Under the pieces are notes generated by a model. The model was not told the DNA's origin, ran no database searches, and worked only from the letters and a program-made list of their open reading frames with translations. This document shows, in pieces, positions 1 through 38,708 of a stretch of DNA of 38,708 nucleotides. The translations under genes and the position numbers were made by a program. This DNA is from Rubrivivax sp. (lineage in GTDB: Bacteria > Pseudomonadota > Gammaproteobacteria > Burkholderiales > Burkholderiaceae_C): assembly GCA_026125665.1 (NCBI GenBank), contig JAHCKS010000044.1, positions 1 through 38,708 on the forward strand, read 5' to 3'. Position 1 is the first letter of the stretch, and every line of letters begins with the position of its first letter.

Positions 1-939
1 GGTACCGGCGGGCCCTCGGCGCGCCTGCCCGAGCCGCGCTGGCCGTGGTTCGCGCCGCCCGGCATGCCCGAGGGGCTGGGCCTCGCGGCCCTGCTGGCCG
101 TGCTCTTCCTCGCCGTGGCCGCCGGCGCCTGGCCCGTGGTGCGCCGCCTCACGCGCCGGCTGGAGGCGCTCAAGCGCGGTGTCGAGGCCTTCGGCAGCGG
201 CCAGCTGCACCATCGCGTGGAGGAGGAAGGGCGCGACGAGGTGGCGGCGCTGGCCACGAGCTTCAACCAGGCCGCCGCGCGCATCGAGGCGCTGCTGCGC
301 TCGCACCAGAACCTGCTGGCCAACGCCAGCCACGAGCTGCGCTCGCCGCTGGCGCGGCTGAAGATGGCGCTGGCCATGCTCGACGAAGACGCCGGCCCGG
401 CCGAGCGCGCGGCGCTGAAGCGCGAGGTCGACGCCAACATCGCCGAGCTCGACGCGCTGGTCGAGGAGGTGCTGATGTCCAGCCGCCTCGACGCGACGCA
501 GGGCAACGGCGACCAGCTGCCTGCCGACCCCGTGGCGCTGCTGCCGCTGGCGGCCGAGGAGGCGGCGCACCTCGGTGCCGACGTGGGCGGCGAACCGCTG
601 CAGGTGCGCGGTGACGAGCGCCTGTTGCGCCGCGCGCTGCGCAACCTGCTGGAGAACGGCCAGCGCTACGGTGGCGGCGAGGTCGAGGTGCAGCTCGTGC
701 GCCAGGGGCCGTTGGCGGAAGTGCGCGTGTGCGACCGCGGACCCGGCGTGCCCGAGGCGTTCCGCGAGCGCATCTTCGAGCCGTTCTTCCGCCTGCCCGG
801 CCACGCCGAGCGCGCCGGCGGTGTCGGTCTCGGCCTGGCGCTCGTGCGCCAGATCGCCGGGCGGCACGGCGGCCACGTGCGTTGCGAGCCGCGCGAGGGC
901 GGCGGCAGCTGCTTCGTGCTTTCGCTGCCCCTGGGCTGA
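1..939 (+). CDS. Sensor histidine kinase, C-terminal part (5' truncated by window edge)
   Basis: The reading frame is open from base 1, so the N-terminal sensor region lies outside the window; 312 residues are visible. They run: a membrane segment (about residues 26-45), a HAMP linker ([15 protein letters not shown]), a HisKA dimerisation helix with the phospho-accepting His in [10 protein letters not shown] (visible residue 111), and an HATPase_c domain with N-box ([10 protein letters not shown]), DRGPGVP and the GVGLGLAL lid motif. It would autophosphorylate from ATP and pass phosphate to a response regulator, most probably encoded just upstream outside the window. The ligand cannot be inferred because the sensor domain is missing. 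The next gene starts about 150 bp downstream on the same strand. Confidence 0.93.
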
Positions 940-1090
940 CGCGACGACCTGCGGCCGCGGGGCCGGCCGTGGTGCCGCTTCGGGGATACTCCCCGCCGGC
1001 GCCGGCAACGGTGTGGGCGGTTCGTGCGGGTTCGGGGGCCTGCGCCTGCCGCTCGTCGTTTTTAGCACGGCCGGACGGAGGAGGGCGGGG

Positions 1091-3298
1091 GTGGCCGCTG
1101 GCAAGGGGAAGATCGCGCTCGCGGCGCTGCTGGCGCTGACGCTGTTCGGCGCCGTCGGCGCGCGCCTGGCCACGGCGCCGTGGGTGGTGCTGTTCGACAA
1201 CCTGCACTGGACGGCGAGCTACGCCGCGGCCACGCTGCTGGCCTGGCGCGGCCTCGTGCGCACGAGCGACCCGCTGATGCGCGAGGCGCTGCGCTGGTTC
1301 GTCGCCGGCATGGTCGTGCTCACCGCCGGGCAGCTGGTGTGGGACCTGCAGTCGTGGCTCGGCTGGATGGTCTTCCCCGGGCCGTCGGACCTGTTCTTCC
1401 TCGCCGTGGGGCCGCTGTTCACGGTCGGCCTGTGGCGCATCGGCCGCGCGCGCCTGGCCGCGAGCGCCTGGCGCGCCACGCGGCTGGACGCGGTGACGAT
1501 GGGGGTGGCCGTGCTGGCCGCGACGCTGGCGCTGTTCCTGCCGCGGCAGGGCCCGCACGGCGTGCTGCAGGTGCTGGTGATGACGGCTTATGCGGCCGGC
1601 CTCGTCGCGCCGGTGTGCCTGGGCCTCGTGCTCGTGCTCGAGCTGCGTGCGCGGCTCGCGGTCGCCTCGCTGCTGCTGCCGCTGGCGCTGCTGGCCTTCA
1701 TGGGCGCGTGGCTGGTGTGGAACCTGCGTTTCCTTGCCGGCACGCTGGGTGACGGCGACTGGCTGAACCTCGGCTTCTCGGCCGTCGCGCTGGCGATGGG
1801 CGTGGGCGTCGGCCTCTACCGGCTGGAGCCGGTGACGAGCGAAGCGTGGGACCGCCGCTGCGAGGCGGTGCTGCGCCTGCTGCCGCTGGCCATGGTGGTG
1901 CTGGCCGCGGCGGGGCTGGTCGGCGTGTGGTCGCTACCGGGCGTGCATCCGCTCTTCGCCACGTCGGTGGCGGTGGGCTGCGTCGCCGTGGTCGTGCTCG
2001 CCGCGGTGCGCCAGCACCTGCTGCTGGGCGAACGCGACCGGCTGCTCGTTGCCGAGCGGCTGCTGCGCCAGCGCGAGGCCGAGCTCGAGGCGCGCGTGCG
2101 CGAGCGCACGCGCGAGCTCGCCGCCGCGAAGGAGGCGGCCGAGGTGGCCAACCGCGCCAAGAGCGCGTTCCTCGCCAACATGAGCCACGAGATCCGCACG
2201 CCGATGAACAGCGTGCTCGGCATGGCGCACCTGGCGCTTTCGCGCGCCCGCGACGCGCAGCAGCGCGACCACCTCGAGAAGCTGCACACCTCGGGCCGGC
2301 ACCTGATGCGGCTCATCGACGACATCCTCGACATGTCGAAGATCGAGGCCGGCCGGCTGGAGCTGGAGCACACGCGCTTCGAGATGGCCGACCTCATCGA
2401 CAGCCTGCGCACGCAGCTGGCCGAGCGCGCCGCGCACAAGGGCCTGGCGCTGCACTTCGGGCTCGAGCCGGCGCTGGACATTCCCGTGCTGGGGGACCCG
2501 CTGCGCCTGGGCCAGGTGCTGCTGAACCTGGTGGGCAACGCCATCAAGTTCACCGACGCCGGCAGCGTCGACGTGCACGTCGGGTTGCTGGCGAGCAGCG
2601 CCGACGGCCACCGCCTGCGCTTCGACGTGCGCGACACCGGCCCCGGCATCGACCCGGCGGCGCGCACGCGGCTGTTCCAGGTGTTCCAGCAGGCCGACGC
2701 GTCGACGACGCGAAGGCACGGCGGCACCGGGCTGGGGCTGGCGATCAGCCGCCAGCTCGTCGAGCTGATGGGCGGCGAGATCGGCGTGACGAGCGACGCC
2801 GGCCGCGGCAGCCACTTCTGGTTCACGGTGCGCCTCGGGCGTGCGCCGGTGGAGCCCGTGCCCGCCGCCGTGCCGGCCGATGGCCTCGCCGGCCGGCTGA
2901 CCGGCCTGCGCGTGCTGCTGGCCGAGGACAACGAGACGAACCAGATCGTCGCCACCGCGATGCTCGAAGGCCAGGGCGCCGTCGTCGAGGTGGTGGCCAA
3001 CGGCGAGGAAGCGCTGCAGGCGCTGCGTGCGCGCCGCTTCGACTGCGTGCTGATGGACGTGCAGATGCCGCTGATGGACGGGCTCGAGGCGACACGCTGC
3101 ATCCGCGCCGACCCGGCGCTGGCCGCGATTTGCGTCATCGGCGTCACCGCCAACGCCTGGGCCGAGGACCGCGATCGCTGCCTCGCCGCGGGCATGGACG
3201 ACTTCACCACCAAGCCGGTCGAGCCGGTCGCCCTGTTCGCCGCCATGCAGCGCGCTCTGGCGGCCGCCGCGGCGCGCGGCGGCGCCGTGTCGAGTTGA
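1091..3298 (+). CDS. Hybrid sensor histidine kinase with multi-pass membrane sensor and receiver domain
   Basis: The frame is open further upstream into the previous kinase, but a GTG at 1091 preceded by GGAGGAGGG marks the likely start, giving 735 residues. The first ~320 residues are hydrophobic with about eight to nine membrane segments and no recognisable periplasmic ligand domain. A coiled-coil follows ([20 protein letters not shown]), then HisKA with His366 in [11 protein letters not shown], HATPase_c ([25 protein letters not shown]), and a C-terminal receiver ([10 protein letters not shown]) with phospho-acceptor Asp656 in [11 protein letters not shown] and a conserved Lys in TTKPVEP. 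No Hpt or output domain is fused, so phosphate must move to a separate Hpt protein, or the receiver may act internally. The signal sensed is unknown. It converges with the MATE gene. Confidence 0.9.
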
Positions 3299-3312
3299 TG
3301 CCGCGGCCTGGG

Positions 3313-3332
3313 CGGCCCGGGCGGCCGGGCCG
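3313..3332. terminator. Candidate bidirectional hairpin between convergent genes
   Basis: A perfect 7-bp stem (CGGCCCG/CGGGCCG) with a 6-nt loop lies in the 48-bp gap between the converging hybrid-kinase and MATE genes. There is no U tract, and GC-rich DNA forms such stems by chance, so the position is the main support. Confidence 0.3.
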
Positions 3333-3346
3333 GTTGCGGTCGGCGC

Positions 3347-4771
3347 TCAGCCTGCCGACAGGGTCTCGCGCCGCCGCGCCGCCAGCATCCACGCCAGGAA
3401 GCCGGTGAGCGCCGCGCCGGCCACCACCAGCGACAACGTCGAGGCGAACCAGAAACCCGGCGCGCCGCGCAGCGACGGCGGCGTCACGCCCAGCGCGTCG
3501 AAGCCGAGCACGTAGCCGCCGCCGAGGCCCAGGCCCCACAACGACACGGCGTAGATGACCATCGGCGCGGTGGCCACGTGCCAGGCGCGCAGCACGAAGG
3601 CGGCCAGCGTCTGCGCCGCGTCGGCCAGGTGGAACACCGCCACCCAGGCCAGCAGCGGCAGGGCCGCGGCCACCACCGCGGCGTCGCTGCTGTACAGGCC
3701 CAGCACGCCATGGCGGCCGAAGAACACCGCGCCGCCGAACACCGCCGCCACCGCGCAGCCGAGTGCCACGCCGTGCCAGCCCAGGCGCATGGCTTCGTCC
3801 TCGCGCCGCGCGCCGATGGCCTGCGCCACCAGCGTGCCAGTGGCGTTGGCCAGCGCCATCGGCATCATGAACATCAGCGAGACGAGGTTGGCGGCGATCT
3901 GGTGCCCGGCCACCGCGGTGGTGCCGGCGCGCGAGATGAAGAAGGCCATGAAGCTGAAGCCGGTGACCTCGATGAGGATCGTCGCGCCCATCGGCACGCC
4001 GAGCTTCAGCAGCGCGCGGAGGGCCGCGCCGTCGGGCCGGTCGAGGCCGCGGCCGAAGAGCGCGAACGGCGCGTAGAAGCGGTCGCGCCGCAGCACGACG
4101 AGCGCGATGGCCACCTGCGACCACATGACGATCGCCGTGGCGATGCCGCAGCCCACCGCGCCGAGCGAAGGCACGCCCGCGCCCGGCCAGCCGAACACGA
4201 GCAGCGTCGACAGCGGCACCTTCAGCGCCAGGCCGCCGATCTGCAGCGCCATCACCGCCTTCGGCCGCGACACCGCGTTGTTGAAGCCGCGGTAGACGGT
4301 GAACAGCAGAGAGCCCGGCAGCGAGAACGCGAGCGCCAGCAGGTAACCGCGCACCTTCTCGGCCACCTCGGGCCCGGCGCCGGCGAGCCACAGGAACGGG
4401 TGCGGGAACGCCAGCAGCGTGCTGCCCGCGAGCGCCAGCACGGCGACGATCCACAGCACCTGGTGCACCTGCCGGCCGGCGCCGGCGTGGTCGCCCGCGC
4501 CGAACAGCCGCCCGGCGATCGGCCCGAGCGCCAGCACCACGCCCATGAAGCCGATGAAGACGGTGATGTAGGCAGCCATGCCGACGGCGAGCGCCGCCAG
4601 GTCGGTGGCGCCGTGCCGCGCGACGAGCACCGTGTCCACCGTGCTGAAGGCGAGCACCGACACCTGGCCGACGAACACCGGCCAGGCGAGTGGCACGATG
4701 CGCCGCGTGCTGTCGGCGAACGAGAGGCCGGGTGAGCCGCCGGAAGTGGCGTCGAGGGACACCGGCTTCAA
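3347..4771 (-). CDS. MATE family multidrug/cation exporter
   Basis: 474 residues with about twelve membrane segments and the two-fold MatE organisation. The N-half has the typical run around PLAWPVFVGQVSVLAFSTVD followed by VARHGATDLAALAVG, as in NorM/DinF-type proteins; the length matches the family (about 450-480). The family exports cationic drugs or metabolites across the inner membrane using a Na+ or H+ gradient; substrate and coupling ion cannot be read from sequence. The start is taken as TTG at 4771, because this TTG overlaps the TGA of the upstream gene (TTGA), an arrangement for translational coupling, and because upstream in-frame sequence is the shadow of that gene. It therefore probably shares an mRNA with the DUF3717/DUF1289 protein. 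Confidence 0.9.
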   Translation of the reverse strand: MKPVSLDATSGGSPGLSFADSTRRIVPLAWPVFVGQVSVLAFSTVDTVLVARHGATDLAALAVGMAAYITVFIGFMGVVLALGPIAGRLFGAGDHAGAGRQVHQVLWIVAVLALAGSTLLAFPHPFLWLAGAGPEVAEKVRGYLLALAFSLPGSLLFTVYRGFNNAVSRPKAVMALQIGGLALKVPLSTLLVFGWPGAGVPSLGAVGCGIATAIVMWSQVAIALVVLRRDRFYAPFALFGRGLDRPDGAALRALLKLGVPMGATILIEVTGFSFMAFFISRAGTTAVAGHQIAANLVSLMFMMPMALANATGTLVAQAIGARREDEAMRLGWHGVALGCAVAAVFGGAVFFGRHGVLGLYSSDAAVVAAALPLLAWVAVFHLADAAQTLAAFVLRAWHVATAPMVIYAVSLWGLGLGGGYVLGFDALGVTPPSLRGAPGFWFASTLSLVVAGAALTGFLAWMLAARRRETLSAG

Positions 4772-5241
4772 GCGCGCTCCGCGCCCGGGGCGGTGCCGGC
4801 GACGAAGCGGCGCGGATCCGGGTGGTCTTCGCCGGTGGCCAGCCGCGCGCGCTCGGCGTAGCGGTTGAAGCGCCACGCCGTGCCCTCCTGCGTGATGCGC
4901 CGCCACACCGCGCGTTTCTCGGCCGGGCTCAGCTCGGGCCAGCGCTGCACTTCCTCGAAGCGGCGGCCGCAGCCCTTGCACACCTCGTCGCCCTGGCTCG
5001 TAGAGCAGATGGCGATGCACGGCGCGTCGGGCGTGCTGGCGTACCAGGCGAGCCAGGCGTCGCGCGCCGCGGCCGGCATGCTCGCCTCGTCGGCGTGCGG
5101 CTCACGGTAGTAGACCATCAGCGCATAGACCTCGGCCAGCGCGCGCACCTCGGCGCAGGCGCTGATGCCGTCGGGCGAAGGCGAGCGCGCGCGCCACCAG
5201 TTGATGGCCGATTCGATGTCGGTGATGTGGATGCCGGCCAT
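4768..5241 (-). CDS. DUF3717-DUF1289 fusion protein, function unknown
   Basis: 157 residues. The N-terminal ~65 residues (MAGIHITDIESAINWWRARS) resemble the DUF3717 family, known mainly from Burkholderiales. The C-terminal part carries the DUF1289 signature, a compact Cys cluster in APCIAICSTSQGDEVCKGC followed by GRRFEEVQRW and LSPAEKRAVWRRI. The Cys spacing suggests a small metal- or Fe-S-binding fold, but no biochemical role is established that I know of. The start ATG at 5241 is the first Met that includes the whole DUF3717-like helix. Its stop codon overlaps the TTG start of the MATE gene. Conservation of the two domains in one chain is noted as unusual; each is often a separate small protein. 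Confidence 0.8.
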   Translation of the reverse strand: MAGIHITDIESAINWWRARSPSPDGISACAEVRALAEVYALMVYYREPHADEASMPAAARDAWLAWYASTPDAPCIAICSTSQGDEVCKGCGRRFEEVQRWPELSPAEKRAVWRRITQEGTAWRFNRYAERARLATGEDHPDPRRFVAGTAPGAERA

Positions 5242-5357
5242 GGGCGGGGTGAACGGCGGGCGGAAGTGCCACGCCGGCCCGGCGCCGTGGCGCGCGGGCC
5301 GGTGTCGGCGTGTTCGCGCGAGAAAGGCGAGGAGAAGCGAGGAGAGGGGCCGCCGGC

Positions 5358-5555
5358 TCAGGCCGGTGCAGGCTCGTAGCCGGCTTCCACCAGCTGCGCC
5401 ACCACCGCCTCGCGCGGCGCGGTGGTCTCGATCCGCACCTGGTGCGTGGGCAGGTCGATCGTCACTGTCGCCTGCGGGTCGGCCGCTTTCACCGCCTCGG
5501 TGACGGCACGTACGCAGTGGCCACAGGTCATGTTGGGAATCTGCAGGTCGAGCAT
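5358..5555 (-). CDS. copZ: CopZ-like copper chaperone (HMA domain)
   Basis: 65 residues forming a single heavy-metal-associated ferredoxin-like domain with the metal-binding loop NMTCGHC (Cys11 and Cys14) near the N-terminus and the usual EAGYEP near the C-terminus. Proteins of this size carry Cu(I) in the cytoplasm to CopA or to copper-responsive regulators. The gene sits head-to-head with copA with only 36 bp between start codons, which supports copper as the metal. The upstream sequence has only a weak Shine-Dalgarno match. A MerR-type operator was looked for in the gap and not seen. Confidence 0.88.
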
Positions 5556-5591
5556 GGCTGGAGATCGGGCAAGAGGGCGGGCAAGGACGCA

Positions 5592-8210
5592 ATGATGATC
5601 CAATCCGTGACCGTGGATGCCGCGACCGCCAGCCCCCCTGTCGCCACGCCGGGCATGTCGGCCGCGCCGGCACGTCCGGCCGCCGGGCCCGAGGCCTGCA
5701 CGCTGCCCGTCGACGGCATGACCTGCGCCTCGTGCGTCGGGCGGGTCGAGAAGGCGCTCAAGGCGCTGCCCGGCGTGGGTGAGGCGAGCGTCAACCTGGC
5801 TACCGAGTCGGCGCAGTGGCTGCCGGCCGCTGGCGGCGCCGCCGGCGCCGCGCCCCACCTGCGCGCCGCCGTCGGCGCCATCGAGAAGGCCGGCTACGAG
5901 GTGCCGCGCCAGGCCTGGCGGCTGCGCATCGGCGGCATGACCTGCGCTTCGTGCGTGAGCCGCGTGGAGAAGGCGCTGGCGCGCGTGCCCGGCGTGCTCG
6001 AAGCCACCGTCAACCTCGCCACCGAGACGGCCGAAGTCACGTGGGCGGGGCGCGCCGCCGGCCGCAGCGAGACACAGGCGGCCCTGGTGGCCGCGGTGGT
6101 GAAGGCCGGGTACGAGGCGGCGGGGCTCGACGTGGCCGAAGGCGAGGCTGCGGCCGGCGCGCCTGCGGCCCGGCGCGCTCCGTGGCCCGGCGAAGGCGCG
6201 CGGGTCGTGCTCGCGGCGCTGCTCGCCTTGCCGCTCGTCGCGCCGATGGCGCTGATGCCGCTGGGCGTGCACTGGATGCCCTCGCCGTGGTGGCAGTGGG
6301 CGCTCGCGACGCCGGTGCAGTTCTGGCTCGGCGCGCGCTTCTACCGCGCCGGCTGGAAGGCGCTCGTCGCCGGCGCCGGCAACATGGACCTGCTGGTCGC
6401 GCTGGGCACCAGCGCCGCCTACGGCCTGAGCGTCTTCACGCTCTTGCAGGCGTGGCAGCAGGCCGGCGCCGCGAGCCATCCGCACCTGTACTTCGAGGGC
6501 TCGGCGGTCGTCATCACGCTCGTGCTGCTCGGCAAGTGGCTGGAGGCGCGCGCCAAGCGCCGCACCACCGAAGCGCTGCGGGCGCTGGAGGCGCTGAAGC
6601 CGGCGACGGCGCGCGTGCGCCGCGCCGGCCGCACGGGCGACACCAGCGAAATCGAGCTGCCGCTGGCGCAGGTGCAGGTCGGCGACGAAGTGATCGTGCG
6701 GCCGGGCGAACGCGTGCCGGTGGACGGCGTCGTCGTCGAAGGCGCCAGCCATGTCGACGAGTCGATGCTCACCGGCGAAAGCCTGCCGGTGTCGCGCGGC
6801 GAGGGCGAGCGCCTCGCCGGCGGCGCGCTCAACGGCGAAGGCCTGCTCGTGCTGCGAACGAGTGCCGTCGGCGCCGAGACGATGCTGGCGCGCATCGTGC
6901 GCGGGGTCGAGTCGGCGCAGGCGAAGAAGGCGCCGGTGCAGCGCCTCGTGGACCAGGTGAGCGCGGTCTTCGTGCCGGTGGTGGTGGCGGTGGGGCTCGT
7001 CACGCTGCTCGGCTGGGGCCTCGGCGCCGGGCGCTGGACCGACGGCTGGCTCAACGCCGTGGCCGTGCTCGTCATCGCCTGCCCCTGCGCGCTCGGCCTC
7101 GCGACGCCGGCGGCCATCATGGCCGGCACCGGCGTCGCGGCGCGGCACGGCATCCTCATCAAGGACGCGGAAGCGCTGGAGCTGGCGCAGGGCCTCGACG
7201 TCGTCGCGTTCGACAAGACCGGCACGCTCACCGAAGGCCGGCCGCGGCTGGTGGAGCTGTGGCCGCTCGGCGCGGATGCAGCCGCGGGCGACGACAGCCG
7301 CTTGCGCGCACTGGCCGCGGCTGCCGCGTTGATGGCCGGCAGCGAACATCCGCTGGCGCGCGCCGTGCGCGAGGTGGTGCCGCAGGGCGCCGCAGCGCCC
7401 CCCGCGAGCGGCGTGCGTGCCGTGCCCGGCCGCGGTGTCGAGGGTGTCGTGCAGCAGCGCCGCCTGCGGCTGGGCAGCACACGCTGGATGGCCGAGCTCG
7501 GCGTGGCGCTCGGCACCGCCGGCAGCGACGCCGAGGCATTGCAGCGACGGGGGCTGACGGTCTCGTGGCTCGTCGAGGACGAAGCACCGGACGCCCCGGC
7601 GGCCAGGGCGAACGCCGGTGTGCCGCCGCGGCTCGTCGCTCTGCTCGCCTTCGGCGACATGCCCAAGCGCGAGGCCGCCGCCGCCGTGGCGCGGCTGAAG
7701 GCGATGGGGCTTGCCTGCGCGCTCGTCTCCGGCGACAACGTCGGCAGCGCCGGTGCCGTGGCGCGTCAGCTCGGCATCGACGAAGTGCGCGCCGAGGTGC
7801 TGCCCGAGGACAAGGCGCGCATCGTCGGCGAGCTGAAGGAAGCGCAACGCGGCGTGCGGCCACGCCGCGTGGCGATGGTCGGCGACGGCATCAACGACGC
7901 GCCGGCGCTCGCCGCCGCCGACGTCGGCATCGCGATGGCCACCGGCACCGACGTGGCCATGCACGCCGCCGGCATCACGCTGATGCGCGGCGACGTCTCG
8001 CTCGTCGCCGAGGCCATCGACATCTCGCGCTGCACGACGCGCAAGATCCGCCAGAACCTCTTCTGGGCCTTCGTCTTCAACGCGCTCGGCATCCCGGCGG
8101 CGGCGCTCGGCTTCCTCAACCCGGTGATCGCCGGCGGCGCGATGGCCTTCAGCAGCTTCCTCGTCGTGAGCAACGCGCTTCTGCTGCAGCGGTGGGGCCA
8201 CCGCCGCTGA
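5592..8210 (+). CDS. copA: Copper-exporting P1B-type ATPase
   Basis: 872 residues from ATG 5592; ATG 5595 is equally possible because AAGGA at 5583-5587 is better spaced for it. Two N-terminal HMA domains each have GMTCASC (Cys45/48 and Cys118/121). Membrane segments follow, then the actuator TGES ([11 protein letters not shown]), the intramembrane CPC metal site (Cys497-Pro-Cys499), the phosphorylation loop DKTGTLTEG (Asp541), the SEHPLA nucleotide-binding motif and the hinge [10 protein letters not shown]. This is the complete Cu(I)-ATPase core, which pumps cytoplasmic Cu+ to the periplasm. The first HMA domain has an Ala/Gly-rich insertion ([10 protein letters not shown]) in its last third. 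The partner chaperone is divergently encoded; the SPW gene follows 93 bp later. Confidence 0.95.
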
Positions 8211-8303
8211 GGCGCCGGCGCCGGCGTGCCTCGCCGCGCGCCCGGAACCCCGGGCCCGCCCGGCGAGTCAAAGCAGTCCCTTGCTTCGAACGAGGAGATC
8301 GAC

Positions 8304-8675
8304 ATGAGCAAGTGGCGTTGGCAGGACTACCTGAGCGTGCTGATCGGGGCGTGGATCGCGCTTTCGCCCTGGGGCCTGTGGTTCGTCGACTCGCACTCGT
8401 CGGCCGCGACCTGGAACGCCGTGGCGCTGGGCCTGGCGATCGCGATCATCGCGGCGTTCGACCTGGAGTTCGTCTCGGACCTGGAAGAGTGGGTGCTCGT
8501 GGCCTTGGGCGCCTGGGCGGTGGCAACGCCCTGGGTCTTCGGCCTGACCGATGCGTGGGACGCCACGGCCAGCATGGTGCTGTCGGGCATCGCCGTCATC
8601 GTGGTGACGTTGTGGGAACTGGGCTCGGCGGGTGGCCTGCGCCGGCTGCGTGAGCAGATGCACAAGCACGCGTGA
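8304..8675 (+). CDS. SPW-repeat membrane protein
   Basis: 123 residues from ATG 8304, preceded by GAGGAG at good spacing. Four membrane segments are arranged as two similar halves, each opening with the repeat hallmark: LSPWGLWF near residue 23 and ATPWVFGL near residue 76. This is the SPW-repeat family, small inner-membrane proteins of unknown function. A basic tail (RRLREQMHKHA) follows the last segment and should face the cytoplasm. It lies 93 bp after copA on the same strand and could be read through from it, but a link to copper is only positional. Confidence 0.85.
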   Translation: MSKWRWQDYLSVLIGAWIALSPWGLWFVDSHSSAATWNAVALGLAIAIIAAFDLEFVSDLEEWVLVALGAWAVATPWVFGLTDAWDATASMVLSGIAVIVVTLWELGSAGGLRRLREQMHKHA

Positions 8676-8735
8676 GCCCGGGCGGCCGTGCCCGCAGGGT
8701 CCGGGCTGCAAGGCGCCGAGGCCCTGCGTGGCGGG

Positions 8736-8754
8736 GCGCCTGCCTGCCAGGCGC
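8736..8754. terminator. Candidate hairpin between convergent genes
   Basis: A perfect 7-bp inverted repeat, GCGCCTG and CAGGCGC, with a 5-nt loop sits midway in the 142-bp gap between two converging genes, about 60 bp from each stop. No U tract is present on either strand. Confidence 0.35.
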
Positions 8755-8817
8755 AGGAAGGGTCGGCAGGATCGTGGGCGGCGCCCCTGCGCGCCGGGCG
8801 GGCGCTGCGTCGCCCGT

Positions 8818-9201
8818 TCAGGGCGACGGGCCTTGTTCGACCTTGACCCACTCGGCGACTTCGCGTCGCGACGGGTCGACGAACCTGATCTCGACGCGCC
8901 GCCCCGGGCGCAGATCGGCGGCGGAGCCAGGCACGTTCGACTGGCGCGCCGTGCTGCGGTCGAGCCAGATGCGGGTGGCTGCCGCCATGCGCACGCGCTG
9001 CGGCCCGGTGTAGGCGGGCGAACTGAGCGTGAGCACGCCGTCGGCGTAGCCGACCACCGTGCCCATCATCGCCGTCTTGCCCGAGACACCCGGCGAGGCG
9101 CCGAGCGGGATGAAGCGTTCGGTGGCCTGCTGCGCCTGCACGGCGGATGGCTGCGCGGCGAGCAGCACCAGCAGCGCCAGGAGGATTGGTTGCTGCTTCA
9201 T
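8818..9201 (-). CDS. Secreted hypothetical protein, possibly a small beta-barrel/OB-type domain
   Basis: 127 residues. A clear signal peptide (KQQPILLALLVLLAAQPSAV, cleavage near VQA) is followed by a ~100-residue domain rich in beta strands (MMGTVVGYADGVLTLSS, then VRMAAATRIWLDRS, then LRPGRRVEIRFVD). The pattern of a short strand, a residue-modifying turn and a closing strand recalls small OB-like periplasmic domains, but I do not recognise the family. The ATG at 9201 has GGGAGG six bases upstream. An alternative ATG at 9219 overlaps the stop of the upstream peroxidase gene (ATGA) and would add six residues before the signal peptide. Either way it is coupled to the peroxidase and likely co-transcribed with it. 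Confidence 0.75.
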   Translation of the reverse strand: MKQQPILLALLVLLAAQPSAVQAQQATERFIPLGASPGVSGKTAMMGTVVGYADGVLTLSSPAYTGPQRVRMAAATRIWLDRSTARQSNVPGSAADLRPGRRVEIRFVDPSRREVAEWVKVEQGPSP

Positions 9202-9215
9202 GGCGAACCTCCCGC

Positions 9216-10589
9216 TCATTGCACGATGTCGACGCGCGCCGCCTCGAGCGCGGCGATCGCCTCGGCCAGGCGCGAGTCCACGCTCACCCACCCGCGCAGC
9301 GCCTTGCGCGCCGCGGCAAGCGCACGCTCGAGGTGGCGCAGGGCCAGCGGATGCAGGTCGGCATCGGCGAGCACCTCGATCGCGTCCTCGGTCTCGGCCA
9401 CCGCCTGGCGCAGCGGCGAGCCGCGCGCCGTGCGGCCGTGGCCGCCGGCCCGGCGCGTGGCCTGCAGAAGCTCGGTGGCCTGGCGGATGTTCTCCAGCGC
9501 GTTGATGACGCGCAGGAACGAGGCCACCGCCTGCACCTGCGTCGCGTCGAGCTTGATGCCGCCGCCGGTGGCTCCGGCGAGCAGGCGGCCGGCCGGCGAG
9601 TTGTTGAACGCGTCGCCGTTGTAGAACGCCACCGCGCCTTCGAGGGTGGCCACGGCGTTGTTGTGGAAGAACGGCGGCGTGTCGGCCGCTTCGACGAGCG
9701 ACGGCGTGTTGAACGTGCCGTCGCCGGGGATGCCCAGGCCGTCGTCGCGCGGCACGCGCTGCGCCGTCAGCTTCGCCGGCTGGTCGGGCAGGTTCTCCAC
9801 GCCGGTGTCGAAGTTCTGGTTGCCGATGGGGCCGGCGCCGAAGTTGGCGTTGGCGCCGGCGTTCTCGTGGCAGAAGTTGCACTTGCCCAGCCGCCCGTCG
9901 AGGAAGATGGCCTGGCCGCGCTGCGCCACCACGTCCTTCAGCGGCAGCGGCAGCGCGAGCTCCTGCTGCCGGCCGAGCGAGAGCTGGAAGGCCTCCATCG
10001 CGTCGAGCTCGTCGGCCGTGGGCAGGCGGAAGTCGACGCCGGCGACGCGGTTCAGCGTCTTCGTGAAGTGCTGGATCACGGCGCCGGTGGCGAAGGCGCG
10101 CAGCGAGCCGTCGCCGGGCGCGCCGTCGCCCGACCAGCCGGTGCGCGGCCCCTGCGGGCTGGCCACGGAGACGCGCATGCCCAGCGTGTGCGGGATGCCG
10201 CGCATGACGAAGCGGTTGGCCAGGTCGTCGAAGCCGTCGAGGTTCTCGACGATCAGCGCGAACTGCCGCATCAGCACCGGGTTCTCGAAGTTGCGCGCCA
10301 GCGCCGGCACGAACTCGGCCACGAACAGCGGGTCGTTCGGCGGCAGCGTGGCGATGAAGCGCGCGTCCAGCGTGAGGTTGTTCTCCACCGGATGGCAGGT
10401 GCCGCAGGTGCGGCCGTTGCCGCCGAAGGTCTCCTCGAAGAAGAGCTTGCGGCCCTTGGCGACGAGCGCCGCCTGCGGGTCGGTGGGGGCGGGGGGTGCC
10501 GTGTCGCAGCCCCCCACCAGCACCGCCACCGCCGCGGCGCCGCACAGGCCGGCGGCGAGCCACGCCGCGCCGGCAGGCCGATGGCCCAT
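9216..10589 (-). CDS. Di-heme cytochrome c peroxidase family lipoprotein
   Basis: 457 residues from ATG 10589, with GGAGGAG directly upstream. The N-terminus is a lipoprotein-type signal (AVAVLVGGC, lipidated Cys28), placing it in the periplasm on a membrane anchor. Two c-type heme sites are visible: CGTCH (Cys62-His66) and CNFCH (Cys237-His241), spaced as in bacterial di-heme peroxidases of the CcpA/MauG superfamily. The substrate could be H2O2 with electrons from a small cytochrome, or another oxidation as in MauG-like members; this cannot be settled here. The C-terminal ~85 residues after the peroxidase core form an extra Ala-rich helical extension (AETEDAIEVLADADLHPLAL). The next gene, a small secreted protein, overlaps its stop codon. 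Confidence 0.88.
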   Translation of the reverse strand: MGHRPAGAAWLAAGLCGAAAVAVLVGGCDTAPPAPTDPQAALVAKGRKLFFEETFGGNGRTCGTCHPVENNLTLDARFIATLPPNDPLFVAEFVPALARNFENPVLMRQFALIVENLDGFDDLANRFVMRGIPHTLGMRVSVASPQGPRTGWSGDGAPGDGSLRAFATGAVIQHFTKTLNRVAGVDFRLPTADELDAMEAFQLSLGRQQELALPLPLKDVVAQRGQAIFLDGRLGKCNFCHENAGANANFGAGPIGNQNFDTGVENLPDQPAKLTAQRVPRDDGLGIPGDGTFNTPSLVEAADTPPFFHNNAVATLEGAVAFYNGDAFNNSPAGRLLAGATGGGIKLDATQVQAVASFLRVINALENIRQATELLQATRRAGGHGRTARGSPLRQAVAETEDAIEVLADADLHPLALRHLERALAAARKALRGWVSVDSRLAEAIAALEAARVDIVQ

Positions 10590-10768
10590 GATCTCCTCCG
10601 ATCGTGGTTGCTTCGGTGCGGGCGATGTTAGGCCTGCCGCGTGGCGATGCAAGGGTCGCTGCGCGGCGGCGCCGGTGCGCGACCGAGCATCGTCCCCCGG
10701 CGGGACGACGCTGGCGCGGAACAGCCCTGCCTGAAGTGGAGGCGAGGTGCGCCGCGCGCCCCGCGACC

Positions 10769-11773
10769 TCAGGCCACGCAGCCCGCGGCCACCTTGGCCG
10801 TGACCTCGGTGGCCACCGGCTCGGGGATGCGGTAGCCGTAGCGCACCGCGGTGATCTCCGCGAGGATGCTCACGGCGATCTCCGGCGGCGTGCGCGCGCC
10901 GTTCTTCAGCCCCACCGGGCCGTGCAGGCGCGCCAGCGCTTCGTCGGAGAGGTCGAAGTGCTCCTTCAGCCGCTCCTTGCGCTTGGCCTGGTTGGCGCGC
11001 GAGCCGATCGCGCCGATGTAGAAGGCCGGGCTGACGAGCGCCTCCATCAGTGCCATGTCGTCGAGCTTGGGGTCGTGCGTCAGCGCGACGATGGCCAGAT
11101 GGCCGTCGGGCTGCAGCGCGCGCACGGTGTCGTCGGGCATCGTGCGCACGAGCGTGGCCCCTTCGACCTTGAAGCCCTCGGCGTACTCGTCGCGCGGGTC
11201 GCACACGGTGACCTGGTAGCCGAGCGCATGCGCCATCGGCGCCAGGTACTGCGTCAGCTGCCCGGCGCCGATGATCAGCATGCGCCAGCTCGGCCCGTGG
11301 TGCGTGACGAGCTCGCGCTCGCCGAGCACCAGCTCGTCGTTCGGCGTGCCCTCCTCGAGCGTGACGTGGCCGGTCTGCAGGTCGAGCCGGCGGCGCACGC
11401 GTTCGCCGCGCTGCAGGCGTTCCAGCAGTTGCGGCAGGCGCGAATGCGGCCCGACCGCTTCGAGCACCAGCTCGATCAGCCCGCCGCACGGCAGGCCGAA
11501 GCGGTGTGCGGCGTCGGCGTCGATGCCGTAGCGCACGACCTGCGGCTTGCTGGTGGCCAGCGTGCCGGCGCGCGCCTTGTCGACGAGATCGTCCTCGATG
11601 CAGCCGCCGGAGACGCTGCCGGCGATGAGCCCGTCGTCGCGGATGGCCACCGCCGAGCCCGGCGGCCGCGGCGCCGAGCCCCACGTGCGCACGATCGTGC
11701 CGAGCGCCACGCGGTGGCCGCTCGCTGTCCAGGCGGTGACCTGTTCGAGGATCTGGCGGTCGACGTTGTCCAT
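10769..11773 (-). CDS. XdhC/CoxI family protein (molybdenum cofactor maturation)
   Basis: 334 residues from ATG 11773. The N-terminal half carries the XdhC_CoxI signature: GTIVRTWGSAPRPPG, then SVSGGCIEDDLV, then GLPCGG with the conserved Cys. The C-terminal half is the Rossmann-like XdhC domain (MLIIGAGQLTQYLAPMA, VCDPRDEYAEGF, GAIGSRANQAKR). Members bind molybdenum cofactor and help sulfurate and insert it into xanthine dehydrogenase or related hydroxylases. No molybdenum hydroxylase gene is present in this window, so the client enzyme must be encoded elsewhere. It is separated by 179 bp from the peroxidase gene downstream; that gap shows nothing I can call. Confidence 0.9.
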   Translation of the reverse strand: MDNVDRQILEQVTAWTASGHRVALGTIVRTWGSAPRPPGSAVAIRDDGLIAGSVSGGCIEDDLVDKARAGTLATSKPQVVRYGIDADAAHRFGLPCGGLIELVLEAVGPHSRLPQLLERLQRGERVRRRLDLQTGHVTLEEGTPNDELVLGERELVTHHGPSWRMLIIGAGQLTQYLAPMAHALGYQVTVCDPRDEYAEGFKVEGATLVRTMPDDTVRALQPDGHLAIVALTHDPKLDDMALMEALVSPAFYIGAIGSRANQAKRKERLKEHFDLSDEALARLHGPVGLKNGARTPPEIAVSILAEITAVRYGYRIPEPVATEVTAKVAAGCVA

Positions 11774-11847
11774 GCGGCGGGCCTCGTGTGGGTCGCCACG
11801 CGCCGGCGTGGCTCCTGGCCGCATTGTGCCCCTCGTGGGGCAAGCCT

Positions 11848-12219
11848 TCAGAAGCGGCGCTCGATGGCCAGCGACACCGGCTGCGTGCGGTGCGGCACCC
11901 ACAGGATGCGCGGTGCGTAGGCGCCGTGGCCGATGGTGGCGGCCACGGCGAGCAGCGGCACGACCTTCGCTTCCGGGTACCCGGTGGCTGCGGCGGCCGT
12001 GAGCGTGACGTCGGTCAGCGGGCCGGCGTTCCAGCCGGTGCGCCAAGTCCAGCCGGCATAGACCGTGTCGCCGTTCACCGAGTTGCGGTAGGCGCCCAGC
12101 GTGGCGCCGCTGGGCATCACGGCGTAGGCACCGAGCGTGACGGTGCGCGGGTGCGCGCCGGGGTCGAGGTCGCCGAGGTGCGCGCTCAGCAGATGCAAAC
12201 CGAGGATCCAGCCTTCCAT
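11848..12219 (-). CDS. Conserved hypothetical protein
   Basis: 123 residues from ATG 12219; the frame stays open upstream, but that part is low-complexity Arg/Pro sequence, so the Met before EGWILGLHLLSAHLG is preferred. The protein has alternating hydrophobic beta-like stretches (YAVMPSGATLGAYRNS, DTVYAGWTWRTGW, LTDVTLTAAAATGYPE) and ends in SLAIERRF, a terminal Phe as in outer-membrane beta-strand proteins. There is no signal peptide. I recognise the general type as a small conserved protein seen in proteobacteria and phages but cannot assign a function. No good ribosome-binding site precedes the start. It lies 74 bp upstream of xdhC in the same orientation. Confidence 0.65.
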   Translation of the reverse strand: MEGWILGLHLLSAHLGDLDPGAHPRTVTLGAYAVMPSGATLGAYRNSVNGDTVYAGWTWRTGWNAGPLTDVTLTAAAATGYPEAKVVPLLAVAATIGHGAYAPRILWVPHRTQPVSLAIERRF

Positions 12220-12416
12220 GCCAGTGCCCGTGGGAGGGAGAGAGCGATGGAGGGCATATCGGCCGCGCCGCGGCGCGCCAAAGGGTCGCAAAGGATCGGG
12301 AAGCGGCGAACTGGGCGGCAATGGCCGGCCAACTCCGCGGTCTTTGGCAAACTCCGGTCGGAATGTCGAGAAAGGACGGCCGCGCCACGCGACGTCCCCG
12401 AGCCCGGGCCCGCCAC

Positions 12417-12815
12417 ATGCCGCCAAGCACCGCCGCCGTGGCCACCACGGTGGTCATCTACGCCAAGGACAAGGACCGCGTCGCCGAGTTCTACCGGCGC
12501 ACCCTCGATCTCGCCGTCAGCGAGTGGGAAGACGGCTTCAGCATCCTCACCGGCGCGCAGGTCGAGGTGCGCGTGGTGCGCATGCCGGTGGCGGTGGCAA
12601 GCCAGGTGGTCATCACGTCGCCGCCCGAGCGGCGCGAGCACATGCCGGTGAAGGCCTCGTTCCTGGTCGGCAGCTTCGCCGCGGTGCGCGAGGCGGCCGA
12701 GGCCACCGGCGGCGGGCTCGAGCCGGCCGAGGCCGAGTGGACGTGGCACGGCACCGTGCACCTGGACGGTTTCGACCCCGAAGGCAACGTCGTGCAGTTC
12801 CGCCGCCGCGCGTGA
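12417..12815 (+). CDS. VOC (glyoxalase/dioxygenase fold) family protein
   Basis: 132 residues from ATG 12417; an alternative ATG at 12363 adds 18 mostly basic residues with no structure. The fold signature is the N-terminal strand plus helix VVIYAKDKDRVAEFYRRTL and the C-terminal HLDGFDPEGNVVQFRRRA. The usual metal ligands of glyoxalase I and ring-cleaving dioxygenases are not evident: the first strand lacks His, and the closing acidic residue is Gln in VVQF. It is therefore more likely a binding or non-metal member than a classical lyase. It stands alone between divergent and convergent neighbours, with a 197-bp gap upstream that shows no convincing promoter. Confidence 0.8.
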   Translation: MPPSTAAVATTVVIYAKDKDRVAEFYRRTLDLAVSEWEDGFSILTGAQVEVRVVRMPVAVASQVVITSPPERREHMPVKASFLVGSFAAVREAAEATGGGLEPAEAEWTWHGTVHLDGFDPEGNVVQFRRRA

Positions 12816-12891
12816 GGCGCGCGTGCCCGCGTCCTTCGAAGGCTTCTTCGAACGCTCGTGGGCGCGCGCCTGGGGCACCTTGTGCGGTTCG

Positions 12892-12911
12892 GGCGGCTCG
12901 GGCGGGCCGCC
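12892..12911. terminator. Candidate hairpin between convergent genes
   Basis: GGCGGC and GCCGCC pair across an 8-nt loop in the 160-bp gap between the VOC gene and the convergent hydroxylase gene. A 10-bp palindrome, CCTTCGAAGG at 12833-12842, lies in the same gap. Chance occurrence in such GC-rich sequence is quite possible. Confidence 0.25.
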
Positions 12912-12975
12912 GGGCACGGGCGCAGTCGGCGGCCAGGCCCTGCGTGACGCGCACGTGCCGGAGCCGCTGCCGCGC

Positions 12976-13842
12976 TCAGCGCGTCGCGTGCTGGCCGTGC
13001 CAGTCGCGGCGATTGATGGCGTAGCCGTCGACCTCGCCACGGAACGGCAGCATCAGCATGCCATCCAGGCGTGCCACCTCGTGGGGATCGCGGTGATCGT
13101 GGATGCCGATCGTCATCGCCTCGTGGCCGGCGCGCGGCTGCGCCCGGTAGGTGCCGAACAGCCGGTCCCACCAGGGCAGGTTGAAGCCGAAGTTGGAGTT
13201 GGTCTCGTCGTCCTCCGCCGAGTGGTGCACGCGGTGCATGTCCGGGGTGACGACGAACCAGCGCAGCACGCTGTCCAGCGCGGCCGGCAGGCGGACGTTG
13301 CCGTGGTTGAACATCGCCGTGGCGTTGAGCAGCACCTCGAAGATCACCACCGCCAGGACCGGCGGCCCGAGCACGGTGATGGCCGCGAACTTGATCAGCA
13401 TCGACAGCGCGATCTCGATCGGGTGGAAGCGCGCGCCGGTGGTCACGTCGTAGTCCAGGTCGGCATGGTGCACGCGGTGCAGCCGCCACAGCGCCGGCAC
13501 GGCGTGCACCATCACGTGCTGCAGCCAGATCACGAAGTCCATCGCGATCACGCCCATCGGGACGGCGATCCAGAACGGCACCTGGAAGTGGTTCAGCAGG
13601 CCCCAGCCGTTGGCCGCACCGAAGGCGGCGATGCCGGCGGCGGCCAGCGGGAACACCAGCCGCAGCAGCAGCGTGTTCAGCGCCACCAGCCCCAGGTTGT
13701 TCGCCCAGCGCAGGGCCCTGGACACGGTCGGTGCGCGGCGTGGCGCCACCACCTCCCACAGGGCGATGACGGCGAAGATGCCGACGAAGAAGGACAGCCG
13801 GATCGCCGGCTCGTGCGCGAGGATGAGGGCTTCGACGTCCAT
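12976..13842 (-). CDS. Sterol desaturase / fatty acid hydroxylase superfamily membrane protein
   Basis: 288 residues from ATG 13842, with GGAG six to seven bases upstream. About four to five membrane segments surround the histidine boxes that bind a di-iron centre: WLQHVMVH, then LHRVHHAD, then MHRVHHS near residue 225, plus HPIE between them. This is the fatty-acid-hydroxylase/C5-sterol-desaturase architecture, which uses O2 to hydroxylate or desaturate lipids at the inner membrane. The substrate is unknown; bacterial members act on carotenoids, fatty acids or hopanoids. It is divergent from the ArsR-rhodanese gene with 82 bp between start codons, so the two may share control. Confidence 0.88.
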   Translation of the reverse strand: MDVEALILAHEPAIRLSFFVGIFAVIALWEVVAPRRAPTVSRALRWANNLGLVALNTLLLRLVFPLAAAGIAAFGAANGWGLLNHFQVPFWIAVPMGVIAMDFVIWLQHVMVHAVPALWRLHRVHHADLDYDVTTGARFHPIEIALSMLIKFAAITVLGPPVLAVVIFEVLLNATAMFNHGNVRLPAALDSVLRWFVVTPDMHRVHHSAEDDETNSNFGFNLPWWDRLFGTYRAQPRAGHEAMTIGIHDHRDPHEVARLDGMLMLPFRGEVDGYAINRRDWHGQHATR

Positions 13843-13889
13843 GTCAGGCTCCGGGGCGACGCCGGCGATCGGCTCGTGCCCGAGCTCGA

Positions 13890-13917
13890 TTGCCTTGGTT
13901 CGCAAGATCGTTAGAAT
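13890..13917 (+). promoter_or_regulatory. Candidate sigma-70 promoter of the ArsR-rhodanese gene, with overlapping dyad
   Basis: TTGCCT (13890-13895) and TAGAAT (13912-13917) are separated by 16 bp. Transcription would start at about 13924-13925, essentially at the ATG at 13925. An imperfect dyad at 13899-13916 (TTC..A.GATC.T..GAA, six of nine pairs) overlaps the -10 element and could be the operator of the encoded regulator. Confidence 0.5.
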
Positions 13918-13924
13918 GTACACC

Positions 13925-14587
13925 ATGAACAACCGGACACTCAAGGACCTTCTCTACGAACAGGTCGCCCGCGTGGGCAAGGCGCTGGCCAGCCCGAAGC
14001 GGCTGGAGATGCTGGAGATGCTGGCGCAGGGAGAGAAGTCGGTGGAGGCGGTCGCCGAGGCGGTGTCCGTCGACATCAAGCTCGCCAGCGCGCACCTGAA
14101 GGCGCTGAAGGAAGCGCGCCTGGTGCAGAGCCGGCGCGACGGCAAGCGCATGCTCTACCGGCTGAGCGGGCAGGACGTGGCGCAACTCGGCGTCACGCTG
14201 CGCCAGGTGGCCGAGGAGCACCTGGTCGAACTGCGCCTGGCCGTGCAGCAGATGATGGCCGAGCCCGAGCGGCTGTCCAGGGTCGGCCGCAAGGAGCTGA
14301 TGGCACAGGCCAAGCGCGGCGAGGTCGTCGTGCTCGACGTCCGCCCCCCGGACGAATACGAGACCGCGCACCTGCCCTACGCGCGCTCGATGCCGCTGGC
14401 CGAGCTCACGCACCGCCTGTCGGAGCTGCCGCGCGACGTGGAGATCGTCGCCTATTGCCGTGGGCCGTTCTGCCTGATGTCCGACGAGGCCGTGGCGCTG
14501 CTGAAGAAGCGCGGCTTCCAGGCGCGCAAGACCTTCGACGGCGTCAGCGAGTGGCTGGCAGCAGGGCTGCCGCTGTCCCGGAGCTGA
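13925..14587 (+). CDS. ArsR-family regulator fused to a rhodanese domain
   Basis: 220 residues. Residues 1-95 are a winged helix of the ArsR/SmtB type (RVGKALASPKRLEMLEMLAQ, then SAHLKALKEARLVQSRRDGK). Residues ~120-220 are a rhodanese domain (VVVLDVRPPDEYETAHLPYA) with a catalytic-type loop YCRGPFC containing two Cys, one at the persulfide-forming position. Such fusions are thought to sense reactive sulfur or thiol redox state through the rhodanese Cys. The classical ArsR metal-binding Cys pair in the DNA-recognition helix is absent, which agrees with a non-metal signal. ATG 13925 follows a promoter-like sequence so closely that the mRNA may be leaderless; ATG 13916 is an alternative start. 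The DsrE gene follows after 29 bp. Confidence 0.9.
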   Translation: MNNRTLKDLLYEQVARVGKALASPKRLEMLEMLAQGEKSVEAVAEAVSVDIKLASAHLKALKEARLVQSRRDGKRMLYRLSGQDVAQLGVTLRQVAEEHLVELRLAVQQMMAEPERLSRVGRKELMAQAKRGEVVVLDVRPPDEYETAHLPYARSMPLAELTHRLSELPRDVEIVAYCRGPFCLMSDEAVALLKKRGFQARKTFDGVSEWLAAGLPLSRS

Positions 14588-14616
14588 CCGTCGTTCCTTC
14601 GATGCGGGAGACCGAC

Positions 14617-14967
14617 GTGGCCTCGACCCTGTTCATCCTCAACGATGCGCCCTACGGCAACGAGCGGGCCTACAACGGGCTGCGCCTGGCCGGCGCGCTG
14701 GCCGCCAAGGAAGGCGAGTCGGTGCGTCTGTTCCTGATGGCCGACGCGGTGGGCTGCGCCAAGAGCGGTCAGAAGGTGCCCGAGGGCTACTACAACGTGC
14801 AGATCATGCTGGGCAAGGTGGCCCGCAAGGGCGAGCTCGGCCTGTGCGGCACCTGCATGGACGCGCGCGGGCTGCGCGACGAGGAGCTGATCGACGGCGC
14901 CCGCCGCGGCACGCTGGCGCAGCTGGCGGACTGGACGGCCGAGGCCGACAAGGTCCTGGTGTTCTGA
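14617..14967 (+). CDS. DsrE/DsrF-like small sulfur-relay family protein
   Basis: 116 residues from GTG 14617, which has GGGAG seven bases upstream. ATG 14602 is an alternative, but nothing like a ribosome-binding site precedes it and the family normally begins at the STLFILND strand. The chain shows the DsrE fold: STLFILNDAPYGNERAYNGL, then VRLFLMADAVGCAKSG, then LGLCGTCMDARGL, ending in DKVLVF. Cys in GCAK and the CGTC pair are candidates for persulfide handling. DsrE-type proteins pass sulfane sulfur between carriers. Position directly after an ArsR-rhodanese regulator supports a role in sulfur transfer or sulfide response. Confidence 0.87.
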   Translation: MASTLFILNDAPYGNERAYNGLRLAGALAAKEGESVRLFLMADAVGCAKSGQKVPEGYYNVQIMLGKVARKGELGLCGTCMDARGLRDEELIDGARRGTLAQLADWTAEADKVLVF

Positions 14968-14977
14968 CCGCGAGCCC

Positions 14978-16060
14978 GTGACTGCGAAGCCCGTGAGCGC
15001 GGCTCCCGAACTCGGCGTCATCGAGGGCTACTTCGGTCGGCCGTGGCAACACGCCGATCGCAAGCTGGTGATCTCGCGCCTGCGCGAGCTGGGGTACACG
15101 TTCTTCCACTTCGCGCCGAAGGCCGATGCCCTCCTGCGGCGCCGCTGGCGTGACAGGCATCCTGACGCAGCGTTGGCCGAGCTGGCCGACCTGTCGGCTC
15201 ACTGCCGCGGCCTCGGTTTGCGGTTTGGCGTGGGCCTGAGCCCCTACGAGCTGTACCGTGACTTCAGCGGGGCGGACAAGGCCGCCTTCATCGAGAAGGT
15301 CCGTTCGCTCGACGCGATCGGCATCGACGATCTGGCGATCCTGTTCGACGACACCCGCGGCGATGTGCCGGACCTTGCGGCCCGCGAAGCCGAGATCGTG
15401 CACACCGCGATGGCCCATACCCGCGCCAGCCGCTTGCTCATGTGTCCGACCTACTACTCCGACGACCGCATGCTCGACGTCGTGTTCGGCGAGCGGCCGG
15501 CGGGCTACCTGCAGGACCTGGGCCGCCGGCTCGACCGACAGGTCCGCGTGTACTGGACGGGCGAGGAGATCTGCTCGCGCGAGTTCAGCCCGGGCCACCT
15601 GGCCCGCGTGGCCGAGGCCCTGGGCCGCAAGCCGACGCTGTGGGACAACTACCCGGTCAACGACGGCCCGCGCATGTCGCGCTTCCTTCACCTGCGCGGC
15701 TTCACGGGGCGGCGCCCCGAGATCGCCGGGCACGTGGCGGCGCATGCGATCAACCCGGCGCTGCAGCCGCACCTGGGCCTCATTCCCGCGGCCACGCTGG
15801 TGTCCAGCTATCGAGAGGGTGCGGACTACAGCTACATGAGCGCCTTTCGCGCTGCCGCGCGGGCGCTGGCCGGTGCGCAGCTGGCGGCCCTGCTCGAGCA
15901 GGACCTGCACGCCCTGCAGGACCGCGGCTTCGACCAGCTGGGAGAAGACCGCGAACGACTGCGCGAACGCTATGCGGCCGTGGACCACCCGATGGCCGTG
16001 GAAGTCGTGCGCTGGCTGGACGGCGCCGACACGGTGGATGGCTGGCTCGAGCAGGCCTGA
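14978..16060 (+). CDS. GH84-type beta-N-acetylglucosaminidase, catalytic domain only
   Basis: 360 residues from GTG 14978, ten bases after the DsrE stop. The N-terminus begins directly with the family hallmark GVIEGYFGRPW, followed by the barrel strand FFHFAPKAD and the double-aspartate catalytic pair in LAILFDDTRGD (Asp124 and Asp125), then WDNYPVND. These are the features of glycoside hydrolase family 84 (O-GlcNAcase/NagJ type), which uses substrate-assisted hydrolysis to remove beta-linked GlcNAc. There is no signal peptide and none of the accessory domains of secreted GH84 enzymes, so it should act in the cytoplasm. Its substrate is uncertain: glycosylated proteins or small GlcNAc conjugates. 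It probably belongs to the run starting at 13925. Confidence 0.85.
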   Translation: MTAKPVSAAPELGVIEGYFGRPWQHADRKLVISRLRELGYTFFHFAPKADALLRRRWRDRHPDAALAELADLSAHCRGLGLRFGVGLSPYELYRDFSGADKAAFIEKVRSLDAIGIDDLAILFDDTRGDVPDLAAREAEIVHTAMAHTRASRLLMCPTYYSDDRMLDVVFGERPAGYLQDLGRRLDRQVRVYWTGEEICSREFSPGHLARVAEALGRKPTLWDNYPVNDGPRMSRFLHLRGFTGRRPEIAGHVAAHAINPALQPHLGLIPAATLVSSYREGADYSYMSAFRAAARALAGAQLAALLEQDLHALQDRGFDQLGEDRERLRERYAAVDHPMAVEVVRWLDGADTVDGWLEQA

Positions 16061-16089
16061 GCAAGGCCCGAGCCGTCGCGTTGCGCGTG

Positions 16090-16950
16090 ATGCCCCGTAC
16101 CGCCACCGGGCCCGTCGTCGGCCTGGTGGTCTCCCTGGCCCTGCATGCAGGGCTGCTGGTGCTGGCGGCCGGCCACCTGTCGGTGCGCCGGCCGGAGCGG
16201 CCGGCCGAGGTGCCCACGGTCATTCGGCTGCAGCTGCTGCCGACGCCGCCCGAGCTCGTCAGGCCCGAACCCGCGGCCCCGGCGATCGCGCCTGAACCGC
16301 CGGCCCGGCCGGCAGCGACCTTCCCGGCACCGGAGGTCGTTCCGGCGAACGTGCCGGACGTGCCACGCCAACCGGCCTCGATGGCGGCCCCGCCCGCACC
16401 GACGGCCGGGCAGTGGGCCTTCGCCGGCCGGTACACGCTGAAGAACAGCAAGGCCTACCGCCACACCTGGGGCCAGCAGATCCGCAGCATGATGGGCACC
16501 GCCGTCGAAGGGCCCGACCAGGGCATGGTGCGCTTCCGCGTGGAGATCGCGCCCGACGGCTCGCTGGCCGGTCTCGAGACCCTGTGGTCCACGTCGCCCG
16601 TCGCCGAGCGGCTGGCCCGCCAGGCCATCGCCAGCATGCCGCGCTGGCCGGCCACGCCGACGGGCCGGCCGTTGGTCTTCGAGAAGACCATCTCGTTCAC
16701 GCCGTTTGCCACGGACGGCCCGCCGATCTACAAGGACGACTGCCTGCCCGACCCGCCGGCGTTCGGCAATCCTTTCGCCTGGGACGGCAAGTCGGCCCAC
16801 GAGCCCGCCCGAGGCGAGCCGACCGAGAAGCCGGACCCTCGGGCCATGGAGGACTGCCTCAGGCAACTGCCGCGGGACTCGATCGAGGCGGAGAGCGCAC
16901 ACGATCAGCGCGTGATGGACCGCTGGGGGACCGGCAAGCTCGCACGGTGA
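16090..16950 (+). CDS. TonB-like energy-transducer family protein
   Basis: 286 residues from ATG 16090 (GTG 16087 is adjacent and in frame). A short basic N-terminus precedes one membrane segment (GLVVSLALHAGLLVLAAGHL), then a Pro/Ala-rich periplasmic linker (residues ~45-110: PTPPELVRPEPAAPAIAPEP), then a TonB_C-like domain (VRFRVEIAPDGSLAGLETLW ... RLARQAIASMPRWPATPTG). The domain is followed by an unusual ~75-residue tail with two Cys (DDCLPDPPAFG and MEDCLRQLPRDS). It is larger than plain TonB and lacks a nearby exbBD pair, so it may serve another envelope role. It follows the GH84 gene by 29 bp and could be co-transcribed. Confidence 0.75.
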   Translation: MPRTATGPVVGLVVSLALHAGLLVLAAGHLSVRRPERPAEVPTVIRLQLLPTPPELVRPEPAAPAIAPEPPARPAATFPAPEVVPANVPDVPRQPASMAAPPAPTAGQWAFAGRYTLKNSKAYRHTWGQQIRSMMGTAVEGPDQGMVRFRVEIAPDGSLAGLETLWSTSPVAERLARQAIASMPRWPATPTGRPLVFEKTISFTPFATDGPPIYKDDCLPDPPAFGNPFAWDGKSAHEPARGEPTEKPDPRAMEDCLRQLPRDSIEAESAHDQRVMDRWGTGKLAR

Positions 16951-17099
16951 GCGTCGGGCGCCGGCCCGGGATGCGGGGTGCGCTGCGGCGCGCGACGGCC
17001 GGCGCCGGCTTGTCGATCCAGCCCGCGGTCGTTCGTCGTGCGGGTGAACGTCCACATCCGCCGCTGGGCGTGCCACCCCGACAACCGAAAGGACGCCGC

Positions 17100-17525
17100 A
17101 TGACCCCGATGATCTTCGTCAGCCTGCCGGTCACCGACCTGCAGGCCTCGATCGCCTTCTACAAGGCGCTGGGGTTCGGGCAGAACCCGCAGTTCAGCGA
17201 CGACACCTCTGCCTGCATGGTATGGAGCGAGGCGATCCACGCGATGCTGCTGACGCACGCCAAGTGGCGCACGTTCACCGAGCGGCCGCTGCCGCCGCCC
17301 GGCACCACCGGGGTGATGCTCTCGCTGGCCCTGGCGAGCCGCGACGCCGTCGACGAGATGAACCGCGCCGCCGCGGCCCACGGCGGCCAGGCCGACGTGA
17401 ACCCGGTGCAGGAGCTGGGCTTCATGTACGGCCGCGACCTCGCCGACCCCGACGGGCACCTGTGGGGCGCCTTCTGGATGGACCCGGCGGCGGCGATGCC
17501 GCCCGCCGACGAGAAGGCGAGCTGA
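17100..17525 (+). CDS. VOC family protein (glyoxalase-like)
   Basis: 141 residues from ATG 17100, preceded by AAAGGA. The chain has the standard opening MIFVSLPVTDLQASIAFYKA and closing GRDLADPDGHLWGAFWMD of a well-populated VOC subgroup, often annotated as lactoylglutathione-lyase-like. His in HAMLLTH and the acidic C-terminal strand could contribute a metal site, but the reaction is unknown. The stop codon is two bases before the start of the S51 peptidase gene, so the two are almost certainly translated from one mRNA. A 149-bp gap separates it from the TonB-like gene upstream. Confidence 0.85.
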   Translation: MTPMIFVSLPVTDLQASIAFYKALGFGQNPQFSDDTSACMVWSEAIHAMLLTHAKWRTFTERPLPPPGTTGVMLSLALASRDAVDEMNRAAAAHGGQADVNPVQELGFMYGRDLADPDGHLWGAFWMDPAAAMPPADEKAS

Positions 17526-17527
17526 CG

Positions 17528-18199
17528 ATGAAGCTCCTTCTGACCTCCGGGGGTGTGAGGAACAGGAGCATCCACGACGCACTGGTCGGCCTGCTGGGCA
17601 AGCCCGTCGCCGAGGCCGGCGCGCTGTGCATCCCCACGGCGTTGTACGGGCACCCGCAGGGCAGCCCTGCCGGTGCGTGGCGGTTCATCACGGGCCAGTC
17701 GGGCTGCCCGATGTGCGAGCTGGGGTGGAAGTCGCTCGGCGTGCTCGAGCTCACCGCGCTGCCCAGCATCGGCGAAGCGCGCTGGGTGCCCTGGGTGCGC
17801 GAGGCCGATGCCCTGCTGGTGGAGGGCGGCGATGCGCTGTACCTGTGCCACTGGATGCGGCAGTCGGGGCTGGCGGCGCTGCTGCCTTCGCTGGAGCGAA
17901 CGGTCTGGGTGGGCCTGAGCGCCGGCAGCATGGTGATGACGCCCCGCGTGGGCGAGGAGTTCGTCGCGACGAAGCCGCCGATCACCGGCGACGACGCGGC
18001 GCTCGGCCTCGTCGGCTTCTCGATCTTCCCGCACCTGGACTACCCGGGCTTCACCGAGAACACGATGGCCTGCGCGGAGAAGTGGGCCGAGCGCATCGGC
18101 GGGCCGGCGTATGCCATCGACGACGAGACGGCGATCAAGGTGGTTGGCGGGGAGGTGGAGGTGGTCTCCGAGGGGCGCTGGCGGTACTTCGGGGCGTGA
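17528..18199 (+). CDS. Peptidase E-like (S51 family) serine peptidase
   Basis: 223 residues from ATG 17528. The fold is marked by MKLLLTSGGVRN at the N-terminus, EADALLVEGGDALYLCHWM in the middle and the nucleophile elbow GLSAGSM with Ser131. The later FPHLDYPGF supplies His, as expected for the Ser-His-Glu catalytic set of peptidase E. Characterised members are cytoplasmic dipeptidases that cut after N-terminal Asp; members with divergent pockets may have other substrates, such as cyanophycin fragments. It is paired with the VOC gene immediately upstream. A hairpin 14 bp after the stop may end the transcript. Confidence 0.83.
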   Translation: MKLLLTSGGVRNRSIHDALVGLLGKPVAEAGALCIPTALYGHPQGSPAGAWRFITGQSGCPMCELGWKSLGVLELTALPSIGEARWVPWVREADALLVEGGDALYLCHWMRQSGLAALLPSLERTVWVGLSAGSMVMTPRVGEEFVATKPPITGDDAALGLVGFSIFPHLDYPGFTENTMACAEKWAERIGGPAYAIDDETAIKVVGGEVEVVSEGRWRYFGA

Positions 18200-18212
18200 G
18201 GGGCCTGGTTCC

Positions 18213-18228
18213 GCGCGGGCTCCCGCGC
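18213..18228 (+). terminator. Candidate terminator hairpin after the S51 peptidase gene
   Basis: GCGCGG and CCGCGC pair around a GCTC tetraloop 14 bp downstream of the peptidase stop. A short AT-rich patch (GTAAATAAAA, near 18256-18265) lies about 28 bp further on, too far to be a proper U tract. Confidence 0.35.
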
Positions 18229-18320
18229 CTGGCCTGGGCAGGTCGCCCAACGGTGTAAATAAAAGGTCTGCGTGGGTAAGGGGAAGCGCGGCGACGAGAT
18301 CCCCGCTTCCTCGAACCCAT

Positions 18321-19199
18321 TCAGTCCGTGCGCGACACCACCTGGCGCGCTTGCTCGACCAGCGCAACGATCAGGCGTGTGCGGACTGAAGCCCGTGGCC
18401 AAATGATCCCGAATCGGCGCCGGTACGATTGATCCGACAGCGGCAGGCGCGCGATTCGGAGCCCCCGCGACCAAGGCACCGATGCGTCCGGCGCCAGCGA
18501 GACGCCAAGGCCGCGGTCCACCAGCAACGCGATCGCCGGCAGGGAGCTCAGCTCGAACCGCTCTCGAGGGACGATGCCGGCCTTGCGCAGGTATTCGTCT
18601 GCCTGCTTGCCACCGCCGAGGCTTCGGTTGTAGCGGATGTACGGCTCTTCTCGCAGCAGCTCATGCGCATTGCGCTTGCCCCAGCGAGTCGGGGCCATCA
18701 CGACGAGTGGCTCCTCGAAGAGCTGCTCCCAGCTCACGGTCTTGGGCAGAACGAAGGGTGGGTGCAGGCAGACCGCCGCGTCCAACTCGCCGCGCAGCAC
18801 AGCGTCGTACAGCTCTTTCGACAACGCAGATCGGATCTCGATGCGTGCATCGGGATAGACCTTGACGAAGCCCGCGAGCACTTCAGGCATGAGACCGTGC
18901 AGAGCCGTGTTGATGGCGCCGAGGCGCAGCTCGCGTGTCGCGGCTTCGTCGCTGATGGCGGCCTTGATGTTCCGCAGGTCGCGCAGGATGGTCGCGGCGC
19001 GATCTGCCAGCCGGAAGCCCGCCTCCGTCGGCACCACGGTCCGTCCGGCGCGGGTCAGGAGCCGTGTTCCGAGCTCCCGCTCCAGCAGTCGGAGCTGGTG
19101 CGCAACAGCCGCCGGTGTCAGCTCCAGGCGCCGGGCTGCCTCGGACATCGACCCGGACTCGACGACGAGCGCGAAGGTTTCCAAGTAGGCCGTCTCCAT
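18321..19199 (-). CDS. LysR-type transcriptional regulator
   Basis: 292 residues from ATG 19199, full family length. The N-terminal winged helix is typical (YLETFALVVESGSMSEAARR, then LTPAAVAHQLRLLERELGTR), followed by the linker helix and a periplasmic-binding-type effector domain (LRLGAINTALHGLMPEVLAG, DAAVCLHPPFVLP, IALLVDRGLGVSLAP). It is divergent from the amidohydrolase/CoA-transferase/lyase cluster with an 89-bp gap containing a perfect dyad, so it very likely controls that cluster and itself in response to a pathway compound, which cannot be named. Usage of A/T-ending codons is somewhat higher here than in the flanking genes. Confidence 0.93.
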   Translation of the reverse strand: METAYLETFALVVESGSMSEAARRLELTPAAVAHQLRLLERELGTRLLTRAGRTVVPTEAGFRLADRAATILRDLRNIKAAISDEAATRELRLGAINTALHGLMPEVLAGFVKVYPDARIEIRSALSKELYDAVLRGELDAAVCLHPPFVLPKTVSWEQLFEEPLVVMAPTRWGKRNAHELLREEPYIRYNRSLGGGKQADEYLRKAGIVPRERFELSSLPAIALLVDRGLGVSLAPDASVPWSRGLRIARLPLSDQSYRRRFGIIWPRASVRTRLIVALVEQARQVVSRTD

Positions 19200-19214
19200 C
19201 GTGCGCCCTCTCGA

Positions 19215-19233
19215 TTGATAACGGTGCTATCAA
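19215..19233. promoter_or_regulatory. Candidate LysR operator dyad
   Basis: TTGATA and TATCAA form a perfect inverted repeat around a 7-nt spacer in the gap between the divergent lysR and amidohydrolase genes. It lies 16 bp upstream of the lysR start codon. It has the AT-rich dyad character of LysR sites but is not a strict T-N11-A box centred on the dyad. Confidence 0.5.
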
Positions 19234-19288
19234 GTGATCGAAGACTACATCGCTTTCTTGGTGTCCCCTACCTCCCCATACTGGAAGC

Positions 19289-19984
19289 GTGTCGCCACCC
19301 AACTACCTTCCCGTCCGCGAAGAGTGGCCGCAGCGCCATCCCGAGGACGTGCTGGAGCCCGAGCTGCCGATCGTCGACGCACACCACCACTTCTACGACC
19401 GGCCGGGCTGGCGCTATCTCAGCGAGGAGTACGGCGCCGATGCATGCTCCGGGCATCGGGTGCGTGCTTCCGTGTACATGCGGTCGCTGACGCGCTACCG
19501 CACCTCCGGCCCCGAGGCGCTCAAGCCGGTCGGTGAGACGGAGTACGTCGCGCAGGTCACGGAGGGCAGCGCCCGGCGGGTCGCCGCCGGCATCGTCGGC
19601 CATGCGGACCTTCGGTTGGGTGCCGCCGTCCGCGAAGTCCTCGAGGCCCACCTCGAGGCAGGCCGGGGCCGCTTCCGCGGCGTGCGCCACCTGACGACCT
19701 GGGACGCCGACGCGTCGCTCGCCAATCCGCTCACCGCGGCACCGGCCGGCCTGCTGCTGGACAGCGCCTGTCGCGCCGGACTCGCGCAGCTGGCCCCGCT
19801 CGGCTTGAGCTACGACGCGTGGCTGTTCTTTGCGCAACTGACCGACCTCATCGACACCGCCAAGGCATTCCCAGGCACGACCATCGTCGTGGACCATTGC
19901 GGCGGCGTCGTGCGCATCGGTGCCTGCCAGGGGCGCGAGGCCGAAGTGTTCGAGCGCTGGAGCGCATCGATCAAGGCCGACTGA
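19289..19984 (+). CDS. Amidohydrolase-2 family protein, C-terminally truncated (probable remnant)
   Basis: 231 residues from GTG 19289. The N-terminal metal site (PIVDAHHHFYDRPGW), the FRGVRHLTTWD region and VVDHCGGVVRIG match TIM-barrel metal-dependent hydrolases of the amidohydrolase-2 family, which are normally about 330-350 residues. The chain stops just after EVFERWSASIKAD, so the last ~100 residues are missing, including the barrel strand that carries the conserved metal-binding Asp. The next gene begins 24 bp later, so the missing part is not simply frameshifted further on. It is probably inactive or reduced in function. In an intact cluster such an enzyme would open a lactone or cyclic acid ahead of CoA activation. 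Confidence 0.75.
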   Translation: MSPPNYLPVREEWPQRHPEDVLEPELPIVDAHHHFYDRPGWRYLSEEYGADACSGHRVRASVYMRSLTRYRTSGPEALKPVGETEYVAQVTEGSARRVAAGIVGHADLRLGAAVREVLEAHLEAGRGRFRGVRHLTTWDADASLANPLTAAPAGLLLDSACRAGLAQLAPLGLSYDAWLFFAQLTDLIDTAKAFPGTTIVVDHCGGVVRIGACQGREAEVFERWSASIKAD

Positions 19985-20008
19985 GGGCCGCACAACCAGG
20001 AGCCCGCC

Positions 20009-21211
20009 ATGGCAATCCAACCGCTGCGCGGCATCCGCGTGCTCGATCTGACCAACGTGCTGGCCGGACCGTTCGCATGCCACCAGCTCGCTCACATGGG
20101 GGCCGACGTCATCAAGGTCGAAGCCCGCGGAACCGGAGATCTGGCCCGCCAGCTCGGCGCCGACCATGAGCTGAACAAGGCCAACATGGGCGTCTCGTTC
20201 CTGGCACAGAACCCGGGCAAGCGCTCGATCACGCTGAACCTCAAGAACGCGAAGGGCAAGGAGGTGTTCCGTCGCCTCGTCCGCACTGCCGACGTCGTGA
20301 TGGAGAACTTCCGTCCCGGCGTGATGGACCGGCTCGGTGTCGGCCACGCGGAGCTGTTCAAGGAGAACCCGAAGCTCGTGTACTGCGCGATCTCGGGCTT
20401 CGGCCAGGACGGCCCTCTGCGCGACTTGCCGGCATACGACCAGATCATCCAGGGCATGTCCGGCATCATGAGCATCACCGGTGCGCCGGAGAACGCGCCG
20501 TACCGCGTCGGCTATCCGGTGGCCGACACGATCGGCGGCATCACCGCCGCCTTCGCCGTCGCGGCGGCGCTGGCCGACCACCGACGTACCGAAGGCGTGT
20601 TCATCGATGTCTCGATGCTCGAAGCGGCGATGGCGACGATGGGCTGGGCCGTCTCGAACCACCTGATCGCCGGCCGCGAGCCCCAGCCGCTCGGCAACGA
20701 CAACGTGACGGCCAGCCCGTCGGGCACCTTCCGCACCGGCAAGGGACTGCTCAACATCGCGGCGAACGAGCAGGAGCAGTTCGAGGCCGTCTGCCAGGTG
20801 CTCGGCCACCCAGAGTGGGTGCAGGACACGCGCTTCGCCGACCGGCACGCGCGGCTGCAGAACCGCGAGGCATTGCGCGCGCTGATCGAGGGTGTGATGG
20901 CCGATGCATCGGCCGACCACTGGTGGAGCGCCCTCAACGATGCCGGCGTGCCCGCGGGGCCGGTCTACACGGTCCCTCAGGCGTTGTCCCATCCGCAGAT
21001 CGAGGCGCGAGGGATGCTGGCGACCTTCGAGAAGGCGCCGGGCGTCGGCCGCGACATTCGCGTGGTTCGCACGGGCTTCAAGCTGAACGGCAAGGCACCA
21101 TCGGTCGCCACGCCACCACCGCAGCTGGGCGAGCACACGCGAAGCATCCTCTCGGAGCTGGGCTACGGCGACCGCGAGATCGAGACCCTGGCCGAGGAGA
21201 AGGCGATATGA
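20009..21211 (+). CDS. CaiB/BaiF family (class III) CoA-transferase
   Basis: 400 residues from ATG 20009, with AGGAG upstream. It opens with LRGIRVLDLTNVLAGPFACH and has the family motifs VIKVEARGTGD, LNLKNAKGK, VVMENFRPGVMDRLG and GYPVADTIGGITAAFAVAAA, where Asp173 is the expected acyl-anhydride-forming catalytic residue. Class III enzymes move CoA between carboxylic acids (formate/oxalate, carnitine, succinate and others) in the cytoplasm. Its stop overlaps the start of the lyase gene (ATGA). The pair suggests activation of a hydroxy-di- or tricarboxylic acid to its CoA ester followed by retro-aldol-type cleavage. The exact substrate is unknown. Confidence 0.92.
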   Translation: MAIQPLRGIRVLDLTNVLAGPFACHQLAHMGADVIKVEARGTGDLARQLGADHELNKANMGVSFLAQNPGKRSITLNLKNAKGKEVFRRLVRTADVVMENFRPGVMDRLGVGHAELFKENPKLVYCAISGFGQDGPLRDLPAYDQIIQGMSGIMSITGAPENAPYRVGYPVADTIGGITAAFAVAAALADHRRTEGVFIDVSMLEAAMATMGWAVSNHLIAGREPQPLGNDNVTASPSGTFRTGKGLLNIAANEQEQFEAVCQVLGHPEWVQDTRFADRHARLQNREALRALIEGVMADASADHWWSALNDAGVPAGPVYTVPQALSHPQIEARGMLATFEKAPGVGRDIRVVRTGFKLNGKAPSVATPPPQLGEHTRSILSELGYGDREIETLAEEKAI

Positions 21212-22050
21212 GCAGCAACGACTCGCCGAAGGATCCGCGCGTCGGCGAGTGGTGGCGCACGTCGATCATCGACATGAAGCCGGGCGAGATCCGCTACCGC
21301 GGCTATCCGATCCAGGAGTTGATCGGCAACGTCAGCTTCGCCCAGATGATCTGGCTGATGACGCGCGGGGACCTGCCGAGCGTTGCACAGGGCCGCCTGC
21401 TCGATGCGGCGCTGATGTCGGCCGTCGACCACGGCCCGCAGGCCCCGAGCATCGCGATCGCGCGCATGGCGGCGACCTGTGGCATCGGTCTGAACAACGC
21501 GATGGCGTCGGCGGTGAACGTGCTGGGCGACGTGCACGGTGGCGCTGGCGAGCAGGCGGTCGAGATGTACCAGGCAATCGCAGCGCGGATCGATGCCGGA
21601 GCGCTGCCGGCGGATGCGGTGCGCGCGGGCCTGGACGAGGCGATCGCGAGCCACGGCAAGTTCATCTCGGGCTTTGGCCATCGCTTCCACCCCATCGATC
21701 CACGCGCGCCACGCTTGCTCGAATTGGTCGACGCAGCCGCCAAGGAAGGCCACGTGGGTGGGCGCTATGCGGCGATCGCCCGGGGTGTCGAGGACGAGCT
21801 TGCTGCCCGCAAGAACGGCAGGCGCATCCCGATGAACATCGACGGTGCCACCGCAGTCATCTATGCCGAGCTGGGCTTCCCGGCGCCACTCGCACGCGGT
21901 CTGTTCTGCCTGTCTCGTTCGGTCGGCATCCTTGCGCACGCCTGGGAGCAGACGGGTCAGGGCGGCCGGAACAAGGGGCCGATACCACGCGAGTACCTTT
22001 GGGCCTATGACGGTCCGCGTCAGCGGTCCGTGCCAACTGCCGAGCGCTGA
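21208..22050 (+). CDS. Citryl-CoA lyase-like / citrate synthase family protein
   Basis: 280 residues from ATG 21208, overlapping the CoA-transferase stop. Length is well below a full citrate synthase (about 370-430) and matches the short citryl-CoA-lyase-like group. The three catalytic positions of the superfamily look intact: His in VLGDVHGGAGEQ, His in SGFGHRFHPIDPRAP, and Asp in MNIDGATAVIYAELG. The N-terminal EIRYRGYPIQELIGNVSFAQ is also typical. The likely reaction is C-C cleavage of a citryl-CoA-like thioester made by the adjacent CoA-transferase, giving acetyl-CoA or a homologue plus a 2-oxo acid. The substrate identity is inference from the pair only. Confidence 0.85.
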   Translation: MSSNDSPKDPRVGEWWRTSIIDMKPGEIRYRGYPIQELIGNVSFAQMIWLMTRGDLPSVAQGRLLDAALMSAVDHGPQAPSIAIARMAATCGIGLNNAMASAVNVLGDVHGGAGEQAVEMYQAIAARIDAGALPADAVRAGLDEAIASHGKFISGFGHRFHPIDPRAPRLLELVDAAAKEGHVGGRYAAIARGVEDELAARKNGRRIPMNIDGATAVIYAELGFPAPLARGLFCLSRSVGILAHAWEQTGQGGRNKGPIPREYLWAYDGPRQRSVPTAER

Positions 22051-22278
22051 GGAGAGCGCCGACAGCTCCTCGCTGAGCGGGACGTCCGCAACGGGTCGAT
22101 CGCCGCCCCGCACCACAACCTCCCCGCTCAGCCGCGCGAACGGTCGCAGTGCACGCGTCGATCGTCGAACCGGCCAAGAGGAGGCCGGTCACGCGGCCGT
22201 GCCGCCATCGAGCCGCAGGCGACCGGGGCGCCCAGCTTCCGTGCTGCTACTCTCCGCCCCACACGAACAGATCCTCCC

Positions 22279-23562
22279 ATGCCCTCCCAACCGCTCCCCA
22301 CCAACTCGCTCGCCGCCGACATCGACCGCGCCGCCGCCGAGCTGACGCCGCAGCTCATCGCCTGGCGGCGCGACATCCACCAGCACCCCGAGCTCAGCAA
22401 CCGCGAGTTCCGCACCAGCGAGCTGGTGGCCAATCACCTGCGCTCGCTCGGCCTGGACGAGGTGCGCACGGGCGTGGCGCACACGGGCGTCGTGGGGCTG
22501 CTCAAAGGAGCAAAGCCCGGGCCGGTGGTCGCGCTGCGCGCCGACATGGACGCGCTGCCGGTCACCGAGCAGGTGGACGTGCCTTTCGCGAGCCAGGCGC
22601 GCGGCGAGTACAACGGCGAGGCCGTCGGCGTGATGCACGCCTGCGGCCACGACACGCACACCGCCATCCTGATGACGGTGGCCTCGGTGCTGGCGGGCCT
22701 GCGCAGCCGGCTCGCGGGCAGCGTGAAGTTCATCTTCCAGCCGGCCGAGGAAGGTGCGCCCGAGGGTGAACGCGGTGGCGCGGCGCTGATGATCGAGGAA
22801 GGGGCGCTGAAGAACCCCGAGCCCGACGTGATCTTCGGCCTGCACGTCACGAGCATGCTGCCGAGCCACGTCGTCGGCGTGCGCGGCGGCCCGCTGATGG
22901 CCAGTGCCGACCAGTTCAGGATCCAGGTGCGCGGGCGCCAGACGCACGGCGCGGCGCCGTGGCGCGGGGTGGACCCCATCGTCACCGCGTCGCAGGTGGT
23001 GCTGGGCCTGCAGACCATCGTCAGCCGCCAGATCGACCTCACGCACGAGCCGGCGGTGGTGACGGTGGGCGCCATCCGCGGTGGCGTGCGCAACAACATC
23101 GTGCCCGACGAAGTGAACATGGTCGGCACCATCCGCACCTTCGACGAGGCGATGCGCGACCAGATCCACGCACGCGTGCGCGAGACGGCCGAAGGCATCG
23201 CGAAGAGCGCGCGCGCCGACTGCGAGGTGTGCATCCGGCGAGGCTACGACGTGACGGTGAACGACACCGCGCTCACCGCGCTGATGCGCCCGACGCTCGA
23301 GCGCGTGGCCGGCGCCGGACGCATGCCGCCGATGCCGAAGGTCACCGGCTCGGAAGACTTCTCCTGCTTCCAGCAGGTGGTGCCGGGCATGTTCTTCTTC
23401 CTCGGCGTGACGCCGCCGGAGAAGGACGCACGCACCGCCGAGCCGAACCACTCGCCGCGCTTCTTCGCCGACGAAGCGCCGCTGCCGCTGGGCGTGCGCG
23501 CGCTGGCGCACCTGGCGTGCGACTGGCTCGAGGCGCCCGAGCCGGCACGCCGCCTCGAGTGA
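22279..23562 (+). CDS. M20 family amidohydrolase (hippurate hydrolase / N-acyl amino acid hydrolase type)
   Basis: 427 residues from ATG 22279. The metal-site motifs of M20D enzymes are present: ADMDALPV, MHACGHDTHTAIL, FQPAEEGAPEGERGG, GLHVTSMLPS and, near the end, the His in AEPNHSPRFF. The dimerisation lid domain lies between (residues ~205-320: IQVRGRQTHGAAPWRGVDP). No signal peptide is seen, so it is cytoplasmic. The family removes acyl groups from N-acyl amino acids, hippurate or indole-acetyl conjugates. The 228-bp gap upstream separates it from the LysR cluster; it holds only a long-range 10-bp inverted repeat with a 41-nt loop, so the gene is probably independent. Confidence 0.92.
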   Translation: MPSQPLPTNSLAADIDRAAAELTPQLIAWRRDIHQHPELSNREFRTSELVANHLRSLGLDEVRTGVAHTGVVGLLKGAKPGPVVALRADMDALPVTEQVDVPFASQARGEYNGEAVGVMHACGHDTHTAILMTVASVLAGLRSRLAGSVKFIFQPAEEGAPEGERGGAALMIEEGALKNPEPDVIFGLHVTSMLPSHVVGVRGGPLMASADQFRIQVRGRQTHGAAPWRGVDPIVTASQVVLGLQTIVSRQIDLTHEPAVVTVGAIRGGVRNNIVPDEVNMVGTIRTFDEAMRDQIHARVRETAEGIAKSARADCEVCIRRGYDVTVNDTALTALMRPTLERVAGAGRMPPMPKVTGSEDFSCFQQVVPGMFFFLGVTPPEKDARTAEPNHSPRFFADEAPLPLGVRALAHLACDWLEAPEPARRLE

Positions 23563-23815
23563 GCAGCGCGGCGCCGCCTGGCGTGAACGCGGGCGGCGCT
23601 GGCGAGCCGGCGGCCGTCCAGGCCCGGCGCGCGCGCCGGCGCGCTTCGGTTGGGTGGCCGAGCGCGCCTGAGTGATGCCGGGTGTGCCGAAGTCGGTGGT
23701 CGCCGTCGCGGGGGCGGCCGCACGTCGGTTGCAGGGCTCAGCCACTGTCCGTCGGGCCCGCGCGACAGCTGTAGCCCATGCGGTGGATGCCGCCGGCCGT
23801 GCAGGCCGGAATCTG

Positions 23816-23845
23816 TTGGCAGGCCTTGCGGCGCGGCGGTACGCT
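23816..23845 (+). promoter_or_regulatory. Candidate sigma-70 promoter of the caspase-TIR operon
   Basis: TTGGCA (23816-23821) and TACGCT (23840-23845) are separated by 18 bp. Transcription from here would begin near 23852, leaving a leader of about 37 nt that includes the G tract. The match to consensus is moderate. Confidence 0.35.
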
Positions 23846-23872
23846 AGGCCATCGAGTGCTTCGGGGCAGATC

Positions 23873-23881
23873 GGGGGGGGG
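23873..23881 (+). repeat. Homopolymeric G9 tract in the ribosome-binding region of the caspase gene
   Basis: Nine consecutive G residues end seven bases before the ATG at 23889. The tract doubles as the Shine-Dalgarno sequence. Change in its length by replication slippage would alter spacing or strength of ribosome binding. Confidence 0.7.
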
Positions 23882-23888
23882 TGTGGCC

Positions 23889-26828
23889 ATGTTCCTGTCT
23901 GCCATCCGGATCCGGTTGGCGCCTCTCGCGCCCGCGGCTCGCCGCGCCAGCTGGTTGCTCGGCGTTGCGTTGCTGCTCCCTGGAAAGGTACCGGCCCAGC
24001 CGGTCTCCGACGCGCCGTTCCCGGCGCTGGAGGCCGGCATGCACACGGCGGCCATCGTGCGTTTCGCGGTGGATCGTGCCGGCCGCTATGGCGTCAGCGT
24101 GGCCGGCGACAAGACCGCGCGCGTCTGGGACCTGGCCAGCGGCCGCGCGCTGCAGACCCTCCGCGTGCCGGTGGGCAGCGACAACGAGGGCAAGCTCTTC
24201 GCGGCGGCCGTCAGCCCCGACGGCGAGCGGGTGGCCGTCGGTGGATGGACCAACAAGGACGGCCTGGAGACGTCCGTCTACCTCTTCGACCGCGCCACGG
24301 GGCGCCTCGTCGGGCGGATCCCCGCGCTGCCCAACACCGTGAACCACCTGGCCTGGTCGCCCGATGGCAGGCGCATTGCGGTCGCCCTGGGCAGTGGCAG
24401 CGGCATCCGCCTGCACGCCGCCGCGCCACCCTACGCCGAGGTCGCCCGCGATACCGCGTACCCGAGCAGCAGCTTCAGCATCGACTTCGACCGCGCGGGC
24501 CGTGTCGTCAGCACGGCCGAGGACGGCAAGGTGCGCCTGTACGACGCGACACTGCGTCTGCTCGTCGCGCCGCGTGCGCTGCCCGGTGGCGAGGCCTTCT
24601 TCGCCCGCTTCTCGCCGAACGGGGAGCGCATCGCGGTCGGCTTCTACGACAGCACGGCGGTGCAAGTGCTCTCCGCTGCCGACCTGACGCCGCTGCGGGT
24701 GATGGACACCTCGGCGGCCGAGCTCGGCAACCTGAGCGCCGTGAGTTGGTCCGCCGACGGCCGCCGCCTCTTTGCCGCCGGGACCAACCAACTGCCCGAC
24801 GGGCAGATGCCGGTGCGCGTCTTCGACCCGACCACGGGCCGTGCGCTCGCCGCCTGGCCCGTGGCGACCAGCACGGTGCCGGACCTGCAGGCGCTGGCCG
24901 ACGGGCGGCTGGTCTTTGCCAGCCAGGCTCCGACCTGGGGCGTGCTCGATGGCGAGGGGCGCATGCTCACGCGGCAGGACTCGCCGATTCCCGACCACCG
25001 TGGCGAGTACAACAACTTCCGGCTCTCGCGCACCGGCGACCTGCTGGCGTTCCGCCACGCCGTCTGGCAGCAAGGCCGCTGGTCGCGGCAGAGCCTGGGC
25101 TTCGATCTGCGGCGGCTGGTGCTCGGCCCGGCCGAAACGCTGCCCGCACCGGAACTCGCGGCGCCGCGCATCGACGGCTTGCCCATGAGGGCGGAGGACT
25201 GGCGCGACACCCTCACGCCGACTTTCGCGGGCCGTCGCGTGGACCTCCACGCCAACGAGCGATCGCGCAGCCTGGCCATCTCCGCTGATGCCAGGCACTT
25301 CGCGCTGGGCGGCGAGTACACGGTGCGGTGGTTCAACGCGCAGGGTACGCAGCAGTGGGTGCGATCCCTGCCCGGCGTGGCCTGGCTGGTCAACACGTCG
25401 CGCGATGGCCGCTTCGTCGTGGCGGCGCTCGGCGACGGCACGATCCGCTGGTACCGCACCGACGACAAGGGCAGCGAAGCGCTTGCGCTGTTCGTGCACG
25501 CGGACGGCCGGCGCTGGGTGCTGTGGACACCGGAGGGGTTCTTCGCCGCTTCGCCCGACGGCGAGGCACTGATGGGCTACGTGCTGAACCAGGGCAGCCG
25601 TGAGCGCGAGGCCGAGTTCGTCAGTGCCGCGCAGCTGCGCGAGGCCTTCTACCGTCCCGACCTGATCGTGCGGCGCATCGAGGGCGACGAGGCCGCCATC
25701 CGTGCCGCGCTGGCCGATGTCGGCGACGTGCGGCGCCTCCTCGGCGAAGGGCTGCCGCCACAGCTTGAGTTGCTGTCCGAAGCCAGCCCGGTCGTCGCGG
25801 CGGGAGGCGACTACGAGCTGAGGCTGCGCATCACGCCGCGCAAGGGCGGCGTCGGGCGGCTCGCGCTGCGCGTCAACGGCGCGGCGCAGGATGCCGGCCG
25901 CGACCCGGCGCCGATGGGCGGCGTGTACAGCCAGCGCCTGCGCTATCCGCCCGGCAGCTACCGCCTGGAGGTGGCGGTGTTCGACGCCCGCAGCCAGGTG
26001 GCCTCGAAGACCCAGAGGATCACGCTCGAGGTCCGCGGCGCGGCCCCCAAGCCGCAGCTGCACCTGCTGAGCGTGGGCGTGTCCCGCGCCGTGTACGCCG
26101 ACAGCAAGCTCGCGACGGCGGGCGTGGAGTTCGCCGACCGCGATGCCCGCGCCTTCGTCCAGCGCATGGCCGGCCAGGCTGGCGACGGGCGGCTGTACCG
26201 GACCGTGACCTCGCGCGTTCTGACGACGAAGGCCGAGACGAGCCGCGATGCGATCGAAGGCGCGTTCGCCGCCGTTCCGTTCGAGGCCGGCGACACGGTG
26301 GTGGTCTTCCTTGCCGGCCACGGCCGGGCACTGAAGAACAAGTACCACTTCCTGCCGGCCGACCTCGCCATCGAGAACGAGGACAGCATCGGCCGCCACG
26401 CGCTGACGCAGGACCGCCTGGAAAAGCTCCTGCGTCGCTTCGCCACCGGCCGCGTGCTGCTCGTGCTGGACACCTGCCACGCGGGCGCGATGACCGAGAG
26501 CCGGGGGATCGAGGAGGCCTTCGCCATCGGCGACCTGATGCGCCAGACGGGGCAGGTGGTGCTCGCCGCCAGCCGCAGCGACGCGCTGGCGTTCCAGGAC
26601 CGCAAGCAACAGCACGGCATCTTCACGCTGGCGCTGCTCGACGGCCTCAAGGAGGCCGACTACGACCGCGACGGCGTGGTGGACGCGGAGGAGCTGGCCA
26701 AGTACGTGGCACGCGAGGTGCCGGCCCGCAGCGAGCGCGCCAACCCCGGCGGCCCGCGCCAGGTGCCCATGCGCTCGCCGACGCCGAACGCGTTCCCGCT
26801 GGTGCCCGCCGCCGGGTCGGGCCGATGA
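23889..26828 (+). CDS. Exported beta-propeller (WD40-like) caspase-family protease with EF-hand loop
   Basis: 979 residues from ATG 23889; GTG 23883 is in frame. A signal peptide is visible (positive n-region, core SWLLGVALLL, cleavage near KVPA at residue 36). Residues ~45-560 form WD40-like blades (GDKTARVWDLASG, SPDGRRIAVALGSG, GDGTIRWYR). The motif WTPEGFFAASPDGEALMGY follows, as in many WD40-caspase proteins, then an Ig-like segment (~620-715). The caspase-like (C14) domain starts near residue 720, with catalytic His811 in VVFLAGHGRA and Cys863 in LVLDTCHAG. Residues 924-935 (DYDRDGVVDAEE) are a canonical EF-hand calcium loop. The predicted location is the periplasm or outside. The TIR gene overlaps its stop codon (ATGA), so the two form one unit, plausibly in stress or phage response. 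Confidence 0.88.
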   Translation: MFLSAIRIRLAPLAPAARRASWLLGVALLLPGKVPAQPVSDAPFPALEAGMHTAAIVRFAVDRAGRYGVSVAGDKTARVWDLASGRALQTLRVPVGSDNEGKLFAAAVSPDGERVAVGGWTNKDGLETSVYLFDRATGRLVGRIPALPNTVNHLAWSPDGRRIAVALGSGSGIRLHAAAPPYAEVARDTAYPSSSFSIDFDRAGRVVSTAEDGKVRLYDATLRLLVAPRALPGGEAFFARFSPNGERIAVGFYDSTAVQVLSAADLTPLRVMDTSAAELGNLSAVSWSADGRRLFAAGTNQLPDGQMPVRVFDPTTGRALAAWPVATSTVPDLQALADGRLVFASQAPTWGVLDGEGRMLTRQDSPIPDHRGEYNNFRLSRTGDLLAFRHAVWQQGRWSRQSLGFDLRRLVLGPAETLPAPELAAPRIDGLPMRAEDWRDTLTPTFAGRRVDLHANERSRSLAISADARHFALGGEYTVRWFNAQGTQQWVRSLPGVAWLVNTSRDGRFVVAALGDGTIRWYRTDDKGSEALALFVHADGRRWVLWTPEGFFAASPDGEALMGYVLNQGSREREAEFVSAAQLREAFYRPDLIVRRIEGDEAAIRAALADVGDVRRLLGEGLPPQLELLSEASPVVAAGGDYELRLRITPRKGGVGRLALRVNGAAQDAGRDPAPMGGVYSQRLRYPPGSYRLEVAVFDARSQVASKTQRITLEVRGAAPKPQLHLLSVGVSRAVYADSKLATAGVEFADRDARAFVQRMAGQAGDGRLYRTVTSRVLTTKAETSRDAIEGAFAAVPFEAGDTVVVFLAGHGRALKNKYHFLPADLAIENEDSIGRHALTQDRLEKLLRRFATGRVLLVLDTCHAGAMTESRGIEEAFAIGDLMRQTGQVVLAASRSDALAFQDRKQQHGIFTLALLDGLKEADYDRDGVVDAEELAKYVAREVPARSERANPGGPRQVPMRSPTPNAFPLVPAAGSGR

Positions 26829-28468
26829 GCGACGCCGACGCAGATCGGCCGCTCAGGCTGTTCGTCTCCTACTCGCACCGCGACGAGGCGGATCGCGAGC
26901 GCTTCGGCGTGCACCTGGCCGCACTGGAGGCGGAGCGCTACTACGAGGTGTGGCACGACCGCAAGCTGGGCGCGGGGCAGGACTGGGCGAAGGAGATCGA
27001 CCGCCACCTCGCCGAAGCCGATGTCGTGGTGCTTCTCGTCAGCGCCGACCTCATCAACTCCCGGTACGTGTGGGGCATCGAGCTGGAGCAGGCGCTGCGC
27101 CAGGAGGCGGCGGGCAAGACGCGGATCGTTTCGGTGATCCTCAAGCCCTGTCGCTGGCAGCGGCCGTTCTCGCCGTTGGCGAAGCGTCAGGCCCTGCCGC
27201 CCAAGCTCGACCGCGTGAGGTCCGTCAGCGAGCACCCTGGCGGCAAGGAGAAGGCGTTCGACGAGGTGATGGAAGGGCTGGAGCGGCTGTGCGAGGACGT
27301 TCGGGCGCAGCGAAGGCATGCGGGCTCGGCGGCCACGGCGTCTTTGCCGGCGGAAGCCGCCGGCCGCCTGTCCGCGGCCGACCGGGTTCGGCTGTGGGTC
27401 GGCCGGCATCGTGCGGTGTGGACCGCCGCAGCAGGGGCCGGTGCTCTCGCGATGGCCGCCGCGGTCGTGCACGGCCAGCTCGGGCAGGTCGCGGCAGAGG
27501 GCCGGCACCTCCTTCGCATCGGCGAGTACGTCGACGCGGAGGCAAGGTTCGCACGTGCCCGATGGTGGCCGGGCCTGGACGACCACGGCGCGGAGGTCGC
27601 GCGTCTCGGTCGCATGCTGCCCCGGCTCGGCGACGAGAGAGTGCGTCGCGAGTTCGACCGGGCGCTCGGGACCCTCGACCGGGCGGCGCCGGGCTCCGCC
27701 TTCGTCAAGTACCTGCAGGGCGTGGCGCGGTTCGACGACTGGCGCCTGGCTGGTGATGCGCAGGCGGGTGTCCTCTTCGCGCAGATGCAGGCCCTCTACC
27801 GCGAAGCCGCTCTGGCCGACCCGGCACTGGCCGAAGCCCACGCCGGGCTGGCCTTGGCGGCCAGCGTCGAGTGTCGGCTCGACGACGCACTGGCGGCCAT
27901 CGAGGAGGCCGAGCGGGCGGCGGGCAGCCCGCCCCCGGCGCGCTACGCCGTCCAGCGGGCAGAAGTGCTGGGCCGATTCGATGATCCGGCAAAGCGCGCC
28001 GAGGCCATGCAGGTCTTCGAGACACGTGGCCACGATCCGCGCGCGCGGCTGCTGCAGGCCATGCTGGCCTGGCAGTCCGGGCAGTGGGCCCTGGGCCGCG
28101 ACAAGGTCGCCGATGCGCTTGCCGGCATCGATCGTTCGGCCGAAGCGGGCGCCTGGCTGCTGCACGCGCCGGGCGGCCCATGGCTCGTCGGCGATGCCGA
28201 CGCCAAGCGCTGCCTGCTGCGCTACGCCGGTGCCGTGGCCGGGCGGGTGGGCGACGCTGCCGCAGAGACGCACACCTGGGCAGCCGTGGCCAGGGACTGC
28301 CCGCGGATCACCGAAGACGCTCGCGAGTACCTGTGCGCGCACCTGCCCGAGCAGGGCGCGGCCCAAGCCCGCGATGAGCTGCGCTGCCCTCAGCCGCAGC
28401 CCAGAGCCGTCTGTGCCACGCCCCGTGCCGGCACCGAGACCCGGCCGGCCGGCACGCCGCGCACGTGA
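26825..28468 (+). CDS. Membrane-anchored TIR-domain protein with helical-repeat C-terminus
   Basis: 547 residues from ATG 26825, overlapping the caspase stop by ATGA. Residues ~10-160 are a TIR domain: RLFVSYSHRDEADRERFGVH, DVVVLLVSADLINSRYVWGI, with Glu86 in WGIEL at the position of the catalytic glutamate of NAD-cleaving TIRs. A basic stretch (RVRLWVGRHR) precedes one membrane segment (~197-217), so by the positive-inside rule the TIR lies in the cytoplasm. The C-terminal ~320 residues should be periplasmic. They are helical and TPR-like (ALADPALAEAHAGLALAASV, LDDALAAIEEAERA). Bacterial TIRs consume NAD+ or make cyclic-ADP-ribose signals, often in anti-phage systems. The tail may contact the exported caspase. 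Neither enzymatic activity nor partner is shown by sequence alone. Confidence 0.88.
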   Translation: MSDADADRPLRLFVSYSHRDEADRERFGVHLAALEAERYYEVWHDRKLGAGQDWAKEIDRHLAEADVVVLLVSADLINSRYVWGIELEQALRQEAAGKTRIVSVILKPCRWQRPFSPLAKRQALPPKLDRVRSVSEHPGGKEKAFDEVMEGLERLCEDVRAQRRHAGSAATASLPAEAAGRLSAADRVRLWVGRHRAVWTAAAGAGALAMAAAVVHGQLGQVAAEGRHLLRIGEYVDAEARFARARWWPGLDDHGAEVARLGRMLPRLGDERVRREFDRALGTLDRAAPGSAFVKYLQGVARFDDWRLAGDAQAGVLFAQMQALYREAALADPALAEAHAGLALAASVECRLDDALAAIEEAERAAGSPPPARYAVQRAEVLGRFDDPAKRAEAMQVFETRGHDPRARLLQAMLAWQSGQWALGRDKVADALAGIDRSAEAGAWLLHAPGGPWLVGDADAKRCLLRYAGAVAGRVGDAAAETHTWAAVARDCPRITEDAREYLCAHLPEQGAAQARDELRCPQPQPRAVCATPRAGTETRPAGTPRT

Positions 28469-28587
28469 CATGGCAGTGTCCTGGTGGCGACATCGACCGC
28501 GCCGCCACTGAACCGACTTCACCGGCGAGCTGGAAGGCGTAGGCTGCAGGCGCACAGACCGGTCGGTGCCGCGGCTGCGAGGGCGAG

Positions 28588-28815
28588 ATGGCGGTGATCC
28601 AGGTCAAGGTGAAGCCCGGCGCGCGCGCCAGCGCGCTCGAGCAGGCGGCCGACGGCACCTTCGTCGCCACGTTGAAGGCGCCGCGGGTGGACGGCAAGGC
28701 AAACGCCGAGCTCGTGGCACTCGTCGCCCGGCACTTCGACGTGCCGAGGTCCGCCGTCACGATCAAGACCGGGGCGGGCGCGCGCCTGAAGCGCGTGCAG
28801 ATCGACGCCGGCTGA
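28588..28815 (+). CDS. YggU/DUF167 family protein
   Basis: 75 residues from ATG 28588, with GAGGGCGAG directly upstream. It has the family core VIQVKVKPGARASALE, then LKAPRVDGKANAELVALVAR and VTIKTGAGARLKRVQI, essentially the whole DUF167 fold. Function is not established; the family is small, cytoplasmic and widely conserved, often next to membrane YggT proteins, which are absent here. It is 119 bp after the TIR gene on the same strand with no clear signal between, so read-through from that operon cannot be excluded, but the conserved housekeeping-type family argues against a shared role. Confidence 0.9.
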   Translation: MAVIQVKVKPGARASALEQAADGTFVATLKAPRVDGKANAELVALVARHFDVPRSAVTIKTGAGARLKRVQIDAG

Positions 28816-28860
28816 TCCGCACTGCCGTGCCGCCGGCCGCAGGGCGTTCGCCCGTCAGCC

Positions 28861-30249
28861 CTACGGCGGCGCGGCCTGCCACACCATCGCCACGTCGAGC
28901 CCCGGGTTCAGGTTGGTGATGCGCAGCTCGCCGCCATGCGCCTGCGCGATCAGGCGGCACAGGTGCAGCCCGAGGCCCACGCCGCCGGCGCCACGCGTGC
29001 GCGCGCTGTCCGGGCGGTGGAACGGCTCGCCCAGCCGCGCGAGCTGCCCGGCGTCGACACCCGGCCCGTGGTCGCGCACGCCGAGCGCGAGTGCGCCGCC
29101 GGGCTCGCGCCGCAGGAACAGCGTCGGCGGTTCGCTCGCCGCGGCCGCATGGCGCGCCGCGTTGTCCAGCAGGTTGCGCACGAGCAGGCGCACGCGCATC
29201 GGGTCCACGTCGGTCTCTTCGATGTCCTCGTCGATGGCGACCCTCGGCGCGCTGGCAACTTGGCCGGCGGCCGCGGCCGCCCCGGCGGCGGTGGCGCCCG
29301 TGAACTCGCGCAGCAGCGCCGCCAGGTCGGTGCGCTCGCGGTGCAGCGCCTGGTGGCCCTCGCCCAGGCGCTCGCTTTCCAGCAGCGTGGTGATGAGCTC
29401 GCTCATCTCCGCCAGGTCGCGCAGCAGCGCCGCGCGCTCGGGCGCCTCGGCCAGCAGCTCGGCGTTGAGCCGCGCGCGTGTCAGCGGGCTGCGCAGCTCG
29501 TGGCTGATGGCCAGCAGCAGCGCGCGCTTGGCTTCCAGCATGCCGTGCAGGCTGCCGGCCATGCGGTTGATGCGTGCCGCGAGGTCGCCCAGCTCGTCGT
29601 GCCGGCGGATGGCGATCGCCGTGCCGAGCTCGCCGCGGCCGTAGCGCTCCACGGCGACGGTGATGTCCTCCAGCGGCCGCAGCAGCCGCCGCACCGCGGC
29701 GTAGGCGAGCAGCGTCACGGCCAGCAGGCCGCCGAGCGTGATCCAGCCGATGCCGCGCGCGCGCCAGTGTTCGGGTGGCCGGGCCAGGCTGAAACGCACG
29801 CGGTGGCCGTCGGCGGTGGTACGCGCGAGGCCCCAGTCGTCGACGTCGTCCGCGTCGTCGCGCCAGCCGCCGAAGCGGCGGCGGTTCGTGGCCTCGTCGC
29901 CGTGCTGCGGATGCGTGTCCAGCCGCACGGCCGGCCCGTCGATGCGCACGCGCACCGGAAGCCGCTCGGCGAGCGCCTGCGCGCGGGCCGCGCTCGGCGG
30001 GCTGCCGATCTCGGCGGCGAGGCGGTCGACGTAGTCGGCCAGCAGCGGCCGCGCGAAGGCCTGCCAGCCGCCCACCACGGCACGCTGCATGCCGAAGCCG
30101 AAGATCGCCGCCGTGCCGATGCCCATCAGCAGGAACAGCAGCACCAGCCTCGCCTTCAGCGAGTGGCGCATGCGGTGGTGCGCCTCGTGCCAGCGGCGTC
30201 GCCGCGGCGCGCCTTCCTTCGCTTCGCGCGGCGCCGGTGGCGGGTTCAC
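28861..30249 (-). CDS. Sensor histidine kinase (CpxA/RstB-like arrangement)
   Basis: 462 residues from GTG 30249; ATG 30171 is an alternative that begins two residues before the first basic cluster (MRHSLKARLVLLF). It has two membrane segments (~33-53 and ~167-187) flanking a short periplasmic domain, then HAMP (LLRPLEDITVAVERYGRGEL), HisKA with [16 protein letters not shown], and HATPase_c (LVRNLLDNAARHA, VRDHGPGVD, GGVGLGLHL). The periplasmic loop contains an acidic run (WRDDADDVDDWG) that might bind cations. It is the last gene of a leftward operon with a Spy/CpxP-like protein, suggesting it senses envelope or metal stress, as CpxA does. Confidence 0.93.
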   Translation of the reverse strand: MNPPPAPREAKEGAPRRRRWHEAHHRMRHSLKARLVLLFLLMGIGTAAIFGFGMQRAVVGGWQAFARPLLADYVDRLAAEIGSPPSAARAQALAERLPVRVRIDGPAVRLDTHPQHGDEATNRRRFGGWRDDADDVDDWGLARTTADGHRVRFSLARPPEHWRARGIGWITLGGLLAVTLLAYAAVRRLLRPLEDITVAVERYGRGELGTAIAIRRHDELGDLAARINRMAGSLHGMLEAKRALLLAISHELRSPLTRARLNAELLAEAPERAALLRDLAEMSELITTLLESERLGEGHQALHRERTDLAALLREFTGATAAGAAAAAGQVASAPRVAIDEDIEETDVDPMRVRLLVRNLLDNAARHAAAASEPPTLFLRREPGGALALGVRDHGPGVDAGQLARLGEPFHRPDSARTRGAGGVGLGLHLCRLIAQAHGGELRITNLNPGLDVAMVWQAAPP

Positions 30250-30310
30250 CGGCGCACCGCCTTCGCGCCGGCGCGCTGCGGACGAGCCGCTCCGGGCGGC
30301 TGCGAGGGGC

Positions 30311-31099
30311 TCAAGCGCGCACCCCGGTGAACACGTAGCCGGCGTTGCGCAGCGTGCGGATCACTTCCAGCGGCTCGAGCTTGCGGCGCAGGCGGCTGAC
30401 GAGGATGTCCACGGCGCGGCTGGCGATGTCCTCGGCGGCGTGGCCGCGCAGGCGCGTCAGGATGTCGTCGCGGCTGAACACACGGCCCGGCTGCGCGGCC
30501 AGCAGCGCGAGCAACTCGAACTCGGTGCCGGTGAGCTCGACGAGGCGGTCTTCGCCCAGGGCTGCGAGGGGCGCGAGCGGCGCGCCGGGCGCACCGGTGG
30601 CCGCGCCGCGCGTGTGCACCTCGCGCCGGTCGAGGTCGATGACGAGGTGCTCGAAGACCAGCCGGCCCTTCGTGGCCGGCGCGGCGCGGGGCTGGTGGTT
30701 CAGGCGCCTGAGCACCGTGTGCAGCCGCGCCAGCAGCTCGCGCGGCTCGAAGGGCTTGGGCAGGTAGTCGTCGGCGCCCAGCTCGAGGCCGACGACGCGG
30801 TCCATCACGTCGCCGCGCGCGGTGAGCATGATGATCGGCACCTGGCTTTCGCGGCGGATGGCGCGGCAGGTCTCGAAGCCGTCCATCTCGGGCAGCATGA
30901 CGTCGAGGATGACGGCGTCGAAGGGGCCCGCGCTGGTGCCGCTGGTGCCGCCGCCGCCGCCACCGTTGCTGCCGCGCAGGCGCGCCAGCCCTTCGCTCGG
31001 CCGCGTGGCCTGCACGAGCTCGAAGCCCGAACGCTGCAGGTAGGCCGCCAGCGGCGGGCCGAGGTGCTCGTCGTCGTCGATCAGCAGCAGCCGCGGCAT
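30311..31099 (-). CDS. OmpR-family response regulator
   Basis: 262 residues from ATG 31099. The receiver (RLLLIDDDEHLGPPLAAYLQ) has phospho-acceptor Asp in VILDVMLPEMDG, Thr/Ala in MLTARGD and Lys in LPKPFEPREL; the winged-helix output domain ends in VDILVSRLRRKLEPL and LRNAGYVFTGV. Two oddities: a Gly/Ser/Thr-rich insertion (RGSNGGGGGGTSGTSAG) in the loop before the phosphorylation strand, encoded partly by a GGC-type microsatellite near 30932-30966, and an Ala/Pro/Gly stretch (GAATGAPGAPLAPLAALGED) inside the start of the DNA-binding domain. Its kinase follows 61 bp downstream. It probably autoregulates the operon through the box at 32170-32184. Confidence 0.93.
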   Translation of the reverse strand: MPRLLLIDDDEHLGPPLAAYLQRSGFELVQATRPSEGLARLRGSNGGGGGGTSGTSAGPFDAVILDVMLPEMDGFETCRAIRRESQVPIIMLTARGDVMDRVVGLELGADDYLPKPFEPRELLARLHTVLRRLNHQPRAAPATKGRLVFEHLVIDLDRREVHTRGAATGAPGAPLAPLAALGEDRLVELTGTEFELLALLAAQPGRVFSRDDILTRLRGHAAEDIASRAVDILVSRLRRKLEPLEVIRTLRNAGYVFTGVRA

Positions 31100-31115
31100 C
31101 GTCGTCGGCGGTCCT

Positions 31116-31583
31116 TCAGATCCAGCGGCGCACGCGCGCCGCGTAGTCACTGTACCAACCGCCGAAGCGCCGCTGCAGCTCGCGCTCCTCGTGCACGATG
31201 CGCGCGTGGGCCCAGGCGGCCAGCGCCACCGCGGCCACGGCGCCGGCGGCCGGCAGGCCGAGCGCCAGGCCGACGCCGAACGTGGCGAGCACGGCGCCGA
31301 GCGCCATCGGGTTGCGGCTCCACGCGAACGGCCCTTCGTCGACGAAGCGTGCCGGCGCGGCACCGGGTGCGAGGCGGTTGCCGGCGCGCACCAGCTCCCA
31401 CGCGGCCCAGGCCGACCAGGCAGCACCGAGAGCCGCGAGGGTCAGGCCGGCCACGGGGCCGAACCCCGGGCCGATCACCGCGCCAATCACCGGGCCGACT
31501 ACCGGGCCGAGCCCCGCGAGCGGGCCCGGGTCGAGCACCGCCGTCGCGGCCAGCCCGCCGGCCTCAGCCGCCGTGCCGCCCAT
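31116..31583 (-). CDS. Isoprenylcysteine methyltransferase (PEMT/ICMT)-like membrane protein
   Basis: 155 residues from ATG 31583, overlapping the end of the Spy-like gene by 20 bp. Three to four membrane segments and the family motif EGPFAWSRNPMALGAVL identify the ICMT/phospholipid-methyltransferase group, which transfers methyl groups from S-adenosylmethionine to lipids or thiols at the membrane; the closing RRFGGWYSDYAARVRRW also fits. The N-terminal ~40 residues are a degenerate Gly-Pro-Val-Ile repeat (GLGPVVGPVIGAVIGPGFGP) not expected in the family. The substrate is unknown. It is the second gene of the envelope-stress-like operon, 16 bp before the response regulator. Confidence 0.8.
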   Translation of the reverse strand: MGGTAAEAGGLAATAVLDPGPLAGLGPVVGPVIGAVIGPGFGPVAGLTLAALGAAWSAWAAWELVRAGNRLAPGAAPARFVDEGPFAWSRNPMALGAVLATFGVGLALGLPAAGAVAAVALAAWAHARIVHEERELQRRFGGWYSDYAARVRRWI

Positions 31584-32055
31584 GCCGGCCCCGCCGCTGC
31601 AGCAAATCGCGCACCTTGGCCTGCTGCTCGGGGCGCAGGCTGTCGTAGAAGTCGGCCGCCGCCGCGATGACCTCCGGGCTCTTCAGCTGCACGGCCTGCG
31701 TCTTCGCCTGCACCAGCAGCTGCGCGCGGTGGCGGTCGAAGGTGGGGCCGGCGATGAGTGCCTGCAGCTCGGCGCGCGGGTCCTTGGTCTCGCCGACGAA
31801 GGCGTTGCGCTGCTCGCGCAGCTTGTCGGCGAGCACGCCGAGCCTGGCCTTCTGCGCCTCGTCGAGGTCGAGCCGCTCGCCGGCGCGTTCGACGAGGCGG
31901 GTCTTCATCTTCGCCGCGTCCTCGTCGCTCATGGCGTGCCAGCCGTGGCGGTAGGCGCTGCCGTGCGAGAAGGCGGCGAAGGTGCCGAGCAGCGCCGCGG
32001 CGCCGAAGAGGCCGATGAGGCTGCGCTTGATCCAGGTCTTGATGCGGGGGGCCAT
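31564..32055 (-). CDS. Spy/CpxP family periplasmic protein (refolding chaperone or metal sensor type)
   Basis: 163 residues from ATG 32055, with AAAGG upstream; ATG 32073 is an alternative. A membrane or signal segment (RSLIGLFGAAALLGTFAAFS) is followed by a His-containing linker (HGSAYRHGWHAM) and a long helical domain typical of the Spy/CpxP/heavy-metal-sensor family (LDLDEAQKARLGVLADKLRE, then EVIAAAADFYDSLRPEQQAK, an LTxxQ-like repeat pair). It ends in a His/Arg/Gly tail (RRGRHGRHGG) that could bind metal. Family members bind unfolded proteins in the periplasm and, in the Cpx case, hold the kinase inactive. As first gene of the operon with a regulator and kinase it is a good candidate for a feedback inhibitor. 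Confidence 0.85.
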   Translation of the reverse strand: MAPRIKTWIKRSLIGLFGAAALLGTFAAFSHGSAYRHGWHAMSDEDAAKMKTRLVERAGERLDLDEAQKARLGVLADKLREQRNAFVGETKDPRAELQALIAGPTFDRHRAQLLVQAKTQAVQLKSPEVIAAAADFYDSLRPEQQAKVRDLLQRRGRHGRHGG

Positions 32056-32167
32056 GACGATGGGCCTTTCCATGTGGGGCCGGCGTGCGTGCCGCGAGGC
32101 ACACCGGGCCGGCGGGTTGAACACAGGGCGCATCGTCGGCGGCGCAGCGCGGCCCGTCCTTTCGGCG

Positions 32168-32184
32168 GCGTACCGCTGCGTAAC
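32168..32184. promoter_or_regulatory. CpxR-like tandem box upstream of the Spy-like operon
   Basis: On the + strand GTACC-N5-GTAAC (32170-32184) matches the arrangement of the enterobacterial CpxR box (GTAAA-N5-GTAAA); equivalently, GCGTA repeats with a 10-bp period. It lies about 115 bp upstream of the Spy-like start codon, where an autoregulatory OmpR-family site would be expected. Confidence 0.45.
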
Positions 32185-32314
32185 GTTTCTTGTCGCACGC
32201 CGCGCTCGCCTGCCTGGCACGCCGGGCGCCGGCGGCCGCCGCGGGCCTGCCCCGTCGGCGACAGATGCGCGACGGATCGCTGCTGGCGGATCGCGCGGCC
32301 GTGGCGCCGGGCCG

Positions 32315-32884
32315 CTACGGCCGCCGCACGTAACGCCCGTCGAAGGCCGTCGCCCAGCTGCGGCCGTCATCGTCGGAGGTCTGCCACAGCTGGCGCACGC
32401 TGCTGTCGGTGTTCGGCGTCCAGGTGATGCGGTGGCGCTGCGTGGCGCCGGCCGTCTTCGGGTGCGGCGTCGTGCCTTCGAGCACCATCGCGCCGTCGCC
32501 GAAAGCGCCGGCCAGGTCGAGCCGGCCGCCGGCCGAGTCGAGCCAGGTCTGCTGCCAGCGCTTCTCGCGCGCGTTCCAGGCGTTCAGGCTCTGCCCCGTG
32601 AAGCCGCCGCGGCCGGCCCAGTTCTCGTGCAGCGCGCAGCCGCCGGCGATGCGCGTGATGACGTTGCGGCCGGCGAGCTTGCCGTCGGGCGTGTGCACGT
32701 CCCAGTCACCGAGCCAGAAGTCGAACTGGCGGTACTCGGCTGCACTGCACGTTGGCGGGCCCGAGGCAGTGGCCGCCGATGCGGCGGGTGCCTGCGCCAG
32801 CACGCTCGCGCATGGCGCACCCGCGAGTGCCAGCACGGCGGCGGGCACGAGGAGGAAGCGGCTCCGGTTCACGGCAAGGGTCAC
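32315..32884 (-). CDS. DUF1579-like secreted protein
   Basis: 189 residues from GTG 32884; GTG 32872 is also possible. A signal peptide is visible (FLLVPAAVLALAGAPCASVL, cleavage near LAQA). The mature part has the pattern of DUF1579-type proteins: AEYRQFDFWLGDWDVHTPDG, then SRITGG-like ITRIAGGCALHENWAGRGGF, GQSLNAWNAREKRWQQTWLD and a C-terminal ITWTPNTDSSVRQLWQTS. These beta-rich periplasmic proteins have no assigned function, though the lipocalin-like FDFWLGDW opening is characteristic. It starts 33 bp after the stop of the AraC regulator on the same strand and may be co-transcribed with it. The 259-bp gap downstream contains the control region of the Spy-like operon. Confidence 0.78.
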   Translation of the reverse strand: MTLAVNRSRFLLVPAAVLALAGAPCASVLAQAPAASAATASGPPTCSAAEYRQFDFWLGDWDVHTPDGKLAGRNVITRIAGGCALHENWAGRGGFTGQSLNAWNAREKRWQQTWLDSAGGRLDLAGAFGDGAMVLEGTTPHPKTAGATQRHRITWTPNTDSSVRQLWQTSDDDGRSWATAFDGRYVRRP

Positions 32885-32917
32885 GAGGGGCGGGGTCGGG
32901 TGCTGACGCTCGCGAGG

Positions 32918-33973
32918 CTAGCCACCCGGCGCCGGCGGCGCGTGCGGATCTTGCGCGAAGGAAGTGAACGCCGCCGCAGAGGCCGCCCACGCTGCCGGCG
33001 TCGGCGACACATCGGCCGGCGCATCGTGCCGCGCCAGTGCGCGTGCCAGCGACCAGCGGCTGCCGAAGCCGCAACGCAGCGCGACGGCCTCGCGATCGGT
33101 TTCGCCGCGTGCCAGCAGGCGCCAGGCCACCCGCGCCCGCTTGCGCGTCAGCCAGGCATGCGGCGAAAGGCCGAAGGCACGCGCGAACTCGCGCACGAAG
33201 TGGTAGCGCGACAGGCAGGCCTCGGCGGCGAGCTGGTCCAGCGTCAGCGGCTCGGCGTGGTGAGCATGCATGAAGTCGGCCGCCAGGTGCAGGCGGCGGC
33301 GCAGCTCGGCGCGCTGCGCGGCCCGTGGCGCGGCGCGGCCCGCAGTGCCGTGCGCCGGCGCGCCTTCCCCGCGCCCCGCGCCGGCGCGCGCCTCGGCGCC
33401 CAGCAGCGTGGCCAGCAGCGCGACACACTGCTCCTCGAGCCAGAGCTCGTCGCGTTCACCAGCGGCGATGGCCCGCGCGATGGCGCGCAGGCCCGCGCTC
33501 ACCGCATCGCCGTGCGGCCGCAGGTGCGGCGCGAAGGCGGGGGCGCGGGCCTCGACGCCAGCAAGCTCCAGCGCGGCGTCCGTGCGCTGCGTGCGCGCCG
33601 CGGCCACGTCGGCCGCCAGTCCGGGGCGGAAGAAGATCGCGAAGGTCCACGCCGGCCCGCCGCGCGGCGTGCCGTCGACACTGAGCACGCTGCCGTAGCG
33701 CGCGCCTTCGTCCAGCACGAGGTAGCTGTCGTCGTCGACGACCACGTCGCGCGGCCCGAGCAGGTAGCGCTCGCGGCCGCCGCCGGCCATCTTCAGCGAC
33801 AGCGTCTGCGGGTGCTCGGCGTACTCGGCATGCCGCGCCCGGCCGCAGACGACGGCGTTCTCGCGCCCCCAGCGCGCGTAGAAGCGGCGGCGGAACTCCG
33901 CGTTGCCGGCGGTGAGCGGCCGCGGCGGCAGGTCGGGCAGCTGCGTGAGGATCATGGCGACCTGCGCGATCAT
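32918..33973 (-). CDS. AraC-family transcriptional regulator
   Basis: 351 residues from ATG 33973, with GAAGG upstream; ATG 33955 is an alternative. The N-terminal half is a beta-rich cupin-like ligand domain (VVVDDDSYLVLDEGARYGSV, AWTFAIFFRPGL), and the C-terminal ~110 residues are the double helix-turn-helix (LRRRLHLAADFMHAHHAEPL, LDQLAAEACLSRYHFVREFA, FGLSPHAWL, then REAVALRCGFGSRWSLARAL). The second recognition helix ends with SPTPAAW instead of the commoner tPs.yR. It is divergent from the pirin gene with only 30 bp between start codons, so each promoter must overlap the other gene; control of the pirin gene is likely. The effector is unknown. Confidence 0.87.
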   Translation of the reverse strand: MIAQVAMILTQLPDLPPRPLTAGNAEFRRRFYARWGRENAVVCGRARHAEYAEHPQTLSLKMAGGGRERYLLGPRDVVVDDDSYLVLDEGARYGSVLSVDGTPRGGPAWTFAIFFRPGLAADVAAARTQRTDAALELAGVEARAPAFAPHLRPHGDAVSAGLRAIARAIAAGERDELWLEEQCVALLATLLGAEARAGAGRGEGAPAHGTAGRAAPRAAQRAELRRRLHLAADFMHAHHAEPLTLDQLAAEACLSRYHFVREFARAFGLSPHAWLTRKRARVAWRLLARGETDREAVALRCGFGSRWSLARALARHDAPADVSPTPAAWAASAAAFTSFAQDPHAPPAPGG

Positions 33974-34003
33974 GCCTGCCTTCGCCGACGGGAGCCCAAG
34001 TCC

Positions 34004-34945
34004 ATGAGCCTGCTGCGACTCACCGGCCACACCACCGACCTGGCCGCCGGCCTCACCGTGCGGCGGCTGCTGCCCGCGGCGGCGCGCCGCGCCGTCGGGC
34101 CTTTCGTCTTCTTCGACCACTTCGGCCCGGTGACGCTGCCGGCCGAAGCCGACAGCGATGTCGGCGCGCACCCGCACATCGGCCTGGCGACGGTGACCTG
34201 GCTCTTCGAGGGCCGCCTGATGCACCGCGACAGCCTCGGCACCGTGCAGGCGATCGCGCCGGGCGAGGTCAACTGGATGACGGCCGGGCACGGCATCGTG
34301 CACAGCGAGCGCACGCCGCCCGAGGAGCGTGGGCGCGCGCGCCGCCTGCACGGCCTGCAGCTGTGGGTGGCGCTGCCGCCGGCGCTGGAGGCGACCGATC
34401 CGGCGTTCCAGCATGTCGGCGCGGCCGACCTGCCGCCGGTGATGCCGGCCACCGGCGTGCGCTTGCGTGTGCTGGTGGGCACGGCCTTCGGCGCGACGAG
34501 CCCGGTGCGGCCGGCCTCGCCCACGCTCTACCTCGACGTGCGGCTGGACGCCGGCGTCACCTTCACGTTGCCGCCGTTGGCGCCGGAGATGGCGATTTAC
34601 GCGCCGCTCGACGCGTTGCGCATCGACGGCGAGACGCTGCCCCCGCGCACGATGGCCGTGGCGGCGGCCGGCGCCGAGCTGCGCATCGCGCCGGACCCGA
34701 CGAGCGCAGCGAACCCAGAGGGCGCCGAAGGCACCGCAGCCGAGACGGGAAGCGGCGATGGCACCGGTGCGCACTTCGTCGTCATCGGCGGCGCCCCGAT
34801 CGAGCAGCCGGTGCGCATGTGGTGGAACTTCGTGGCCACCGATCGCGAGCGCATCGCCGCCGCGGCGGCGCGCTGGCAGGCCGACGCCTTTCCGCGCATC
34901 CCGGGCGAGACGACCCGCGTGGCGGCACCGCCCTGGCGCGGCTGA
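34004..34945 (+). CDS. Pirin family protein
   Basis: 313 residues from ATG 34004, with GGGAG nine bases upstream. The N-terminal cupin has the pirin signature: RAVGPFVFFDHFGPVTLPAE, then DVGAHPHIGLATVTWLFEG, LMHRDSLGTVQAIAPGEVNW and MTAGHGIVHSE, containing the three His and one Glu that bind iron or another metal. The C-terminal cupin lacks metal ligands, as usual. An extra low-complexity loop (PTSAANPEGAEGTAAETG) interrupts the C-terminal domain. Characterised bacterial pirins act as quercetin dioxygenases or as redox-linked modulators of other enzymes; the role here is unknown. Its tight divergence from an AraC regulator suggests inducible expression. Confidence 0.92.
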   Translation: MSLLRLTGHTTDLAAGLTVRRLLPAAARRAVGPFVFFDHFGPVTLPAEADSDVGAHPHIGLATVTWLFEGRLMHRDSLGTVQAIAPGEVNWMTAGHGIVHSERTPPEERGRARRLHGLQLWVALPPALEATDPAFQHVGAADLPPVMPATGVRLRVLVGTAFGATSPVRPASPTLYLDVRLDAGVTFTLPPLAPEMAIYAPLDALRIDGETLPPRTMAVAAAGAELRIAPDPTSAANPEGAEGTAAETGSGDGTGAHFVVIGGAPIEQPVRMWWNFVATDRERIAAAAARWQADAFPRIPGETTRVAAPPWRG

Positions 34946-35055
34946 GGCCAAGCCCGGCGCCAGCGCTCGCGCGGTCGCGGGCATGTCGGGGTTCCGACGA
35001 GGATCGTTGACGAATCGGTGAGGACTTCGCGCCGCGGGCTGCCCAGACTGGCCCG

Positions 35056-35077
35056 CGCGCCGCGACGTGGCGGCGCG
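35056..35077 (+). terminator. Candidate hairpin between pirin and beta-propeller genes
   Basis: A perfect 8-bp stem, CGCGCCGC and GCGGCGCG, encloses a 6-nt loop in the 167-bp gap, 111 bp after the pirin stop and 36 bp before the next start codon. No U tract follows, so it could equally be a leader hairpin of the downstream mRNA. Confidence 0.3.
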
Positions 35078-35112
35078 AGCCCAATCCGATCGATCCTTGT
35101 TGGAGCCCACAG

Positions 35113-36255
35113 ATGCAATCCTCGCGACGCAGATTCTTCGAGACCGCCGGCGTGGCGCTGGCGCTTGCCGCACCCGGCCTGCCGGCGGCGGCGAAGCCCG
35201 ACGACGATGAAGACGACGGCGACGGGCTGCGCGGCGGCCATGTCTTCACGATGACCAATGCGACTTCGGGCAACGAGCTGCTCGTGCACGCTGTCGGTGG
35301 CGACGGCACGCTGGGCCTGCGCCAGCGCCTGGCCACGCACGGCGCGGGCACCGGTGGCGGCCTGGGCAACCAGGGCGCGGTCACGTTCAGCCGCAGCGGG
35401 CGCTTCCTGTTCGTCGTCAACGCGCTCAGCCACACCGTCTCGACCTTCGCCGTGCGCCGGCGAAGCATCGTGCTGCGCTCGGTGGTGGACGCCGGCGGCC
35501 TGCAGCCGATCAGCGTCACCGAGCACGACGGCCTGGTGGTCGTGCTCAACGCCGAGGGTGCCGGGGGCATCAGCGCGTTCCGCAACCTGGCCGGCCGGCT
35601 GCACCCGTTGCCCGGGGGCACGCGGCCGCTGTCGGCGGCGGGCGGCACGGGTCCGGCGCAGGTGGGGTTCAGCCCGGACGGCGACGTGCTGCTCGTCACG
35701 GAGAAGGCGACCGACAAGCTCACGAGCTATCGCGTGCGGCACCACGGGCTCGTCATCGGCCAGCCGCTCGTGACGGCATCGGCCGGGGCGACGCCGTTCG
35801 GCTTCGCCTTCGACAAGCGCGGCACGGCGATCGTCAGCGAGGCCTTCGGCGGCGCGGCCAACGCGAGCGCGGTGTCCTCCTACGTCTTCGACGACTGGCA
35901 GCCGGCGCGCCCGATCCTGCGCAGCGCCTCGGTGGGCACGACGCAGACGGCCGCCTGCTGGGTGGTGGTGACACCGAACGGCCGCTTCGCCTACGTCACC
36001 AACACCGGCAGCGGCACGATCAGCAGCTACGCCGTGCTGCGCTCGGGGCAGGTGCGGCTGCTGGCTGCGGTGGCGGCGGTGTCGCCCGGCGGGCCGATCG
36101 ACGCGGCCATCTCGGCCGACGGCCGCTGGCTGTTTGCCCTCAACGCGGGGGCGGGCACCCTCACGTCGTTCGCCATCGCGGCCGACGGCGGGCTCGCCGC
36201 CGCCGGCACGCTCGGCGGCCTCGTGGCCGGCACCAACGGGCTGGCGGCCAACTGA
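35113..36255 (+). CDS. Tat-exported lactonase-like seven-bladed beta-propeller protein
   Basis: 380 residues from ATG 35113, with TTGGAG eight bases upstream. The N-terminus has a twin-arginine motif (SSRRRFFETAG) followed by a hydrophobic stretch and an AxA-type cleavage region (GLPAAAKP), so a folded protein is probably exported to the periplasm. The mature part is a repeated-blade propeller resembling the 6-phosphogluconolactonase-like/YncE group: VTFSRSGRFLFVVNALSHTV, VGFSPDGDVLLVTEKATDKL, VVVTPNGRFAYVTNTGSGTI, AAISADGRWLFALNAGAGTL. An acidic linker (KPDDDEDDGDG) follows the signal. Enzymatic activity is not assured; many exported members are binding proteins. Its stop is two bases from the stop of the convergent kinase gene. 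Confidence 0.87.
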   Translation: MQSSRRRFFETAGVALALAAPGLPAAAKPDDDEDDGDGLRGGHVFTMTNATSGNELLVHAVGGDGTLGLRQRLATHGAGTGGGLGNQGAVTFSRSGRFLFVVNALSHTVSTFAVRRRSIVLRSVVDAGGLQPISVTEHDGLVVVLNAEGAGGISAFRNLAGRLHPLPGGTRPLSAAGGTGPAQVGFSPDGDVLLVTEKATDKLTSYRVRHHGLVIGQPLVTASAGATPFGFAFDKRGTAIVSEAFGGAANASAVSSYVFDDWQPARPILRSASVGTTQTAACWVVVTPNGRFAYVTNTGSGTISSYAVLRSGQVRLLAAVAAVSPGGPIDAAISADGRWLFALNAGAGTLTSFAIAADGGLAAAGTLGGLVAGTNGLAAN

Positions 36256-36257
36256 GC

Positions 36258-37808
36258 TCAGCCCGAAGCCTGCGGCAGCAGGAACTCGAAGCGGGTGCCG
36301 CGTTGCGGCTCCGAGTGCACGCGCACGATGCTGCCGTGCAGCTCGACGATGCGCTTGACGATCGCCAGGCCGAGCCCCGAGCCCGCCGTGCGCGCGCCGC
36401 CGCTGCCGCCGGCGACGCGATCGCCGGCGCTGCGGTAACGCTCGAAGACGTGCGGCAGCTCGTGCCGGGCGATGCCGCAGCCGGTGTCGCTGACGCTGAT
36501 GCGCATGAAGGCGCCGTCCTTCTCGACGCCGAGCTCGATGCGGCCTCCCGCCGCGGTGTGCCGCAGTGCGTTGTCGATCAGGTTCTGCAGCACGCGCTCG
36601 ATCATCGCGATGTCGGCCAGCACGCGCGCCTGGGCGCGGCTGCCCGCGGCCAGCGCGAGCGCCACGCCGCGCCGTTGCGCGGCGAGCTGGTAGTTCTGCA
36701 CCACGTCCTGCAGCAGCTCGGCGAGGCAGAACACCTCCTGGCGCGGCACGGCGCGCCCGGCATCGAGCTTGGACAGCTCGAACAGCTCGGCGATGCGGCG
36801 CCCCAGCAGCTCGGTGTGCCGCAGTGCCTTGCGCAGGTAGCCGGCGCGGGCTTCGGCGTCGAGCGCGTCGCCGCGCAGCAGCACCGTCTCGACGTAGCCA
36901 CGGATGCTGGCCAGCGGCGTGCGCAGGTCGTGCGAGATGCTGCTGACGAGCTCGCGGCGCTGCCGGTCGGCGTCCTCGAGCCGGTGGAACTGCAGCGCGA
37001 TGCGCTCGCGCATCGCCCGCACCGCCTGCTCGAGCAGGCCGATCTCGTCGCCGTCGTCCGCCGCGACGCGGCCGGCGCCGGGCTCGCCGTCCGTGCGGAA
37101 GGCCTGCACCTCGCGCGTCAGGCGCCTGAGCGGGCGCGTCAGCTGGTGCCACGCCAGCCACAGCACGGCCGCGGCCAGCAGCACGGCCAGCGCCGCCGCG
37201 GCGGCCATCGCGCGCAGCGCGTCGGAGTTGGTGAGGCTCGCGCCCGCGTCCTGGGTGCCGCGGCCGTTCAGGACGACGTACAGGTAGCCCATGTGCCCGC
37301 CCGGCCCCTGCAGCGGCGCGACGGTGAAGGTGTTCGGCCGCCCGGGGTGGCGCGGGTCGCTGCCCAGCACCGGCAGGCGCACGTCGCGCTCGTCGGCCGC
37401 GGCGCGCAGCAGCCGCTGCATCGGGGCCATGTCGACGACCTGGCCGGTGGGGTCCGCCAGGCCGGGCGCGGGTTCCAGCGCGTGCGCGACGACGCGGGCG
37501 CGTTCGTCCAGCAGGTACAGCTGCACCGACGGGTTGATGGCCATCACGTGCGCGGCCAGCGCCTTCATGCGCGCCGCGTCGGGGGCGCCGTCGGCGCGCA
37601 GCAGGCTCGAGGGTTGCTGCGCCAGCACGTAGCGCGCCAGGCCCAGGTTCATGCGCTGCCCGGCCTCGAGCGCCGCCTGGGCGCTGTAGTGCCGCAGCAG
37701 CAGCACCATCGCCGCGCCCAGCACGGCCAGCAGCGGCACCGTGAGCAGCGCCGCGCGCACGTGCAGGCGGCGGCGCCAGCTGCCGAACGCGAGCCGGCGG
37801 CGCCTCAC
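36258..37808 (-). CDS. Sensor histidine kinase of an OmpR-type two-component system
   Basis: 516 residues from GTG 37808, whose GTG overlaps the TGA of the regulator (GTGA), indicating translational coupling. Two membrane segments (~18-38 and ~192-215) flank a periplasmic sensor of about 150 residues (VMAINPSVQLYLLDERARVV, with a PAS-like GHMGYLYVVLNGRG). HAMP follows (LTRPLRRLTREVQAFRTDGE), then HisKA with SSISHDLRTPLASIRGYVE and HATPase_c (LQNLIDNALRHTAAGG, VSDTGCGI, GSGLGLAIVKRIV). The arrangement is a standard EnvZ/BaeS-like kinase. The signal is unknown. It partners the regulator at 37805-38551. Confidence 0.94.
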   Translation of the reverse strand: MRRRRLAFGSWRRRLHVRAALLTVPLLAVLGAAMVLLLRHYSAQAALEAGQRMNLGLARYVLAQQPSSLLRADGAPDAARMKALAAHVMAINPSVQLYLLDERARVVAHALEPAPGLADPTGQVVDMAPMQRLLRAAADERDVRLPVLGSDPRHPGRPNTFTVAPLQGPGGHMGYLYVVLNGRGTQDAGASLTNSDALRAMAAAAALAVLLAAAVLWLAWHQLTRPLRRLTREVQAFRTDGEPGAGRVAADDGDEIGLLEQAVRAMRERIALQFHRLEDADRQRRELVSSISHDLRTPLASIRGYVETVLLRGDALDAEARAGYLRKALRHTELLGRRIAELFELSKLDAGRAVPRQEVFCLAELLQDVVQNYQLAAQRRGVALALAAGSRAQARVLADIAMIERVLQNLIDNALRHTAAGGRIELGVEKDGAFMRISVSDTGCGIARHELPHVFERYRSAGDRVAGGSGGARTAGSGLGLAIVKRIVELHGSIVRVHSEPQRGTRFEFLLPQASG

Positions 37809-38551
37809 GGCCGCACCTCGAAGCGGTAGCCCACGCCCCACACGGTGTGGATGAACGCGGACTCGGCGCGTTCGTCGCCGAGCTTGCTGCGCAGGCGGTT
37901 GATGTGGCTGTTGACGGTGTGGTCGTAGCCGTCGTAGCCGTGGCCCCAGACCTCGGCCAGCAGCTGCGCGCGCGTGAACACGCGCCCGGGGTGCTGCACG
38001 AAGTGCCACAGCAGATCGAACTCGCGCGGTGTCAGCGCGATCTCGGCCGCCGCCAGCCAGGCGCGGCGCTGCAGGCGGTCCACGCGCAGTGCGTCGTGCA
38101 CCACGGCCTGCGGGCCGTGCGCCGCGGCTTCGTCGTGGCGCGCCGCGGTGAGCGTGCTGCGCCGGATGAGGGCCTTCACGCGCGAGCGCAGCTCCAGCAC
38201 GCTGAACGGCTTGGTCAGGTAGTCGTCGGCGCCCAGCTCGAGGCCGAGCACGCGGTCGAGCTCGCTGTCGCGCGCAGTGAGCATCAGGATCGGCAGCGGC
38301 GAGGCGCAGGCACGCAGCTCGCGGCACAGGTCCAGGCCGCTCAGGCCGGGCAGGCGGATGTCCAGCACCAGCGCGTCCCACGGCTGGCGCAGCGCCAGGT
38401 CGAGGCCGCCGAGCCCTTCGCTGGCCAGCGTCACCTGCGCCGGCAGGTCCGCCAGGTGCAGCGCCACCAGCTCGGCGATGTCGCGCTCGTCCTCGACGAC
38501 GAGGATGCGGCGCGGCACTGCGGAGGTGGAGCAGGGCGTGGTGGGGAGCAT
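37805..38551 (-). CDS. OmpR-family response regulator
   Basis: 248 residues from ATG 38551; the receiver proper begins about 14 residues in (RRILVVEDERDIAELVALHL), and GTG at that point is an alternative start. The phospho-acceptor Asp lies in LVLDIRLPGLSGLDL, with Thr in MLTARDSELD and Lys in LTKPFSVLEL. The C-terminal winged helix has LTPREFDLLWHFVQHPGRVF, AEVWGHGYDGYDHTVNSHIN and VWGVGYRFEV. The gene leads an operon with the kinase that overlaps its stop codon. Tandem 11-bp-period repeats at 38589-38605 lie 37 bp upstream of the start codon and are the likely autoregulatory site. Confidence 0.95.
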   Translation of the reverse strand: MLPTTPCSTSAVPRRILVVEDERDIAELVALHLADLPAQVTLASEGLGGLDLALRQPWDALVLDIRLPGLSGLDLCRELRACASPLPILMLTARDSELDRVLGLELGADDYLTKPFSVLELRSRVKALIRRSTLTAARHDEAAAHGPQAVVHDALRVDRLQRRAWLAAAEIALTPREFDLLWHFVQHPGRVFTRAQLLAEVWGHGYDGYDHTVNSHINRLRSKLGDERAESAFIHTVWGVGYRFEVRP

Positions 38552-38566
38552 GGCAGCGGGCTGCAG

Positions 38567-38605
38567 CCGTGAGCTTGCTCTGCGAACCTCACGGATTGAT
38601 CACGG
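38567..38605. promoter_or_regulatory. Tandem and inverted TCACGG repeats, candidate response-regulator site
   Basis: TCACGG-N5-TCACGG (38589-38605) gives an 11-bp direct-repeat period typical of OmpR/PhoB-family boxes. A third half-site in inverse orientation, CCGTGAG at 38567-38573, pairs with CTCACGG at 38588-38594 as a 7-bp inverted repeat. All lie 16-54 bp upstream of the regulator start codon. Confidence 0.45.
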
Positions 38606-38708
38606 CCGGAGCCGAGCCGGCCGGCTGCGTGCCGCGGCGCCGCTGGGGGAGCGTGTACCGGCCAGGTCCGCCTCACAAGAAGCTGAACCTTCCTTCATGC
38701 GAAGTCGT

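Follow-up and report, generated by a model that had tools for sequence, protein, structure and literature searches.

A rare two-gene module pairing a predicted exported propeller-caspase with a membrane-anchored TIR protein in Rubrivivax and distant bacteria

To our knowledge, the bacterial TIR immune systems described so far act in the cytoplasm, and the proteases of Thoeris systems are cytoplasmic, sharing a compartment with the TIR product. In type IV Thoeris, according to the sections available of PMC12847820 (citing Rousset et al. 2025), N7-cADPR activates a caspase-like protease. A second related arrangement is System 4 of Kaur et al. 2020 (PMC7159879), which the excerpted text presents as a two-gene, membrane-associated EACC1-caspase conflict system with a proposed role in membrane sensing. 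Proteins combining a caspase domain with WD40 repeats have been catalogued as well: the portions available of Asplund-Samuelsson et al. 2012 (PMC3501461) report the combination in 73 of 671 prokaryotic sequences, mention possible signal peptides and suggest a surface or fratricidal role. Here we describe a gene pair from Rubrivivax sp. in which a TIR domain and a caspase-like protease are predicted to lie on opposite sides of the inner membrane, a layout for which we found no description in the accessible passages of the open-licence PMC literature.

The pair lies in a 38,708-nucleotide stretch of the Rubrivivax genome, referred to below as the window. Open reading frame calls agree with an earlier note on this DNA as to the position of both genes and their ATGA overlap. 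The mechanical call began the caspase frame at 23778; we preferred the ATG at 23889 because this start yields a signal peptide. We looked for a sigma-70-like promoter at the locus and found none. The parts of the pair are as follows.

23889 to 26828, plus strand: caspase-like protease gene, predicted exported, with WD40 propeller, 979 residues (ORF, Pfam/NCBIfam, AlphaFold)
23889 to 23999, plus strand: signal-peptide-like N-terminus, residues 1–37 (hydropathy script, judged by eye)
24018 to 24983, plus strand: WD40 propeller, residues 44–365 (Pfam and model; seven-bladed by structural match)
25041 to 25568, plus strand: second beta-rich region, residues 385–560 (model secondary structure, conservation)
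25749 to 26048, plus strand: region resembling a beta-sandwich, residues 621–720 (model secondary structure, from which the name is inferred)
26058 to 26741, plus strand: caspase domain, residues 724–951 (Peptidase_C14 match, conserved His/Cys)
26319 to 26321, plus strand: His811 codon, in the caspase domain
26475 to 26477, plus strand: Cys863 codon, in the caspase domain
26825 to 26828, plus strand: ATGA overlap, start of the second gene and stop of the first
26825 to 28468, plus strand: gene for the TIR, membrane segment and TPR-like tail protein (TIR-TM-TPR), 547 residues (ORF, AlphaFold)
26849 to 27298, plus strand: TIR domain, residues 9–158
27080 to 27082, plus strand: Glu86 codon, in the TIR domain
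27413 to 27469, plus strand: membrane segment, residues 197–215 (hydropathy; within modelled helix 184–231)
27521 to 28399, plus strand: TPR-like tail, predicted extracytoplasmic, residues 233–525, with Cys463 and Cys492

The first gene product had been read in the earlier note as a caspase-like protease with a His811/Cys863 dyad and a beta-propeller, and both assignments held. Pfam WD40 matched the protein at 56.7 bits (cut-off 27). With the full-length caspase as query, Peptidase_C14 was absent among the best 25 of 27 Pfam families listed; when the C-terminal 313 residues were scanned alone, it scored 37.8 bits against a cut-off of 21.4. His811 lies within AGHG (809–812) and Cys863 within DTCHAG (861–866), and an alignment of 18 caspase rows (A3) retains the two residues in 18/18 and 17/18 rows, respectively. 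The AlphaFold model has a mean pLDDT of 88.1; its structural match (VIA) in effect spans residues 50–354 only, and the best 60 of 151 matches in a PDB sequence search all fall inside the propeller. The propeller is also the best conserved domain of the pair, with a mean pairwise identity of 0.50 compared with 0.44 for the TIR domain, 0.43 for the caspase domain and 0.26 for the tail. An EF-hand-like motif near residue 920 scored 18.4 bits against 25.9, was by eye unconserved in A3, and was set aside.

The second gene product matched Pfam TIR_2 at 57.6 bits (cut-off 28). Its Glu86, the first E of IELEQ, occupies what we take to be the catalytic position of NADase-type TIR domains. This residue is invariant in an alignment of 13 TIR partner rows (A2), as are Asp45, Arg46 and Trp54 (all 13/13), in keeping with the catalytic type ascribed to it previously. 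The partner was modelled by AlphaFold with a mean pLDDT of 82.7, and structure comparison placed the fold of its TIR domain near NAD-consuming TIRs; a PDB sequence search with the protein returned no matches. By the sequence and fold criteria of the NADase-type TIR family the partner would thus be a member, with NAD+ cleavage or cyclisation itself a prediction. Hydropathy likewise agreed with the one membrane segment attributed to this protein, finding a single hydrophobic stretch after the TIR domain (residues 197–215, hydropathy 1.78) that is alanine-rich and only moderately hydrophobic in the window. The TPR label of the tail stands in part: the AlphaFold model and TPR matches in homologues support it, whereas Pfam gives no match, TPR included, on the window's own tail.

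Several features predict on which side of the membrane each part lies. All 18 caspases of A3 carry a hydrophobic N-terminal core, the weakest at 1.74, a value reached by 3% of 217 internal stretches, and the window caspase read from the ATG at 23889 accordingly has the signal-peptide-like start proposed for it. The cores of some relatives end in lipoprotein-like fashion, with LSAC in L114 (lipobox-like) and MVAC in L108 and L109. The sole cysteine of the window caspase is the catalytic Cys863, as would suit an exported protein, and several relatives have more. In the partner, Lys and Arg are in excess on the TIR-side flank of the membrane segment in 11 of 13 proteins and tie in 2, and the segment exceeds a hydropathy of 2.4 in L111, L118, L119 and L181. 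Among 18 tails, Cys463 and Cys492 occur together in 12, the second occurs alone in 1, and neither occurs in 4, while L116 ends before the region; this co-occurrence, to which relatedness also contributes, suggests a disulfide and hence an oxidising compartment. Taken together, the N-terminal cores, the cysteines and the positive-inside bias predict the layout that the earlier note had put forward, with the TIR domain inside and the protease outside, and place the partner tail outside as well.

How widely the pair occurs depended strongly on where we looked. In a protein search of 61 genomes (own, genus and order), the TIR protein matched in 11, own included, with a full-length match in the window's genome only, and the caspase matched in 32, often over nearly its full length. 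Twenty caspase loci from the own genome (4 loci), genus and order showed no TIR neighbour, either by a TIR model built for this work or by Pfam TIR_2 coordinates in the same genomes, the contig of one locus (L055) ending ~300 bases past the caspase; this genus-level sample alone would have suggested accidental adjacency. Searching 398 genomes of the phylum with the partner alignment again gave a full-length match in the window's genome only, the other matches covering the TIR part or the tail part. Relatives were missed by a contig scan that used the TIR protein by itself and recovered by one that used the caspase alignment. This pattern-based scan, over 84,980 named species, yielded 79 loci from the best 80 of 349 confirmed stretches, and in 13 of the 79 a TIR-TM-TPR gene lies directly downstream of the caspase (L107, L108, L109, L111, L112, L113, L115, L116, L118, L119, L127, L153 and L181). 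These 13 loci, of which L108 and L109 are close relatives and L109, L116 and L153 end at a contig edge, come from Cyanobacteriota, Acidobacteriota, Pseudomonadota and Desulfuromonadales; L169 was excluded from the count, its TIR lying ~2 kb off with a different tail. In L153:2-4297 and L111:1-5519, one TIR gene is flanked or preceded by two caspase copies.

Spacing and divergence also link the two genes. The intergenic gap in 14 pairs is -4 bp in 5, 2–6 bp in 7, and 209 and 305 bp in the other 2, values that depend on the start codons we picked. Over 11 pairs (leaving out L116, which is truncated, and L153 and L109, which are not in both alignments), caspase distances correlated with tail distances (Spearman rho 0.78, Mantel p 2e-4) and with TIR distances (Spearman 0.60, p 1e-3). 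The two genes thus seem to travel as a unit, common genome ancestry adding to the correlation. A profile of the caspase clade at E 1e-80 matched 5 of 369 genomes of the class, 6 of 347 in an Acidobacteriota sample and 1 of 339 in a cyanobacterial sample, counts that take in the centre genomes. Nine further caspase loci from the class and Acidobacteriota samples, each with at least 3.4 kb downstream, had neither a TIR nor a tail match. Four plasmid records held weaker caspase relatives at E 1e-40, and phages held none at E 1e-20. The caspase and the TIR-TM-TPR protein form a real two-gene module, and a rare one.

A tree of 94 caspase rows, from which incomplete caspases (among them L153, L169, L060 and L061) were left out, places all 13 TIR-paired rows (the window and 12 others) within one 18-row clade with a support of 100. 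No TIR was detected beside the 76 rows outside the clade, though for 10 of these the downstream sequence is shorter than 1 kb. The TIR label changes 4 times on the tree, at least 3 of them by well-supported branches, compared with 12.3 times in shuffles, and 0 of 500 shuffles were as low; part of the 18-row clade consists of open forks. As to the earlier note's concern that the homologues might rarely be found together, TIR neighbours are indeed rare across the caspase family at large, and they accompany 13 of the 18 rows within this one clade. At the level of sequence, the pair, its conservation and its catalytic residues are demonstrated.

The remaining members of the clade are informative about which parts are constant. 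In L110, an ORF separates the caspase from a partner that joins a divergent TIR_2 (54.2 bits) to the same membrane helix and tail; our TIR model missed this TIR, and the absence of TIR at other loci is therefore uncertain. At L104, an intact caspase is accompanied by a partner that consists of the membrane helix and tail with no TIR; in L114 the tail lies one gene further on, behind an N-terminus without a Pfam-detectable TIR. That these two loci keep the tail without a detectable TIR points to some TIR-independent role for it, and the TIR-less N-terminus of L114 hints at a swappable cytoplasmic output. By eye we had suspected a death-like effector-associated domain in the partner of L114 and L221, for which Pfam gave no support. 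The contig of L105 ends 750 bases past its caspase. In L106:6845-9922 (Methylovulum), Tyr replaces Cys863, the protein itself carries a C-terminal membrane helix, and the retrieved stretch contains neither a TIR nor a tail gene; this caspase is likely a pseudo-protease. With the truncated L109 counted, the clade holds a TIR-TM-TPR partner in 14 of 18 members and the tail in 16. A model of the tail at E<1e-30 matched 16 of 100 loci, namely the 13 from which it was built and the new L104, L110 and L114, all three in the same caspase clade; weaker matches in L150 and L177 look like generic TPRs. The constant parts of the module would thus be the exported propeller-caspase and the TPR tail, with a cytoplasmic N-terminus that is usually a TIR domain carrying the invariant Glu.

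Other members of the caspase family have other neighbours. Paralogues with a predicted exported propeller-caspase stand beside two-partner secretion genes in L054 (own genome, C231), L055, L058, L065, L066, L067 and L073. Pfam finds a ShlB-type transporter in L065 and L066 and a TPS-domain exoprotein in L054 and L066, and the assignments in L055, L058, L067 and L073 are by size and position only; in these paralogues the caspase family has another, distinct kind of partner. In L070, L071 and L072, members of another caspase branch, small envelope-like genes come next, one of them, in L071, encoding an LPP20 lipoprotein (Pfam). In L060-L063 a large gene whose product begins like a lipoprotein lies downstream of the caspase, and its L060 copy has RCC1 repeats (Pfam). 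L064:9612-16251 carries three consecutive genes on the same strand, for a propeller-caspase, a phospholipase D-like protein and another Peptidase_C14 protein. The window's genome has 10 Peptidase_C14 matches and 9 TIR_2 matches, the latter within a range of 0–17 over the 61 genomes.

An enrichment near defence genes, which the earlier note proposed to look for, is so far unsupported. With PADLOC, 90 neighbour proteins of the 13 loci matched 67 families at 1e-5 in an analysis with no background control; the top family had 3 members and the rest 2 or fewer, and many of the matches listed (25 of the 67 families) were to UvrD-helicase models. A phage-defence role is plausible for TIR and caspase modules, and these neighbourhoods do not show one for the pair. 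Near the Accumulibacter pair, L119:2749-4152 holds a DUF4062 gene adjoining an AAA gene; DUF4062 proteins are reported, in the portion available of PMC13174449, as TIR-like NADases in a phage defence system.

We lean, at somewhat less than even confidence, towards a receptor in which a membrane-spanning TIR protein and an exported protease subunit work together, from outside to inside. Most likely, the caspase and the TPR tail form an extracytoplasmic sensor that gates a cytoplasmic TIR NADase; in this scheme we infer caspase-tail contact, cleavage of the tail, the outside-in direction, the NADase output and the trigger. The caspase-like protein would be exported, a few relatives being tethered through a lipobox-like cysteine or a C-terminal membrane helix, and its propeller would recognise a ligand or a state of the envelope. 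The partner would span the inner membrane with its TPR tail outside and its TIR domain inside. The caspase would dock on the tail and, once triggered, cleave or rearrange it; this would reposition the TIR domains, which would then deplete NAD+ or generate a signal derived from it, and growth would stop. Envelope damage or surface phage attack is a candidate trigger. Against this receptor model stand L106, which has neither the catalytic Cys nor an adjacent partner, the tails of L104 and L114 with no detectable TIR, the caspase loci of the own genome, genus and order at which no TIR was detected, the only moderate hydrophobicity of the window's membrane segment and the lack of consistent defence neighbours.

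Control might instead run inside-out, the earlier note having allowed for either direction: the cytoplasmic TIR or other N-terminal domain would detect an event in the cytoplasm and, by way of the membrane helix and tail, switch on the exported caspase, which would then digest periplasmic or surface proteins. Retention of the tail beside the intact caspases of L104 and L114, which makes the protease end the constant part, fits this reading, as does the activation of a caspase-like protease by a TIR product that the text available of PMC12847820 describes for type IV Thoeris. Against it, an exported caspase would presumably be out of reach for a small NAD-derived product, which would leave a mechanical signal as the only route, and the propeller, a usual recognition module, is both the best conserved part and predicted to lie outside. 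We consider this direction unlikely, if deserving of serious weight, and favour outside-in over it. Less probable still is a constitutive envelope complex in which the TPR tail serves the caspase as a membrane anchor or chaperone and the TIR domain is an inactive cytoplasmic scaffold, the role being envelope maintenance or development and not immunity. The export and envelope genes that adjoin the paralogues (two-partner secretion, the LPP20 lipoprotein) are consistent with such a role, and we saw no defence island near the pairs; yet an inactive scaffold sits poorly with four residues, Glu86 among them, that are invariant in all 13 partners, and the divergent TIR_2 found in the same place in L110 suggests that TIR activity is wanted.

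We give little credence to an all-cytoplasmic, Thoeris-type TIR-caspase pair whose hydrophobic segments have been misread: PADLOC ThsB1, a model that gives no cut-off, does match the TIR part at 8.1e-32, but this reading would leave unexplained the signal-like N-termini in 18/18, the LSAC of L114, the single catalytic Cys, the paired tail cysteines and the strongly hydrophobic membrane segments of four partners. Chance adjacency of a caspase paralogue upstream of a TIR gene, which the 0 of 20 related loci with a detected TIR neighbour might have suggested, is rejected as almost certainly wrong given 13 other loci of the same architecture, their clustering in one clade, their mostly tight gaps and their correlated distances.

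The transmembrane receptor that we prefer resembles each of the described systems in part. As in type IV Thoeris, by the excerpted account of it, one operon encodes both a TIR protein and a caspase-like protease. Here, however, export is predicted for the caspase, which bears a WD40 propeller, and the TIR partner combines a membrane anchor and a TPR tail, so that, unlike in type IV Thoeris, the protease is predicted to occupy a different compartment from the TIR product. Curated Thoeris models that have cut-offs stay below them (NCBIfam type III Thoeris ThcB4, 15.7 bits against 220; Pfam ThsB_TIR, 14.2 against 21.2), and no type IV Thoeris model was among the curated-model matches; Thoeris is an analogy here and not a membership. 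The EACC1-caspase system, as set out in the text available, likewise consists of a gene for a protein with one membrane helix and a gene for a caspase. There, the membrane gene comes first, the caspase is N-terminal and the C-terminal domains vary, whereas here the caspase gene precedes that of its partner, the caspase domain lies at the C-terminal end of a protein predicted to be exported, and the partner combines TIR and TPR; the NCBIfam EACC1-associated caspase model scores 75.2 bits on the window, 76.4 on L107 and 78.2 on L181 against a cut-off of 140. For the WD40-caspases of PMC3501461, the portions available describe no TIR membrane partner or two-gene module.

The pair may be viewed as a variant TIR/caspase conflict system with an unusual spatial arrangement, in which TIR and caspase are split across the inner membrane and caspases are joined to TIR signalling in a new way. 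The Toll receptors of animals offer a further parallel, having extracellular repeats, one membrane helix and a cytoplasmic TIR domain, with extracellular proteases acting upstream. In the bacterial pair the domain order is reversed and TPR takes the place of LRR, so that the likeness is one of analogy and we claim no descent. More tentatively than the receptor itself, we suggest that the module is Toll-like in its logic, with a dedicated exported propeller-caspase controlling the ectodomain of a transmembrane TIR enzyme and thereby converting an outer event into NAD+ consumption inside. If this is true, bacteria would have a receptor that senses the outside and answers by loss of NAD+.
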